From an uncultured Actinomycetes bacterium (GTDB lineage Bacteria; Actinomycetota; Actinomycetes; S36-B12; UBA10799), in contig CAMPEQ010000007.1 in assembly GCA_946803585.1 (NCBI GenBank), positions 218,451 through 282,450 on the forward strand: 64,000 nt of DNA, read 5' to 3'. Shown in pieces: positions 1 through 64,000 of the stretch. Under the pieces are notes generated by a model. That model was given only the letters and a program-made list of their open reading frames with translations. It was not told where the DNA came from and made no database searches. The first letter of the stretch is position 1. Each line of letters starts with the position of its first letter. A program made the translations under genes and the position numbers.

Positions 1-827
1 TTGTCAGCTTGTGCCGTCAACGTGGCGGCCGTTTTCTCAGCGTTCATGCGCTCGCGGCGTCGCCGCTTCTCGTCACCTTCACGGGCCTTCAAGTACGCGC
101 CCCACCCGACGTTGTACAAATCAAGCACTTGCCGATCTGCGTCTAGGAAAGCCACCTTATTCACCACATCTGCCAGCAGACCCGTGTCGTGACTAATAAT
201 CACTAACCCGCCCGAATGATTGTGCAGGAAGGTGCGTAGCCAGCCAATGGAATCCGCATCGAGGTGGTTCGTGGGCTCATCGAGAAGAAGGGTCGAACTC
301 TCCGCAAAAAGCAGTCGGGCAAGTTCGACGCGGCGACGCTGACCGCCAGACATATCGCCGAGACGTGAGCCGAGCATCCGCTCGTCGATCCCCAACCCGC
401 TCGCGACCGCAGCCGCCTCGGACGTACCGGCGTAACCTCCCGCTGCAACAAACTCTGCTTCCGCCCGGTCATAGCGGCGCATAGCCTTCTCGCGGGTCTC
501 ATCGTCGGCGCTTGCCATCGATCGTTCCGCAGTGCGCATTCGGCGCTCGATCTCCTCAAGACCGCGGGCAGCCAGAATCCTCGCCCGCACGGTCTGGTCA
601 GGATCGGCGGCCTCAGGGTCTTGCGCGAGATAACCGATGTCTCCGGTCACGCTAACTTCGCCCGCCGCAGGGAGATTTACTCCAGCGAGGACCTTCATTA
701 GGGTTGTCTTACCCGCACCATTGCGCCCGACGAGGCCGATCCGGTCGCTATCGCCCACTTGCAGCGAGGCGCCGTCAACCAGTAGCCGAGCACCGGCGCG
801 CAACTCAATTCCACGGGCGGTAATCAC
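1..827 (-). CDS. ABC-F family ATPase, N-terminal part (truncated by window edge)
   Basis: This is the first part of an ABC-F protein, a soluble tandem-ATPase family acting on ribosomes (translation factor or antibiotic-resistance roles) rather than in transport. Starting at the GTG at 827, the protein shows a Walker A GRNGAGKTT near residue 35, an ABC signature MSGGQRRRVELAR, a Walker B LLLDEPTNHLDA and a switch region ISHD, followed by the basic linker that joins the two ATPase halves. An in-frame stop lies five codons upstream of the GTG, so this start is well fixed. The second ATPase domain lies beyond position 1. The gene is 49 bases downstream of sufT on the same strand and could be read through from the suf operon. 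The subfamily cannot be named from half a protein. Confidence 0.93.
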   Translation of the reverse strand, partial: MITARGIELRAGARLLVDGASLQVGDSDRIGLVGRNGAGKTTLMKVLAGVNLPAAGEVSVTGDIGYLAQDPEAADPDQTVRARILAARGLEEIERRMRTAERSMASADDETREKAMRRYDRAEAEFVAAGGYAGTSEAAAVASGLGIDERMLGSRLGDMSGGQRRRVELARLLFAESSTLLLDEPTNHLDADSIGWLRTFLHNHSGGLVIISHDTGLLADVVNKVAFLDADRQVLDLYNVGWGAYLKAREGDEKRRRRERMNAEKTAATLTAQAD

Positions 828-876
828 AAGTTGGGTAGCTTACGCGCACTGATCCCGATTGGATTCAGGAGCATGG

Positions 877-1230
877 TTAGACGTTGAAGCCCAAGGCTCG
901 CAGCATCTCTTTACCGTCATCAGTGATCTTGTCCGGGCCCCACGGTGGCATCCATACCCAGTTAATCCGGAAGTCTGCCACAACACCATCGAGGGCTGCC
1001 CTCGTCTGATCTTCGATCTCGTCGGTCAAGGGACAGGCCGCCGAGGTCAAGGTCATATCGATAGTCGCGGTGTTGTCGTTGTCGACAGTCGCCCCATAGA
1101 TCAGCCCTAGATCAACAACATTGATTCCAAGTTCGGGATCAACGACGTCCTTTAGCGCCTCAAAAACCTCGTCTTCTGACACGACCGTTGTGGTTGCGCT
1201 CTCAGTATCCGTCATCTCTACCTCACTCAT
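877..1230 (-). CDS. sufT: SufT-like MIP18/DUF59 iron-sulfur assembly factor
   Basis: This 117-residue protein is a single DUF59 (MIP18) domain: DPELGINVVDLGLIY follows a short acidic N-terminus, and the conserved cysteine lies in TSAACPLTDEIE. Proteins of this family help mature Fe-S proteins, often under high demand, and the gene commonly closes actinobacterial suf operons. Its ATG overlaps the sufU stop by four bases (ATGA), so it is translationally coupled. A second in-frame ATG at 1215 is an alternative start. The fold and operon position make the family assignment firm; the client proteins are unknown. Confidence 0.93.
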   Translation of the reverse strand: MSEVEMTDTESATTTVVSEDEVFEALKDVVDPELGINVVDLGLIYGATVDNDNTATIDMTLTSAACPLTDEIEDQTRAALDGVVADFRINWVWMPPWGPDKITDDGKEMLRALGFNV

Positions 1231-1679
1231 CTACTTGCCGTTTCTTGTGCTGCTGCATCTTTGAATGCCATCCAGGACAGCAACGCGCACTTGATTCTTG
1301 CTGGGTACTTTGCGACACCCTCGAAGGCGATCGCGTCACCAAGAAGTTCTTCGTCTGGGGTAACCGTCTCGGTCGCTGAACGCATGAGTTCGGAGAAGGC
1401 ATCGACGCTGGCCATCGCTTGAGTCAGCGGCATACCATTCACTTGGTCGAACATGACGCTGGCCGATGCTTGGGATATCGAACAGCCCTGACCATCGAAG
1501 GACACCGATTCAACGACTGGATCGTCACCGGCAGATAGCTTGACTCGCAGAGTGATCTCATCGCCGCACGTCGGGTTGACGTGATGGACCTCTTTATCGT
1601 AGGGATCCTTCAGGCCCTTCCCATGTGGTGCCCGGTAGTGATCCAAAATGACCTCTTGGTACATGTCTTCTAACCGCAT
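1227..1679 (-). CDS. sufU: SufU-type Fe-S scaffold / sulfur-transfer protein
   Basis: This is a 150-residue IscU-fold protein of the Gram-positive SufU type. It carries the three zinc/cluster ligand cysteines in NPTCGDEITL, QGCSISQAS and RIKCALLSW, plus an aspartate in the CGDE motif. It has the extra stretch between the second and third cysteines that separates SufU from IscU. SufU accepts sulfur from SufS through a zinc-dependent exchange and passes it to SufBCD. The start ATG overlaps the sufS stop (TGATG) and the 3' end overlaps sufT, placing it inside one operon. Confidence 0.96.
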   Translation of the reverse strand: MRLEDMYQEVILDHYRAPHGKGLKDPYDKEVHHVNPTCGDEITLRVKLSAGDDPVVESVSFDGQGCSISQASASVMFDQVNGMPLTQAMASVDAFSELMRSATETVTPDEELLGDAIAFEGVAKYPARIKCALLSWMAFKDAAAQETASR

Positions 1680-2977
1680 CAGACTCGCACCCCGAAGAAT
1701 CGTTGAGCATCGCGGATCGCGGTAACCATCGTGTCGATATCCCGTTCATCGTTGTAGACCGCCAAAGATGCGCGGACGGTGGAGGAAACCCCGAATCGGC
1801 GGCAGGTTGGTGCAGCGCAGTGGTGCCCGACCCGAACGGCAACACCGTGGTCGTCGAGGACCTGCCCCACGTCGTGGGAGTGAACATCGTCAACGACAAA
1901 CGAGATTGCGCCACCGCGGTCAATATCGTCAGCTGGTCCGATAATGCGAACGCCGGGCAAGTCCAACAGTCGTTCGATGGTGTAGCCCGTGAGGCTGTGC
2001 TCGTGGGCGTAGACGTTCTCCATCCCGAGGTCGGCCAGGTAGTCCACGGCGGCAGCCAGCCCAACGGCTTGGGCCGTCATCGGTACACCTGCTTCAAATC
2101 TCGCCGGGGGTTTGGCAAAGGTCGAGCCCATCATTGTGACTGTCTCAATCATCGATCCACCCGAGATGAACGGGGACATCGCCAACAATGTCTCCGACCG
2201 ACCCCAGAGACAACCGATACCTGTTGGCCCCAACATCTTGTGTCCGCTCCACGCGACAAGATCAGCACCGAGTGCGACGACATCAACGGGCATATGGGGA
2301 ACCGACTGACACGCATCCACGACGTACACCGCACCGACGCGCCGGGCGTATTCGCCGACCCGTCGGACATCATTGATCGTTCCGAGGATATTCGATTGGT
2401 GCACGATCGAGACGCACTTTGTTCGCTCGGTGATCAGTACATCCAACTGATCTAGATCGAGACGACCCTCGTCCGTCAGTGGAATCCACCGAAGCACGGC
2501 GCCAGTCTTAGCGCAAAGCTCTTGCCACGGGATCAGATTCGCGTGGTGTTCCATCTCGGTGACGACAATCTCATCACCAACATCGATGACAAACCGTTCC
2601 TCACCCGGATTCAAAGCTAGACCTTGTCGCTGCTTCAGGGTTGCATTGAGGAACGAGTAGGCAGCGAGGTTTAGCGACTCAGTCGCGTTCTTCGTGAATA
2701 CGAGGTCGCTAGGAGCAGCGCCGACAAAGCCAGCAATCCGAGCACGCGCGGATTCGTAGGCATCCGTCGCCTCCTCAGCTAACTGGTGTGCGCCGCGATG
2801 AACTGCCGCATTGGCGTTCTCATAGAAGTACCGCTCGGCATCGAGCACCTCGGTCGGTTTCTGCGAGGTGGCACCACTGTCTAGATAGACCAGTGGCTTG
2901 CCATCACGCACGGTTCGAGACAGGATCGGGAAGTCCTTCCTGATCCTGTCAACGTCCAATGCGTGAGCGGCGTTCAT
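1679..2977 (-). CDS. sufS: Cysteine desulfurase SufS (group II, PLP-dependent)
   Basis: SufS removes sulfur from cysteine to supply Fe-S cluster assembly. In the 432-residue product the PLP lysine is K247 in SGHKMLGP, the cofactor-stacking histidine is in TEMEHHANLIPW, and the catalytic cysteine is C387 in RVGHHCAAPTC. Between AYSFLNA and GDEIVVTEMEHH there is an insertion of about 20 residues (around 112-133) that I do not expect in a typical SufS. It lies before the EMEHH motif and may be a surface loop. The gene starts five bases after sufC and is coupled to sufU. Confidence 0.97.
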   Translation of the reverse strand: MNAAHALDVDRIRKDFPILSRTVRDGKPLVYLDSGATSQKPTEVLDAERYFYENANAAVHRGAHQLAEEATDAYESARARIAGFVGAAPSDLVFTKNATESLNLAAYSFLNATLKQRQGLALNPGEERFVIDVGDEIVVTEMEHHANLIPWQELCAKTGAVLRWIPLTDEGRLDLDQLDVLITERTKCVSIVHQSNILGTINDVRRVGEYARRVGAVYVVDACQSVPHMPVDVVALGADLVAWSGHKMLGPTGIGCLWGRSETLLAMSPFISGGSMIETVTMMGSTFAKPPARFEAGVPMTAQAVGLAAAVDYLADLGMENVYAHEHSLTGYTIERLLDLPGVRIIGPADDIDRGGAISFVVDDVHSHDVGQVLDDHGVAVRVGHHCAAPTCRRFGVSSTVRASLAVYNDERDIDTMVTAIRDAQRFFGVRV

Positions 2978-2982
2978 TAGCC

Positions 2983-3750
2983 CTACTCACCCGCAGCCGG
3001 AACAGCGGCGAATGCCTCGTAGCCCTCGGCATCGATTTGCTCGGCTAGCTCCGGTCCACCGCTAGTCACGATGACGCCGTCGCCGAAGACGTGGACGAAC
3101 TGAGCTGGGATTTGCTTCAGCAGTCGCGTGGTGTGGGTGATGAGAAGCAGTCCGGTGTCTTCCTTGTCATGCACTCGGTTTACTCCGGCCGCAACTACCT
3201 TCAGCGCGTCGATGTCTAGCCCTGAGTCAGTCTCGTCTAGAACCGCAATCTTGGGCTTGAGCAGCTCCATCTGGAGAATCTCGTGGCGCTTACGCTCTCC
3301 GCCGGAGAAACCCTCGTTCACGTTACGCGAGGCGAACGACTGGTCGACCTGCAACGTCTCCATCGATTCCTTCATCTCCGACATCCACGTACGAAGCTTC
3401 GGCGCCTCGCCGCGGATCGCGGTTGCGGCGGTGCGCAGGAAGTTCGACACTGTGACCCCGGGGACCTCAACTGGATACTGCATCGCCAGAAACAATCCGG
3501 CGCGCGCACGCTCATCGACACTCATTGCCAGCACATCGGCCCCATCAAGGGTGACGGTTCCACTGGTGATGACGTACCGGGGATGGCCCGCGATCGAGTA
3601 GGCCAGGGTGGACTTGCCCGATCCGTTTGGACCCATAATCGCGTGGATCTCACCACTTCGAATGGTGAGGTTCACACCGCGAAGGATCTCGCGGGCGCCC
3701 TCGTCTCCTTCGACCGATACGTGAAGATCGCGAATGACTAGCTCTGCCAT
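2983..3750 (-). CDS. sufC: SUF complex ATPase SufC
   Basis: SufC is the ABC-type ATPase that drives the SufBCD scaffold complex in the cytosol. The 255-residue protein has Walker A GPNGSGKST, signature SGGERKRHEILQM, Walker B IAVLDETDSGLD and the H-loop in LITHTTRLL; the aspartate-rich DETDSGLDID is typical of SufC. Its ATG lies inside the end of the Rieske ferredoxin gene (13-base overlap). sufS follows after five bases. Confidence 0.97.
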   Translation of the reverse strand: MAELVIRDLHVSVEGDEGAREILRGVNLTIRSGEIHAIMGPNGSGKSTLAYSIAGHPRYVITSGTVTLDGADVLAMSVDERARAGLFLAMQYPVEVPGVTVSNFLRTAATAIRGEAPKLRTWMSEMKESMETLQVDQSFASRNVNEGFSGGERKRHEILQMELLKPKIAVLDETDSGLDIDALKVVAAGVNRVHDKEDTGLLLITHTTRLLKQIPAQFVHVFGDGVIVTSGGPELAEQIDAEGYEAFAAVPAAGE

Positions 3751-4097
3751 GTGTTTCCAGCTCCTTGGGTAACGCTTACGAAAATGGTGGCGTCGTCACC
3801 GGTTCCTTCGACGCGTGCTTGATAGACCGGCACGGGTTCTACCGCCGGGGGTCCGGCCGGCTCCCCCGTTCTTAGGTCAAAACGAGAACCGTGTAGCCAG
3901 CACTCAATGAAGCAGCCCTCAACTTCCCCCTCGGACAGGGACACCTCCGCGTGCGAGCAAATATCATCGATCGCAAAGACCTGACCCTCGCTGTGCACGA
4001 GCGCGACATCGATTCCCTCAACATCTACCCGAAGCGCAGTTCCTTCTGGTAGGTCACGCAACTTCATCACGAGATGCTCACCTGCCGCGGCGCTCAT
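3738..4097 (-). CDS. Rieske-type [2Fe-2S] ferredoxin in the suf operon
   Basis: This is a 119-residue soluble Rieske protein related to ferredoxin subunits of ring-hydroxylating dioxygenases. The cluster ligands are a Cys-x-His pair (CSHAEVSL) and a second pair (CWLHGSRFDL), so both C-x-H boxes are present. No signal peptide or membrane segment is seen, so it is cytosolic. It sits between sufD and sufC; I recall the same arrangement in Streptomyces but not in Mycobacterium. A role as electron donor during cluster assembly or repair is inferred from the location only. It overlaps sufD by four bases and sufC by 13. Confidence 0.93.
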   Translation of the reverse strand: MSAAAGEHLVMKLRDLPEGTALRVDVEGIDVALVHSEGQVFAIDDICSHAEVSLSEGEVEGCFIECWLHGSRFDLRTGEPAGPPAVEPVPVYQARVEGTGDDATIFVSVTQGAGNTWQS

Positions 4098-5251
4098 TGT
4101 GACTGCTCCGCACCAACTAAGTTGATCTCATCCTCGACCGCTGCCCACAGCCGAGTGCGAATCGACTCGGTAGGGATCTGATCGATCACATCTGCAAAGA
4201 ACCCGCTGACAACGAGGCGGCGAGCAATGTCGGCAGAAATCCCGCGCGACTGCAGGTAGAAGAGTTGCTCATCGTCGAATCGGCCTGTCGTGCTCGCGTG
4301 ACCAGCCCCGGTGATCTCGCCGGTTTCGATCTCCAGGTTGGGTACCGAATCGGCACGCGCACCGTCAGTAAGCACCAGGTTGCGGTTGATCTCGTAGGTA
4401 TCAGTCCCGACCGCTTTGGCCCGAATCAGCACGTCGCCAATCCACACCGTGTGTGCGTGCTCGCCTTGAAGTGCGCCCTTGTACACGACATTACTCCGGC
4501 AATGAGGCGCGTCGTGATCGGCGAAGAGACGATGTTCCAAGTGCTGGCCGGCATCGGCAAAGTAGGCGCCGAATAAGTCCGCCGAGCCACCGGGACCGTC
4601 ATAGCCAACGGTGGAGACCAAGCGCACGGTGTCACCACCGAAGGTCGCTACCACCTGCTGCAGAGTCGCGTCGCGCCCAAGCTGGGTGTGAATCCGGCCG
4701 AGATGAACAGCCGATCGGTCCCAGTCCTGCACACTCGTGAGGACAAGTCGACTGCGGTCCCCGACTGAAACCTCCACGTTGCTGGCATGTTCACCAGTAC
4801 CAGTGTGATCGATAACGACGGTTGCCGAACTATCTGCCTCAGCAATAATCCTGATCTTCGAATAGGACGCCGCCGAACCATCAATCTCAACCAGGATCGA
4901 CTCATCAAAGGTCGAACCCTTAGGCACGGTTACGACTAATGCTTGCTCGACGTGTTCCCAGGCAAGCGCGCTGACCCGATCGACCGGAGTCAGCACCTGT
5001 CCCAATCGAGAATCCCCTGATTCAACCCACTCGACGTTCACGCCATCGGGAGCAGTGATCGCAACCTTTGCTCCCGAGGAGTCAGGTAGCGGATTCAGCA
5101 GGGACTTGACCCGACGCATCGGGGTGAAGCGCCAGTCCTCCTCGCGCCCGGTTGGCACAGCGAAGTCGTCGGCCCTAAAGGAGCTGACTACCTCGCTCTT
5201 GTTGACCGGTACGGAGATCGCTATTTCGCGTTCTTCTTGCACGACCGCCAT
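4094..5251 (-). CDS. sufD: Fe-S assembly protein SufD
   Basis: SufD pairs with SufB and SufC to form the cluster scaffold. The 385-residue protein has the long beta-helix characteristic of SufB/SufD (roughly residues 110-330) and the C-terminal GAGHASTTGRFDDEQLFYLQSRG helix region that ends in RLVVSGFFADV. The conserved histidine of HASTTG corresponds to the SufD histidine at the SufB-SufD interface (family knowledge). The ATG overlaps the sufB stop by one base and the 3' end overlaps the Rieske gene by four. Confidence 0.95.
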   Translation of the reverse strand: MAVVQEEREIAISVPVNKSEVVSSFRADDFAVPTGREEDWRFTPMRRVKSLLNPLPDSSGAKVAITAPDGVNVEWVESGDSRLGQVLTPVDRVSALAWEHVEQALVVTVPKGSTFDESILVEIDGSAASYSKIRIIAEADSSATVVIDHTGTGEHASNVEVSVGDRSRLVLTSVQDWDRSAVHLGRIHTQLGRDATLQQVVATFGGDTVRLVSTVGYDGPGGSADLFGAYFADAGQHLEHRLFADHDAPHCRSNVVYKGALQGEHAHTVWIGDVLIRAKAVGTDTYEINRNLVLTDGARADSVPNLEIETGEITGAGHASTTGRFDDEQLFYLQSRGISADIARRLVVSGFFADVIDQIPTESIRTRLWAAVEDEINLVGAEQSQ

Positions 5252-6666
5252 TAACCTACGGCCCCTTCCATTTGGAGTTCAATCAGTCGGTTTAGTTCTA
5301 GGGCGTACTCCATCGGCAGTTCCCGCGCGATTGGCTCAATAAAGCCACGCACGATCATCGCCATTGCTTCTTCCTCGGTCATACCGCGCGACATCAGGTA
5401 GAAGAGTTGATCCTCACCGACTTTGGACACACTTGCCTCGTGACCCATTGCGACATCGTCTTCGCGCACATCGACATAGGGATACGTATCGGAGCGACTG
5501 ATGTCATCGACTAGCAGTGCGTCGCATCGAACGGTGCTCTTGGACCCTTTGGCACCTTCAAGCACCTGCACAAGCCCTCGATAAGACGTTCGACCGCCAC
5601 CGCGGGCAACGGACTTGGAGATGATCGAAGAAGACGTCAGCGGAGCGGCGTGAACCATCTTCGCGCCGGCATCCTGATGCTGACCTTCGCCGGAGAAAGC
5701 GATTGAGAGCGTCTCGCCCTTGGCGTGCTCGCCCATCAACCATACGGCCGGGTACTTCATCGTGACCTTGGAACCGATGTTGCCGTCGACCCACTCCATC
5801 GTGGCGCCAGCCTCTGCAACGGCTCGCTTGGTGACCAGGTTGTAGACGTTGTTCGACCAGTTCTGGATCGTGGTGTAGCGGCAACGTCCGCCGGGCTTGA
5901 CGATGATCTCGACAACTGCCGAGTGCAGCGAGTCAGAGCTGTAGATGGGCGCAGTGCACCCCTCGACGTAGTGAACGTAGGCACCCTCATCCACGATGAT
6001 GAGCGTGCGCTCGAACTGACCCATGTTCTCGGTGTTGATCCGGAAGTAGGCCTGCAGCGGGATATCCACGTGCACGCCCTTGGGGACATAGATAAACGAT
6101 CCACCGGACCAGACCGCTGTGTTCAACGCAGCGAACTTGTTGTCTCCAACTGGGATTACGGACGTGAAGTACTCCTTGAACATTTCTGGGTGTTCACGGA
6201 GCGCGGTGTCGGTATCCAGGAATAGGACACCTTGCTCTTCCAAGTCTTCCCGAATGGCGTGGTAGACGACCTCGGACTCGTACTGCGCCGCGACACCTGC
6301 AACTAGGCGCTGCTTCTCTGCCTCGGGGATACCTAGCCGGTCATAGGTGTTCTTGATGTCTTCGGGCAGGTCCTCCCAGCTTTGGGCCTGCTTCTCGGTC
6401 GACCGAACGAAGTACTTGATGTTATTGAAGTCGATCCCGGACAGATCAGAACCCCACTGTGGCATGGGCTTGCGCTCGAAGAGCTTCAGCCCCTTGAGAC
6501 GCAGCTCAAGCATCCACTCAGGCTCGTTCTTCTTAGCACTGATATCCCTCACGACCTCTTCGGATAGGCCACGGCGAGCGGACTCGCCCGCATCGCTGGT
6601 GTCGTGCCAGCCGTATTCGTAGGTGCCAAGACCATCAAGCTCCGGGTGCGAAACTGTGTCAGTCAT
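5251..6666 (-). CDS. sufB: Fe-S assembly scaffold SufB
   Basis: SufB is the main scaffold subunit on which new Fe-S clusters are built. The 471-residue product matches the family over its whole length: the N-terminal helical part, a central beta-helix with [19 protein letters not shown], and the C-terminal [22 protein letters not shown] motif shared with SufD. The ATG overlaps the sufR stop by four bases, so sufB is the first enzyme gene after the regulator. Length and motifs are normal. Confidence 0.97.
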
Positions 6667-7394
6667 GCGGGTGTCCTCTCGGATCGGTGGTCAGGATGAG
6701 GGTTGTTGGACATTTCACGTAGCGGGATATGGGTCGTGCAGATTCCGTCGCCGTGGCTCAACGTTGCCAACCGAGTGACGTGGGTTCCGACAAGGCGACC
6801 GAACGCCTCTGCCTCAGCATCACAGAGTTGGGGAAACTCACCGGCTACGTGCGCGACAGGACAGTTGTGCTGACAAAGCTGAACGCCTAAGTCGCCGGAG
6901 GTGTTCGCGCTCGAAGCAAATCCGTCGGCACGTAGGGCCTGCGCAAGTAGCTCAGCCCGCTCAGTAACACTCTGACCGGCTGAAACGATATCTCGATAGC
7001 GGTCTTCCATCTCGGCGGCACGCTTTCGAGCGAACGAAAGCAGCGCGGCATCCCCACCGGTCTCCGCGAGGTGCCGCAGCGCGGCGAGCGCGAGATCGTC
7101 GTAGCCCTGATCGAATGCGCTTCGACCGGCATCGGTCAGCGTGTAGAGCTTGGCGGGTCGTCCGCGTCCACGCGGCTTAGTTGGACCGTAGAGCGCAGTC
7201 TCGCTAGCTTCGGCGAAGCCCGATTCAACGAGGGAATCTAGATGGCGCCGGATGGCAGTTCCTGTCAACCCAAGGGTGCGGCCGAGCTCCGTTGCGGTCG
7301 TGGGGCCGGACTCGAGGAGCACTCGCGCAACCCGCGCCGGCGCACCAGTCGGTGCGCTTTGGTGGCCCGGTGCCGGGTCATGCGGGTATTTCAC
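6663..7394 (-). CDS. sufR: SufR, Fe-S-binding transcriptional repressor of the suf operon
   Basis: The protein begins with a winged helix-turn-helix (about residues 20-95: [19 protein letters not shown] then a basic wing [12 protein letters not shown]) and ends with a cysteine-rich domain. Counting from the GTG at 7394, C178, C191 and C219 are spaced 12 and 27 residues apart, the spacing I recall for the cluster ligands of cyanobacterial SufR; C174 is an extra cysteine. SufR senses cluster status and represses its own operon. I chose GTG 7394 rather than the in-frame TTG at 7427 because a -10-like CACAAT ends exactly six bases before it and an operator-like dyad covers -10 and start. The product is 243 residues. 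Confidence 0.94.
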
Positions 7395-7429
7395 AACCTC
7401 ATTGTGTCCTATTTCCGCGAGTAGCAACA
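7392..7429 (-). promoter_or_regulatory. Leaderless suf promoter with candidate SufR operator dyad
   Basis: On the minus strand a CACAAT box (7401-7406) ends six bases before the GTG start of sufR, and a TGTTGC element lies 17 bases upstream of it (7424-7429). The dyad CACAA-N5-TTGTG spans 7392-7406, so it covers the -10 box and the start codon. Binding there would block transcription of the whole suf operon. The assignment to SufR is inferred from position; known SufR sites are palindromes of similar size. Confidence 0.6.
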
Positions 7430-7438
7430 GGGCGACCC

Positions 7439-7454
7439 GTGACTAATCGGTCAC
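7439..7454. promoter_or_regulatory. Inverted repeat GTGAC-N6-GTCAC upstream of the suf promoter
   Basis: A perfect five-base dyad lies just upstream of the likely -35 element of the sufR promoter. The position suits a second regulator, possibly an activator. No family can be named from the sequence. Confidence 0.35.
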
Positions 7455-7512
7455 GTCTAGGCGTTCTGCCTCAGGTCGGCTTCTAGCCTCGGGCCTGACG
7501 TCCGCTGGATTC

Positions 7513-8082
7513 TCAGGAGCACTGCCCGATCATGTCGCGAACCTGTTCGACCCGCAGATCGACACCTCCGGCAACATGTTGCGCGGAAATCGAGCGGTCC
7601 CGCAGCGTCGCGGCAATCACTGCGTCGACTCGATCACGCTCAATCGGGCCGTCACGTTGAGCACCATCTGCCTCCCACGGAATCGCCACATCGCACCAAA
7701 CCAGCGCATCGTAGGTCACCAGATGCTCAACGGCGTGATCGAGCAGGGATGGATCGTTGTAGTAGGCAATGCTGTAGATCGCGGTCATAAATGCCGCCGG
7801 ATCGCCCACTACCAACCGTTTGCGCAGCGATACCGCATCAAGGACTGCGCCCGCCTCCGCAGTCTCCTGATCGAGCATGAGCTGGTACTGCTCGTCCTTG
7901 CGCGGCGGCCGCGCGTGTTCGTCGACGAAGTCGCGTAGCTTCTCGCGAACATGGATGCCGTCAAACTCAGCAACCAGTGCTCGTGCCAGCGTCGTCTTAC
8001 CCGAGCACTCTCCCCCAACCAAACCCACCACGATAGGCCGCGGTTCTGTCCTTGGCTCTGCGTCTGGTTTGCCCACCATCAC
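7513..8082 (-). CDS. NadR-like P-loop nucleoside/vitamin kinase in a TPP-riboswitch operon
   Basis: This 189-residue protein is an AAA/P-loop ATPase resembling the ribosylnicotinamide-kinase half of NadR: Walker A GGECSGKTTLA near residue 23, then REKLRDFVDEHARPPRKDEQY and a Walker B-like ALVWCDVAIPW. It lacks the NadR adenylyltransferase domain. Its GTG start overlaps the stop of the transporter gene (GTGA), so the two are coupled. A standalone NadR-type kinase would normally be called an NR kinase, but the operon begins with a TPP riboswitch. A thiamine-related substrate (thiamine to thiamine phosphate) is therefore a reasonable inference, not proven. ATG at 8079 is an alternative start. 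Confidence 0.8.
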   Translation of the reverse strand: MMVGKPDAEPRTEPRPIVVGLVGGECSGKTTLARALVAEFDGIHVREKLRDFVDEHARPPRKDEQYQLMLDQETAEAGAVLDAVSLRKRLVVGDPAAFMTAIYSIAYYNDPSLLDHAVEHLVTYDALVWCDVAIPWEADGAQRDGPIERDRVDAVIAATLRDRSISAQHVAGGVDLRVEQVRDMIGQCS

Positions 8083-8705
8083 GAAGTGTTCGCACCACTG
8101 GCGACGGCGACGGAAACCTCGCCTGTGGGTGCGGATTCCTTACGAGCCCAGTTCCACCATCCCCAGGCCGCGAGACACAGAAGTACGAAATAGAACACCG
8201 ATGTGAAGTAGAGCTGCTGATTTGCGTAGTGATAGGTCCCAACAACGTTGACGATGACCCAGATCGGCCACGTCTCGACGTAACCCTTGACCATCAGGAA
8301 CTGGGCCGCCACCGACCCGACCAGCACGAATGCATCAAGTAGCGTCGCGGCGGCACCAATCGCGCTGAGCAATGGTGTGACGATCAACCAGACAACGACA
8401 ATTCCGAGTAGGCCCAGCGCTCGCGTCTTGGCAGAAAGCGCTTTGGACTCAACAACTCCGCCTTTACCCCAGTCGAACCAGCCCCAGATGGCGGCGCCCA
8501 TAAACACCAACTGCAAGATCGCGCTGCCAAGCAGATCGAACTCGATGAACAACCAGCCGTAGAGCGCTCCGGATAGGAAGTAGAACGGCCAGGCGATGCG
8601 CTTTCCGAGAGCCGCGAGACTGATCCCAATCAGTGAAACGATGACGGCGAAGAACTCCAAGTACGTGACGTCGTAGTCCCAGGCAGTAAACAGGGTGGAC
8701 ATCAT
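8079..8705 (-). CDS. pnuT: PnuC-family vitamin transporter, likely PnuT (thiamine)
   Basis: The 208-residue protein has about seven hydrophobic helices and the PnuC-type motifs: an N-terminal SLIGISLAALGKRIAWPFYFLSG, the tryptophan-rich IWGWFDW, and the terminal CLAAWGWWNW. PnuC proteins carry vitamins by facilitated diffusion, with trapping by intracellular phosphorylation. Plain homology would give nicotinamide riboside, but the TPP riboswitch directly upstream points to the PnuT branch, which comparative genomics associates with thiamine. The AAGGGAG ribosome-binding site is part of the riboswitch 3' end. Two consecutive ATG codons mark the start. The coupled kinase could do the trapping. 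Confidence 0.82.
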   Translation of the reverse strand: MMSTLFTAWDYDVTYLEFFAVIVSLIGISLAALGKRIAWPFYFLSGALYGWLFIEFDLLGSAILQLVFMGAAIWGWFDWGKGGVVESKALSAKTRALGLLGIVVVWLIVTPLLSAIGAAATLLDAFVLVGSVAAQFLMVKGYVETWPIWVIVNVVGTYHYANQQLYFTSVFYFVLLCLAAWGWWNWARKESAPTGEVSVAVASGANTS

Positions 8706-8710
8706 TGATA

Positions 8711-8797
8711 ACTCCCTTCCTGGGCAGCATTACCTGCCTCAGGTTCAGACGGTCGGCGGCGAGTTCCGCCCTCTCAGCCCGTTGTTTGAGCTCCCGT
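8711..8797 (-). ncRNA. TPP riboswitch (THI element)
   Basis: On the minus strand the conserved TPP aptamer blocks appear in order: GGGCTGAGAG, a GGCGG/CCGCC helix, then CTGAACCTGA, CAGGTAATGCTG and a closing GGAAGGGAG. The last block overlaps the likely ribosome-binding site of the transporter gene, whose ATG is at 8705. Control is therefore most likely at translation initiation: bound TPP would hide the ribosome-binding site. No terminator hairpin with a U-run is seen between aptamer and gene. Confidence 0.95.
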
Positions 8798-8805
8798 GAA
8801 TCGCC

Positions 8806-8811
8806 ACCATA
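8806..8811 (-). promoter_or_regulatory. -10 element of the riboswitch transcript
   Basis: TATGGT on the minus strand lies about eight bases before the aptamer, so transcription would begin almost exactly at the riboswitch 5' end. No clear -35 box is visible. Confidence 0.5.
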
Positions 8812-8846
8812 GCGGAACCACGACGAGATCCGCCGCGCCGTGACGG

Positions 8847-8866
8847 TATGGCCGACGGCGGCCATA
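8847..8866. promoter_or_regulatory. Operator-like palindrome TATGGCCG-N4-CGGCCATA
   Basis: A perfect eight-base inverted repeat with a four-base spacer lies between two divergent promoters. It covers the expected -35 region of the rightward promoter, whose -10 TAGACT is at 8880-8885. The architecture suits a repressor site for the ABC exporter/ctaA genes; the regulator is unknown. Confidence 0.5.
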
Positions 8867-8879
8867 TTGGTGCCCGACT

Positions 8880-8885
8880 TAGACT
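8880..8885 (+). promoter_or_regulatory. Leaderless -10 element for the ABC exporter operon
   Basis: TAGACT ends six bases before the GTG start at 8892, consistent with a transcript beginning at the start codon. Confidence 0.5.
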
Positions 8886-8891
8886 CGCTTC

Positions 8892-9806
8892 GTGTCCCTC
8901 GCTCTAGAAGTTGACGATCTGATCGTTGACTACGGAAGTACCCGTGCCGTCGACGGGCTCAGTCTCGCTGTTGAGGCGGGAACGGTTCAGGCCATCGTTG
9001 GCCCAAATGGCGCCGGGAAGACCAGCACTGTGGAGACCTGCGAGGGCTATCGCTCGCCTTCTAACGGGTCGGTTCAGGTACTGGGCTTGGATCCAGTGCG
9101 CGATGCCCGATCGCTACGGCCCAAGGTCGGCGTCATGCTGCAATCCGGCGGAGTCCCGTCAGGAGCGAGGGTTCGCGATGCGTTGACTCACCTCGCGAGC
9201 TTCTACCAGTCACCACAGGACCCCGATCAGCTCATTGAGGTTCTGGGCTTGGGCAAGGTTCGGTCTCCATTCCGGCGAATGAGTGGCGGAGAGCAGCAGC
9301 GACTCAAGTTCGCTATTGCCCTCATCGGTCGACCCGAACTGGTGTTCCTTGACGAGCCCACCGCCGGTCTGGACGCGCACGGTAAACGAATCGTCTGGGA
9401 TGTCGTTGAGGGGCTAAAGGCTGAGGGCGTCACAGTCGTCCTCACAACCCACTCAATGGAGGAGGTCGAGCGGCTTGCCGATCGTGTGGCAGTGGTAAGT
9501 GCTGGCCGAGTGATTGCAGCCGGGACTCCTGCCGAGCTGACCGCGACCACAACTCCCCTTGTCGACTTTCGAACATCTATTGCTATTGACCAGAAAGAGC
9601 TTCAGGCCGCCCTACCGCCGGGCTCAGTACTGCTCGGCTCGGAGGATCTTCAATATCGCGTGACCGGCGACCAATCAGCCGAGATCCTCGCCGCGATCAC
9701 CACGTGGTGCGCCGCTCACAGCATCAACATCGTTCAGATCAGCACCGGCCACCGTGGGCTAGAAGAAGTGTTCATTGAACTCACTGCCGAGCCGGAGACA
9801 TCGTGA
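8892..9806 (+). CDS. ABC-2 type exporter, ATP-binding subunit
   Basis: This 304-residue ATPase is of the DrrA/ABC-2 type. It shows Walker A GPNGAGKTS, signature MSGGEQQRLKFAI, Walker B LVFLDEPTAGLD and H-loop LTTHSMEEVE, followed by a C-terminal extension typical of exporter ATPases. It overlaps the permease gene by four bases and is followed by ctaA. I recall the same neighbourhood (ABC pair, ctaA, sufR) in Mycobacterium around Rv1456c-Rv1460. The substrate is unknown; a link to heme or respiratory biogenesis rests on context only. Confidence 0.92.
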   Translation: MSLALEVDDLIVDYGSTRAVDGLSLAVEAGTVQAIVGPNGAGKTSTVETCEGYRSPSNGSVQVLGLDPVRDARSLRPKVGVMLQSGGVPSGARVRDALTHLASFYQSPQDPDQLIEVLGLGKVRSPFRRMSGGEQQRLKFAIALIGRPELVFLDEPTAGLDAHGKRIVWDVVEGLKAEGVTVVLTTHSMEEVERLADRVAVVSAGRVIAAGTPAELTATTTPLVDFRTSIAIDQKELQAALPPGSVLLGSEDLQYRVTGDQSAEILAAITTWCAAHSINIVQISTGHRGLEEVFIELTAEPETS

Positions 9807-10585
9807 CTGTTGATCAGCTAGATCTGCGACCTGCACCTGGCGCGGTGTCGACCTCGCGGATCGTCTTAGCGCAAACCCGCGCTGAACTGCGACTCATGAT
9901 GAGCAACGGTGAGCAACTACTGCTCACCGTCATCATTCCGCTGGCATTGCTCGTGGGGCTATCCACCTTGTCCTGGATCGATTTGGGCACAGATGCGGGC
10001 ACAAAGCGGGTCGATGTGGTCCTACCAGGGATCATCGCTCTTGCGGTGATGTCCACGGCCTTCACCGCGCAGGCAATATCGGTTGGCTTCGATCGCCGTT
10101 ACGGCGTCCTCAAACTCCTCGGAGCGACACCGCTGAGCCGCACTGGCCTGCTGACGGCCAAGACACTCGCAGTCTTGATCATCGAGGCGTTCCAGATCGC
10201 CCTCATCTGTGGAGTTGGAGCTGTCTTAGGATGGCGACCAACTGGTAGCCCGCTGACGGCCTTGTTGCTAGTGATAGCTGGTACCGCAGCCTTCAGCGCG
10301 TTGGCTCTCGCGATGGCAGGAGTCCTTCGTGCCGAGGCGACACTCGCTGCAGCGAACGCCGTATTCCTCTTTCTCATGGTTGCCGGAGGCACAGTGATCC
10401 CGCGGGACCGAATGCCGGACTGGCTCGGGACCTTTGGCGAACTACTACCATCTGGAGCGCTTGGCAATGGGTTACGCGCAGTCATGATCGATGGTGCGCT
10501 ATTTCCTGTTTGGTCGTTCGTGGTGCTTGGCGTGTGGTTCCTAGCCGGTGCCTTGATCGCCGCTAGAACCTTCCGCTGGGAATAG
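9803..10585 (+). CDS. ABC-2 type exporter, membrane subunit
   Basis: The 260-residue product has about six hydrophobic segments in the ABC-2 permease pattern: a first helix LLLTVIIPLALLVGL, then FTAQAISVGFDRRYGVLKLLGATPLSRTG, the family's typical cytosolic motif, and a final helix near the C-terminus. It partners with the ATPase just upstream through a four-base overlap and precedes ctaA by eight bases. The cargo is not known. Confidence 0.9.
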   Translation: MTVDQLDLRPAPGAVSTSRIVLAQTRAELRLMMSNGEQLLLTVIIPLALLVGLSTLSWIDLGTDAGTKRVDVVLPGIIALAVMSTAFTAQAISVGFDRRYGVLKLLGATPLSRTGLLTAKTLAVLIIEAFQIALICGVGAVLGWRPTGSPLTALLLVIAGTAAFSALALAMAGVLRAEATLAAANAVFLFLMVAGGTVIPRDRMPDWLGTFGELLPSGALGNGLRAVMIDGALFPVWSFVVLGVWFLAGALIAARTFRWE

Positions 10586-10593
10586 GAGAAGCA

Positions 10594-11532
10594 ATGCCGG
10601 TCAAGACAGGTGCGGCCCCACAGTGGCTCCGCGTCATCTTTATTGCAAACCTGGTAGCGCAGACGGGCATCGTTCTGACAGGCGGCCTGGTGCGGCTCAC
10701 CGGATCGGGTCTTGGCTGCCCGACTTGGCCAGAGTGCGCACCGGGATCGTTCGTTCCCACCACAACGCAGGAACAGGCATGGCATAAGTACGTCGAGTTC
10801 GGAAATCGCACCCTCACTTTCCTACTCGGGATTCTGGCGATCGCCGCGATCATCGGCGCGATCATCTGGGCCCGAAAACTCCGGCGCGATAGTGGGATCT
10901 CCCGGCGGCCGATCGTTCTGCTGGCTGCCGTCCCCCTCCTCGGGGCTATTGCGCAGGCGGTTCTCGGTGGCATCACGGTGCTGACCGGGTTGAATCCCGC
11001 CAGCGTCTCCGCCCACTTCATGGTGTCTGCGGCTCTCATTGCCTTCACCTTGCTACTTGTTGTGAGATCAAGGGAGACCGCCGATCAGCCAGTAGAGATC
11101 CTCGTCGCGCAGCCAATCCGATACCTAAGCTGGGGAATCCTCGGAGTCGCCTTGGTCGTGCTAGTCCTGGGAACTCTGGTGACTGGGTCAGGGCCTCACA
11201 GCGGCGATGTGGACTCCGTCAACCGATTACCGTTCGATCCACGATTCATCAGTTGGCTGCATGCTGATGCAGTTCTGCTCTTCATCGGTCTCATTATTGG
11301 TCTGGTCGTCTCGCTCATCGTCACCAGCGCGCCGCGGGGTATCCGCAAGCGTGCCTGGTGGCTTGTGGCGATTTGCCTCGTCCAAGCCGCCATCGGCTAC
11401 GTCCAGTACTTCACCAGCTTGCCCTGGCTCCTCGTGCTGCTGCACTTGGCAGGAGCGTGCGCGGTCTGGCTAGCGGTTCTGACCGTTCACTACAGCACCC
11501 GACGCCGCGGAGCCGAAGTCGTGACCGCCTAA
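10594..11532 (+). CDS. ctaA: Heme A synthase CtaA/COX15
   Basis: CtaA oxidises heme O to heme A for aa3-type cytochrome oxidase. The 312-residue protein has about eight membrane helices and the family motif GGLVRLTGSGLGCPTWPEC with its cysteine pair. Conserved histidines for heme binding are in FGNRT/VSAHFMV and SWLHADAVL. Its end faces the ctaB end seven bases away, so the two heme A pathway genes converge. The start ATG has a GGAGAAGC ribosome-binding site. Confidence 0.94.
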   Translation: MPVKTGAAPQWLRVIFIANLVAQTGIVLTGGLVRLTGSGLGCPTWPECAPGSFVPTTTQEQAWHKYVEFGNRTLTFLLGILAIAAIIGAIIWARKLRRDSGISRRPIVLLAAVPLLGAIAQAVLGGITVLTGLNPASVSAHFMVSAALIAFTLLLVVRSRETADQPVEILVAQPIRYLSWGILGVALVVLVLGTLVTGSGPHSGDVDSVNRLPFDPRFISWLHADAVLLFIGLIIGLVVSLIVTSAPRGIRKRAWWLVAICLVQAAIGYVQYFTSLPWLLVLLHLAGACAVWLAVLTVHYSTRRRGAEVVTA

Positions 11533-11539
11533 CGTCAAG

Positions 11540-12520
11540 CTAGCCGAGGAACGGATCGATGGCTATCGCGAGGAACAGCAGTGACAAGTAGGTAATCGAC
11601 CAGTGGAACAGCCGCATGGGGGCGGCGTCTTGTCCGCGTGTCACCCGAGCCAGTAGCGCGTGGGCCTCATAGATGAACAGTCCGCCCAGAACAGTGGCTG
11701 CAACTGTGTACATCCATCCCATAGGAGCGATTGGCACCAGGAGCAGCGATACACCCACCATCACCCAGCTGTAGACAACGATCTGACGAGCCACTGACCG
11801 GGTATGAGTCACGACCGGCAGCATCGGAACGCCTGCGGCGGCGTAGTCATCGGTAAACCGCAAAGCGAGGGGCCAATAGTGCGGTGGTGTCCAGAAGAAC
11901 ACAATGAGGAAGAGGATCAGCGCAGTCCAGCTCAAGCTATTAGTGACCGCTGACCAGCCGATGAGCACCGGGAAGCATCCAGCTGCTCCACCCCAGACGA
12001 TGTTCTGCGCCGTCCGGCGCTTGAGCCCAAGGGTATAGATGACCACGTAGAACACGATCGCGCCTGAGGCCAATACAGACGACAGCAGATTGACAGTCAG
12101 CGCCAGCCAGATGACAGACGCCGCACTTAGTGCCAGTCCGAATATGAGCGCGGCACGCGGCGAGACGTCACCACGCACGAGTGGACGGTGCCCTGTCCGC
12201 TTCATCATCGCGTCAATATCGCGATCGATGTAGGAATTCAGAGTGTTGGCACCGCCGGCAGCGAGCGAGCCACCGATCAAGGTCGCCACCGTGAGCCAAA
12301 GCCCCGGAAAGCCACCCGCCGCTAAGAACATGGTCGGGATGGTCGTTGCCAGGAGCAGCTCAATGATTCGCGGTTTTGTCAGCCCCAAATACGCCGAGAA
12401 CGTACTCGTTCGCTTGGGGGCCGACTGACCTGCGAGATCAACAACGCGGTCGGCGCCTGATGACGGATCATCAGTGGAACCCGACCTATTAGACGAGGAC
12501 CCAGATTCGAGGGTAGACAC
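11540..12520 (-). CDS. ctaB: Protoheme IX farnesyltransferase (heme O synthase) CtaB
   Basis: CtaB attaches a farnesyl group to heme B to make heme O, the substrate of CtaA. The 326-residue membrane protein has the UbiA-type aspartate motif [15 protein letters not shown] with downstream RPLVRG, and a second polar loop with [22 protein letters not shown] Ser/Asp-rich N-terminal extension of about 40 residues precedes the first helix. The GTG start at 12520 follows a GGAAGG ribosome-binding site. Confidence 0.95.
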
Positions 12521-12721
12521 GTCACCTTCCTAACACATCGACAGCACAGGTCCGCACGACACGACCCGATGGCGAACCGCGCTTGGGTCACCGCCACCAC
12601 TCTAACCCGTCGAAGCTTATCGAGTGGACTGCTCCGCTTGGTTGTCTCCAATCGTGCGTCAGCTACCTAAATGTCGATACGCTCGCGACGCTACCGGCTA
12701 ACCCCCTCGGAAGGACAAGAA

Positions 12722-14779
12722 GTGACTCAGTCGCTCGAATGGACAGACCTCGACGCTCGTACCGTCGACACTGCTCGTGTACTGGCCGCAGATGCGGTTC
12801 ACAAGACCGGAAACGGGCACCCAGGAACAGCGATGACGCTGGCGCCTGTGGCGACCTTGCTCTTCCAGCGCATCATGCGCCACGACCCCACCGACCCAAA
12901 GTGGCTCGGGCGCGATCGCTTCGTTCTCTCAGCTGGTCACTCCAGCCTCACGCTCTACATCCAGTTGTTCCTATCTGGCTACGGACTTGAACTGAACGAC
13001 ATCGAGTCGTTCCGTACCGAGAACAGCCTGACACCGGGTCATCCGGAGTATGGCCATACCAAGGGTGTCGAGGTAACCACCGGACCACTTGGCCAGGGAA
13101 TCTCGAACGCTGTTGGTATGGCGATGGACACCCGCTACGTGCGCGGCATGCTCGATTCCGGAGCAGCCCCAGGCAAGAGCCCATTCGACCACCACATCTA
13201 CGTAATTGCTGGCGACGGCTGCCTCGAAGAGGGCATCTCCAGCGAAGCCAGTTCACTGGCTGGTACGCAGAAGCTCGGTAACCTCGTCGTTATCTACGAC
13301 GACAACCACATCTCGATCGAGGGCAACACCGATGTCGCCTTTACCGAGGACGTACTCAAGCGTTACGAGGCCTACGGCTGGCAGACCCTGCATACCGATC
13401 TGCTCCCCAACGGCTCAATCGACCTCGAAGCCGTGAATGCCGCGATCGAGGAAGCGAAGGCAGATATCCACCGCCCGACGATCATTCGCATGCGATCGAT
13501 CATTGGCTGGCCAGCACCGAAGCTGCAGAACACTGGTAAGGCACACGGCGCCGATCTCGGTGCTGAAGAAGTCGCGGCCGTTAAGGAGATCCTCGGGTTC
13601 GACCCCCAGAAGAGCTTTGAGGTTACCGACGAGGTCTTGGCTCACGCCCGCGAAGTCGTCGGCCGAGGTAAGGAGGAGCACGAGAAGTGGCAGTTGAAGT
13701 TCGACGAGTGGCGCGACCACCACGCCGAACATGCCGCTCTACTCGATCGGCTCGTCGCTGACAAGCTTCCAGATGACTTCGAGGCTGCGATTCCGGACTT
13801 CGAGGTAGGCACATCGGTCGCGACTCGAGTCGCCTCCGGAAAGGTCATCAGCGCGATGGCCGGCGTCCTGCCAGAGTTCTGGGGCGGGTCTGCTGACCTG
13901 GCCGGCTCGAACAACACCAGCATCGAAGGCGCAATGTCCTTCGAGCCAGAAGGCAGCCCGGTTCCCAACTCGTCGCCATTCGGTCGCATCATCCACTTTG
14001 GCGTACGCGAGCACGGAATGGGCGCAGTTCTCAATGGCATCGCAGTCGGCGGGTTGACTAAGCCCTACGGAGGAACCTTCTTCACGTTCGCCGACTACAT
14101 GCGCGGCGCCGTCCGCGTTGGTTCGCTGATGAATCTTCCGGTCACGTACGTGTGGACCCACGATTCGGTTGGACTAGGCGAGGACGGCCCGACACATCAG
14201 CCGATCGAGCATCTGACGGCTTACCGCGCGATTCCCAACTTGCAGATCGTCCGCCCCGCTGATGCCAACGAGACGGCAGTAGCGTGGGCCACGATCGTTG
14301 AGAAGCAACTGCCGACTGGGTTGATCCTCAGCCGTCAGAACCTGCCGATCTATGAGAAGGACCAGGCCGTTTCTAAGGGCGCCTACGTTCGGGTGGATGC
14401 CTCGAATGGCGAGCCCAAGGTACTGCTACTGGCCACCGGCTCCGAGGTTCAACTTGCTGTCGGTGCCGCTGAGCAACTCGAATCCGAAGGTATCCCGACG
14501 CGAGTCGTCTCGATGCCGTGCTTCGAGTGGTTCGATGCCCAAGACGAGGCCTACCGGGAGTCCGTCATTCCCAAGTCGGTCAAGGCTCGGGTCTCGGTCG
14601 AAGCCGGACTTGCCACCCCGTGGTATCGCCTCATTGGCGACAACGGAGTCGCAGTCAGCATCGAGCACTACGGCGAGTCAGCAGACGGTGCACTACTGCT
14701 GAAGAAGTTTGGCTTCACAGTGGACAACGTTGTTGCCGCCGCCAAGCAGACGCTACAGAACGTCGAACAGTCCAGCTAG
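12722..14779 (+). CDS. tkt: Transketolase
   Basis: Transketolase moves two-carbon units between sugar phosphates using thiamine pyrophosphate. The 685-residue product has the N-terminal GHPGTAM motif, the TPP-binding GDG near residue 160 followed by DDN, and the C-terminal [11 protein letters not shown]-like region (read here as [15 protein letters not shown]). I chose GTG 12722 because GGAAGGAC precedes it; a longer frame begins at 12671 but has no ribosome-binding site and adds residues not seen in the family. It opens the plus-strand pentose phosphate block. Confidence 0.96.
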
Positions 14780-14820
14780 TCCCCCACTTACCCAATCAAC
14801 TGACCCAGGAGAAGAACAAG

Positions 14821-15921
14821 ATGACCGATCGACTTAAGGAACTATCCGACGTTGGCGTTTCGATCTGGCTTGATGACCTAAGCCGCGATCGCCTCACCTC
14901 CGGCAATCTCGCCCAAATGCTCGTTGACGATCACGTAGTGGGCGTCACGACCAACCCGTCGATCTTCGACAAGGCTATTTCGGGTGACTCGAACGCCTAC
15001 GATCAGCAGATCGCCGATGCGAAGGCACGCGGCCTGAGCGTCGATGAGGCAATTCGCACGATGACCACCTTCGACGTTCGTTGGGCGTGCGAGGTCTTGC
15101 GCGATGTCTACGATCACACGAAGGGCTTCGACGGTCGAGTCTCGATCGAGGTTGATCCTCGTATGGCTCGGGAGACAGCAGCAACTATCGCTGAGGCCTC
15201 GGCACTACATTGGACGGTTGACCGAGAGAACGTCCTCATCAAGATTCCGGCAACGGTTGAGGGCCTACCCGCTATTACCGCCACGATTGCCGCGGGAATC
15301 TCGGTCAACGTGACGTTGATCTTCTCGGTCGAGCGTTATGAACTGGTCTTGGATGCATGGCTGGCCGGTCTCGAGCAAGCGAAGGAAGCTGGCCGTGACC
15401 TCTCGAAGATCCACTCAGTTGCTTCTTTCTTCGTCAGCCGCGTGGACACCGCAATCGATAACGCGTTGGCGGCAATCGGAACCGATCAGGCTATGGCGTT
15501 GGAAGGTGCCGCCGGTATCGCGAACGCTCGCCTCGCCTGGGTTGCCTACGAGAAGATGCTGAAGACCGATCGCTGGAAGGCGCTCAAAGATGCAGGCGCT
15601 GTCGAACAGCGTCCGCTGTGGGCATCTACCGGGGTGAAGGATCCGAAGTACGCAGACGATCGCTACGTCGTTGATCTTGCCGCACCTGGTTGCGTGAACA
15701 CAATGCCGGAAGCAACGCTGAACGCGGTCAAGGATCACGGAAACGTCCACGGCGACTCAGTAACACCCAACGCCGACGATGCCGCCCGGGTATTCGCAGA
15801 CCTCGTTGATGTCGGTGTCGACCTAGACGCCGTCTTCGTTGAGCTTGAGACCGAAGGTGTCGACAAGTTCGTTGAGGCGTGGGACAACCTGATTGAGAAC
15901 GTCAAGAAGGCGATTTCCTAA
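14821..15921 (+). CDS. tal: Transaldolase
   Basis: Transaldolase transfers a dihydroxyacetone unit in the non-oxidative pentose phosphate branch. The 366-residue protein begins [24 protein letters not shown], typical of the long actinobacterial form, and has the Schiff-base lysine in the strand VLIKIPAT near residue 140. The ATG follows AGGAGAAG 41 bases after the tkt stop. The next gene is zwf, separated by a strongly structured 109-base spacer. Confidence 0.96.
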
Positions 15922-15936
15922 CCGAACACCTAATGG

Positions 15937-16001
15937 CGAACCCCAGGGGGGCCGGTGGGGTGGATCCGTGCGATTCACCCACCCGTCACCTTTGGGGTTC
16001 G
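15937..16001 (+). other. Nested hairpin in the tal-zwf spacer
   Basis: An outer nine-base stem (CGAACCCCA at 15937-15945 with its complement at 15993-16001) encloses a second stem (15954-15962 with 15976-15983, one bulge). No T-run follows, so it is not a standard terminator. It lies directly before the zwf ribosome-binding region and could control message stability, processing or zwf translation. Confidence 0.5.
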
Positions 16002-16030
16002 GTCATTACTGGAGACAAGGTCGGAGCCAG

Positions 16031-17563
16031 ATGACAGTGCAAGATGAACCGAATCCGCTACGGGACCCTTCGGATAGGCGGCTGCCACGAGTCGCTGGTC
16101 CATGCGCGCTGGTTCTCTTTGGGGTTACCGGTGACCTAGCTCGCAAGAAGTTGATGCCTGCCATCTACGACTTGGCGAACCGTGGGCTACTGCCACCGAC
16201 CTTCGGACTTGTCGGCTTCGCACGGCGAGACTGGGAGGATCAGGACTTCGCCCAGATCGTGAAGGACTCCGTGCGCGAACATGCTCGGACCCCATTCCGA
16301 GAAGACGTCTGGGACCAGCTCTCGGACGGGATACGGTTCGTCACCGGAGAGCTGACAGATCCCGAGTCATATGCCGAACTGGCAAGAGCACTCGGCGAAC
16401 TCGATCGAGCGCGCGGAACCAATGGGAACCACGCCTTCTACCTGTCGATCCCGCCAGGCCTGTTCCCTGTCGTTGTCGACCATCTTCGAACCTCTGGGCT
16501 AGCGGACACTGACGAGGGAGCCTGGCGACGAGTCATCGTCGAGAAGCCATTTGGCCACAACCTGAAGAGTGCCCAGGAACTCAACGCCATCGTCAACGAA
16601 GTATTCCCTCCAGGTTCGATCTTTCGCATCGATCACTACCTGGGCAAAGAGACGGTGCAGAATCTCCTCGCCGTCCGCTTCGCTAACACGATGTTTGAAC
16701 CGATCTGGAACAACAAGTACGTCGATCACGTCCAGATCACGATGGCCGAAGATATCGGAATCGGTAGCCGCGCAGGCTACTACGACGGGATTGGGGCAGC
16801 CCGTGATGTCATCCAGAATCACCTTCTGCAACTCATGGCCCTCACCGCGATGGAAGAACCGGTGACCTTCTCAGCAGACCAGATTCGGATGGAGAAGGAA
16901 AAGGTATTTTCAGCGGTTGTGCTGCCCGACGATCTCGGTGTTCACTCCGTCCGAGGCCAGTACAGCCAAGGCTGGCAGGGTGGCCACCAGGTCAAGGGCT
17001 ATTTAGAGGAAGATGGGATCCCGGAGGACTCCAAGACCGACACCTACGCCGCCATCAAGCTAGAGATCGACTCCCGGAGATGGGCAGGAGTCCCCTTCTA
17101 CCTGCGTACTGGCAAACGGCTCGGACGACGTGTCACCGAGATCGCGGTCATCTTCAAGCGAGCCCCGCACCTACCCTTCTCAGTCACCGATACCGGGGAG
17201 TTAGGTTCTAACGCACTCGTGATCCGGGTTCAGCCGGATGAAGGCATCACCATCAAGTTCGGATCAAAGGTTCCCGGCACTCAGATGGAAGTCAGAGATG
17301 TCACGATGGACTTCGCGTACGGGGACTCATTCACCGAGAGTAGCCCCGAAGCCTACGAGCGACTGATTCTCGACGTGCTGTTAGGTGAGCCGCCCCTATT
17401 CCCCCGCCACGTGGAAGTCGAGTCCTCGTGGGAGATCCTCGACCCGATCCTGAACTACTGGGCGACCCACGGCAATCCGGAGAGCTATCCGGCGGGCACG
17501 TGGGGACCGACCGCGGCTGACGACATGCTCGCGATTGACGGACGTTCTTGGAGGAGACCATGA
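16031..17563 (+). CDS. zwf: Glucose-6-phosphate 1-dehydrogenase
   Basis: Zwf oxidises glucose 6-phosphate and makes NADPH at the entry to the pentose phosphate pathway. The 510-residue protein has the dinucleotide motif LFGVTGDLARKK (residues 29-40), EKPFGHNL and the catalytic RIDHYLGKE. I start at ATG 16031 because it begins close to the family's normal N-terminus; a longer frame reaches back into tal. Its stop overlaps the opcA ATG, so the enzyme and its assembly factor are coupled. Confidence 0.96.
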   Translation: MTVQDEPNPLRDPSDRRLPRVAGPCALVLFGVTGDLARKKLMPAIYDLANRGLLPPTFGLVGFARRDWEDQDFAQIVKDSVREHARTPFREDVWDQLSDGIRFVTGELTDPESYAELARALGELDRARGTNGNHAFYLSIPPGLFPVVVDHLRTSGLADTDEGAWRRVIVEKPFGHNLKSAQELNAIVNEVFPPGSIFRIDHYLGKETVQNLLAVRFANTMFEPIWNNKYVDHVQITMAEDIGIGSRAGYYDGIGAARDVIQNHLLQLMALTAMEEPVTFSADQIRMEKEKVFSAVVLPDDLGVHSVRGQYSQGWQGGHQVKGYLEEDGIPEDSKTDTYAAIKLEIDSRRWAGVPFYLRTGKRLGRRVTEIAVIFKRAPHLPFSVTDTGELGSNALVIRVQPDEGITIKFGSKVPGTQMEVRDVTMDFAYGDSFTESSPEAYERLILDVLLGEPPLFPRHVEVESSWEILDPILNYWATHGNPESYPAGTWGPTAADDMLAIDGRSWRRP

Positions 17564-18864
17564 GTCAGCTACTTGAGAACACGACCTCTGCCGACGTCAG
17601 CAATGCCATCAACGTTGAACGCCACAAGATGGGCGCAACCGCCACGGGGATGGTGCTGACCTTCATCATCGTGACCGATGAACTACATCAATCTGAAGCG
17701 ACGCGAGCAGCCACCTTCGCAGCGAATCAGCACCCATGTCGGATCATCGTGGTCATCCCTCGTCCCGGTCGCGGCAAGCCACAGCTTGACGCTGAACTGT
17801 GGGTGGGAGACCGGGAGGGCCTCGGGGAGACCGTCAAACTGCGGCTCAAGGGCCCGCTCGCCCACCACGAGGCCTCAGTTGTGCTCCCTCTCCTACTCCC
17901 CGACACACCGGTTGTCGTCTGGTGGCCGGCGAACGCGCCCAAGGTCCCTGCCGAGGACCCAGTTGGGCGTCTAGCGAATCGACGCGTGACCGACACCGCC
18001 CCTCACAATCGACCGCTGACTGCGCTGGAGAACCGCATTGCCAGCTATCACGCGGGTGATACCGACTTGGCGTGGACGCGTACGACACCCTGGCGTTCGA
18101 TGTTGGCCACAGCTCTGGACGAACCCCACGCCGACATCACGAGCGGAACTGTCGCAAGTGAACGGAACAACGCTAGTGCGCGGCTCCTAGCCGGTTGGCT
18201 ACAAAGCAAGCTCCAGGTCCCGGTTAAAGTCCGCAACTCTCGCGGGCCTGGCGTCACCAGTGTCACCCTAGAAACTACCGACGGTCCGATCGAGTTGGCT
18301 CGGCCAGATGGCGAGATGGCGACGCTAACGAGGAGCCGCGGTGTGACTCGCAAGATCCCACTCGCTCGCCGCGAGATGCGAGATCTGGTGGCTGAGGAGC
18401 TTCGCCGTCTGGACGCCGATGAGATCTACGCGGAGGCTCTGGCGGAAGTGGCAGCCGGACTTGGTCGCGACGACGTGGGCAAGAAGAACCGCCGAGGTGC
18501 GGCACAGCGCTCGCGGAAGAAGCCCGCACGTGGATACGGACCGATGGGCACTGCCAACCGTCCTCGGCGCAGTAGCAAGGGGACTTCCCTGCCAATGACT
18601 CCCTCGGAAGAGGAGGCTAAGTCCGGTACATCCCATGCGTCGACCGAGTCGACGCCCACCTCAGCGTCATCGACGAAGAAATCTACGCCGAAGAAGCCAT
18701 CCACGCCTAAGCAGACAGCAACAAAGAAGGCGACAACAAAGAGGGCCGCACCTAAGAAGGCCGCGGCGAGCAAACCCGCCGCAAAACAACCCGCATCCAA
18801 GAAGGCATCGGCGACAAAGGCGCCAGCCAAGAAGCGCACCGCGAGAAAGTCACCCGCTAAGTAG
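17560..18864 (+). CDS. opcA: OpcA glucose-6-phosphate dehydrogenase assembly protein with a basic C-terminal tail
   Basis: OpcA is the factor that activates G6PDH in cyanobacteria and actinobacteria. Residues 1 to about 305 match the normal domain, including PDTPVVVWWPANAP. From about residue 307 (nucleotide 18478) there is a 128-residue extension: first Arg/Gly/Ser-rich, then dominated by Lys, Ala, Thr and Pro with repeated KK-A/S/T-x units, like histone H1 or the tail of mycobacterial HupB. I recall OpcA as about 300 residues elsewhere, so this is an addition. The ATG at 17560 follows GGAGGAG and overlaps the zwf stop. A TTG twelve bases earlier is a less likely start. Confidence 0.94.
   Translation: MSQLLENTTSADVSNAINVERHKMGATATGMVLTFIIVTDELHQSEATRAATFAANQHPCRIIVVIPRPGRGKPQLDAELWVGDREGLGETVKLRLKGPLAHHEASVVLPLLLPDTPVVVWWPANAPKVPAEDPVGRLANRRVTDTAPHNRPLTALENRIASYHAGDTDLAWTRTTPWRSMLATALDEPHADITSGTVASERNNASARLLAGWLQSKLQVPVKVRNSRGPGVTSVTLETTDGPIELARPDGEMATLTRSRGVTRKIPLARREMRDLVAEELRRLDADEIYAEALAEVAAGLGRDDVGKKNRRGAAQRSRKKPARGYGPMGTANRPRRSSKGTSLPMTPSEEEAKSGTSHASTESTPTSASSTKKSTPKKPSTPKQTATKKATTKRAAPKKAAASKPAAKQPASKKASATKAPAKKRTARKSPAK
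18478..18861 (+). repeat. Low-complexity region encoding the lysine-rich OpcA tail
   Basis: This part of opcA is built of imperfect Lys-Lys-Ala/Ser/Thr codon clusters. It has no exact repeat unit but is strongly biased in composition compared with the rest of the gene. Confidence 0.75.
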
Positions 18865-18930
18865 GCACCTAACTCTTCCCACCGACAAGTAGCTAGCACG
18901 CAAGCCGACCAAGAATAGGAAACCTCACCT

Positions 18931-19674
18931 ATGAGCAGCCCCCAAGAACTCATCGTCTACCCCGACCACGACACTCTTGCCGCGGCCGGAGCTGCACGCC
19001 TGATCACGGCCATCGCAGATGCTCAAGCAGCGCGAGGTACTGCCCACATCTCGTTGACCGGCGGACGTGGTGGGACCTCGCTACTGGCGGCAGTGTTGGC
19101 CTCGCCCGCGGTCGGGGCGGTCGACTGGTCAAACGTCGACTTCTGGTGGTCTGACGAACGCTTTCTTCCGGAGGGTGATCCAGAACGGAACGAGACGGGG
19201 GCACGCGAAGCCCTCCTCGATCACATCCCCGCGCTACCAGAGAAGGTTCACTACATGCCGCGCCTCGGCGAGGAGTTCGGCGAGGATGTCGATGCCGCAG
19301 CAGCCGGGTACGCCAAAGAACTGGCAGAGGCATTTGGCAGCGCAGTGCCAGTCTTTGATGTGTCAATGCTTGGCATCGGTGAGGACGCCCACGTTGCGTC
19401 ATTGTTCCCTGGCCGTGATGAGCAGTTCGAGGTCGCATCGACCGTTTCGGTTCGCAATTCTCCGAAACCGCCCCCCACTCGCTGCACCTTTACGATGCCG
19501 ACGATCCAATCCTCACTTGAGGTATGGCTCATCGCCTCGGGCGCTGGAAAAGCTGATGCGATCAAGCTCGCGACATCTAATCTGTCAGCGAAGGAGGCCC
19601 CCGCAGGCGTTGCGCGGGGTTTCAAACGCTCCCTAGTCCTGTGCGACAGGGACGCAGCTGCTGAGGTTCTTTAG
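18931..19674 (+). CDS. pgl: 6-phosphogluconolactonase
   Basis: Pgl hydrolyses the lactone made by Zwf. The 247-residue protein has the DevB/NagB-fold motifs SLTGGRGGTSLL near the N-terminus, WWSDERFLPEGDPERN, and the catalytic loop MLGIGEDAHVASLFPG. It ends the plus-strand pentose phosphate block; no gnd is present here. The 66-base spacer after opcA carries GGAAAC as a weak ribosome-binding site. The 3' end overlaps rbpA by four bases in convergent orientation. Confidence 0.94.
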   Translation: MSSPQELIVYPDHDTLAAAGAARLITAIADAQAARGTAHISLTGGRGGTSLLAAVLASPAVGAVDWSNVDFWWSDERFLPEGDPERNETGAREALLDHIPALPEKVHYMPRLGEEFGEDVDAAAAGYAKELAEAFGSAVPVFDVSMLGIGEDAHVASLFPGRDEQFEVASTVSVRNSPKPPPTRCTFTMPTIQSSLEVWLIASGAGKADAIKLATSNLSAKEAPAGVARGFKRSLVLCDRDAAAEVL

Positions 19675-20012
19675 CCCTCAGATTTGCGGTGGCGGTCGAG
19701 TGCCTCTTGCAGGATATCGCCACCGTCACCATCTGATCGACGCTCTTTGACGTAAGCCAAATGGGTCTTATAAGGCTCGGTCTTCGGGGGCGCAGGCGGA
19801 TTATCTCGGTCGGTTCCAGCCGGCCAACCGCAACGTGGACAATCCCACTGCTCTGGTGGCGCAACATCAACGGCAAAGCTTGGTGTGGACTCATGTCCGT
19901 TGGCGCACCAGAACGATACGTCCGCGCGTGGTGCTGGTGTCCCCCGCTCTGCCTCGCCCATGGGTCCTGCGCCGACCCGACTTCCACGTATTGCACTACC
20001 ACCTGATGCCAC
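19671..20012 (-). CDS. rbpA: RNA polymerase-binding protein RbpA
   Basis: RbpA is an actinobacterial essential factor that stabilises RNA polymerase open complexes with principal sigma factors. The 113-residue product starts with GGSAIRGSRVG, equivalent to the N-terminal motif of known RbpA. It has the zinc-type core with FWCANGHE and WDCPRCG, and a basic C-terminal helix (YVKERRSDGDG...ALDRHRK). The GTG at 20012 follows an AGGAG five bases earlier, preferred over a longer frame that starts inside secG. It lies eight bases after secG. Confidence 0.92.
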   Translation of the reverse strand: MASGGSAIRGSRVGAGPMGEAERGTPAPRADVSFWCANGHESTPSFAVDVAPPEQWDCPRCGWPAGTDRDNPPAPPKTEPYKTHLAYVKERRSDGDGGDILQEALDRHRKSEG

Positions 20013-20020
20013 GACTACTC

Positions 20021-20254
20021 CTAGAGGCTCTTGACGAGGAATCCGAGGCCGATAATGCACGCGGCCCAGATCAGTCCAACTCCGACAGTGAGGCGATCTA
20101 GGTTGCGCTCGGCAACACTCGAACCGCCAACGGACGAGGTGACGCCGCCACCGAAGAGGTCGGAGAGGCCTCCACCCTTGCCCTTATGTAGCAGAATCAA
20201 GACAATCATGAGAATGCTGGTAACCACCAGGATGATCTCAAGAACGACTGCCAC
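20021..20254 (-). CDS. secG: Preprotein translocase subunit SecG
   Basis: This 77-residue protein has the SecG pattern: a first membrane helix (EIILVVTSILMIVLILLH), a cytosolic KGKGGGLSDLFGGG loop and a second helix (VGLIWAACIIGLGFLV). SecG assists SecYE during protein export. The gene follows tpiA and precedes rbpA, the usual actinobacterial order. It starts with GTG after an AAGGAGC ribosome-binding site. Confidence 0.95.
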   Translation of the reverse strand: MAVVLEIILVVTSILMIVLILLHKGKGGGLSDLFGGGVTSSVGGSSVAERNLDRLTVGVGLIWAACIIGLGFLVKSL

Positions 20255-20296
20255 AGCTTGCTCCTTCTAGTCAGATTTCGCGACGAACTACCGTGA

Positions 20297-20318
20297 GGCT
20301 ACACGCCGGCGTGTAGCC
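20297..20318 (-). terminator. Perfect 22-base palindrome across the tpiA stop codon
   Basis: GGCTACACGCC is followed immediately by its exact reverse complement, and the palindrome contains the tpiA stop. As RNA it would form a hairpin of about nine pairs with a four-base loop. No T-run follows, and secG lies only 43 bases on, so it may be a transcript-stabilising or attenuating element rather than a full terminator. Confidence 0.4.
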
Positions 20319-21093
20319 GGTATCGGATCAGCGTCACAAACTCGTCGGGATCCAGGCTCGCGCCGCCCACGAGGCCCCCGTCAATATCAGGCATCGCCAT
20401 GAGGCCAGCCACGTTGCCGGACTTCATTGAACCGCCATAGAGGACCCTGACGGCCTGTGCCACGTCGTCACCAAACATCTCCGCAAGACGAAGTCGGATC
20501 GCCCCGCACACCTCTTGGGCATCATCTGGCGTGGCCACCTCTCCAGTGCCGATCGCCCAGACGGGCTCGTACGCCACGACGGTCTTGCGGACCTGATCGG
20601 AGTCCAATCCGGCAAGTCCTGCCTCGAGTTGACCGAGGGTGAAGCCGACCTGGCCGCCTTCTTTACGGATATCCAGCCCCTCACCGACGCACATAATTGG
20701 GGTGAGTCCGCTCCGAAGCGCTGCGTGCACCTTGGTGTTGACCTGCTCGTTTGTCTCGCCGTGATACTGGCGGCGCTCGCTGTGACCCACCGTGGCAAAC
20801 GTACAACCCAGTTTGGCCAGCATTGCACCGGAGATCTCCCCCGTGTAAGCCCCGGAATCGTGCGCGGAAATATCTTGGGCGCCGTAAACAATCTTGAGCT
20901 TGTCACCATCGACGAGGGTTTGGACCGACCGGATATCAGTGAAGGGCGGCAAGACCGCAACCTCACAGGCCACGTAATCGTCTGGCTTTAGTGTGAATGC
21001 CAACTTTTGCACGAGACCAATCGCCTCGAAGTGGTTGAGATTCATCTTCCAGTTGCCAGCCATCAGTGGCTTGCGGGGGGTGTTTTGCGTCAT
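20299..21093 (-). CDS. tpiA: Triosephosphate isomerase
   Basis: TpiA interconverts dihydroxyacetone phosphate and glyceraldehyde 3-phosphate. The 264-residue protein has MAGNWKMN, the histidine motif TVGHSERR, the catalytic glutamate in [12 protein letters not shown], and the phosphate loop [10 protein letters not shown]. The ATG lies 16 bases after pgk in the gap-pgk-tpiA glycolytic run. Length and motifs are normal. Confidence 0.97.
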
Positions 21094-21109
21094 AAGGAGA
21101 CTTCAGCCT

Positions 21110-23439
<2,330 letters not shown>

Positions 23440-24420
23440 CTAGGGAGCAAGCATCTCCGGGGTCAACACCGCTTCGGTGTCAGCAACGCCTGTCTCACGG
23501 GCACGCTTGTCGGCCATTGCGAGCAGGCGTCTGATTCGTCCGGCGATTGCATCTTTAGTCATGGGTGGGTCCGCGAGCGCGCCGAGTTCTTCAAGGCTCG
23601 CCTGCTTGTGCTCAACCCGCAGGCGTCCCGCGTCCCGGAGGTGGTCTGGCACATTGTCACCCAGGATCTCCAGGGCTCGCTCGACGCGTGCACCGGCCGC
23701 GACGGCGGCTCGCGCCGATCGCCGGAGATTCGCGTCATCGAAGTTCGCCAGCCGATGTGCGGAGGCCTTAACCTCCCGGCGCATGCGCCGTTCCTCCCAA
23801 GCGAGGACGGAATCGTGTGCGCCCAATCGGGTAAGCAGCGCGCTAATCGTGTCGCCGTCGCGGATCACTACCCGATCGACGCCACGAACTTCGCGGGACT
23901 TTGATGCCATCTGCATTCGCCGCGCAGCGCCAACTAGGGCCAGCGCAGCCTCCGGACCAGGACAAGTTATCTCGAGGGCGGATGATCGCCCTGGCTCGGT
24001 AAGCGAGCCGTGTGCCAAGAATGCTCCACGCCATGCTGCCTCGATATCGCAGACCGCACCAGTCACTGTCTGGGGTGGCAATCCGCGCACCGGACGGCCT
24101 GAGCCATCGACCAAGCCTGTCTGGCGAGCGAGCTGTTCGCCGCCATTGATCACCCGCACGAGGTACCGGTTGCCCTTGCGAAGACCACCAGGATGAACAA
24201 CTGCCAGGTCGGCCGTATGGCCGTAGACCTCTTGGATGAACTGCCGCAAACGTCGAGCGGCAGAACCGGTATCGAGCTCCGCCTCCACGACGATCTTCCC
24301 GCTGACAATATGCAATCCGCCTGCGAACCTGAGCATCGTAGAAACCTCCGCCTTGCGGCAGCAGGTCTTGGATACCTCGTAGCGACTGAGTTCGTCTTTC
24401 ACTGCGGAAGTCATTGCCAT
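23440..24420 (-). CDS. whiA: WhiA, sporulation/cell-division regulator
   Basis: WhiA joins a LAGLIDADG-like fold to a C-terminal helix-turn-helix and controls cell division genes in actinobacteria, including non-sporulating ones. The 326-residue product starts [25 protein letters not shown], as in the family, and ends with the HTH region [32 protein letters not shown]. The ATG at 24420 is two bases from the yvcK stop; a longer frame runs upstream through yvcK but is not real. It is the last gene of uvrC-rapZ-yvcK-whiA. Confidence 0.96.
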
Positions 24421-24422
24421 GC

Positions 24423-25505
24423 CTAGATATTGCCATGGGGAAGCAAGGTCCCGAGGGCTCCTACCAAAAGATCTGGGTCGTGACGGGCAGATAGTCCTGC
24501 TTTCACGGCGTCTTTGTCGGCAACTTCGGCGAAAACTAACTCCGCACCAACATCGCTGCAGGCGATCTCTAGCTCTTCGAGATTGTTCACACAGCTGGGA
24601 TCTGCGACCACCACGTCGAGGGTGACATCGGGAAATTGGCGGTACCAATCGCGCAGATACTGGGCGCTTGTGAAGTCCTGCGTGCTGTACATGAACTCGT
24701 CGCCGGCAGGGATCGTCTTGCCGTCGAGATTCAACACGAGGATCTTTGGGCACGTTAACCCTGCGAGTGCAGCCCGCACTCCTGGAACCAGCAGATGGGG
24801 AAGCACCGAGGTGTACCAACTACCAGGTCCTAAGACAATGGCATCAGCCACCAGGATCGCCGCGACCGCTTCGGGGCACGCTACGGGAGCGCTCGGTGCG
24901 ACCCGAAGGTCGAGGACGGTTCCGGTACTGTGCTCCAGCTCAACTTGGCCAACGACCTCCGTAACCTTCTCCGGATCACGTGGGTCCATTCCCTGGACCT
25001 GAGCCACAATGTTCAGCGGCTCTTCCGCAACGGGAAGTACGCGCCCGCGTGCGCCCAGCAGTGCAGCTACCCAATCCAGCCCCTCGACAAGGCTGCCGGT
25101 CTCCTCCCAAAGCGAGGCGATCAGCAGGTTGCCGGTGGCGTGGCCCTTCAGCTCGCCCTCACCACCGAATCGGTGCTGCATGACCCGAGACCACATCTGA
25201 CCCCAAGCATCGTCCCCGCATAGAGCTGCCAGTGCCATTCGAAGATCACCCGGTGGCGGTAGCTCGAGTTCGGTCCGAATCCGTCCGCTGGAGCCTCCGT
25301 CATCTGCGACTCCGACGATCGCAGTCACGTCACCGGTAAGCCGGCGCAATGCACGTAACGAGGTAGAGAGCCCATGACCGCCACCTAGGGCAACGACAGC
25401 TGGATCGGCTGAGTTGGGAGCTCGCCGGGGATTGACCCCCGCAGTTGCGGTCTGAGCCGAGTCCGGTGCCGTGGAACTACGCGATCCGATCGGCGGGACG
25501 CTCAC
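24423..25505 (-). CDS. yvcK: YvcK/CofD-like gluconeogenesis factor
   Basis: YvcK is a CofD-fold, UDP-sugar-binding protein needed for growth on gluconeogenic carbon and for normal cell shape. The 360-residue protein has [19 protein letters not shown] and [13 protein letters not shown] near the N-terminus and [18 protein letters not shown] in the middle. An N-terminal extension of about 35 polar residues precedes the domain. Its GTG start is two bases after the rapZ stop. Confidence 0.94.
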
Positions 25506-25507
25506 GG

Positions 25508-26374
25508 CTACTCCTTGCCCAGGTCGCGATGTAGGACGAGCGTTTCCATTCCCTGTTTGACGAGCCTCGCCGCCAAATGCTCCGTCATCGCGACGCTGCG
25601 GTGCTTTCCGCCAGTGCAGCCGATCGCGATCGTTACGTACTGCTTGCCTTCACGCAGGTACCCGTCTGCGACCAGATCGAGCAGCGCTGCGTATCGGTCG
25701 AGGAACTCGCGGGCGGCAGGCTGGCTGGTGACGTAATCACTGACCCCGTCGTCCTTGCCGGTCGATTCACGAAGCTCGGGAACCCAATAAGGGTTCGGAA
25801 GGAACCGCATATCAGCAACGAGGTCGGCGTCCACCGGAATCCCATACTTGAAACCGAACGACATCACCGTTGCTCGAAGTGCCACGTCGTCGTCGAGACG
25901 AAAGGCAGATTCGATCTTACGGCGAAGATCGTGAACGTTCAGCGAACCGGTGTCTATCACTAAGTCGGCGGCCCCACGAAGGTCCGCGAGGACCTCCCGC
26001 TCAGAGTCCAGGCCGGTGAGCACTCGTCCGGCTCCCTGGAGTGGATGGGGGCGTCGGTTCGATTCAAATCGACGAACCAAGACCTCGTTCGAGGCTTCCA
26101 GGAACAGTATTCGAACGTCTACCCCAGTGGATCTCAGCTCGGCGACTTCATCGGGCAGGTCCTCGAAGCTACTGCCACCCCGCACATCAACGATCACCGC
26201 AACTCGAGTAGCGGTTCCGCCTTCTTCGACGGAGGCCATAAGTTCTGGGAGCAGTCGGGGCGGGAGGTTGTCAACTACGAACCAGCCCAGGTCTTCCAGC
26301 GCCCGGGCTGCAGTTGTTCGCCCGGCGCCCGACATCCCAGTAACCAGTACAAGCTCAATCTGCTGCGGAACCAT
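25508..26374 (-). CDS. rapZ: RapZ-like P-loop nucleotide-binding protein
   Basis: The 288-residue protein has an N-terminal P-loop TGMSGAGRTTAARAL, with Arg where classical Walker A motifs have Lys, as I recall for other actinobacterial homologues. The C-terminal domain has the signature IAIGCTGGKHRSVAMTEHLA. In E. coli RapZ directs RNase E to a small RNA; in actinobacteria the role is not settled, though the gene is always near whiA. It begins inside the uvrC 3' end (20-base overlap). Confidence 0.94.
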   Translation of the reverse strand: MVPQQIELVLVTGMSGAGRTTAARALEDLGWFVVDNLPPRLLPELMASVEEGGTATRVAVIVDVRGGSSFEDLPDEVAELRSTGVDVRILFLEASNEVLVRRFESNRRPHPLQGAGRVLTGLDSEREVLADLRGAADLVIDTGSLNVHDLRRKIESAFRLDDDVALRATVMSFGFKYGIPVDADLVADMRFLPNPYWVPELRESTGKDDGVSDYVTSQPAAREFLDRYAALLDLVADGYLREGKQYVTIAIGCTGGKHRSVAMTEHLAARLVKQGMETLVLHRDLGKE

Positions 26375-28349
26375 GTTCGCTAGCTTCCCCTAAGAGCTCA
26401 CCGGTCGTCACGTTGATTCCGCCATTCATCGCGGTTAATCCGGAATTGTTGTCCTGGCCAGCGCCGCCCTCGCCGTCCGAGGCGGAGGCGCCGAGGGTCT
26501 CAAGGAGCGTTTTGGCTAGAACCGGGCCGACACCGGGGACTTCCTCGATCTCGGCCAATGAGGCGCCCTTGAGCCTTCGGACCGAGCCGAAGTGTTTGAG
26601 GACAGCTTTGCGCTTGGTCGGCCCCATTCCCGGCACCTCGTCGAGCACGCTCGCCATCGCGCGGGCTCCGCGCCGTTGTCGGTGGTAGGCCACCGCGAAT
26701 CGGTGCGCTTCGTCTCTGACGCGCTGTAACAGGAACAACCCTTCGCTGCGTCTTGGGAGGATCACCGGATCAGTCTCGCTAGGAAGCCATACTTCTTCGA
26801 GTCGCTTGGCTAGGCCACACACCGCAATGAAGTCGATCCCGAGCGCGGTCAGTGCGGCAACTGCGGCCTGCACCTGGGGCGCTCCCCCATCCACCACAAG
26901 AAGGCCCGGTCGGTAGCGAGATTTGGTCTGCTCGGCATCGTCCTCGCCGTCCGGTGAAAGGCGACCAAACCGTCGGGTCACGGCCTCGTACATCGCGGCG
27001 AGGTCGTCCTTGTGATCAGTGATCGCATACTTGCGGTAGTCGGACTTCTTAGCCAGTCCATCCTCGAAGACCACAATTGATGCAGTCAGGTCTGTGCCGT
27101 GGTGACCAGAAATATCGATGCATTCGATTCGAAGCGGTGCGAGCGGAAGATCCAAGTACTCCTGTAACTGCTCGAGCGCTTGGCTGCGCGAGGATAAGTC
27201 GCTCGCTCGGCGGACCTTGTGCAGATTCAGGCTCTGCTCGGCGTTGCGCACGACTGTCTCCATGAGATCACGCTTCGCGCCCCGGACCGGAACGGCAATC
27301 GTGACTTTAGATCCTCGTTTGCCTGACAACCAGGTTGTCAATATCCGAATCTCAGGTACCGGGTGCGATACCAAGAGCTCCTTGGGAATCGCCATTGCCG
27401 AGCCGTCCTCACCTTCCTCGCCATACAACTGCATCGCGAGTTGCTCGAGAAGATCTGAATCATCGGCTTCAACCGTGCGCTCCACAATGAACCCACGTTG
27501 ACCCGTGACTCTGCCACCACGAACATGGAACACCTGAACGGAAGCCTGTAGCTCGTCTGACACAACCCCGAGGACATCCGCATCAACCCCATCGGGCAGC
27601 ACGACGGCACTTCGGGCTAGCGCCCGGCGTAGCGCGGCGAGATCGTCACGCAGGCGCGCGGCAAGTTCATAGTCCTGAATGGCTGCTGCCTCTTGCATTC
27701 GCCGCTCGATCGAACGAACGAAGCTGTCAGGTCTCCCACTCAGGAACCGACAGAGGTCCTCGGCCAGCGCACGGTGTTCCTGTTCACTCACTCGCCCCAC
27801 GCACGGAGCCGCACACCGACCGATATCACCGAGGAGGCAGGGTCGCTCCATCCGTTCATGGCGAACAAAGACTCCCTTAGAACAACTGCGAATCGGGAAG
27901 ACCCTCAGCAGTTGGTCAACTGTCTCGCGGATCGCCCAAGCGTGAGCGTAGGGGCCGAAGTAGCGGACGCCCTTCTTCTTTGCCCCACGCATTACCTGAA
28001 CTCGCGGGTACTGCTCATTCATTGTCACCGCGAGGTATGGGTAGGACTTATCGTCGCGATACCGGACGTTGAAACGGGGGTCGTACTGCTTGATCCACGA
28101 GTATTCCAGCTGCAGTGCCTCAACCTCGTTTGACACCGTCACCCAGTCGACGGAGCTCGCAGCATTGACCATCGCGTAAGTACGCGGGTGTAGGGAGCGA
28201 GGGTCGGCGAAATAGCTATTGAGGCGACTGCGCAGGCTACGCGCCTTCCCGACGTAAACCACGTCATCGTCGGCATCACGAAACCGATAGACGCCCGGGG
28301 CATCGGGAATGTCACCCGTCGCGGGTCGATACAAGTCCGGAGCCACCAT
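26355..28349 (-). CDS. uvrC: Excinuclease ABC subunit C
   Basis: UvrC makes both incisions in nucleotide excision repair. The 664-residue protein has the GIY-YIG domain (PGVYRFRDADDDVVYVGKA) at about residues 15-100, a UVR motif near 210 (EAAAIQDYELAARLRDDLAAL), the RNase H-like endonuclease domain, and two helix-hairpin-helix motifs near the end (VLDEVPGMGPTKRKAVL). A glycine-rich tail of about 45 residues follows. It heads uvrC-rapZ-yvcK-whiA. The ATG follows a leaderless-type -10 TACGCT. Confidence 0.97.
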   Translation of the reverse strand: MVAPDLYRPATGDIPDAPGVYRFRDADDDVVYVGKARSLRSRLNSYFADPRSLHPRTYAMVNAASSVDWVTVSNEVEALQLEYSWIKQYDPRFNVRYRDDKSYPYLAVTMNEQYPRVQVMRGAKKKGVRYFGPYAHAWAIRETVDQLLRVFPIRSCSKGVFVRHERMERPCLLGDIGRCAAPCVGRVSEQEHRALAEDLCRFLSGRPDSFVRSIERRMQEAAAIQDYELAARLRDDLAALRRALARSAVVLPDGVDADVLGVVSDELQASVQVFHVRGGRVTGQRGFIVERTVEADDSDLLEQLAMQLYGEEGEDGSAMAIPKELLVSHPVPEIRILTTWLSGKRGSKVTIAVPVRGAKRDLMETVVRNAEQSLNLHKVRRASDLSSRSQALEQLQEYLDLPLAPLRIECIDISGHHGTDLTASIVVFEDGLAKKSDYRKYAITDHKDDLAAMYEAVTRRFGRLSPDGEDDAEQTKSRYRPGLLVVDGGAPQVQAAVAALTALGIDFIAVCGLAKRLEEVWLPSETDPVILPRRSEGLFLLQRVRDEAHRFAVAYHRQRRGARAMASVLDEVPGMGPTKRKAVLKHFGSVRRLKGASLAEIEEVPGVGPVLAKTLLETLGASASDGEGGAGQDNNSGLTAMNGGINVTTGELLGEASEHGSAAD

Positions 28350-28355
28350 TTACCC

Positions 28356-28361
28356 AGCGTA
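28356..28361 (-). promoter_or_regulatory. Leaderless -10 element for uvrC
   Basis: TACGCT on the minus strand ends six bases before the uvrC ATG. Confidence 0.5.
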
Positions 28362-28461
28362 GTAGCGCAACCAACGTTCGCGCGACGCCCACCTCTCACC
28401 TGTAGCTTACTCAAACACGCGCACCCGAGTGTGTCTGCTGAGCAACGAGGCTTGGCAACCA

Positions 28462-28504
28462 CACTCAACGCCTACTTGAGTGAATGAGTCACGCTAGGTA
28501 GACC
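28462..28504 (+). promoter_or_regulatory. Promoter with inverted repeat upstream of the SGNH hydrolase gene
   Basis: A perfect dyad CACTCAA-N7-TTGAGTG (28462-28482) overlaps a -35 candidate TTGAGT (28476-28481), which is 17 bases from a -10 candidate TAGACC (28499-28504). The dyad could be an operator. The -10 match is modest. Confidence 0.4.
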
Positions 28505-28597
28505 GATTGTGACGCGTTGTGCCACGTCCCCGACAGGAGTATATGGACTGACTCACGGATCACCCCACGATCTGCGTTCATGAGAGACCCTCCGCTA

Positions 28598-29221
28598 ATG
28601 CCCCAAACAACTGTTCAGCGCGGCGCCGTGCTGTCTGCCGGACTTGCTCTCGGTGCGCTCTCATCAGTGGCGATCGGATCGGCCCCTGCTCAAGCTGCGC
28701 CGTCAAGCGAGGTCGACGTCAAGCGCTCGAAGGTGTTCGTGGTGGGTGATTCCCTCACTGTGGGAACTGCGCCCTATCTCCAGCGCAAGCTCGGACCTAA
28801 GGTCCGCTCACTGCATATTGACGCCCAAGTCGGCCGGTTCACCGGAACAGGGATCAACAAGCTCCGAAGTAAGCAGGCTCGACGGGCCGACATCTGGGTC
28901 GTCGCGCTTGGTACCAACGATGCTCCGAGCGCTAAGCGCACCAAGTCGAACGTGAAGAAGGTCCTTCGACTGGCAGGCTCTCGCAAGGTCATCTGGGTCA
29001 ATGTTGTCCGGCCAGGCGGCTATGGTGCGGTGAACCGGGTTCTTCGACAAATGGATAAGGCAAAGAAAAAGCTAACCGTGCTCGACTGGGCAGCGGTAGT
29101 GAGAGGTAAGTCCAGCCTGCTGGCCGGCGATCGCGTCCACCTCACGTCCTATGGCTACCAGATTCGAGCGAAACTCACCAAGCGCGCAGTTGTCGCGCTG
29201 GACACGACTCGGGACAACTAG
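28598..29221 (+). CDS. Secreted SGNH/GDSL-family hydrolase
   Basis: From ATG 28598 the 207-residue product has a signal peptide ending in SAPAQAAPSS and then an SGNH-type fold. The nucleophile serine lies in VVGDSLTVG, the block-III motif is ALGTNDAP, and the catalytic Asp/His are in GDRVHLTSYGY. Such enzymes cleave acyl or acetyl esters, often on cell-wall sugars or lipids. The protein is strongly basic after the signal. An in-frame ATG at 28580 is the alternative start. It converges on the Rieske lipoprotein gene with a four-base overlap. Substrate unknown. Confidence 0.82.
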   Translation: MPQTTVQRGAVLSAGLALGALSSVAIGSAPAQAAPSSEVDVKRSKVFVVGDSLTVGTAPYLQRKLGPKVRSLHIDAQVGRFTGTGINKLRSKQARRADIWVVALGTNDAPSAKRTKSNVKKVLRLAGSRKVIWVNVVRPGGYGAVNRVLRQMDKAKKKLTVLDWAAVVRGKSSLLAGDRVHLTSYGYQIRAKLTKRAVVALDTTRDN

Positions 29222-29721
29222 CCGAGAAAGACGTTCCCATCCGCAACGGTGACTGATTGCGGTGACAGAGCTCGCAATGCTGGTGCCTGGATTACTGCCC
29301 CCGTGAATACATCGAACTGGCTGTTGTGACACGGGCAGATGGCGCGGTCACCGTCAACTTCAGTCAACGGACAGCCTTCGTGCGTGCATATTCCGCTGTG
29401 ACAGACAATCTCGCCCTCGGTAGGTTGAGCGACAAGCCAGGTAGTTCCACTAGCTTTCGCGAGAGTGGCACCGCCCACCGGTACGCTCGCAGCTGATACG
29501 ACGAGGGCACCGGACGCTCCGGCAGCATCCTGACCTGGCTCCGCCGAATCCGTTGCAGCTTCACCCGATGGCGTCGTGGTTGTTGTGTTCGAGCCGGAAC
29601 TACAGGCCGCTAACGCAACGCCCGCGAATCCGATCGCACCCACAGCCAGAACGTTGCGGCGCGAGAACGCGGCGATGCGGATGGGATCCTCTTCGGTAAC
29701 ATCCTGTGGCGACAGTGACAT
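29218..29721 (-). CDS. Tat-exported Rieske [2Fe-2S] lipoprotein
   Basis: The 167-residue protein starts with a twin-arginine stretch (SRRNVLAVGA, R21-R22) followed by a hydrophobic segment and a lipobox LAAC (C40), so it is probably a Tat-exported lipoprotein. After a Thr/Ser/Ala-rich linker comes a Rieske domain with C112-T-H114 and C129-P-C131-H132; C117 and C131 are placed for the usual disulfide. Such proteins serve in electron transfer outside the membrane; the partner is unknown. The ATG at 29721 follows a GAGAGGG ribosome-binding site. A longer frame reaches 29859 but is less likely. Confidence 0.88.
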   Translation of the reverse strand: MSLSPQDVTEEDPIRIAAFSRRNVLAVGAIGFAGVALAACSSGSNTTTTTPSGEAATDSAEPGQDAAGASGALVVSAASVPVGGATLAKASGTTWLVAQPTEGEIVCHSGICTHEGCPLTEVDGDRAICPCHNSQFDVFTGAVIQAPALRALSPQSVTVADGNVFLG

Positions 29722-29865
29722 GTAAAACCCTCTCGGTCGGTTTGTTTGCTGCAAAGCGCACGCCGTGTTGACTACGTCAGAGATTAGTACGAGCCGCTCT
29801 CGTTCGGGCACCGCCACGTCGGGAGTCCGTTGAAGGAACGTGGGCAGACACTTCCGCATCCACTG

Positions 29866-32800
29866 CTACTTGGCGACGGCTTTCTTGGCGGCAGCTTTCT
29901 TAGTGACGGCCTTCTTAGTGACCGCCTTCTTAGCGACCGCCTTCTTTGCGACAGACTTCGTCGATTTCGGCTTGTCAGCTTTGACGCGCTTCATCTCGAC
30001 GCGCGTGGGAACTGGCGTCACCTCCCTGGTCCCAGGCGGGGAAGTTAGATTCAGTATCTCCCGAAGGAACTGCCCGGTGTGACTTCCCGCGACCGCAGCG
30101 ACTACTTCTGGGGTACCGGTTGCCACGATCGTGCCACCGCCGGAACCGCCTTCCGGACCGAGGTCAATAACCCAATCCGCTGTCTTGATGACGTCGAGGT
30201 TGTGTTCAATGACAACGACCGAATTTCCTTGCTCGACGAGACGGTCGAGAACACCTAATAGCTTCCTGATGTCCTCGAAGTGCAAGCCCGTCGTGGGCTC
30301 ATCGAGAACGTAGATTGTGCGCCCGGTGGATCGCTTCTGCAGTTCAGCACTGAGCTTGACCCGTTGGGCCTCCCCGCCGGACAGAGTTGGGGCAGATTGA
30401 CCCAGCCGGACGTATCCGAGACCGACATCGACCAGTGTCCGCAGGTGCCGCGCAATTGCCGGTACCGCGGCAAAGAACTCGACAGCCTCCTCGATCGGCA
30501 TATTGAGTACGTCGGAGATCGTCTTCCCTTTGAAATGGACTTCGAGTGTCTCGCGGTTGTAGCGCGCTCCGTGGCATACCTCGCATGGGACATATACGTC
30601 GGGAAGGAAGTTCATTTCGATCTTGATTGTCCCGTCACCGGTACACGCTTCGCACCGTCCACCTTTGACATTGAAAGAGAACCTGCCGGGCATGTAGCCA
30701 CGGACCTTGGCTTCTTCCGTTGCGGCAAAGAGCTTCCGAACGTGGTCAAAAACACCGGTGTAGGTCGCCGGATTCGAGCGGGGGGTACGGCCAATCGGGC
30801 CCTGGTCCACGTGAACGACTTTGTCGACTAGGTCAGTCCCGGCCACTTTAAGGTGACGCCCCGGGACCGTTCTCGATTGGTGCAGGTCACGCGACAGCGT
30901 CTGATAGAGCACGTCATTCACTAACGTGGACTTCCCCGAGCCGGAGACACCAGTAACGGCAACGAGACAACCCAGCGGGAAAGCAGCAGTCACATTCTGA
31001 AGGTTGTGCTCTCGTGCGCCATGGATGACGATCTCTCGGTCGGGATCAGGCTCTCGCCGCGCTGCGGGGACATCGATAGTCCGTCGGCCAGCTACGTAGG
31101 CACCGGTAATCGATTCCTGGTTGCTCTCGAGCTCCTCAAGTGTTCCGCTAACCACAACCTTGCCGCCGTGCTCCCCCGCCCCTGGACCGATATCAACAAT
31201 CCAGTCTGCGGCCCGGATCGTGTCCTCGTCGTGTTCCACCACGATGAGGGTGTTGCCCAAATCTCGAAGCCGAACCAGCGTCTCAATCAAGCGCCGGTTG
31301 TCACGTTGATGGAGTCCGATACTTGGCTCGTCGAGGACGTACAGCACCCCAACCAGTCCACTACCGATCTGGGTCGCCAACCTGATGCGCTGAGCCTCGC
31401 CACCTGCAAGAGTTCCGGCCGCACGATCCAACGTGAGGTAGTGCAACCCGACGTCAACGAGGAAGGCCAAACGTTCATTGACCTCCTTGAACACGCGTTC
31501 GGCAATGGCACGGTCGCGTTCGGATAGGGAGACCGACGAGAGGAACGACAAACAATCACCGATGGGCATCGCCGCGATCTCAGCAATGGACTTCTCGTCG
31601 ATAGTGACCGCGAGGCTGAGCGGTTTGAGTCGCGCACCGTGGCAGACGAGACAGGGAACTTCCCGCATGTAGCCGGCAAACCGGTCGCGACCTGCCTCGC
31701 TCTCCGCCTCGACGTGACGGCGCTGGATAAACGAGACCACACCCTCGTAGCCCGTCGTGTAGCTCCGATCACGACCGTACCGATTCCGGTACTTGACCGT
31801 TACAGAGTCGCCTTGCCCGTTGAGAATCGTGTCGCGGGCTGGGGCGGACAACTCCGACCAAGGAGTATCAATATCGAAGTCGGCGGACTCCCCAACGGCG
31901 CCAAGCAGACGGTGGTAATAGCCCGAGATCGAGGGATAGGCCCAGGGTGAGATCGCTCCTTCACGAATCGACTTGTCCGGGTCGGGAACGACAAGCTCCT
32001 CGTCGACCTCCATCCTCGTGCCAAGTCCCGAACAGGTCGGGCAGGCCCCAAACGGAGAGTTGAAGGAGAAGGATCGCGGCTCAAGCTCCTCAAACGACAG
32101 GCCATCCTCTAGACACGCCAAGTGCTCTGAGTACGTCCGTTCACGGCTTGGGTCATCCTCCTCGAGATCAACGAAATCGAGAGTGACCGTTCCATTTGAC
32201 AGACGCAGGGCTGTCTCAACCGAATCGGTTAGCCTCCGCTTGGCGTCTGGCTTCACCGCGAGACGATCAATCACGACTTCGATCGTGTGCTTTTCTTGCT
32301 TCTTGAGTTTGGGCGGCTCGGAGAGGCTGTGTACTACCCCGTCCACTCGCGCCCGCGAGAAGCCCTGGGTTTGAAGAGAGCTGAACAGGTCGACGTACTC
32401 CCCCTTGCGCTCGCGAATCATCGGGGCGAGTACTTGGAAACGTGTTCCCCCATCAAGCTCAAGGACTTGGTCAACGATTTGCTGCGGCGATTGTCGAGCA
32501 ATCGGCTTACCGCAAAGTGGGCAGTGCGGTTTACCGATCCTGGCAAAGAGCAGACGAAGGTAGTCGTAGACCTCCGTGATCGTGCCCACAGTGGAACGCG
32601 GATTGCGGGACGTCGATTTTTGGTCGATCGCTACCGCCGGGGACAGACCCTCGATGAAGTCCACATCAGGCTTGTCCATTTGACCCAAAAACTGCCTCGC
32701 ATAGGCCGACAGGCTCTCGACGTACCGGCGCTGACCTTCAGCGAAAATCGTGTCAAAGGCTAGGCTCGACTTCCCTGATCCGGACAGCCCCGTAAACACG

Positions 32801-32880
32801 ATGAGAGCGTCCCTTGGGAGGTCCAAACTGACATCGCGGAGATTATGCTCGCGGGCACCACGTACGACTAACCGATCCAC
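29866..32880 (-). CDS. uvrA: Excinuclease ABC subunit A with lysine-rich tail
   Basis: UvrA is the damage-recognition ATPase of nucleotide excision repair. The 1004-residue protein has two ABC modules: Walker [10 protein letters not shown] at 31-39 and a second GVSGSGKST near 640. Zinc-finger cysteines occur in [16 protein letters not shown] and CEACTGDG...CEVCHG, and signature motifs in [12 protein letters not shown] and [12 protein letters not shown]. After the normal end near 950 there is a basic tail containing six near-perfect AVxKK-type pentapeptides. The GTG start at 32880 follows a leaderless -10 TAGCCT by six bases. Confidence 0.97.
29869..29958 (-). repeat. Six tandem 15-base units encoding the UvrA C-terminal tail
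   Basis: The 3' end of uvrA consists of six imperfect copies of a 15-base unit, each encoding a variant of Ala-Val-x-Lys-Lys. The copies differ by only a few bases, so the array could change length by slippage. Confidence 0.85.
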
Positions 32881-32886
32881 CCCTAG

Positions 32887-32892
32887 AGGCTA
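32887..32892 (-). promoter_or_regulatory. Leaderless -10 element for uvrA
   Basis: TAGCCT on the minus strand ends six bases before the GTG start of uvrA. No SOS box is visible in the 71-base divergent spacer. Confidence 0.5.
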
Positions 32893-32939
32893 ACTGCTCC
32901 GTCGGACTATCAAACAGGCGATCTCGCTCAGCGAACAGA

Positions 32940-32945
32940 CACAAT
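32940..32945 (+). promoter_or_regulatory. Leaderless -10 element for the yccF-like gene
   Basis: CACAAT ends six bases before the ATG at 32952. Confidence 0.35.
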
Positions 32946-32951
32946 GGCCAC

Positions 32952-33377
32952 ATGCGGACTATCGGAAATATCTTATGGCTGGTGTTTGCGGGGATATGGA
33001 TGTTCCTCGCCTACGTCCTTGCAGGCATCATCATGTGCATTCTGATCATCACAATCCCGTTCGGAATCGCATCTTTCCGGATTGCCGGCTACGCGCTTTG
33101 GCCATTCGGCCGGACGGTTGTATCGAAGCCAACTTCCGGAGCGTTGGCGGGAATCGGCAACGTCATCTGGTTCATCTTCGCCGGTCTATGGATCGCCATC
33201 GGCCATGTCATTACTGGCGTGATCCTGTGCATCTTCATCATCACGATTCCATTCGGGATCGCTTCCTTCAAGATGGCCGGAATAGCGATATTTCCACTCG
33301 GGAAGTCGATCGTTCCGATTGGTGAGGATCCAACCAGCCAATATGCGGTACGGCCAATCGGAACCCCAAGCCAATAG
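32952..33377 (+). CDS. YccF domain inner-membrane protein
   Basis: The 141-residue protein consists of two similar halves, each with a GNILWLVFAG/GNVIWFIFAG helix followed by IITIPFGIASFRIAGYALWPFGR or its counterpart, plus a short polar C-terminus. This internal duplication is the mark of the YccF family, whose function is not known. Four membrane segments are predicted from hydrophobicity. It lies between divergent uvrA and the metallo-hydrolase gene 18 bases downstream. Confidence 0.9.
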   Translation: MRTIGNILWLVFAGIWMFLAYVLAGIIMCILIITIPFGIASFRIAGYALWPFGRTVVSKPTSGALAGIGNVIWFIFAGLWIAIGHVITGVILCIFIITIPFGIASFKMAGIAIFPLGKSIVPIGEDPTSQYAVRPIGTPSQ

Positions 33378-33395
33378 CCGGTATGTTCTTGACAC

Positions 33396-34070
33396 ATGAC
33401 CTACGACGGCCGAGTCACCGTGGGCGGACCAGCCCAAGAGATCACCACGTCCAAGCTCAGCATCCACAAGCTGGCAGTTGGCCCAATGGACAACAACGCC
33501 TACTTGCTTCGTGATCGAGCAACTGGTGAGAGCCTTCTGATTGACGCTGCGAATGAAGCACCTCGCCTGATTGAACTGGCTGACGGCCAACTCGACTCAG
33601 TCCTCACCACCCACTGCCACCTCGACCACTGGTTAGCGCTTGAAAACGTCGTAGCAGCAACCGGTGCCACGACTTACGCGACTGCCGCCGAGGCACCAGA
33701 AATAGCCATCCCGACCGATGTCGAGATCAGCGACGGAGATGTCATCCGTCTCGGGGATGCTGCGTTGCAAATAGTTCTGTTGCGTGGACATCGCGCTCAC
33801 TACCTCGAACACGTTTCGACGTCAGCGGCGGTCATCTACCGCGACCTCGACGGAACGACCCGCGTTTTCTCCGGGGACTGCCTCTTCCCCGGGGGGATCG
33901 GCAACACTTGCGATGACCCGGTTGCATACGCAACCTTGCTCAACGATGTCACAAGCAAGCTCTTTGCCGTTCTTCCTGACGATGCAGTCATCCACCCGGG
34001 CCACGGATTTGACTCGACGATCGGAACGGAACGGCCCAAACTCGGTGAGTGGCTTCGCCCCAGTTGGTAG
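33396..34070 (+). CDS. Metallo-beta-lactamase fold hydrolase
   Basis: The 224-residue protein has the zinc-binding HxHxDH motif (TTHCHLDHW, about residues 68-75), a later GHRAHYLEH histidine, FSGDCLFPGG with the metal aspartate, and HPGHGF at the end, all in glyoxalase II-like order. Substrate is not predictable. I recall a similar hydrolase next to uvrA in Mycobacterium. A TATGTT box eight bases before the ATG may drive it directly. Confidence 0.9.
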   Translation: MTYDGRVTVGGPAQEITTSKLSIHKLAVGPMDNNAYLLRDRATGESLLIDAANEAPRLIELADGQLDSVLTTHCHLDHWLALENVVAATGATTYATAAEAPEIAIPTDVEISDGDVIRLGDAALQIVLLRGHRAHYLEHVSTSAAVIYRDLDGTTRVFSGDCLFPGGIGNTCDDPVAYATLLNDVTSKLFAVLPDDAVIHPGHGFDSTIGTERPKLGEWLRPSW

Positions 34071-34116
34071 CGGACGTTCCGAGAGCAACGGATAGATGGG
34101 ACGCGCGCTAGCTCGT

Positions 34117-35832
34117 TCACGCAGCGAGGACCGAATCAAGCAAGTCCTCAAGCTCCGTCAGCTCCGGACTCCGCCCCGCACCAACATCCGCGCGACCTGA
34201 GGCTGATCCCCCATCACCTAGGACCGCAGGCCGACGAGTCCGGTGCGTTGTTCCGCGTGGGCTGATCCATTCGATGATGGCTTCAGTGTTCGGTGGGTCG
34301 CTGGTGGGATCGTCATTCGACGGCCTTAGGTCTGGCGCCCGTTCATGCTTCGGCGCTGTCTCAGATTGGGTGTCGGGTGCAGGCTCGAGCAAAGGATCAG
34401 GTTCTGGCTCGAGGCTGGAACCTGGTTCTGTTCCGGTGATGGTGCCTGGAGGGTGGATGGTCAGGGTCCAGTGGTTGTGGGTCTTCAGCCGGTGGTGGCG
34501 CCTGCAGACGGTCAGAAGGTTGTCTGCGCTGGTGGTCCCGCCACCCTCGTCGCCGGTGAACGGCTGGACGTGGTCTAGGTCGCATAGGTAGGCCGCTCGG
34601 GCGCAGCCGGGGAACTGGCAGGTCCGGTCGCGGGCAAGAATGTACTCCCGCAACGCTGCTGGTGGAGTGTAGACGGTGGTGCCGTAATCGAGGAGATGGC
34701 TGGTGACCGGATCAGTCACCAACCGTCGCCACGACCCCGAGTCGGCCGCTAGCCGCCGGGCCAGCGTGGCTGGGATCGGGCCGAAGCCTACGAGCTCGCC
34801 GGGGTTGTCGGCCAGACCAAGCAGAGTTGCGGCGTCGATCACGATCTGGGTTTCCAGGCGCTTCTTACCCTGCATCGTGGGCATACCCGGGTCCTGGCCC
34901 GCGCGATGGGCCCAAGCGACGAGTGCGTCGGCGCGCTTATGGGCCATCGTGCGCCGATCAGCCACCGCCGGGTCCGGACTCGACTCACCCGAACTTGAAC
35001 CGGAACCGGAACCGGAACCAGAGCTAGCGCCAGAACCGGAGCCTTGGCTCGATCCTGAACTGCTCGATCCTGAACTGCGGGTCGGGCCTGGATTCGGTCC
35101 CGGGGCCTGACTGGCGCAGGCGGTCAACGCGTTCCAAACCGCGATCGCATCCGGGGCAGGTAGTACCGCGCTCACGCGGGCCATCACCGGCCCGTCGGCG
35201 ATCATCGTCACCTCGCGGCGGGCGAACTCGGCATCCAGATCCTCATCCGGGGTGATCGGGAACAACCGGGTCACTGCCCGGCGCACACTGGCGCGGGTCT
35301 GAGCTGGGGTCTGCACCCCGACTCGAGACAACGCGCATCCCTCTACCTGGCGGGCCTGATCGACACTAAGACGCTCACACTCACGAACGATCGCGTTCAC
35401 CTGACCCATCGAGGCCACCCCCAAACCAAGTAACCGCCGCGTCCGGGTCAGCTTGTAATGCAAATCCCTGGCCATACTGATCCGGAACTCCGCAGCCTGT
35501 CCCGACAAGCGAAGCACCGCCGCAACCTCATCCCGCACACCGTCATTAACAGCTAGACCGTTGCGCCGCGACGCCGTGTCACCAGCACCAGCACCAGCGG
35601 CCTGGCCCGCGGCGGTCTCATACTCCGGACCCGGACCAGCCAACGCCGCCAGCGCGTCCACCCGAAGCGATTCCACCCACGACATGTGCCGCTCCAACTC
35701 CCGCAACAACACCACCTGCTCCTCGGAACCCAACGCGAATGGATCCATCTGCGCGACCGCCACAAACGACTCCACACACGGAGCAGCAATCTTATCGGTG
35801 AGATCCCTGTCGCGGGAATGACTGAACGGCAT
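34117..35832 (-). CDS. DUF222-HNH (13E12-type) endonuclease-like protein under an SOS box
   Basis: The 571-residue protein has an N-terminal DUF222 domain (about 20-240), a Ser/Gly repeat region (about 245-290), and a C-terminal HNH module: ARDRTCQFPGCARAAYLCDLDHVQPF then DNLLTVCRRHHRLKTHNHW. A Glu/Pro-rich tail follows. This is the 13E12 repeat family of actinobacteria, often present in many copies, whose function is unclear. The ATG at 35832 lies six bases after a -10 TAGCGT, and a perfect LexA box sits just upstream. Its GC-rich, repetitive composition differs from its neighbours and may indicate an acquired gene. Confidence 0.92.
   Translation of the reverse strand: MPFSHSRDRDLTDKIAAPCVESFVAVAQMDPFALGSEEQVVLLRELERHMSWVESLRVDALAALAGPGPEYETAAGQAAGAGAGDTASRRNGLAVNDGVRDEVAAVLRLSGQAAEFRISMARDLHYKLTRTRRLLGLGVASMGQVNAIVRECERLSVDQARQVEGCALSRVGVQTPAQTRASVRRAVTRLFPITPDEDLDAEFARREVTMIADGPVMARVSAVLPAPDAIAVWNALTACASQAPGPNPGPTRSSGSSSSGSSQGSGSGASSGSGSGSGSSSGESSPDPAVADRRTMAHKRADALVAWAHRAGQDPGMPTMQGKKRLETQIVIDAATLLGLADNPGELVGFGPIPATLARRLAADSGSWRRLVTDPVTSHLLDYGTTVYTPPAALREYILARDRTCQFPGCARAAYLCDLDHVQPFTGDEGGGTTSADNLLTVCRRHHRLKTHNHWTLTIHPPGTITGTEPGSSLEPEPDPLLEPAPDTQSETAPKHERAPDLRPSNDDPTSDPPNTEAIIEWISPRGTTHRTRRPAVLGDGGSASGRADVGAGRSPELTELEDLLDSVLAA
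34984..35096 (-). repeat. Short tandem repeats encoding the Ser/Gly linker of the HNH protein
   Basis: Repeated six-base GGTTCC-like units (read on the minus strand) and a duplicated 12-base block encode alternating Gly-Ser residues between DUF222 and the HNH module. The region is likely to vary in length among strains. Confidence 0.7.
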
Positions 35833-35838
35833 ACCCAA

Positions 35839-35844
35839 ACGCTA
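35839..35844 (-). promoter_or_regulatory. Leaderless -10 element for the HNH gene
   Basis: TAGCGT on the minus strand ends six bases before the ATG at 35832. It is ten bases downstream of the SOS box. Confidence 0.55.
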
Positions 35845-35853
35845 CCACCACGC

Positions 35854-35869
35854 TCGAACTGGTGTTCGA
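35854..35869. promoter_or_regulatory. lexA site: Perfect LexA/SOS box TCGAAC-TGGT-GTTCGA
   Basis: This 16-base palindrome matches the actinobacterial SOS consensus TCGAAC-N4-GTTCGA with no mismatch. It covers the -35 region of the HNH gene promoter, so LexA bound here would repress the gene and DNA damage would release it. Confidence 0.88.
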
Positions 35870-35996
35870 AACTTTCCACAGTGTCCGGACCAGAGTTGTG
35901 AACTGATCGACAAAGCGATTCTGTGGGAATCGACCAACTAATTGCGCAGCCAAATCCCAACCAAGTACTCCCATCCCCTCTAAGCACACTCGCCAA

Positions 35997-36018
35997 AGTC
36001 TCACTACGAGACTAGAGT
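35997..36018 (+). promoter_or_regulatory. fumC promoter: leaderless -10 with overlapping inverted repeat
   Basis: TAGAGT (36013-36018) ends six bases before the fumC ATG. A dyad AGTCTC-N5-GAGACT (35997-36013) touches the first base of this -10, so it could be an operator. Confidence 0.4.
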
Positions 36019-36024
36019 TTTGAT

Positions 36025-37479
36025 ATGTCAGCCGCCGATAGTTCACAACCCATACCGCCAAGACAGACAACCATGCCTGTGGGTATCGCGGCGACAGGAA
36101 TGCGAGACGAGTTCGACAGCCTGGGGACTATCCAGGTACCGGCGCAGCACTATTGGGGCGCCCAGACTGAGCGAAGCCTCAAGCACTTCGCCATCGGCCA
36201 TCAACGAATGCCCTCCGAGATTCATCGCGCCTACGGACACATCAAGAGGGCGGCGGCACGGGTAAATGCCCGTCTTGCTGAACTACCGGACTGGAAGGCA
36301 GATGCCATCTCGGTCGTTGCCGAGGAGATCATCGCTGGCGAACTCGACGCTGAGTTTCCGTTGTATCTATTCCAAACTGGCTCGGGAACGCACACCAACA
36401 TGAACGTCAACGAGGTGATCGCCAATCGCGCGATCCAGCTCCTGGGCGGCGACCTGGGGTCACAAGACCCGATTCGCCCCAACGACGACGTAAACATGAG
36501 CCAGTCAACGAACGACACCTTTCCCACGGCAATGCACATTGCCGCCTACCAAGTGACGCACGATCAAACCCTCCCCTCCCTGCGACAGCTTCGTGATTCA
36601 CTCGCTGAGAAGGCCGAGCTATGGGCGGACGTCGTGAAGCTCGGACGCACCCATCTGCAGGATGCAACGCCACTAACAGTCGGTCAGGAGTGGTCGGGCT
36701 ACGCGGGCGCGCTCGACGCTGCCATCAGCGACGTGGAACACGCGACCAAGAACCTCGCTGTTGTCGCCATGGGCGGCACCGCCGTTGGCACAGGTCTCAA
36801 TGCCCCTCCCGGCTTCGCGCAAGCGGTTGCGATAGAGCTTTGCGAATCCACAGGCATTCCGATCACAGCGGATGAGAACGGATTTACGGCCCAGGGAACT
36901 CTGGACCGCCTCGTCCGAGCACACGCATCCCTGAAAACAACAGCGGTATCACTGTTCAAGATTGCAAACGATCTGCGTTGGCTCGGTTCCGGGCCGCGGG
37001 CGGGACTAGGCGAGCTCATCTTCCCGACAAACGAGCCCGGTTCATCCATCATGCCGGGGAAGGTGAATCCATCACAGATCGAAGCCACGTTGATGGTCTG
37101 CACGCAGGTCATGGGCGCGGACGTGACGGTCTCCATGGCAGGCGCTGAGGGCAATTTCGAGCTGAACGCGTTCAGGCCAGTGATTATCGGGAACTACCTC
37201 ACTTCCGCGACGAATATGGCCGACGCTTGTGACGGCTTGCGCACCTACCTCGTTCAGGGAGCCGAGCTTAACGAGAGCTCAATCCGGCGCCACCTGGACA
37301 ACTCGGTGATGCTCGTTACCGCTCTGGCACCACACATCGGCTATCAGCGATCCTCCGCGATCGCCCACCGCGCTGTCGAGCACGATCTCACGTTGCGCGA
37401 CGCCGCGTTGGCAGATGGGATCAGCGCGGAACTGTTCGACGAGGTCGTAGATCCGCTCGCGATGACCAGACAGGAGTGA
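36025..37479 (+). CDS. fumC: Class II fumarate hydratase
   Basis: FumC converts fumarate to malate in the TCA cycle. The 484-residue protein has the class II motifs FQTGSGTHTNMNVNEVIANRA, PNDDVNMSQSTNDTFPTAMH, GRTHLQDATPLTVGQEW and the signature GSSIMPGKVNPSQIE. The N-terminus carries about 25 extra polar residues before the family's usual start; ATG 36025 is supported by its -10 spacing. Aspartase and fumarase share these motifs, but the overall sequence favours fumarase. Confidence 0.93.
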   Translation: MSAADSSQPIPPRQTTMPVGIAATGMRDEFDSLGTIQVPAQHYWGAQTERSLKHFAIGHQRMPSEIHRAYGHIKRAAARVNARLAELPDWKADAISVVAEEIIAGELDAEFPLYLFQTGSGTHTNMNVNEVIANRAIQLLGGDLGSQDPIRPNDDVNMSQSTNDTFPTAMHIAAYQVTHDQTLPSLRQLRDSLAEKAELWADVVKLGRTHLQDATPLTVGQEWSGYAGALDAAISDVEHATKNLAVVAMGGTAVGTGLNAPPGFAQAVAIELCESTGIPITADENGFTAQGTLDRLVRAHASLKTTAVSLFKIANDLRWLGSGPRAGLGELIFPTNEPGSSIMPGKVNPSQIEATLMVCTQVMGADVTVSMAGAEGNFELNAFRPVIIGNYLTSATNMADACDGLRTYLVQGAELNESSIRRHLDNSVMLVTALAPHIGYQRSSAIAHRAVEHDLTLRDAALADGISAELFDEVVDPLAMTRQE

Positions 37480-37543
37480 CCTAGCGCGCGCAAATAGGTG
37501 AAACCTCTCAGGATCACCCAAGTGGCATGCCGATGCCCACCTC

Positions 37544-38644
37544 GTGAAACCGACCACCGTCCGTTTGGGAATAGCTGCGATTGCCCTCGGGCTCGCGGTT
37601 AGCGGCTGCGCTGTACCAGGAGCGGAGGTTGCGACTCCAAACGGAGGGCTCGAGATCCCGCAACCAGCTCACACTAGCGATGCGCCGCAATCCGCTGACG
37701 CAGACGGCCAACTTGAGTTTCCCGATGAAATCCTGACCCCTGACCAAGTGCCCAGTGTTTCAGAAGAAGGCGGCGAGCCCCCTCGACCGACTGAGGACGA
37801 GGCTGCGACAACAAAGGTCAAGAAGCCGAATAAGACAAAGAACAACGACTGGTCCACTTCCGGCTCGGACTTGAATACTTCGAGTTCGAGCTCAGGATCA
37901 GGGTCGAGCTCAGGCGGTGCCGCATCCGGTTCTCAGTCCAAACCTGTCGTCGCCCGCTGCGACAACCTCGTACCGGCGGCCGATTTGCGTAAGTGCAATC
38001 TCCGCGGAATCAACCTGCTGGGCAAGAGCCTTGCAGGAGCGAACCTCACCCGAGCTGATCTTTCACGAGCCAACCTCAAGGGCACCAATATGGCCGGCGC
38101 AAAGCTGACGAGTGCACGCCTCGTTAGCGCAGACCTGCGTGGGACAGATTTCTCCGGCGCAGCGATGGTTAGTGCCCAGCTCAAATCGACGACCCTCAAA
38201 GGGACAATCCTATCCGGGGCGAATCTGACTAAGGCCAACCTTCCGCGTTCAGATCTCACCGGAACCATCATGAACGGCACCAACTTCATCCGTGCGGACT
38301 TAAGTGGCAGCAACCTTGAGGGCGCTGACCTCTCATCAACGCGCTTAGCCGGAACCGACCTGTCCGGCTCCCGCCTTCGCGGGGCGAACCTCGCGGGTGT
38401 CTGGGCCCCCAACCTCAATGTTCGGAACATCTCTGCGAGGGCTATCAACATCTCAAACGCGTCAATGCCCGGGGCTGACTTTAGCGGTTCAGATCTGCGA
38501 ATAATCGATGCCGTCGAGAGCGATCTTCGAGGCGCGAACTTCTCTGGGTCCAATGTGAAGTCAGGAGATTTCACTGACTCTGACCTTCTAGGTGCCGTTT
38601 TCACTGGAACTGACACGAGTGGAGCACGACCTTGGACTGACTAG
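37544..38644 (+). CDS. Pentapeptide-repeat lipoprotein
   Basis: The 366-residue protein has a lipoprotein signal (LAVSGC, C22), an acidic, Ser/Gly-rich linker to about residue 135, and then roughly 40 pentapeptide A(D/N)LxG-type repeats (about 146-360) that would form a right-handed quadrilateral beta-helix. A C-terminal break around WAPNLNVRNIS interrupts the array. Most pentapeptide-repeat proteins are cytosolic, so the lipoprotein anchor is notable. Function unknown. The GTG start gives a normal signal peptide. Confidence 0.88.
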   Translation: MKPTTVRLGIAAIALGLAVSGCAVPGAEVATPNGGLEIPQPAHTSDAPQSADADGQLEFPDEILTPDQVPSVSEEGGEPPRPTEDEAATTKVKKPNKTKNNDWSTSGSDLNTSSSSSGSGSSSGGAASGSQSKPVVARCDNLVPAADLRKCNLRGINLLGKSLAGANLTRADLSRANLKGTNMAGAKLTSARLVSADLRGTDFSGAAMVSAQLKSTTLKGTILSGANLTKANLPRSDLTGTIMNGTNFIRADLSGSNLEGADLSSTRLAGTDLSGSRLRGANLAGVWAPNLNVRNISARAINISNASMPGADFSGSDLRIIDAVESDLRGANFSGSNVKSGDFTDSDLLGAVFTGTDTSGARPWTD

Positions 38645-38682
38645 TGATGCGCAATACGACTGCGGCAGAGCTAAGAACAGAA

Positions 38683-39675
38683 CTAGTCGTCTTCCGGGTC
38701 GTGCTTGCGGACCGACCCGGCGTGCGCGGTGAGGGTCGGATCCTGACGACTCTTAATCAAACTCGCGACAGTCGCAATCGTGAGGATCACCGCAATCACC
38801 ACCAACGACAGCATTGTCGGAATCTTCGGAACGGCTGGCCAGGTCTCATGCGCCCAGGTCAGAATTAGCTTGACCCCGATGAAGACAAGAATCGCGGCCA
38901 GGCCAAGCGATAGATAGATGAGCCGATCGAGAAGCCCCTTGATCAGGAAGTACAGGGCACGCAACCCAAACAAGGCGAAAGCGTTCGCGGTAAACACCAG
39001 ATATGCGCTCTGTGTAACGCCAAACGTCGCTGGGATGGAATCGAGGGCGAATAGAAGATCAGTGGACCCAATCGCAATGATGACCAGCAGCATTGGGGTC
39101 GCAATGCGCTTACCCTTCTCGCGGATGAACATCGCGGTGCCGTGATAGGCGTCAGTGAAGGGATAGCGCTTCCGAACCTGCTTGACGAGGAAGTTGTCAG
39201 ACGGCTCGGGATCCTCATTGTGGTGCCGGGCAAGCTGGATACCTGTCCAGATAAGCAAGGCACCGAAGATGACAAAAGTGAATGCGAACGCCGATAGCGC
39301 CGCGGCTCCGATTGCGATGAAGATCGCTCGCATGACAAGCGCCATCGCGATACCGACTAACAGGACCCGCTGTTGCAGCTCAGATGGCACCGCGAACTGG
39401 GCAAGGATGATCGCAAAGACAAAGAGGTTGTCGACTGAGAGGCTCTTCTCCACCAAGTAGGCAGCGAAGAACTCGGTCCCTGCTTGTCCACCGTTGAAGT
39501 AGAGCACGCCGATGCCAAACGCGACAGCCAGCGCAATGTAGAAGATCGACCAGCGTGCCGCTTCACCGATGCCCACGACATGCGGAGTGCGTGTCACCGT
39601 AAAGAAGTCAATAACGAAGATGAGTACGACGCCCAGAATTGTGAGCGACCAAACGAGGAGTGAGACGTCACCCAT
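38683..39675 (-). CDS. TerC family integral membrane protein (copy 2)
   Basis: The 330-residue protein has the TerC pattern of about seven to nine membrane helices with acidic motifs in helices: FFAAYLVEKSLSVDNLFVFAIIL and [19 protein letters not shown]. TerC proteins are associated with tellurite resistance and, in several bacteria, manganese export to secreted metalloenzymes. The ATG follows AGGAGAAACC and overlaps the upstream TerC gene by eight bases, so the paralogues are coupled. The copies agree at the acidic motifs and differ elsewhere. Confidence 0.92.
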   Translation of the reverse strand: MGDVSLLVWSLTILGVVLIFVIDFFTVTRTPHVVGIGEAARWSIFYIALAVAFGIGVLYFNGGQAGTEFFAAYLVEKSLSVDNLFVFAIILAQFAVPSELQQRVLLVGIAMALVMRAIFIAIGAAALSAFAFTFVIFGALLIWTGIQLARHHNEDPEPSDNFLVKQVRKRYPFTDAYHGTAMFIREKGKRIATPMLLVIIAIGSTDLLFALDSIPATFGVTQSAYLVFTANAFALFGLRALYFLIKGLLDRLIYLSLGLAAILVFIGVKLILTWAHETWPAVPKIPTMLSLVVIAVILTIATVASLIKSRQDPTLTAHAGSVRKHDPEDD

Positions 39676-40669
39676 TGGTTTCTCCTGGGACAGGCGGAGC
39701 AAGCTCCGGATGTCGTCGTACGGCCCAAATAGACCACACGGCAGTTATTAGCAGTACAAGGACAATAAACACCAACGAGAAAAGCGTCCCGAAGGTGGGT
39801 ATTGCTTCGTCGATGGTCGAGTGAGCTGCTTCCAGTACCAACTTGACCCCGATAAACCCCAGGATGATTGCTAGCCCGCGATTCAGGTAGATCAACTGAT
39901 CGAGCAGCCCGTAGAGCAAGAAGTACAACTGCCGCAATCCCATTAACGCGAAGGCATTGACGCAAAAAACGATGTAGACCTCCTGCGTCAACCCAAAGAC
40001 CGCCGGGATCGAGTCGAGCGCGAAAAGCAAGTCTGTTGTACCGATCGCGACGACAACGAACAGCATCGGCGTGACCACCCGCCGACCGCCTACCTTCGCG
40101 ATGAGCTTGTGGCCAACGTAATCCTCGGTGGAGGGTACGCGCTTCTTAATCTGGCGAACGATGTAGTTCTCGGCTGGTTCCGCAGGATCGGCGCCCTCAA
40201 CCGGTAGCGGCTCATCACCAGAGCGCCACACCTTCCAGGCAGTCCAGAGTAGAAAGGCGCCGAAGATGAAGAAGACCCAGAGAAAACTGGCGATCACGGC
40301 GGCGCCGACGACGATCAGTCCAGTCCGCAGAATCAGCGCGATGACCACGCCGATCAATAGAACGCGGTGCTGTAGCTCAGGCGGAACGGCGAAGCTGGCG
40401 ATCAGCACAACGAAGACAAACAAATTGTCGATACTCAGGGAGTACTCAGTTAAATATCCGGCGAAGAACTCCCCCGCGTACTGCGGGCTCTGCCAGAAGA
40501 TCAGCCCGATTCCAAAGGCGACCGCTGCCCCGATGTAGATCAGTACCCACTTTGTGGCCTCGCGGGTTCCGAATACGTGCGGGCGCGAGTCAACCAGGAT
40601 CAAGTCGGCCACGATGATCAGGACAAATCCGGCAATCGTTACCGCCCAGATCCAATCAGCGACGATCAC
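39668..40669 (-). CDS. TerC family integral membrane protein (copy 1)
   Basis: This 333-residue paralogue has the same motifs ([20 protein letters not shown] and [19 protein letters not shown]). It begins with a GTG inside the uvrB stop (four-base overlap), so uvrB and two terC genes form one transcript. A TerC gene after uvrB is common in actinobacteria; two in tandem suggests a heteromer or separate conditions of use. Confidence 0.92.
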
Positions 40670-42786
40670 CCGTGACCAGCTTCGCGCATTTGCCGGAGTT
40701 CCTTCTTCAGATCTGAGATCTCATCACGGTAGCGAGCAGCTAACTCAAACTGGAGCTCGGCAGCGGCGGTGTGCATCTGCTCGTTAAGCCGAGTGATCAG
40801 GTCGACGAGATCCTTCGCGGGCATTCCATCGGAGTCCATTGGCGCCGCATCGTCCGCGGACTTTGAACGCGATCGCATATCGGAACCAGCGACCCGACCA
40901 CGAGAGCGACTTCGACCAGATCCGCCAAGCAGTTCCTCCGTGTCGGCATCCTCTTTGCTAATGAGGTCAGTGATGTCGGCAATCTTCTTTCGCAATGGCT
41001 GTGGATCCACGCCTCGTTCCGCGTTGTAAGCAATCTGTTTGACGCGGCGCCGATTCGTCTCATCGATCGCTTTCGCCATCGAGTCGGTGATGGAATCCGC
41101 ATACATATGAACCTGCCCCGAGACGTTCCTCGCCGCGCGACCAATCGTCTGGATGAGGCTGCGCTCACTGCGCAAGAACCCTTCCTTGTCGGCATCAAGA
41201 ATCGCGACCATGCTGACTTCCGGAAGATCCAAACCTTCACGCAACAGGTTGATTCCAACCAGCACGTCGTACTCACCTTGTCGCAGCTCTCGGAGCAGTT
41301 CAATACGGCGGAGAGTGTCGACCTCGGAGTGCAGATATCGAGCTCGTACCCCGTTCTCTAGCAGATAGTCGGTTAGGTCCTCCGCCATCTTCTTGGTCAA
41401 CGTAGTGACAAGAACTCGCTCATTGATCGCCACACGCTGTTGGATCTCACCTAGCAAGTCATCGATCTGTCCCTTTGTCGGCTTTACGATGATCTCCGGA
41501 TCAAGCAAACCCGTTGGACGAATCACCTGCTCAACGACATCGTTCTTAACCTTCGCCAACTCGTACGGACCGGGCGTTGCGGACAGATACACCGTCTGAC
41601 CGATCCGTTCAACGAACTCTTCCCAGCGCAGCGGGCGGTTATCCATCGCGCTCGGCAACCGGAATCCGTGATCGACCAACATCCGCTTGCGCGACATATC
41701 CCCCTCGTACATACCGCCAATCTGCGGCACTGTGACGTGGGACTCGTCCACTACGAGCAGGAAGTCCTCGGGGAAATAGTCGAGCAGGCAGTTGGGCGCT
41801 GAACCCTTCTCACGACCATCGATATGGCGACTGTAGTTCTCGATCCCCGAGCAGAATCCGACTTGTTGCATCATCTCGAGGTCATACTCGGTGCGCATCC
41901 GCAGCCGCTGAGCCTCCAGTAGGTGGTTCTGTTTCTCAAGCTCAGCAAGCCGGTCACCGAGTTCCGTCTCGATGCCGGCAATCGCGCGTTCCATCCGCTC
42001 CGGCCCGGCGACATAGTGTGTCGCGGGGAAGACATAGAGCTCGTCGTCTTCGGTGATGATCTCCCCTGTCACTGGGTGCAGCGTCATTAGGCGCTCAACC
42101 GTGTCACCGAAGAATTCGATGCGGACCGGATGCTCTTCATAAACAGGGAAGATCTCGAGGGTGTCTCCCCTGACCCTGAACGTTCCTCTGGTGAACGCGA
42201 GGTCGTTGCGCGCGTACTGGATCTGCACGAGTCGTCGCAAAATGGCATCGCGGTCGTGATCCTCACCGACGCGCAGACGAATCATCCGGTCGATGTACTC
42301 CTGCGGAGTTCCGAGACCATAGATCGCGCTCACTGAAGCCACAACAACGCAATCTCGCCGAGTCAGTAGCGAGTTGGTCGCGCTGTGCCGGAGTCGCTCG
42401 ACCTCCTCGTTAATCGAGGAGTCCTTCTCGATATAGGTATCGCTTTGCGGAATGTAGGCCTCGGGCTGGTAGTAGTCGTAGTAGGAGACGAAGTACTCGA
42501 CTGCATTGTTCGGCAGTAGTTCGCGGAACTCATTAGCCAACTGCGCGGCCAGCGTCTTGTTGGGTGCCATCACAAGAGTCGGACGCTGGAGCTTCTCGAT
42601 AAGCCAGGCCGTCGTTGCGCTCTTACCGGTTCCCGTCGCGCCAAGCAGAACTGCGTTCTTGTCTCCTCGCTCAATCCGCTTCGCAAGCTCCGCGATGGCA
42701 GCTGGCTGGTCACCGGCCGGTTCATAGTCGCTGATGACCTCGAAGGGCGCAACAGTGCGTTGTAGGTCAGTGATGGGGCGCGCCAT
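40666..42786 (-). CDS. uvrB: Excinuclease ABC subunit B
   Basis: UvrB is the helicase-like damage-verification subunit. The 706-residue protein has Walker [12 protein letters not shown] at 49-59, the beta-hairpin region [38 protein letters not shown], and a C-terminal UVR motif ([20 protein letters not shown]). The ATG 42786 follows a -10 TAGAGT by seven bases; an in-frame GTG nine bases earlier would overlap that box and is less likely. It heads uvrB-terC-terC. Confidence 0.97.
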
Positions 42787-42793
42787 GTCTGCC

Positions 42794-42799
42794 ACTCTA
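42794..42799 (-). promoter_or_regulatory. Leaderless -10 element for uvrB
   Basis: TAGAGT on the minus strand ends seven bases before the uvrB ATG. Confidence 0.5.
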
Positions 42800-42892
42800 C
42801 GGGGTCAGCGAGTAGCCCGGTCATTCCCATTCGCGTGCCATAAGAGACAGCATTGTCAACATCGCAAGTACGTGAAAATGGTCGAACTCGGG

Positions 42893-42898
42893 TAGCCT
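42893..42898 (+). promoter_or_regulatory. Leaderless -10 element for the AMP-binding protein gene
   Basis: TAGCCT ends six bases before the GTG at 42905. Confidence 0.5.
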
Positions 42899-42904
42899 CG
42901 CGGG

Positions 42905-44272
42905 GTGCGTCGACTAGCTGCAGCAGAAGCTGAACAGGGTGCCCAGTATGCCGCGGCTGCACTTCACGCCCAAGGCATTTCACAAGGGCAACGGGTCGCG
43001 ATTGACCTACCTCGCATTCCCGACCCGAGGGCATGCGCCGATCAGCATGCCAGTCTCATCAAGCTAGTGCTGGGAATGCTCCGCACGGGTGTCGTACCCG
43101 TTCTGGTCAACCCCCTGCTCGCGGATCGCGAACGCGCATTTGTCGTCACCGACAGCGACCCAGTCCTGCTGATATCCAACGACGAGCAGGTTGCAAGATT
43201 GCTCGAGGATCGCAGCACCATTGGAGTTGAACTCAGTCCACACCTAATCGCTCGGCCTATGCACTACACCTCGGGCACGACCGGCACCCCGAAGGGGGTC
43301 TGGACGGGCTTCCTCTCAAGCGAGCAGACCGCCCAGTGGTGGGCTGACGAGAGCGAACTCTGGGAGTTCGACGCCAGTGACAGCACTCTGGTCCACGGCC
43401 CACTTGCCCATTCCGGGCCATTGCGCTTTGCCCTACTCATGCTCACAGCTGGTGGCTCCGTGTTACTTCCCGGCGGGTTCGATCCGGTTCGGATCAGCCA
43501 GGCCTTGGCCAGCGAGCAGCCGACGGCAGCGTTTGTCGTTCCCACCCACCTACAACGACTCCTGGACCTACCTTCGCTTCCACCCTCCCCCTACCGACGA
43601 ATAGCCCACGCGGGTTCGACCTGTCCACCGGAACTCAAGCGCCGGATTCACCAGTGGGCTGGCCTGGATCAAACCTGGGAGTTCTACGGTTCCAGCGAGG
43701 GACAGTTCACGTCGTGCTCGGGAAGGGAGTGGGAGGAACGTCCAGGAACGCTTGGCCGAGCACGCAAGGGTCGGCGGGTCTTCACAGATGAGGGCATCAT
43801 CTGGTGCGAGACGCCGGAGTACTCCGCGTTTGAGTATTGGAAGGACCCGGGGAAAACCGCGGCCGCGTGGCGTGACACTGCCGCCGGTCGGGCATTCACA
43901 GTTGGTGACCTGGGTCGGATTGATGAGGACGGCTACCTGTTCCTTGACGGTCGCAGAGAGGACCTGATAATCACCGGCGGGGTCAATGTCTATCCAGCCC
44001 AGGTTGAACACGTGCTACTTGAGTATCCAGGGGTAGCGGACGCTGCAGTATTCGGAGTTGATGACGATCGGTGGGGCCAGCGGGTCTGTGCCGCCATCGT
44101 CCCTGCGTATGACGCGAGCGACACCTCCGTCACCGAGATCAGCACGTTCGTTGACTCGCTACTGGCACCCTTTCAGCGGCCCAAGTCATACGTGTTCTTA
44201 GAGCAGCTCCCCCGAAACGTTATGGGCAAGGTACTTCGATCCGAACTTCGAAGCTCGCTCAATGCGGGTTAG
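42905..44272 (+). CDS. AMP-binding acyl-CoA synthetase-like protein
   Basis: The 455-residue protein belongs to the adenylate-forming (ANL) superfamily: ATP-binding loop MHYTSGTTGTPKGVW, the A5-like YGSSEGQ, hinge motif GDLGRIDEDGYLFLDGRREDLIITGG, and the C-terminal lysine in PRNVMGKVLRSEL. It is short for an acyl-CoA synthetase, mostly because the N-terminal part is compact. Candidates include OSB-CoA ligase-like or fatty acid ligase roles; the substrate cannot be read. It converges on coaE with a four-base overlap. Confidence 0.88.
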   Translation: MRRLAAAEAEQGAQYAAAALHAQGISQGQRVAIDLPRIPDPRACADQHASLIKLVLGMLRTGVVPVLVNPLLADRERAFVVTDSDPVLLISNDEQVARLLEDRSTIGVELSPHLIARPMHYTSGTTGTPKGVWTGFLSSEQTAQWWADESELWEFDASDSTLVHGPLAHSGPLRFALLMLTAGGSVLLPGGFDPVRISQALASEQPTAAFVVPTHLQRLLDLPSLPPSPYRRIAHAGSTCPPELKRRIHQWAGLDQTWEFYGSSEGQFTSCSGREWEERPGTLGRARKGRRVFTDEGIIWCETPEYSAFEYWKDPGKTAAAWRDTAAGRAFTVGDLGRIDEDGYLFLDGRREDLIITGGVNVYPAQVEHVLLEYPGVADAAVFGVDDDRWGQRVCAAIVPAYDASDTSVTEISTFVDSLLAPFQRPKSYVFLEQLPRNVMGKVLRSELRSSLNAG

Positions 44273-44871
44273 CTCGCGTTGTTGGCCGCCTCACGTTCGA
44301 TTCTCTCAAACAACTCATCGACTTGGAGCTCCAACGATCGCCAACTTCCTGAGTTGTCGACGACAACATCAGCAATCGCCAGACGATCTTCACGGGTTGC
44401 CTGAGCCTCGATCCTCGCTCGTGCGTCTTGTGCGGTAAGGCCCCTATTCACTAACCGTGCGATTCGCACCTCATCCGGGCAATCAACGACGACAACCAAG
44501 TCATAGTTGTCTCCTAAGCCGAGTTCAGTGAGGAGCGCGATATCGTGGACGACCACCGAGCCCTCCGGCGCAAGTGCGAACAGCTGGCTAGTTCGCTCCA
44601 CGATCAGCGGATGTGTGATCGCGTTCAGGGCCGCCGTTGCAGCAGTCGAAGAGAAGGCGATCTCAGCTAGCGCTGCACGATTGAGACTGCCGTCGGCCTG
44701 CTGTATGCCAGATCCAAATTGCTCCACCAGGGCAGCCAGACCGCTAGACCCCGGCTCTACGACCTCCCGGGCAATAGCGTCGGCATCGACCACCTGGATG
44801 CCCCGTTTGGCCAGTAGCGCCGCGACCGACGACTTCCCCGAGCCAATCCCACCAGTAAGACCAATCTTCAT
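44269..44871 (-). CDS. coaE: Dephospho-CoA kinase
   Basis: CoaE phosphorylates dephospho-CoA in the last step of CoA synthesis. The 200-residue product starts MKIGLTGGIGSGKSSVAALLAKRG with its P-loop, and has the family's VDADAIAREVVEPG and the DVVVDNSGS motif. ATG 44871 is preferred because the family begins at the P-loop strand; a longer frame to 44910 has no supporting start. I recall coaE beside rpsA and near uvrB in Mycobacterium. Confidence 0.95.
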   Translation of the reverse strand: MKIGLTGGIGSGKSSVAALLAKRGIQVVDADAIAREVVEPGSSGLAALVEQFGSGIQQADGSLNRAALAEIAFSSTAATAALNAITHPLIVERTSQLFALAPEGSVVVHDIALLTELGLGDNYDLVVVVDCPDEVRIARLVNRGLTAQDARARIEAQATREDRLAIADVVVDNSGSWRSLELQVDELFERIEREAANNAS

Positions 44872-44989
44872 GCAGTCACATCCCGAGTCGCTTCTACTGA
44901 TTTGCAGCAACGATCACCCTACTCTGCGCCCTGCCGAACTACTGCAATACCAATCTCCGTTTGTCGCATCGGATCGGATCCTCGAGACC

Positions 44990-44995
44990 TAGAAT
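44990..44995 (+). promoter_or_regulatory. Leaderless -10 element for the membrane glycosyltransferase pair
   Basis: TAGAAT ends six bases before the GTG at 45002. Confidence 0.55.
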
Positions 44996-45001
44996 CACCG
45001 T

Positions 45002-46876
45002 GTGGTTACTGCCCCGTCAATCGAGTCGCGCTTAGGCTCGGAGGAGGATGCCGGTACCCACAGCAGCGGGGTAGCCCGACTTAGACGCCTACCTCCGTTG
45101 TTCTGGTTCGTATCGGCGGTAACTCTGATTCAGCTCACTCTTCGCACGTGGAGCGCATGGGGCGGCTGGTTTCATGCTGACGACTTCTGGTGGCACGACC
45201 TCGTGGAAGCCACGACTCCGACGGAACTGATGACAATGAGTCTGGGTGGGCACTTCTCACCCTTGACCTATCTTCTGAACGACGCCCTGACCACGACGTT
45301 TCCCTACAATTGGGAGTCCAGAGTCCTCGTCATGATGGCTGGGATGCTCATCGCGAATGTAGGCGCGTTCCTTCTAGCCCGCCAACTCTGGCCGGATAGA
45401 ACTGCACCCGTTGCCGCGTTCTTCTTGTTGTTCGCATTCACTCCGTTCGCAGCGCCCAACTTCCTCTGGTACTCGCAGTTTGGTGTTGGTGGAGTTCAGA
45501 TTATCTGTGGGGTGTGGTTTGCATGGTCGGTCGCCCGAGCGCTGCGTCGACCAACACTTCAGGGCTACTCACTGGCCGTCGCTCTCGGGGCGACCGCCCT
45601 ACTCGTCAGCGAGCGCGCGATCCTCTCGGCACCCATCACCATCGTCCTACTCCTGCTCGCAATGGGGTGCATTCCCGACCGCAAGCGCGCTCGAGAGGCA
45701 CTCGTCCGGTATCGCGGGCTCTGGCTAGGAATGGGCCTCCTGATTGCCCTGTACGTTCCGCTGTACCTAGCGAACGCCGAAGAACTGCCCGGAACAGGCA
45801 ATCTTGATCTTGGCGCAATTCCCGTGGCTGTTGCAAACGGACTGGTCAATACAGTTATTCCCGCGGTGATTGGCGGCCCTTGGGTATTCGATCCATCCAC
45901 GATCGTCGGGCAGGTGGCGGCACCTGGAGTCCTCGTCCTGCTTAGTTGCCTTGCCGTGCCAGCCCTGGCATACGTGAGCATCCGCCGTGATCCGAGGGCG
46001 GCGATTCTCTGGCTGTTCCTAGCGGCAAGTTCCGTCGCCGCCTGCACCCTGGTTGCCATCGGCCGCCTCGAAACCGTGGGGGCCTCGGCTTTGACGGAGC
46101 TACGCTACTTTCCTGACTTCGCGATTATCGTCCCGCTCGTCATAGTTGCTTCATTCTGTCCTTGCACTACCGTTGTTGTTAGTCCCGACAAGGACCACCA
46201 CCCAGAGCGCACTCTGAGCTTCACTAGACCTGCCGTAGTCGTTCTTGCACTCTTCTTGACGAGTAGTTGCATTACGCAAGTCGCGCTCGGTGCTAGGTGG
46301 CACGGTGGAGTGGCTGGGGACTTCTACGACAAGCTACAAACATCAATTGCAGGCCGGTCGCCGATGGTCATCGACCGACAAATGCCGAGTAGCGTCATCA
46401 CTCCTGTCCTGTTGGACCAAACGCTCGCCAGCCGCGCTCTGTCAATCGTCAAGCCCAGAATCCGATTTGATGAAGTCTCAACCAGCCCCTGGTGGATAGC
46501 TGACTCCGGCGAACTAGTCCCCGCGGCTGTTATCGACGGTCGAGTGGCGCTTCCCGGACCGAATGGCGAGTGCGGATACCTCCTGGCCAGCGATAGCCCC
46601 GCAGTGGTCGTGTTTGACGACGATGCCTTCGATTGGAAATGGTGGCTGCGACTTGACTACTTCAGCACGACGACCAACGAGGTCGTCATCGCGGCTGGCG
46701 CCGACTCGGTCACTGCCACGCTTCCGGCCGGCGTGCACTCCGCCTACACTCCCCTAGCGGGGAAGTTCTCAGAAGTCGAAGTCCAGATGAGGACTCCCGG
46801 ATCCGTCGCCTGCATCACGGCCGCGCAGATCGGCGAGCCTGGACCGTCCGTGTCCCCTAGTTCTAGCAGACAGTGA
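45002..46876 (+). CDS. GT-C-like multi-pass membrane protein
   Basis: The 624-residue protein has about ten or more hydrophobic helices, a first large loop with WFHADDFWWHDLVE and GHFSPLTYLLNDAL, and a soluble C-terminal region from about residue 440. An acidic Asp-Asp pair in the first loop and a GHFxPL motif are typical of GT-C glycosyltransferases that use polyprenyl-phosphate sugars. I cannot assign a named family. It is followed after nine bases by another membrane gene on the same strand. Confidence 0.7.
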   Translation: MVTAPSIESRLGSEEDAGTHSSGVARLRRLPPLFWFVSAVTLIQLTLRTWSAWGGWFHADDFWWHDLVEATTPTELMTMSLGGHFSPLTYLLNDALTTTFPYNWESRVLVMMAGMLIANVGAFLLARQLWPDRTAPVAAFFLLFAFTPFAAPNFLWYSQFGVGGVQIICGVWFAWSVARALRRPTLQGYSLAVALGATALLVSERAILSAPITIVLLLLAMGCIPDRKRAREALVRYRGLWLGMGLLIALYVPLYLANAEELPGTGNLDLGAIPVAVANGLVNTVIPAVIGGPWVFDPSTIVGQVAAPGVLVLLSCLAVPALAYVSIRRDPRAAILWLFLAASSVAACTLVAIGRLETVGASALTELRYFPDFAIIVPLVIVASFCPCTTVVVSPDKDHHPERTLSFTRPAVVVLALFLTSSCITQVALGARWHGGVAGDFYDKLQTSIAGRSPMVIDRQMPSSVITPVLLDQTLASRALSIVKPRIRFDEVSTSPWWIADSGELVPAAVIDGRVALPGPNGECGYLLASDSPAVVVFDDDAFDWKWWLRLDYFSTTTNEVVIAAGADSVTATLPAGVHSAYTPLAGKFSEVEVQMRTPGSVACITAAQIGEPGPSVSPSSSRQ

Positions 46877-46885
46877 GATCAACTT

Positions 46886-48373
46886 TTGCACCCTGTAACA
46901 CAAGAGCGAAGTGCGCTGGCAACGGTCGCCGACGCGAAGGGACTTCTCGCCGAGTTTGGGCTTGCCGTGCTCGCAAGCGCCGCACTCGTGGTCTACTGCA
47001 CTCGACTGCGCGTGGATGCGCTCGACCTAACGAATCAGGTCAGTTCCATTGGTTCCATGATGTTCGCGTTCGCCATCGCGATTGCCCTGCCTACTGCAAT
47101 TCTTGCGGTTCTCGACTGGCGCCGTCCCAACCGATACACCAAGCGCGCGGCTGCGGCACTGCTGGCGGGTTCCACGTCCGGAATGGTGGCGGGAGGAATA
47201 GCGGTTGCCCTAAGCGGAACGTCATGCGCGATCAATTCACTCGGCGGCGATTCGGGCAGACTCGCGATTTGGGCAGCGCGGCCGGATCTCCTGCCAGCTG
47301 AGTATCCGCCGCTGGTTCCCAAGCTGATTGGGATCCTCTCGACACTCACTGGCACACCGGAACCACACACCTGGAAGGCCCTGTCCATCGCGCTCATTGC
47401 GCTGTTCGGACCGGTGCTCTACGTGCTGTGGCGGTTCATTGCGTCCGCACTTCAGAGCCTCTTCTTCGGCCCGCTTATCGGTATGGCCTATTTAGATCCC
47501 TACAAACCCTTCGTCTCTCTGGGGCTCGGCACTACGGTCTTCGGAATCGTGGCAGCAGGCCTCTACCTTCGCAACAAACCAACAGCAAAGCTCGCGCCGA
47601 TCCTCATAGGCCTGCTAGTCGGCATCACCGTCTTGATCTATCCCGGATGGATCCCCTGGGTAGCCCTCGGTTTCCTTGCGTACTTAGCGCTGTTGCCATG
47701 GCGGACACAGTGGCGCCCGCAGCTTCGCTTTCTCGCTCTCGCAGGTCTAGCTCTGCTAGTAACCGCTGGCTGGTGGGTCCTTGGGGCGCTCCCATCGGTC
47801 TCTGGTATTCAAGATCGCTTCTTCTACCACGACGTCTGGGTACGGCCCACCTACTTCGCTGCCTGGTTTGATGACGCGCCCGAGTTAGGGGTGCGACTGC
47901 CCCCGTTCGGCCCGCTCGGGGGCGTCGACGACTTCACCGTTCTACTCTTCCTCGCGGTCTTTGTTGGGGTTTGGCTCAAGGGACGCTCAACTTTGGTATT
48001 CATGCTCGGATCAGTCTTTGCGGGGGCGTGGGTTTGGAAAATGATGCTCGCGGGGCAGATGCGTGAGACCGGACTCGTTCAACTGTTTCCTCGCGGGAAC
48101 GCAGTAATGCTGGCAACCGCGCTGATCATCTCAGCGGTGGCTCTGATCAGTATCCTGCGATGGATCGCAGGGAAGATCGAACCAGGGAATCGGCTCGGAG
48201 TTCCGCTAGCCACTGCAGCCCTACTCATCCTGCCACTGGTGATCGCCACAACCGCCAGTTCGATCACCACTCGGTACATGCCCTCGGATAGCGGCAAAGG
48301 CGCTCTCACAAAGATTGCCCACACTTCGACTTGCTGGCCAATCCCAGAGAACCCGGATGTCTCCGTGGAGTAG
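46886..48373 (+). CDS. Membrane GT-C protein, weakly AftA-like
   Basis: The 495-residue protein has about eleven helices and the loop WAARPDLLPAEYPPLVPKLIGIL, which resembles the acidic/YPPL loop of the actinobacterial arabinofuranosyltransferase AftA (GT85). The large periplasmic C-terminal domain of AftA is missing; the protein ends with only about 40 residues after the last helix. The start is a TTG with no good ribosome-binding site, so the exact N-terminus is uncertain. AftA similarity is a judgement from motif resemblance only. Confidence 0.55.
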   Translation: MHPVTQERSALATVADAKGLLAEFGLAVLASAALVVYCTRLRVDALDLTNQVSSIGSMMFAFAIAIALPTAILAVLDWRRPNRYTKRAAAALLAGSTSGMVAGGIAVALSGTSCAINSLGGDSGRLAIWAARPDLLPAEYPPLVPKLIGILSTLTGTPEPHTWKALSIALIALFGPVLYVLWRFIASALQSLFFGPLIGMAYLDPYKPFVSLGLGTTVFGIVAAGLYLRNKPTAKLAPILIGLLVGITVLIYPGWIPWVALGFLAYLALLPWRTQWRPQLRFLALAGLALLVTAGWWVLGALPSVSGIQDRFFYHDVWVRPTYFAAWFDDAPELGVRLPPFGPLGGVDDFTVLLFLAVFVGVWLKGRSTLVFMLGSVFAGAWVWKMMLAGQMRETGLVQLFPRGNAVMLATALIISAVALISILRWIAGKIEPGNRLGVPLATAALLILPLVIATTASSITTRYMPSDSGKGALTKIAHTSTCWPIPENPDVSVE

Positions 48374-48378
48374 TTGGT

Positions 48379-48798
48379 TCAGCCAGCGCGCGGCGCGGGG
48401 TTTACACCTGGCTCTTTCTCCGTAATGTCTAGTTTGATTTCGCGACTCCGGCGTTCAACCATCGTGTTTTCGCGTTCAGCCGCGTCAATTGCCTGTTGGC
48501 GGACCAACTCAGTAATTGACCGTTCGATGTCGCGCATTCGCAAGTGGGTGTTGACGACTAGGTACATGACCACGACAGCAACGATGTAAAGCACAAGGTC
48601 CGCACCTCGGCCGACTCCGACCCAATTCGCCACGGACGTGACCAGTCCTGGGAAGAGAACCGCAGTTGCGATGAGTGCTCCCACTGACACGACAACGCCA
48701 ACTCGGAGAGCCTGCGAGCGATCATCCGTTCTATGTCGCAGTGAGATGAATGCTACGAACACAAAGGAACCGATCAAAAGGACTTGCACAAGTAACAT
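48379..48798 (-). CDS. DUF2304 small membrane protein
   Basis: The 139-residue protein has three membrane helices at the N-terminus and a long charged, helical C-terminus (MRDIERSITELVRQQAIDAAERENTM). This is the DUF2304 pattern; such genes almost always neighbour a polyprenyl-phosphate GT2 gene, as here (the GT2 ends five bases upstream). It probably supports that glycosyltransferase at the membrane. Confidence 0.82.
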   Translation of the reverse strand: MLLVQVLLIGSFVFVAFISLRHRTDDRSQALRVGVVVSVGALIATAVLFPGLVTSVANWVGVGRGADLVLYIVAVVVMYLVVNTHLRMRDIERSITELVRQQAIDAAERENTMVERRSREIKLDITEKEPGVNPAPRAG

Positions 48799-48802
48799 CG
48801 GA

Positions 48803-49498
48803 TCACCGCATCAGGAGGTCGACAACGATATTTACTGAGTTCACACTACTTTGACCCTTGGAGCGACTGTAGTCCGAGTAGCTAACGCTCACCGGAATCT
48901 CAGCGATCCGAGCGCGGTTGACCGCGAGAGTCTCAAGGATCTCCGAAGCATGCGCCATCTCCGCGTGACGCAACCGCATGTGCGATGCGGTCTCACGGGT
49001 AAACGCCCGCAAACCATTGTGTGTATCAGTGACTGGAAGGCCCGTCGAGAACCTGGTGTATCGCACGGCCAATCGCAGCATCGCCCGACGCATACCGGTA
49101 GCGCCACCATCACCAGAACTCCCCAGCATCCGCGACCCGAGCACGCAATCGACGTCGCCCAGACGAATCCTGTCCACCAGTCGAACCGCATCATGACAAG
49201 CGTGCTGCCCGTCAGAATCCATCGTGACGACAACGGAGGTCTCTGACCGCCGAAGCGCCCACTCCAGCCCGGTCTGGATCGCCGCTCCCTGCCCGCGATT
49301 CAGAACGTGACTGAGCACCACAGCCTCGGATGCTCGAGCAATATCCTTGGACGAATCACTGCTGCCATCATCAACAACGATCACGAGCGGAAACGTTGCG
49401 CACACATCATCCAAAACCGCTCGCAGAACTTCAGCTTCATTGAAAACCGGGATGACGACAGCGACGTCTTGCATCTGCTGGTGCTGAGACGTCGGCAT
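48803..49498 (-). CDS. GT2 family glycosyltransferase (DPM/polyprenyl-phosphate type)
   Basis: The 231-residue enzyme has the GT2 fold: AVVIPVFNEAEVLRAVLDDV, VVDDGSSDSS, NRGQGAAIQTGLEWA, the DxD-like TMDSDGQH, and a late THNGLRAFTRE. It lacks membrane helices, so the DUF2304 protein coded just downstream may supply them. The likely product is a polyprenyl-phosphate sugar, the donor for GT-C enzymes such as the two nearby membrane proteins. Confidence 0.88.
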   Translation of the reverse strand: MPTSQHQQMQDVAVVIPVFNEAEVLRAVLDDVCATFPLVIVVDDGSSDSSKDIARASEAVVLSHVLNRGQGAAIQTGLEWALRRSETSVVVTMDSDGQHACHDAVRLVDRIRLGDVDCVLGSRMLGSSGDGGATGMRRAMLRLAVRYTRFSTGLPVTDTHNGLRAFTRETASHMRLRHAEMAHASEILETLAVNRARIAEIPVSVSYSDYSRSKGQSSVNSVNIVVDLLMR

Positions 49499-49569
49499 CC
49501 GCTCAACCTACCTGAGGAAATCGAAAACCTCGTTCAAATCGGAGATCGCAGCCAACATCAGCAGCCTGG

Positions 49570-50397
49570 CTATCTGACAGGTACCGCTGCCGATACCCGA
49601 GCAAGGACTGCCATACGCGACCAGACCGACAAGAACTGCCACCCGTTGGCACTAGCGGCGGATGCTAGGCAGCGCTGAACGCCTAACTCCTCGCGCAACC
49701 TCCTCGCAGACGAGACCGTGGAGGAGGCAGCGCGATTGTGGCGTCGATAGCCGATCGCAATGCCGTCAACAGTGCCTACATCGTGACCGGCAAGCGCCAT
49801 CCTCACCAAGAGATCGAAGTCTTGTGCGACAACCAGTTCGGGATCGAATCTCATCTCGCGCACAACGTCGACTCGCCAGGCGATCGACGGGTGATACGCC
49901 CAATTACCGCTCGCGAGCGAAGCCACAAATCGCTTACCTTGAAGGTGGCTAGCGCCCTTGGGACGTAGCACTGACTTTGCTCTCTCCCGGACAGAGCTCA
50001 CTGGCCTGTCCTCCCCGTCTATGACCCGTACGCGGGGTATCACGATCGCAGGCTGGTCAAAGCGGCGCAGTGCCTCTAGGTATACCTGCTCGAAATCAGG
50101 TCCGACAACGTCATCGTGACCAACGAGGACCAGGTACTTCGCCGTCGCCGCGTCCACGCAGTGATTGAACACTCCGCTGATGCCCAGCCGCGCAGGCAAT
50201 CGTTTGTACCCAAAACGGTCACCGAATAGCTCGACGGTTCGCCTAATGTCGTCGGCTCCCGACGGATCCTCGACCACGGTCACTCGAACTGTTGGCGGCA
50301 AGTTCTTCCGGGCCGTATCCAGGGTCTGAAAAAGAAATGGTGCCGACCCAAAGGCCGGCACCATTACCTCAATCTCATTCGAGAACGACGGACTCAT
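49570..50397 (-). CDS. GT2-like glycosyltransferase
   Basis: The 275-residue protein begins IEVMVPAFGSAPFLFQTLDTA and has VVEDPSGADD, LGISGVFNHCVDAATAKYLVLVGHDDVVGPDF (HDD in the DxD position) and a conserved AQDFDLLVRMALAG near the C-terminus, all consistent with GT2 transferases of polysaccharide loci. It is 71 bases from the DPM-like gene, so probably in the same block. The sugar is not predictable. Confidence 0.82.
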   Translation of the reverse strand: MSPSFSNEIEVMVPAFGSAPFLFQTLDTARKNLPPTVRVTVVEDPSGADDIRRTVELFGDRFGYKRLPARLGISGVFNHCVDAATAKYLVLVGHDDVVGPDFEQVYLEALRRFDQPAIVIPRVRVIDGEDRPVSSVRERAKSVLRPKGASHLQGKRFVASLASGNWAYHPSIAWRVDVVREMRFDPELVVAQDFDLLVRMALAGHDVGTVDGIAIGYRRHNRAASSTVSSARRLREELGVQRCLASAASANGWQFLSVWSRMAVLARVSAAVPVR

Positions 50398-50423
50398 CTC
50401 ATTCTCACCGTGAGCGTCGGTCG

Positions 50424-51893
50424 CTATGCGTCGCCCGACAGCTTGTCGCGCAGGGCCTGAAGCGCCTCATTCGAGTCGCTATCGAGGGCACCCGAACCAT
50501 CTTCCGGCTTATCGGAGGAGTACGCGTTTGGTGCGTCTCCGGCGGCCTCTGCTGCCTCGGCATCGGCCTTCTTGGCCTCGTCGATCTGGGTCTTGTGCTG
50601 TTCCCAACGAGCGTAGGCATCGTTGTACTGACGCTCCCATTCGGTGCGCTGGTCGTCGAAGCCTTCCTTCCACTCCCCTGTCGTGGGGTCGAAGCCCTCC
50701 GGACCGATGTAAGCGCCGGCCTCGTCGTAGGACGCGGGCATTCCGTACAGGTAGGGATCGAACTCGTCGACCGCATCCGTACCGGAATCGTTGGCCTGCT
50801 TGAGCGACAGTGAAATCCGTCGACGCTCTAGGTCAATATCGATGACCTTGACGAAGATCTCATCGTCAACCGTGACGACCTGCTCGGGCATCTCGACGTG
50901 GCGCTCGGCCAACTCGGAGATGTGAACTAGACCCTCGATACCGTCGTCGACGCGCACGAAGGCACCGAACGGAACGAGCTTGGTGACTCGGCCTGGAACA
51001 ACCTGTCCGATGGCGTGGGTACGCGCAAACTGCTGCCACGGGTCTTCCTGGGTGGCCTTGAGCGACAGTGAGACACGCTCGCGGTCCAAATCGACATCAA
51101 GCACCTCGACCGTGACCTCGGTACCAACCTCGACAACCTCGCTCGGGTGATCAATGTGCTTCCACGACAGCTCGGAAACGTGAACCAGACCGTCTACGCC
51201 ACCAAGGTCGACGAAAGCGCCGAAGTTGACGATGGACGACACAACACCGTTGCGGACCTGGCCCTTTTTGAGCTGATCCAGGAAGTCCTGGCGGACCTGC
51301 GACTGAGTCTGCTCGAGCCACGCACGACGAGAAAGAACAACATTGTTGCGGTTCTTGTCGAGCTCGATGATCTTCGCTTCGATCTCGGTGCCAACGTAGG
51401 GCTGCAGGTCGCGAACGCGTCGCATCTCGACCAAGGACGCAGGTAGGAAGCCGCGCAGGCCGATGTCGAGAATCAAACCGCCCTTAACAACCTCGATGAC
51501 ACTGCCCTTAACCACACCGTCAGCCTCTTTGATGGCTTCGATGTCGCCCCAGGCACGCTCGTACTGGGCGCGCTTCTTGGAAAGGATGAGACGACCATCT
51601 TTGTCTTCCTTCTGGAGGACAAGGGCTTCGACCTCATCGCCGACGTTGACGACCTGATTTGGGTCAACATCGTGCTTAATGGAGAGCTCGCGGCTTGGGA
51701 TAACGCCTTCGGTCTTGTAACCGATATCGAGCAGGACCTCGTCGCGATCTACCTTGACGATGGTTCCTTCGACGATGTCGCCATCATTGAAGTACTTAAT
51801 CGTCGCGTCGATTGCGGCCAGCAGGGCCTCTTCGTCACCAATATCGTTGATTGCGATGCTTGGCGCGGCGTGCGTTGTGTCAGTTGTGGTCAT
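50424..51893 (-). CDS. rpsA: 30S ribosomal protein S1
   Basis: The 489-residue protein has four S1 RNA-binding repeats (about 35-105, 122-190, 208-278 and 295-365), e.g. EGTIVKVDRDEVLLDIGYKTEGVIP and VVSSIVNFGAFVDLGGVDGLVHVSELSW, plus an acidic, Ala/Glu-rich C-terminal tail. ATG 51893 fits the family N-terminus; the frame open to 52001 is not used. A TACCCT -10 candidate at 52014-52019 would give a leader of over 100 bases, which fits S1 autoregulation. Confidence 0.96.
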   Translation of the reverse strand: MTTTDTTHAAPSIAINDIGDEEALLAAIDATIKYFNDGDIVEGTIVKVDRDEVLLDIGYKTEGVIPSRELSIKHDVDPNQVVNVGDEVEALVLQKEDKDGRLILSKKRAQYERAWGDIEAIKEADGVVKGSVIEVVKGGLILDIGLRGFLPASLVEMRRVRDLQPYVGTEIEAKIIELDKNRNNVVLSRRAWLEQTQSQVRQDFLDQLKKGQVRNGVVSSIVNFGAFVDLGGVDGLVHVSELSWKHIDHPSEVVEVGTEVTVEVLDVDLDRERVSLSLKATQEDPWQQFARTHAIGQVVPGRVTKLVPFGAFVRVDDGIEGLVHISELAERHVEMPEQVVTVDDEIFVKVIDIDLERRRISLSLKQANDSGTDAVDEFDPYLYGMPASYDEAGAYIGPEGFDPTTGEWKEGFDDQRTEWERQYNDAYARWEQHKTQIDEAKKADAEAAEAAGDAPNAYSSDKPEDGSGALDSDSNEALQALRDKLSGDA

Positions 51894-52055
51894 GGAGAAA
51901 GGAACTCCGGTGGACGTGTTTCTCGTTGCGGACGCAGCAGGTCCTGTTCGGAAAGTAGCGGTGAACGACGAAACCTGCTCATGTGAGGCAACGCAAACCA
52001 ACTGCAGTCAATGAGGGTAGCTGATCCCGGCGTCGTACTGCGTCACTGACCTCTA

Positions 52056-53096
52056 CTAAACCGCGGCTGCTGGCGGGACCACTTCGGAGTCCTCCTCCGT
52101 TGGCTCCTCTTTACGAGGACGCCAGACCAGGAATCCGACGATTCCGCTCACGATTCCTGCGACCAACAGGATGATCGGCAGCGTGTTCATCAGGAAGTTG
52201 AGTTGATCAGCCTTTGACTTAATCCCTGGAGCTTCCTGCTCCACATACGCGGGATCCGCCCGGAGTTCGAACTGGAGAAACGTCAGCAGGTCGGTCGTAG
52301 CGTCGGGTCCGCGGAACGTCGTAAGTGATTGTTGAGAGGTATCAACGATCTGACCGGTGGTGGGCTCTACCCAAGTCGTGACGGTACTTGTGTAATAGGG
52401 ATTCACGACGATAGGTGTTGTGCCAGGTAGCCCCACCGCGTCCGAGGGAACGGACTGCTCAGAACCAGGTACCAAGGTCGGAGCGATGTTCTGGACGAAC
52501 TTGTAGGTGTTCATCCCAGCCCTCTCCTCCTCGCCGGCGAATGCTGCAGGAACCGCCGCCTGAATCTGATCATCCCAAATGTCGTAGCTTTGCTGCTCAA
52601 CAAAGAACGGCCATTTCAGTGGCATGACGCCACTAAAATCGACGCTATCCCCGGCGACGTTCGCGCCACAGCAGTTCGCAAGCAGCGAGTCCTGGCGGCC
52701 AAATGCATAGCGGGACGTCGTCGCCGTAATGAGTCGCCCATCCTCGTCGTTCGTGGTCGCAGACGCATCGGGGGTCGCGATATTGAGTCGGGAGAAGGTG
52801 TCGAAGACCGCAAGATTCTGTTCCTGCGCTGTGGACTGCTCGGCGGCGATGACATCACCCTTGGTGACGCGGGCGCCGACCGCGGGCTGGTTTGGCGGAT
52901 AGTACTTGTCAGTTGCAGGAGTCAAGAACTTAGAGAGGTCGAGCTGCTTGATTATGACGCCCACGCCGGAGGACTCGGTGTACTGATTCAAGGGGGTCAC
53001 CGCAACCGACGGCGCTACGTAGAACCGAAAGAGCGGCGCACAAACGATCAATGCGAAACCAAGTCCGATCAGCACAAGCCCAATGATCCGTTTCAT
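52056..53096 (-). CDS. DUF3068 membrane-anchored protein
   Basis: The 346-residue protein has an N-terminal helix (LVLIGLGFALIVCAPLF), a large outside domain with an NTYKFVQNIAPTLVPG-like core, and a C-terminal helix (TLPIILLVAGIVSGIVGFLVW) followed by a short acidic tail. This two-helix plan is the DUF3068 family of actinobacteria, whose function is unknown. I recall its mycobacterial homologue (Rv0227c) in the same gene group as the aftD locus, matching the neighbours here. Confidence 0.85.
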   Translation of the reverse strand: MKRIIGLVLIGLGFALIVCAPLFRFYVAPSVAVTPLNQYTESSGVGVIIKQLDLSKFLTPATDKYYPPNQPAVGARVTKGDVIAAEQSTAQEQNLAVFDTFSRLNIATPDASATTNDEDGRLITATTSRYAFGRQDSLLANCCGANVAGDSVDFSGVMPLKWPFFVEQQSYDIWDDQIQAAVPAAFAGEEERAGMNTYKFVQNIAPTLVPGSEQSVPSDAVGLPGTTPIVVNPYYTSTVTTWVEPTTGQIVDTSQQSLTTFRGPDATTDLLTFLQFELRADPAYVEQEAPGIKSKADQLNFLMNTLPIILLVAGIVSGIVGFLVWRPRKEEPTEEDSEVVPPAAAV

Positions 53097-53173
53097 TCCC
53101 TACCCCTCAGATTGACACCTACGCCGGAACATAGCGCATTATTGCTTCGTCGGCGGACGTTGACGTCGGCAAG

Positions 53174-53179
53174 TATGCT
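53174..53179 (+). promoter_or_regulatory. Leaderless -10 element for the acyltransferase gene
   Basis: TATGCT ends six bases before the GTG at 53186. Confidence 0.5.
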
Positions 53180-53185
53180 CGGGCC

Positions 53186-54406
53186 GTGCAGCGTTTGACC
53201 GTCCTGGATGGCTACCGGGCAGTAGCGGCACTACTTGTCGTCACGACACACGTTTCTTTTTCCACCGGATTCGTCCTGAGTCTTCCGCTCGGCGCCGTCT
53301 TCAGCCGTTTCGATATCGGTGTGACGATCTTCTTTCTGCTATCGGGATTTCTGCTCTATCGCCCGTGGGCACGTGTCGGCTTGACTGGCACCACCCCTCC
53401 GGCGATCGGGACGTACTTCAAACGACGTTTCTTCCGAATCATGCCCGCGTATTGGGTGGTTGTCCTCACCGTTCTTCTGATCCTGCCGACGGCCGTACTC
53501 ACAACAGGAACAGCACTTACAAACCTCACCCTTACCCAGTTCTACGTCACAGAATCGCGAGTAGAGGGACTAACGCAAATGTGGTCGGTCGCGGTGGAGG
53601 TGTCGTTCTATCTACTTCTGCCCGCCATCGGATGGCTCGTCGTGCGTAAGGCACGCGGCTCACTAGCGTCAACCCGGCGGCAGCTCGCAATCCTGGCCGG
53701 GATGTGGGTGGTGGGGGTCGGATTCACTGCCCTGCGAACTATTGGACCGTTGGGTGAGCAGCTTGGTATGGGCTTTTGGGTGGTCGGCTTTCTGGACTGG
53801 TTCGCCCTAGGCATGGTGATCGGACTCGCCTACGAACTACTTTCCCGGCCGGACCCACCCCGGTGGGCGCAGAGACTGCAAGTACTCGCCAATGAGACGA
53901 CCGCCTGCTTCATCATCGCGATAGCGCTCTTTGCCATCGCGTGCACACCAATCGCCGGTACGTATCTACTCGTTGGAGATGCTTTCGGTGACTTCGTTCG
54001 CCACCTTCTATACCCGGTTATCGCACTGTTCTTTCTACTCCCGGGGTTCCTGGCCAGCGATAAGCGCACGCTAGCCAATCGATTCCTGACCAGCCCCGTC
54101 ATGTTGTTCCTCGGAACGATCTCCTACGGGATCTTCCTTTGGCATCTACTCGTTCGTGATTTGCTAGCGCATTATCTTGACGTTCCAGTGTTCGGTGGCG
54201 GGTTCTGGTGGATGCTCCCACTGACAATCTTGATCACGATCGGCGTCGCCTGGGCATCGTGGCTTGGCATCGAAGAGCCACTGATCCGCTACTCACATCG
54301 GAAAAAGCCTGACCCAAGTCCAGATCAACGATCAGAACCGCCTGACCTCCGAGCGATTCCCGACCACGACCCCAACGCGACCCAGAGCACGACGGCAACG
54401 ACATAG
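53186..54406 (+). CDS. Acyltransferase family 3 membrane protein
   Basis: The 406-residue protein has about ten helices and the acyltransferase-3 motifs LDGYRAVAALLVVTTHVSF (catalytic His), FDIGVTIFFLLSGFLLYRPW and YFKRRFFRIMPAYWVVV. Such enzymes acylate sugars of the cell envelope, typically from the outer face. Its final 27 codons overlap the end of the AftD gene by 82 bases in convergent orientation. The disordered polar C-terminus is encoded in that overlap. Confidence 0.9.
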   Translation: MQRLTVLDGYRAVAALLVVTTHVSFSTGFVLSLPLGAVFSRFDIGVTIFFLLSGFLLYRPWARVGLTGTTPPAIGTYFKRRFFRIMPAYWVVVLTVLLILPTAVLTTGTALTNLTLTQFYVTESRVEGLTQMWSVAVEVSFYLLLPAIGWLVVRKARGSLASTRRQLAILAGMWVVGVGFTALRTIGPLGEQLGMGFWVVGFLDWFALGMVIGLAYELLSRPDPPRWAQRLQVLANETTACFIIAIALFAIACTPIAGTYLLVGDAFGDFVRHLLYPVIALFFLLPGFLASDKRTLANRFLTSPVMLFLGTISYGIFLWHLLVRDLLAHYLDVPVFGGGFWWMLPLTILITIGVAWASWLGIEEPLIRYSHRKKPDPSPDQRSEPPDLRAIPDHDPNATQSTTATT

Positions 54407-57400
54407 ACCGAGATGCTCTCAACCCAGTCTGGCGAGCGCGTGGAGATCGGCTGAGTCATTGCAAGTTGCAGCGCTACCAGGGTGAACCCACCAACTGCGA
54501 TGAGCCATATTCGCCACTCGGTTCGAGGTGCAAATAGCCGCTGCGCCGCCCAAGCGGTTAGGGCGGCGAGGACGAGAACCACTGGATTCCAGAGAATCAG
54601 GCAAACGCCGAGCAGCGTGACCGTCAGCATCCATGGCCTAGCGCCGTCGCTCACACCAGGAGGGGCCATCTTCTTGCTACGAACCAGCGCCAACCCGATG
54701 AGCGCGAGGATCGACAGGAATCCAACGACGAGTCCACCGCGATACAAACTGTCGGGCGCGAACTCCAAGGCCACAACCCCTGCCGAGCCCGCGGGCACGA
54801 CCCAGCCTTGTCGCCAACCATCAACTTCGATCGCAGTAAGTTTCTGATCTCCAAGGCGCGCTGTCCAGCCCTGGTTGAATGATTCGCCCGTCTCAAGGAC
54901 CTGCCCGCTAGATTCGGCCGCGACCGCCACCGACCGATCGGTTTCATCCCAGGAAACTACGTCAACCTGGGCAGCGCGGCCGGTTGGCGGGAGCCCCTCC
55001 GCTGGAAGAACGTCGATACGATCGACAATGAGAGTGTCCGTCGACTTTGCGACGATTCGGTGCCATCCACTATCGATCTCGATCGTCCGATTCCCCCCAC
55101 ATGGACTGAGCTCGAAAGCGCTTGATTCAAGCGCTTCCTTAGCTGTGAACGATCCACTCAATGCGACGGGCTTGCTGCCGGAGACCTTGACATCAATACC
55201 CTCACCGCAAGTCACCGGTACCTGAGCGGAAGCCGAAGTCCAGTCCGACCGAGATGCCGTTCCTTCGGTTGCTGAGTTGATTCCCACCTCAGCGATACCG
55301 AACGGAGCCAGTCGCGTCTCATCAAGATCAGACACGTAGGCGGGGCGAACGGAATCGATCCAAATCACAACAGAGTCAGTCAGCGCTGCTGGCACTTGTA
55401 CCGTCGTCGTCGCGTCGACGAACGCTCTCGTCTGTGTCGCTCCCGTATCTATCGTCACCGATAGAGGGCTAGACAGTCCGGGCCCTTGCGAGCTGTCGAT
55501 GGTGACTGACGTGACTTCCACAGGGTCGGGAAGCTCGATCTCCAGCCGAGGCCGGTCGTCCTCGCCTGAGGGGTACCAAGCCGTTTGTGGAATCCCGTCA
55601 ACTGCGCTCCCTGGCGAGGAAACAAAGTCCTCATATTCGGTGGACGATCCGCTTGCTCGGAGTCCAGCTTCGGACTCGAGGAACTCGCTGAACTCCGGAC
55701 TACCTCTGGGGCGTACGGCCGCACTCGTAACGTAGCTTCCCGCTTCAAACCATACCCATTGATCAATCCCCGATCGATCCTCGCCAACCCGTCCAAAGGC
55801 TTCCGCACAGCGATACTGACCGCCGATGTCGACACACTCAGGTCGACCGCCTGCGGTGGCAGATAGGACCGCGCCGCGGACGGGACCATCGGAGAACGTC
55901 CGCATTGGGCGAGTCGGCTCTAGTCCCGGAACCGACACCTCGGAGATTACAAACTGTTGGTCAATGTCCCCAGACGAATCCGTCAGCTCGAGGCGCAGGC
56001 TTTGGGTCGGATCGCCCCCAAGCGGTACCCGTACGGACTGCGCGAGGCCATCCACAACGACGGGAATCGTCTGATTCCCGGTGTCGAGGGTGATCGTGCG
56101 TTGGCTCGCGTTCGACTTCGGCAGCTCAATATCGACGTAGTTCAGCGCCAACTGATTCGGGAAGGTGACGCTCCACCATTGCCCAATGGCATTTGCGCCG
56201 GTGTCTGCAGATTTCCATGCGGTCTGCGGGTCACCATCAAGAGCGGCGAATGGTTGCGCGGATTGGTCTCGCGCCAGGTATGTGGTGGCCTGGCTCGCCG
56301 ATGATGATGCATCGACGGCCAGAATTCCATCAAGTTCAGCCAGCACGACAGGGTTCTGATCCGAGTCCAAGTAGTCCCGTACAGGTCGGTCTTGTAACCA
56401 GGCATCGTCGTGCGTGAGCGTGTTCGACTTACTTCCCCGAATGAAGCCGAAGTTGTTCTCTCTCTTACGCAACGTGTTGGTAGCGACTGCCGTCGTCGGA
56501 ATCAACTCGTAGCCCACGTCTCCGGCCTCAACGGTCACTCGGTCATCAAGGACCCCCGCGGCTGCTAGCGAGTACTGGGCCTCTGCGCCACCGACGATTT
56601 CCAGGGCACCGTCGACGCTACGCAACTGCGCCTGGGGCGCCGGAAGCGAGCCGACTTGGAAGACCTCGACCGCGTGATACGGAATGCCCTGAGGCGAGAG
56701 CTGCCGCTGTTCACCCAATAGGTAGTCATCGATAACCGGCCCAAAGGTTCCTACAACCTCGATTCCAGGCGAGCCCTCAAGCGCTCGATGAATGCGGTTC
56801 GTGGACTGGATGTCGACCATTTGCTGATCAATATCGTTTCTCACCACAATCCATTGCACCCCCGCGCGCTCAAGCACGGTCGCTAGACCAGCACTCCCCC
56901 GGCCATCCTCAAGGCGGGCAGATATCTCCTCCAGCAAGCGAGTGTGTCCAGCGTTACCCAGCGGCACAGAGTCACGCACATCCCACGCGACATCGCCAAT
57001 CGCCTGGAGAGGTTCGTCCTGTGTTCTCCCCCATTGGAACTGAGCCGCTGACGCGCTCGGGACCACGAGCGCGCGACCTTCGGGATTCTTCTCTGCCATA
57101 TACGCCGACGCGTCTCGCCAGTAGTCCGGTATGCCTTCATACGACCGGCCCGTCGTGACACCAGCAACGAGCGTCGCGAATACCGTCATCGCAAGTACCC
57201 CAACGACTCCTATCAAGGGCAAGCGATACCTAGATTTCTTCCACCCGCGGTCGAGCGCGTGAGCCTCTAGCTTCTGCGCACACATGGTGAGCAGCCATGC
57301 CATCGCTAGGACAAGCGCTATCCGCAAGACCGGATCGAACTTATGCACATTCCGAAGTGGCGCGAGTACCCCGTCGAAGGCAGATTGCGTCAGACCCTGG

Positions 57401-58539
57401 ATTGGACTGGCCGGCCCGCTTGTGTGTCCAAGCGACACCAAGGTGAAGCCGACAAGTAGCGAAATCCCGATGAACCCACGCTCGGGGAGATTCCGGTAGC
57501 AAAGGCCTAGTAATCCGAACACGACGATGAGGCTGGAACTCACCAGTAGGACGGAGTTGTAGGAGAATGCATAACCCAGCGACCACACTGGGCCTGACTC
57601 TGCAGACAGATATCCGACCCAGTCCCCTGCCCCGCGAAGGACGGTCAATGGATCAGTGACCAGCGTGGTAATCGATGCTGACTCGATCCAATCAAGAAAT
57701 GGCGGGGAATACCTACCCAAGAGCAGCAACGGCAACAGCCACCAAAGTGATGCCAACGTGACGGCGAGGGTCCACCAGCCTGCCAACGCTCGCCGGCGCC
57801 GCCCTGCTGATCGAGTCGCGATCCACACCGCGCCGATCGGCAAGACCGCAATCGCCGCTACAGCGTTCACTCCGCCAATACAAAAGAAGGCGAGCCCCGA
57901 CAACGCGGCGGATCGACGGACCGACCCGCTGCGGGATCCCATCACGAGGGGGACGAGCACCCAGGGAGCCAGCGCGAAGGGCAGTACCTCCGATGAGATC
58001 GGGCCAAGTTTGGTTAAGAGCATCGGGCTAAGCGCGTAGGAGAGACCGGCGAGAATTCGCACCGTCGGACCGCCCAAATCCAGCAGCCGAATCAAACGCA
58101 CCATGCCGAGGAAGGCCAGCGCCAACAGCGTCGCCCACCAGAGCCGCTGAACGATCCACGCCGGGATACCAACCGTGTCGCCTAACCAGAAGAACGGTCC
58201 CATCGGCCACAGGTATCCGTAGGCTTGGTTCTGCAAGGACCCAGCGAATGACTGGGGATCCCATAGATGAAGCGAACTGCTGAGTAGCCCACCTGGATTG
58301 ATCGCGAGGTCAAGTTTGGTGTCGGCCGCGATCCGGCCAGGGCTTTGGATAAAGGCCAACGCAGCCAGACATGCCACGACTGCGCCGAGGCGCACGCGCC
58401 ATGCGAAGCGTGAAAGCGAGCCCGAACTCAACCGATCGTCCTGCTGGTGTCCGTCGCCGCTGCGCGCGACGTCGCTAGTAGCGCCTGGAGCGGAGTCAAC
58501 TGCGGAGCGAGACGATCCAGCGCCGCTTCCTCCAGTCAC
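54325..58539 (-). CDS. aftD: AftD-like alpha-(1->3)-arabinofuranosyltransferase (DUF3367)
   Basis: The 1404-residue protein has an N-terminal GT-C block of about ten helices (roughly 50-480), starting with QSPGRIAADTKLDLAINPGG, a large extracellular region with several discoidin/beta-sandwich-like segments (about 480-1300), and two or more C-terminal helices. This matches AftD, which branches arabinan in mycobacterial arabinogalactan and lipoarabinomannan. I prefer GTG 58539, which overlaps the methyltransferase stop (GTGA) and follows GGAGAAG; ATG 58611 would overlap it by 76 bases. Presence of AftD does not prove mycolic acids. Confidence 0.88.
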   Translation of the reverse strand: MTGGSGAGSSRSAVDSAPGATSDVARSGDGHQQDDRLSSGSLSRFAWRVRLGAVVACLAALAFIQSPGRIAADTKLDLAINPGGLLSSSLHLWDPQSFAGSLQNQAYGYLWPMGPFFWLGDTVGIPAWIVQRLWWATLLALAFLGMVRLIRLLDLGGPTVRILAGLSYALSPMLLTKLGPISSEVLPFALAPWVLVPLVMGSRSGSVRRSAALSGLAFFCIGGVNAVAAIAVLPIGAVWIATRSAGRRRRALAGWWTLAVTLASLWWLLPLLLLGRYSPPFLDWIESASITTLVTDPLTVLRGAGDWVGYLSAESGPVWSLGYAFSYNSVLLVSSSLIVVFGLLGLCYRNLPERGFIGISLLVGFTLVSLGHTSGPASPIQGLTQSAFDGVLAPLRNVHKFDPVLRIALVLAMAWLLTMCAQKLEAHALDRGWKKSRYRLPLIGVVGVLAMTVFATLVAGVTTGRSYEGIPDYWRDASAYMAEKNPEGRALVVPSASAAQFQWGRTQDEPLQAIGDVAWDVRDSVPLGNAGHTRLLEEISARLEDGRGSAGLATVLERAGVQWIVVRNDIDQQMVDIQSTNRIHRALEGSPGIEVVGTFGPVIDDYLLGEQRQLSPQGIPYHAVEVFQVGSLPAPQAQLRSVDGALEIVGGAEAQYSLAAAGVLDDRVTVEAGDVGYELIPTTAVATNTLRKRENNFGFIRGSKSNTLTHDDAWLQDRPVRDYLDSDQNPVVLAELDGILAVDASSSASQATTYLARDQSAQPFAALDGDPQTAWKSADTGANAIGQWWSVTFPNQLALNYVDIELPKSNASQRTITLDTGNQTIPVVVDGLAQSVRVPLGGDPTQSLRLELTDSSGDIDQQFVISEVSVPGLEPTRPMRTFSDGPVRGAVLSATAGGRPECVDIGGQYRCAEAFGRVGEDRSGIDQWVWFEAGSYVTSAAVRPRGSPEFSEFLESEAGLRASGSSTEYEDFVSSPGSAVDGIPQTAWYPSGEDDRPRLEIELPDPVEVTSVTIDSSQGPGLSSPLSVTIDTGATQTRAFVDATTTVQVPAALTDSVVIWIDSVRPAYVSDLDETRLAPFGIAEVGINSATEGTASRSDWTSASAQVPVTCGEGIDVKVSGSKPVALSGSFTAKEALESSAFELSPCGGNRTIEIDSGWHRIVAKSTDTLIVDRIDVLPAEGLPPTGRAAQVDVVSWDETDRSVAVAAESSGQVLETGESFNQGWTARLGDQKLTAIEVDGWRQGWVVPAGSAGVVALEFAPDSLYRGGLVVGFLSILALIGLALVRSKKMAPPGVSDGARPWMLTVTLLGVCLILWNPVVLVLAALTAWAAQRLFAPRTEWRIWLIAVGGFTLVALQLAMTQPISTRSPDWVESISVYVVAVVLWVALGSWSGIARRSGGSDR

Positions 58540-59318
58540 GTCTTCTCCAGGACCAAGACGAGGTTCCACAACGCGAACTCCCTCGCCAACGGGACGAACG
58601 CGATCGGCCATGTCCAACCCGGTAGGTAGCGGGGAAACGCTGAGATCAGGGTGGCATGCTGACACCGCTTGGCCCAGCGGAATCCGGCCCCCGCCGTGAT
58701 GGGAAAGAGCGATTCACCGTAAAGGTTCTTCGGTTGCTTACCCACCTGCTTCTTGTACCGCTCGGCGGCCCGCTGACCACCCAGAAAATGCCAAGGCGCT
58801 GTCTCGTGACCGCCCCAAGGCCCGTACCAGAGCGTGTATGAGAGATAAACCAAACCGCCAGGCCTCGTCACCCGGACCATCTCGTCTGCCATCGTCCACG
58901 GAGCGGGGACGTGCTCGGCCACATTCGAGGAATACGTGATATCGAACGAACCATCCAGGAAGGGCAGACCTTGACCATCGCCCATCACGGTCAAAGGAGC
59001 GGGTGTGCGCCCATGCAACCTCATCTCGCCAGCGTCCGCATCCAGCGGAACGTACCGCGCACCTGCCCTAGTCAGGGCATCGACGAAGTAGCCGGGACCG
59101 CCCCCCACGTCAAGCACCCGAGCGCCCGACAGTTCTCGGAATGCCTCTAATTGCGCAGCGGTGTCCGATGCGAGGGCGTTGTAGAACAGGGCTGGATCCT
59201 GTTGCTCAGATCTAAAGGCAGTGAAAAGTCGTTTCGATCGCTCTAAGGTCGCCTGCGATCTCACACGGTGTCCGCCTTCGATGGATCCCACCACCGCGCG
59301 ACCACCTCGAGACCTCAC
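58536..59318 (-). CDS. SAM-dependent methyltransferase
   Basis: The 260-residue class I methyltransferase has the SAM motif VLDVGGGPGYFVDAL, the acidic YVPLDADAGEMRL, and the later SSNVAEHVPAP. The conserved gene group with aftD suggests it acts on an envelope glycan or lipid (I recall Rv0224c in Mycobacterium). GTG 59318 is supported by a leaderless -10 TATCGT six bases upstream. Its stop couples to aftD. Confidence 0.86.
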   Translation of the reverse strand: MRSRGGRAVVGSIEGGHRVRSQATLERSKRLFTAFRSEQQDPALFYNALASDTAAQLEAFRELSGARVLDVGGGPGYFVDALTRAGARYVPLDADAGEMRLHGRTPAPLTVMGDGQGLPFLDGSFDITYSSNVAEHVPAPWTMADEMVRVTRPGGLVYLSYTLWYGPWGGHETAPWHFLGGQRAAERYKKQVGKQPKNLYGESLFPITAGAGFRWAKRCQHATLISAFPRYLPGWTWPIAFVPLAREFALWNLVLVLEKT

Positions 59319-59324
59319 CGGAAG

Positions 59325-59330
59325 ACGATA
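59325..59330 (-). promoter_or_regulatory. Leaderless -10 element for the methyltransferase-aftD operon
   Basis: TATCGT on the minus strand ends six bases before the GTG at 59318. The divergent spacer to the GT4 gene is only 60 bases, so the two -10 boxes are back to back. Confidence 0.5.
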
Positions 59331-59366
59331 CCTCGCCGTTTCGCTAGATAATTGGCGATTTCAACC

Positions 59367-59372
59367 TAAGCT
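59367..59372 (+). promoter_or_regulatory. Leaderless -10 element for the GT4 gene
   Basis: TAAGCT ends six bases before the GTG at 59379. Confidence 0.5.
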
Positions 59373-59378
59373 GTCCTC

Positions 59379-60584
59379 GTGCACATCCTCATGCTGAATC
59401 GGCGAGATAGCCGCAATCCAGAGGGCGGTGGGTCGGAGATCTACTTGGAGCGGGTCGCTGAGGGTCTCGTTGCACGCGGGCACACTGTTACGGTCTTTTG
59501 CTCTGCATACGACGGATCCATCGAATCCGACACGATCGAAGGTGTTCGGTACATCCGGCGCGGCTCGAAGCTCGGTGTGCACCGGGAAGCAATCCGTGAA
59601 GTTCGGAGCCACGCTCGGGCCGGTGTCGACATCATCGTGGACGTTCAGAACGGGATCCCCTTCTTCTCCCGATTGATAGCTCCTCGGACTCCGAGCGTCG
59701 TGTTGGTGCATCATCTTCACCGCGAACAGTGGCCGGTCGTCTACGAACCAGCCCGGGCGCGCCTTGGGTGGATTATCGAATCCCAGGTCTCACCTCGGGT
59801 TTACCGCAACCGCCGCCATATCGCGGTGAGCGCTCACACCCGCGATGAGCTCTCAAGTCTTGGCATTGCACTCCACCGAATCGATGTTGTCCCGAATGGC
59901 GTGGATTCCTCCGAGATCAACCACACCTCAGCAATCCCTGCCGGTGCGCCAAGAATCGCGGTCCTCGGGCGACTGGTTCCGCACAAACGGGTTGAACACG
60001 CCCTACTGGCAGCTGGGGCGTTGCGAGAGAGCTTTCCCGGACTCCACGTCGATGTCATCGGAGACGGGTGGTGGGCAGATCAACTCCATACCTTCGCAAC
60101 TGAGAACGCTGTGGCGGACATAACGACGTTCCACGGATTTGTCACCGACTCTCGAAAGCAAGAAATACTTGCCGAAGCCACTGTGTTGGCCATGCCCTCG
60201 CTAAAGGAAGGATGGGGGCAAGTAGTGATGGAGGCAGCCGCCCTCGGCATTCCTGCGGTCGGCTATCGAAGTGCCGGCGGCATTGCCGATTCGATTCAGG
60301 ACGGACAGACGGGAGTCCTGGTCGATGACAGTTTGGATGCCTTCACCGCTGCGCTGGGGAAACTCCTCGCAGAGCCGACGACCCGCAAAACCCTCGGCAG
60401 TACAGCCCGCCAGAGATGCGCTCAGTTTGGTTGGGAAGCCACAGTCACTGGCTTCGAGAGAGTCCTACTCAGCGTCCTGGGGAAATCGGCCCCTCCGATA
60501 GATCTCACCGATAACAGCGCGCGCTCCAGCCAAGTCGATATCACCACTCGCAGAGAGTCAAGACACAACTACAAGGAGCGCTAG
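59379..60584 (+). CDS. GT4 family glycosyltransferase
   Basis: The 401-residue enzyme is a GT-B fold transferase: an N-terminal HILMLNRRDSRNPEGGGSEIYLERVAEGL, VSAHTRDELSSLGI and VVPNGVD, then the donor-site motif MPSLKEGWGQVVMEAAALGIPAVGY near residue 275. Such enzymes assemble lipid-linked or surface glycans in the cytosol. It is the likely counterpart of mycobacterial Rv0225 in the same gene group. The last four bases overlap the DUF2613 gene. Confidence 0.9.
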   Translation: MHILMLNRRDSRNPEGGGSEIYLERVAEGLVARGHTVTVFCSAYDGSIESDTIEGVRYIRRGSKLGVHREAIREVRSHARAGVDIIVDVQNGIPFFSRLIAPRTPSVVLVHHLHREQWPVVYEPARARLGWIIESQVSPRVYRNRRHIAVSAHTRDELSSLGIALHRIDVVPNGVDSSEINHTSAIPAGAPRIAVLGRLVPHKRVEHALLAAGALRESFPGLHVDVIGDGWWADQLHTFATENAVADITTFHGFVTDSRKQEILAEATVLAMPSLKEGWGQVVMEAAALGIPAVGYRSAGGIADSIQDGQTGVLVDDSLDAFTAALGKLLAEPTTRKTLGSTARQRCAQFGWEATVTGFERVLLSVLGKSAPPIDLTDNSARSSQVDITTRRESRHNYKER

Positions 60585-60775
60585 GAGGTCGTCCCATAGA
60601 CGACATAGGCCTCGTCAACTGGCGCCGGCGCCTGGTTTACAGCTGTTACTACTCCGACTGCAGCGACAACTGCAATTCCCACTCCCACCGCCGCCGCGAT
60701 TGCGACACCGACTGGACCGGCCAAAACCGAACTAGCACCGGTCGCTTCGACAGGTTCATTCTCGGGTAGTGACAT
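60581..60775 (-). CDS. DUF2613 small membrane protein
   Basis: The 64-residue protein has a single hydrophobic stretch of Ala/Val/Gly (SSVLAGPVGVAIAAAVGVG then VVAAVGVVTAV) and a short polar tail, as in DUF2613 proteins found next to aftD in mycobacteria (Rv0236A by recall). A ribosome-binding site GGAGAA precedes the ATG. It probably is a membrane anchor or accessory subunit; nothing more can be seen. Confidence 0.8.
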   Translation of the reverse strand: MSLPENEPVEATGASSVLAGPVGVAIAAAVGVGIAVVAAVGVVTAVNQAPAPVDEAYVVYGTTS

Positions 60776-60888
60776 CAGTTCTCCATTAGCTCATGCGGAT
60801 GAACTGCCGCCAACTCGATCCGTTGATCAGATTGAGCGCAATTCGTGGTGACCCAAAAGCTACCACTTGGATCCGCCGAGAACACCCA

Positions 60889-60910
60889 CTTGCCCGGTAG
60901 TTTGGGCAAG
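60889..60910. terminator. Intergenic hairpin CTTGCCC-N8-GGGCAAG
   Basis: A perfect seven-base stem with an eight-base loop lies between the membrane-protein gene and the DUF2613 gene. There is no T-run on either strand, so termination is only possible; it may instead stabilise the transcript. Confidence 0.35.
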
Positions 60911-60947
60911 ATTCGAGGGCAACGGGTTCACTTCCATTCTGCCCCAT

Positions 60948-62720
60948 CTAGTTGACCAGGCGGGTTCGGATACGAGCGGCGATCAGGGCAGTCCACGCGG
61001 CGAGGAGCACCAGCAACGCACAAGTATTCACTCCGACTAGTAGCGAATAGTCCGCGAATGACCGCGTACTCGATGGAGCCTCCGTGACCGACCACAGGCG
61101 TAGACCCGGGTACTCGGCAACTAGTTCTAACCCGGCAAGGCGATGGGACGGGAGTTGCATTGGCTGATCAGTCTGCTCAATGACATAGCGAATCCCCAAC
61201 TCGGGAAGTGACTCGTCAAGGTTTCTCGACCCACTGGTCAATGCCGCTGCGATTGCCGCGGACCTGGGGTTGTCCCCCATCGAGACCTCCACTGCACCCT
61301 GCGCGGACACTGGTAATCGATCATCGGTCAGCACGGTGATCGGCAGGTATCGGGGCATGGGATCCAGGACAGTGCGGTTGCCATTCCACTCATATCGACG
61401 GAAGGCCGACCAAGGTAGCGAGATGGCATCCCCGGCGGCGTTCACCGAGGAATCTGCGACAACCCGATCTCGCAAATCCGACCAACTCTGCGGATAGTGA
61501 ACCGCTTCAAGCTTGCCCAGTGCTCCCATGGCCAGATCCGGCACGACGGCGATCGGGAGGATAGCCAGGACGGCTAACGCCGCGTTCCGTACGCGCCTTG
61601 CGCTCTTGGCATTTTCTAGCAGGGTAAGTAGCCCAAGCGGCGCTGCAAGCGCGACGAGAAGCACCAACGGGAGTAGTAGTTTCTGCCCGTCTCTTAGGAG
61701 TCCGCCACCTGGAATCCAGGTCAATAGGCTTGCCAACACTGACTGAGTTAGCGACCAGCTGAGAAGAAGCGCCACAACTAGGCCAACCGCAGCCAGGGCA
61801 AAGAGCCACATCGCAACAACGCGGTCGAGGGTTCGGCCGAGTCGGTGGCGCCCGAGCAATGCCAAAGTCAAGAGGCCTAAGCCCACCAGAGGAACCCACG
61901 GCAGCGCCCGCGATGCCGGCACGACGTCCGCATTCCAGATTCCTCCGCCAGTGACAGCGGCTCCCAGCAGGCCGGCCCAGTTCTCGCCGCTGAGCGCGAA
62001 TGCGGGGACGCTCGCGGTATCGAGTCGACCGTTCGCGGGATTGAGAACAGCGGCGACCAGCCAGGTGGAGGAGAAAAGCAGTAGCGCGGATCCCACGAGA
62101 ATCCTTTCCCTGGCCTTTGCAAGAGATCGGAACGCCAGCGCTGGAACCACAAGCACAATCATCAAGATCGCACCACTAGGAACGAGGCACCCGATCGCCG
62201 AGACTGCGACTACTCTGATCCATGCGCCGGGGTCACCTCGACGCATCTGAACCACCCGCAATAGGACCCAAGGCGCGACGCCGTAGGCCAGCAGAAGCGC
62301 CCAGTGGCCAATCACGAGTCGTTCAGCAACAAACGGATTCCAAATCGCCAGCGTGATCGCGGCCAAACGAACTGGCAACACCGATTGGCGAAGCACCGCG
62401 TTGGCCCCCGTGCCCGCGAGTATCAGCGCGGCGACAAGTGCGACCTTCTGAAGAATCTGCCCAGCGACTGGTCCCGCCACAAGACCCACGAACGGATCTT
62501 GCGGAACGGCTCTGGGCAGTCCTGAGTCTGCTCCGAACATCCACGGCAGCAACGACTGTTCCGGGGTGAAGACCATGTCGTATGAGAGAACGTAGCCAGG
62601 TATGAGCGCTGGTGCCAGGACTAAGACTGTTAAAGCGATCGACCAGCCAAGTGGAGCTGCGCGAGCCCACATCCCACCAGCACGGGGCTCCCTCGCGGTG
62701 GGCGGCACGACTCCAGACAT
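60948..62720 (-). CDS. Multi-pass membrane protein of the aftD locus
   Basis: The 590-residue protein has about twelve helices and a C-terminal outside domain with DAISLPWSAFRRYEWNGNRTVLDPMPRYLP. The overall plan is GT-C-like, and I recall an analogous membrane gene (Rv0226c) beside the GT4 in Mycobacterium. No sugar or lipid substrate can be read. A GGGAGG ribosome-binding site precedes the ATG. It is divergent from the flippase gene (59-base spacer). Confidence 0.75.
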   Translation of the reverse strand: MSGVVPPTAREPRAGGMWARAAPLGWSIALTVLVLAPALIPGYVLSYDMVFTPEQSLLPWMFGADSGLPRAVPQDPFVGLVAGPVAGQILQKVALVAALILAGTGANAVLRQSVLPVRLAAITLAIWNPFVAERLVIGHWALLLAYGVAPWVLLRVVQMRRGDPGAWIRVVAVSAIGCLVPSGAILMIVLVVPALAFRSLAKARERILVGSALLLFSSTWLVAAVLNPANGRLDTASVPAFALSGENWAGLLGAAVTGGGIWNADVVPASRALPWVPLVGLGLLTLALLGRHRLGRTLDRVVAMWLFALAAVGLVVALLLSWSLTQSVLASLLTWIPGGGLLRDGQKLLLPLVLLVALAAPLGLLTLLENAKSARRVRNAALAVLAILPIAVVPDLAMGALGKLEAVHYPQSWSDLRDRVVADSSVNAAGDAISLPWSAFRRYEWNGNRTVLDPMPRYLPITVLTDDRLPVSAQGAVEVSMGDNPRSAAIAAALTSGSRNLDESLPELGIRYVIEQTDQPMQLPSHRLAGLELVAEYPGLRLWSVTEAPSSTRSFADYSLLVGVNTCALLVLLAAWTALIAARIRTRLVN

Positions 62721-62779
62721 CAGAGTGGCCTCCCTTACGTCGGTGCGTTAGTCGCATAAGCTGTCAGGTCGGAGGTCCG

Positions 62780-64000
62780 ATGGCGATCAACAACACCGCA
62801 CCACGGGCGAGGCTAGCCTCGCTGCAGGATGGTGCACTTCGTGGCGCTGTCCTGGTGGGTGTCGGACTCGCGATCGGCCAGGCCATGGCCTACCTGCTAA
62901 GCCTCATCGCCGCTCGCAGTCTAGGGCCAGATGGCTATGGCGTCTTTGGTTCGATGCTGGCACTACTCATGGTCGGCGGTGTCCTCGCGCTGGGGATTCA
63001 GGCAGCGGGGGCAAAGCGCGTTGTACTTGCGCCGGGAGGCCAGCGGCCTGCGGTTGGTTCCGGAATCGTCCGATGGTCACTGGTTGCTGCCCTGGCAATC
63101 GGGATCGCAACGATCGTCGTATCGCCTGCACTCAGTTGGCTCCTACATCTAGATGGCCCCTGGTTCATCGTCCTCGTTGCTGCGAACCTAGCGCCATTGA
63201 CCATCTCGGGAAGCCTGCTAGGCGTAGCTCAAGGACGTGAAGCCTACGCACGACTTGCCGCGATCTACGCGATCGTTGGTATCGGTCGAGCCGTTGGCGG
63301 GATCCTCGCCGTCGTCGTCACTGAATCGATCATGTGGGCGCTAGTCGGGATGGCGATCGGCACTTGGATGGCCGTTGCAGTGGGCTGGTTCTTTAGTAAG
63401 CCACTGGTGGAGTTGCCGGGCAAGAAGCTCGCAGGTTTCCGGATCGAGGTCTTCCATGCCACCCACGCGCTACTCGCGCTCTTCGTTCTCACGAACCTGG
63501 ATGTTCTGCTCGCCCGACACTTTCTGCCGGCCGAACAAGCGGGTCTATACGCCGCAGGGGCGGTTGTCACCAAAGTAGCTTTCTGGCTCCCGCAGTTCGT
63601 CGCGACGATTGCGTATCCCCGCCTAGCCGACCATCGCCGCGCGGCCACCCTTACCAAGGGTGCGCTCGCCGTCGTAATCATCGGGGTGGCTAGCGTTGGA
63701 TTCGTTGCGCTCTTCCCCAACTTCGTCGTGACCTTCATCGGTGGAGCTGCCTACGAGGCGCTAGCAAGTGAGATCTGGATTTTCGCTGCCATTGGAGCTA
63801 CTTTCGCACTCGCCCAATTCCTGCTCTACAGTCAGATCGCGGCCAGTAAGAAGGCAGCAATTGCTGTCTTGTGGATCGCCACACTCGCCCTAGTCGTCCT
63901 CGTTATCGCCTTCCACGCCTCGGTTCTGCAGATTGCACTCATCGTCCTGGGTGTCGCTCTGAGTCTGTCTCTTGTGGGTGTCGTAGAACTGTTCTTTGAG
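62780..64000 (+). CDS. Oligosaccharide/lipid flippase of the MOP family (truncated by window edge)
   Basis: The frame is open from ATG 62780 (GGAGG ribosome-binding site) to the window end, 407 codons. The protein begins MAINNTAPRARLASLQDGALRGA and then shows about ten helices in the Wzx/MVF pattern, with early SLIAARSLGPDGYGVFGSM, a hallmark of polysaccharide flippases, and TNLDVLLARHFLPAEQAGLYAAG in the middle. It would move lipid-linked glycan units across the membrane. The C-terminal end is outside the window. Confidence 0.88.
   Translation, partial: MAINNTAPRARLASLQDGALRGAVLVGVGLAIGQAMAYLLSLIAARSLGPDGYGVFGSMLALLMVGGVLALGIQAAGAKRVVLAPGGQRPAVGSGIVRWSLVAALAIGIATIVVSPALSWLLHLDGPWFIVLVAANLAPLTISGSLLGVAQGREAYARLAAIYAIVGIGRAVGGILAVVVTESIMWALVGMAIGTWMAVAVGWFFSKPLVELPGKKLAGFRIEVFHATHALLALFVLTNLDVLLARHFLPAEQAGLYAAGAVVTKVAFWLPQFVATIAYPRLADHRRAATLTKGALAVVIIGVASVGFVALFPNFVVTFIGGAAYEALASEIWIFAAIGATFALAQFLLYSQIAASKKAAIAVLWIATLALVVLVIAFHASVLQIALIVLGVALSLSLVGVVELFFE

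Follow-up and report, generated by a model that had tools for sequence, protein, structure and literature searches.

The window, by which we mean the whole 64,000-nucleotide stretch of DNA analysed here, carries three consecutive elements on its reverse strand: a complete TPP riboswitch aptamer (8699 to 8807), the gene pnuT for a PnuC-family transporter of 208 amino acids (8079 to 8705, with an ATG start at 8705 or 8702), and a gene for a NadR-like P-loop kinase of 188 amino acids (7513 to 8079), which we propose to be a thiamine kinase. The aptamer, previously read as full length from the sequence, was recovered by a covariance-model search (cmscan) as a full-length match to RF00059 (model positions 1 to 105 of 105, 51.9 bits, E = 1.4e-9). 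This score lies 2.4 bits under the curated Rfam gathering cut-off of 54.3 bits for RF00059, and a default-gathering Rfam scan of the window is therefore empty, the aptamer surfacing under an E-value threshold. The motifs CTGAGA, GAACCTGA and GGTAAT are all found between 8699 and 8807; the aptamer is the single TPP site in the 2.7 Mb genome and is kept upstream of pnuT in relatives. Its 3' end, partly within P1, forms the Shine-Dalgarno sequence of pnuT (GGAAGGGAG, 8712 to 8720, reverse strand), just where the original prediction had placed the ribosome-binding site of the transporter gene. In an alignment of the window aptamer with eleven relatives the 3' aptamer end, mostly AGGGAGGA, doubles as Shine-Dalgarno sequence of the AGGGAGG type in nearly all 12. 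This position would fit a switch in which the ribosome site becomes occluded when TPP closes P1.

Assignment of the first gene to the PnuC family was borne out by matches to PF04973 (E = 4.3e-40, 138 bits against a cut-off of 27.3) and, above cut-off, to TIGR01528; the PnuC structure 4QTN matches it with 40 bits, and the window genome encodes no second PnuC homologue. An upstream TPP riboswitch, the mark of the thiamine branch PnuT, is found in the window and in 16 of the 18 such operons, and the window PnuT is predicted to transport thiamine. The stop codon of pnuT and the ATG of the kinase gene overlap at 8079 as TGATG, a start that is preferable to the mechanical GTG at 8082. The overlap confirms the arrangement for which coupling of the two genes had been claimed, and their translation is probably coupled as well.

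The kinase matches PF13521 (AAA_28) with an E-value of 3.5e-20 and 73 bits against a cut-off of 27, and the bifunctional NadR models (TIGR01526/NF005988) only in part, with 34.4 bits against a cut-off of 341. It is a single-domain protein of 188 residues in which no NMN adenylyltransferase domain was detected, and it thus falls outside the NadR equivalogs. These matches agree with its earlier description as a P-loop kinase resembling the nicotinamide riboside (NR) kinase half of NadR, of which it is, judged by its sequence, a standalone relative. Neither the catalytic domain of thiamine pyrophosphokinase (TPK; PF04263) nor, at E-values up to 1 in Pfam, an aminoglycoside-phosphotransferase-like domain of the ThiK type was matched by the protein. 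The AlphaFold model (pLDDT 94.6) has NadR as its best fold match (Z 21.1, rmsd 2.1 over 172 residues), and five NadR entries lead the structural matches (Z 18.1 to 21.1), with thymidylate kinases lower at about 16; the closest structures solved so far, NadR NR kinases, are compatible with NR and thiamine alike. In a tree including E. coli NadR the NadR branch is very long (4.1), which leaves both the root and the precise relationship with NadR uncertain.

Comparison with NadR of E. coli and with the NadR fragments in the PDB separates two classes of conserved residues. The Walker A motif (GGECSGKT, residues 22 to 29, reverse strand 7993 to 8016; G22, E24, G27 and K28 are invariant in 53 relatives), E46, R49, D93, T99, W135, D138 and R176 are common to the kinase family and NadR. 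Near-invariant in the family, but different in NadR, are L48, R57, P59, E63, Q71, A100, S103, D109, L112 and Q141-R142-D143, and the kinase therefore belongs to a distinct NadR-type family, the substrate of which sequence alone does not tell. Several of these positions fall within residues 97 to 112 (reverse strand 7744 to 7791; consensus LMTAxYSxxYFxDxSL), a family-specific segment in which the conserved A100, Y102, S103, D109 and L112 mostly correspond to Q/E, F/Y, C/H, R/S/K and P in the solved and E. coli NadRs. This segment is a candidate for the substrate-side region.

The arrangement of riboswitch, pnuT and kinase is beyond chance. The family of the window organism and two genera of family f5 (g28, g29) together have 18 pnuT genes. 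Each of these has the NadR-like kinase gene next to it on the downstream side, and 16 of them also have the riboswitch adjacent. In the acI-like family f6 the TPP riboswitch and a pnuT orthologous to that of the window (51% identity over 191 residues) precede, in all 33 cases, another kinase, one of the PRK06547/uridine-kinase type, whose profile aligns with that of the NadR-like kinase over 32 P-loop columns only and whose best solved relative by profile is human NR kinase 1 (NRK1). A replacement of this kind at a single operon position is difficult to account for if the second gene does anything other than phosphorylate thiamine. The f6 kinase (loci L085 to L113), named just 'hypothetical protein' by NCBIfam, is a second candidate thiamine kinase. 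In G027 and G039 (L126:2142-3822 and L127:1859-3613) a TPP riboswitch is followed by a ThiY-like binding protein and then by the PRK06547-like kinase; L127 includes an ABC permease as well. In both genomes this kinase is thus part of an operon for another transporter of thiamine type.

The NadR-like kinase is also retained across relatives while the transporter varies between PnuT, YkoEDC and ThiBPQ. Genera g4 and g7 of family f1 have a YkoEDC-like system downstream of the riboswitch and the kinase elsewhere, and G009 encodes the kinase without pnuT in a neighbourhood otherwise like that of the window (ABC transporter genes, sufR-sufB). Most f5 genera have thiBPQ behind the riboswitch, and their ThiB scores above the TIGR01254 cut-off; the kinase gene is remote from thiamine genes, flanked by a pknB-like gene on one side and carotenoid genes on the other. 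Precisely at this site a riboswitch and pnuT are inserted in G056, which ties the standalone and the operonic kinases together as orthologues. The f5 loci L067, L069, L071 and L081 share this conserved block, in which the NadR-like kinase gene is bordered by a pknB-like Ser/Thr kinase gene and by genes resembling those of lycopene cyclase and phytoene synthase, and no thiamine gene adjoins it.

A scan of named genomes found many relatives of the kinase in Burkholderiales, where TPP riboswitches at gathering score stand beside it in 11 pnuC-kinase loci, some of which also encode a TonB-type receptor (L193 and L197 among them). In five Rhodoferax-like loci a TPP riboswitch and thiBPQ come after the kinase. 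Among the pnuC-kinase pairs of the Roseateles/Pelomonas clade (L178, L190, L195, L198, L211 and L224), the first five were scanned with Rfam and showed no TPP riboswitch within the DNA retrieved around them; the substrate of such pairs may differ, and the kinase family may thus not be uniform in function. Mycobacteriales-like pnuT-kinase loci yielded, at relaxed thresholds, two weak TPP matches only, of about 34.5 bits (L183, L223). Regulation of the same operon by NAD-type elements in other genomes, which had been named as evidence that would speak against a role in thiamine metabolism, was not encountered, although some Burkholderiales pairs have no TPP site in the retrieved DNA.

If the kinase serves thiamine salvage, genes for thiamine biosynthesis should be missing where it occurs, a check that the original prediction had suggested. 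Neither ThiC nor TPK was found in any of 166 genomes of the order to which the window organism belongs, while both were detected in control genomes; ThiE was found neither in the window genome nor in most other genomes of the order. ThiL is present in all 80 good genomes. With ThiC, TPK and ThiE missing and ThiL kept, TPP therefore has to be derived from thiamine monophosphate (TMP), which in turn must come from thiamine taken up by the cell. One enzyme that depends on TPP, transketolase, is encoded within the window (12671 to 14779, recognised from its translation). The presence of nadA in the window genome indicates de novo synthesis of NAD, and together with the single PnuC-family gene this means that a dedicated NR route is not evidently needed.

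Counting strong matches only, the source of TMP in the 80 good genomes would be the NadR-like kinase alone in 39, the PRK06547-like kinase alone in 30, ThiE alone in 3 and both kinases in 3, with 5 genomes having none; for all 166 genomes the corresponding numbers are 75, 57, 8, 4 and 21, and one further genome combines ThiE with the NadR-like kinase. The genomes without a TMP source (21 of 166, 5 of the 80 good ones) are probably explained in part by assembly gaps. Eight of the nine ThiE genomes have neither of the two kinases, and in those checked the riboswitch precedes a CytX-like precursor permease (L132 to L134). The NadR-like and the PRK06547-like kinase almost exclude each other (Fisher 2e-11), a value that is no valid probability since both kinases follow family lines; their complementarity runs along clades and reflects few independent events, to which no probability can be attached.

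Taken together, we consider it highly probable (roughly 85%) that the locus, which comes from an actinobacterium of freshwater type, is a riboswitch-controlled thiamine uptake-and-trap operon with a NadR-family thiamine kinase that makes TMP for ThiL. The context tests run here all point to thiamine rather than NAD, and it is this genomic context that strongly supports the kinase as a thiamine kinase. The original prediction, which had put forward thiamine instead of NR as a candidate substrate, is thus supported and can be refined in that the likely product is TMP, to be used by ThiL. According to the proposed mechanism, the aptamer would be open when TPP is scarce, its 3' end would act as Shine-Dalgarno sequence, and pnuT would be translated, together with the kinase gene by way of the TGATG overlap. 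Thiamine would enter through PnuT by facilitated diffusion and would be converted by the NadR-like kinase and ATP to TMP, which would be unable to leave the cell, and ThiL would turn TMP into TPP. TPP would then close the aptamer over the Shine-Dalgarno sequence.

An alternative that has to be considered is NAD salvage, with PnuC importing NR, the kinase producing NMN and the TPP riboswitch being incidental. Both protein families carry names that refer to NR, the nearest folds of the kinase are those of NadR, and even the substitute kinase of the acI-like operons is nearest to human NRK1 by profile. However, regulation is of the TPP type and not of the NAD type in 16 of 18 triplets and in the acI-like operons, the genome has the de novo NAD gene nadA, and the kinase persists in genomes that have no PnuC and in which ThiBPQ or YkoEDC stands under the riboswitch, as it does beside thiBPQ in Rhodoferax; moreover, the NAD-type pair found in G129 consists of PnuC and a two-domain NadR-like protein. 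We therefore regard NAD salvage as improbable. Slightly less probable still is that PnuT imports thiamine and the kinase is a general nucleoside kinase or an unrelated kinase riding in the operon: its location away from thiamine genes in many f5 genera would be in line with this, but a different kinase substitutes for it at the same operon slot, its distribution is complementary to that of the other kinase and of ThiE, and the same association with thiamine recurs in Burkholderiales, members of a second phylum. Least likely is a thiamine pyrophosphokinase forming TPP in one step, for although TPK is missing in 166 of 166 genomes and TPK or ThiK must thus have a replacement, the retention of ThiL throughout the good genomes of the order points to a TMP intermediate, and by its fold the kinase comes closest to NadR and thymidylate kinases.

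The thiamine uptake-and-trap operon proposed here combines features of several known systems, among which PnuT, TPP riboswitches and trapping by a kinase are well established. With the PnuC-NadR salvage of NR (L. lactis, H. influenzae NadR) it shares a facilitator paired with an intracellular trapping kinase, the kinase fold and several catalytic-type residues; in contrast, the window kinase lacks the NMN adenylyltransferase domain, follows a TPP riboswitch, occurs in genomes with nadA, and its family has other conserved residues at 48, 57 to 71, 100 to 112 and 141 to 143. The proposed conversion of thiamine to TMP, from which ThiL makes TPP, resembles the ThiBPQ-ThiK-ThiL route of E. coli, but ThiK is of the aminoglycoside-phosphotransferase type, whereas the window kinase is a P-loop protein (AAA_28). 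Tnr3, which is found in an operon of Bacteroidetes, is a thiamine pyrophosphokinase. The kinase type differs between the family of the window organism (NadR-like) and the acI-like operons (PRK06547/NRK1-like), which have the riboswitch in common; the acI lineage belongs to the same order as the window organism. The OMthi-pnuT-tnr3 operon, whose PnuT has been shown to carry thiamine, likewise unites a TPP riboswitch, PnuT and a phosphorylating enzyme, the latter being Tnr3 where the window organism has a NadR-like kinase and ThiL (PMC5613172). For acI, pnuT under a THI element has been described and PnuT proposed as the transporter, in thiamine auxotrophs reported to lack almost every enzyme known for de novo synthesis or salvage; the passages of that paper on thiamine name no kinase (PMC5301498). 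A NadR-like or non-orthologous thiamine kinase was not found described in the literature searched, older subscription papers being outside its reach, and it is this role of a NadR-like kinase that would be new here, as a strong prediction of function.

More broadly, we think it likely, if with less confidence than for the operon itself, that two P-loop kinase families, with the two kinds of NR kinase (the NadR kinase domain and NRK1) as their closest characterised relatives, were each recruited as thiamine kinases, interchange at the riboswitch-pnuT slot and, together with ThiE, explain where TMP comes from in the majority of genomes in a thiamine-auxotroph order that includes the abundant freshwater acI, the NadR-like type also serving Burkholderiales. 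If so, the enzyme step missing from an entire thiamine-dependent order would be accounted for, proteins of NadR type that carry an NAD salvage annotation in Actinomycetota and Burkholderiales may in fact act on vitamin B1, and predictions of vitamin dependence for lake communities would change. With a named kinase candidate and an unrelated second one at the same place, the salvage gap of acI becomes directly testable.

Two further observations concern individual records. In G129 (L084:1423-3161) the P-loop of the two-domain NadR-like protein encoded after the PnuC gene reads GAESTGTT, with Lys replaced by Thr, and its NR-kinase half is possibly inactive. The records of the metagenome-assembled loci L149, L152, L154, L156, L162, L167, L209 and L223 are titled Bifidobacterium breve, Mycobacterium or Bordetella parapertussis; the loci match Nanopelagicales-like or environmental Burkholderiales-like DNA, and the record names look wrong.
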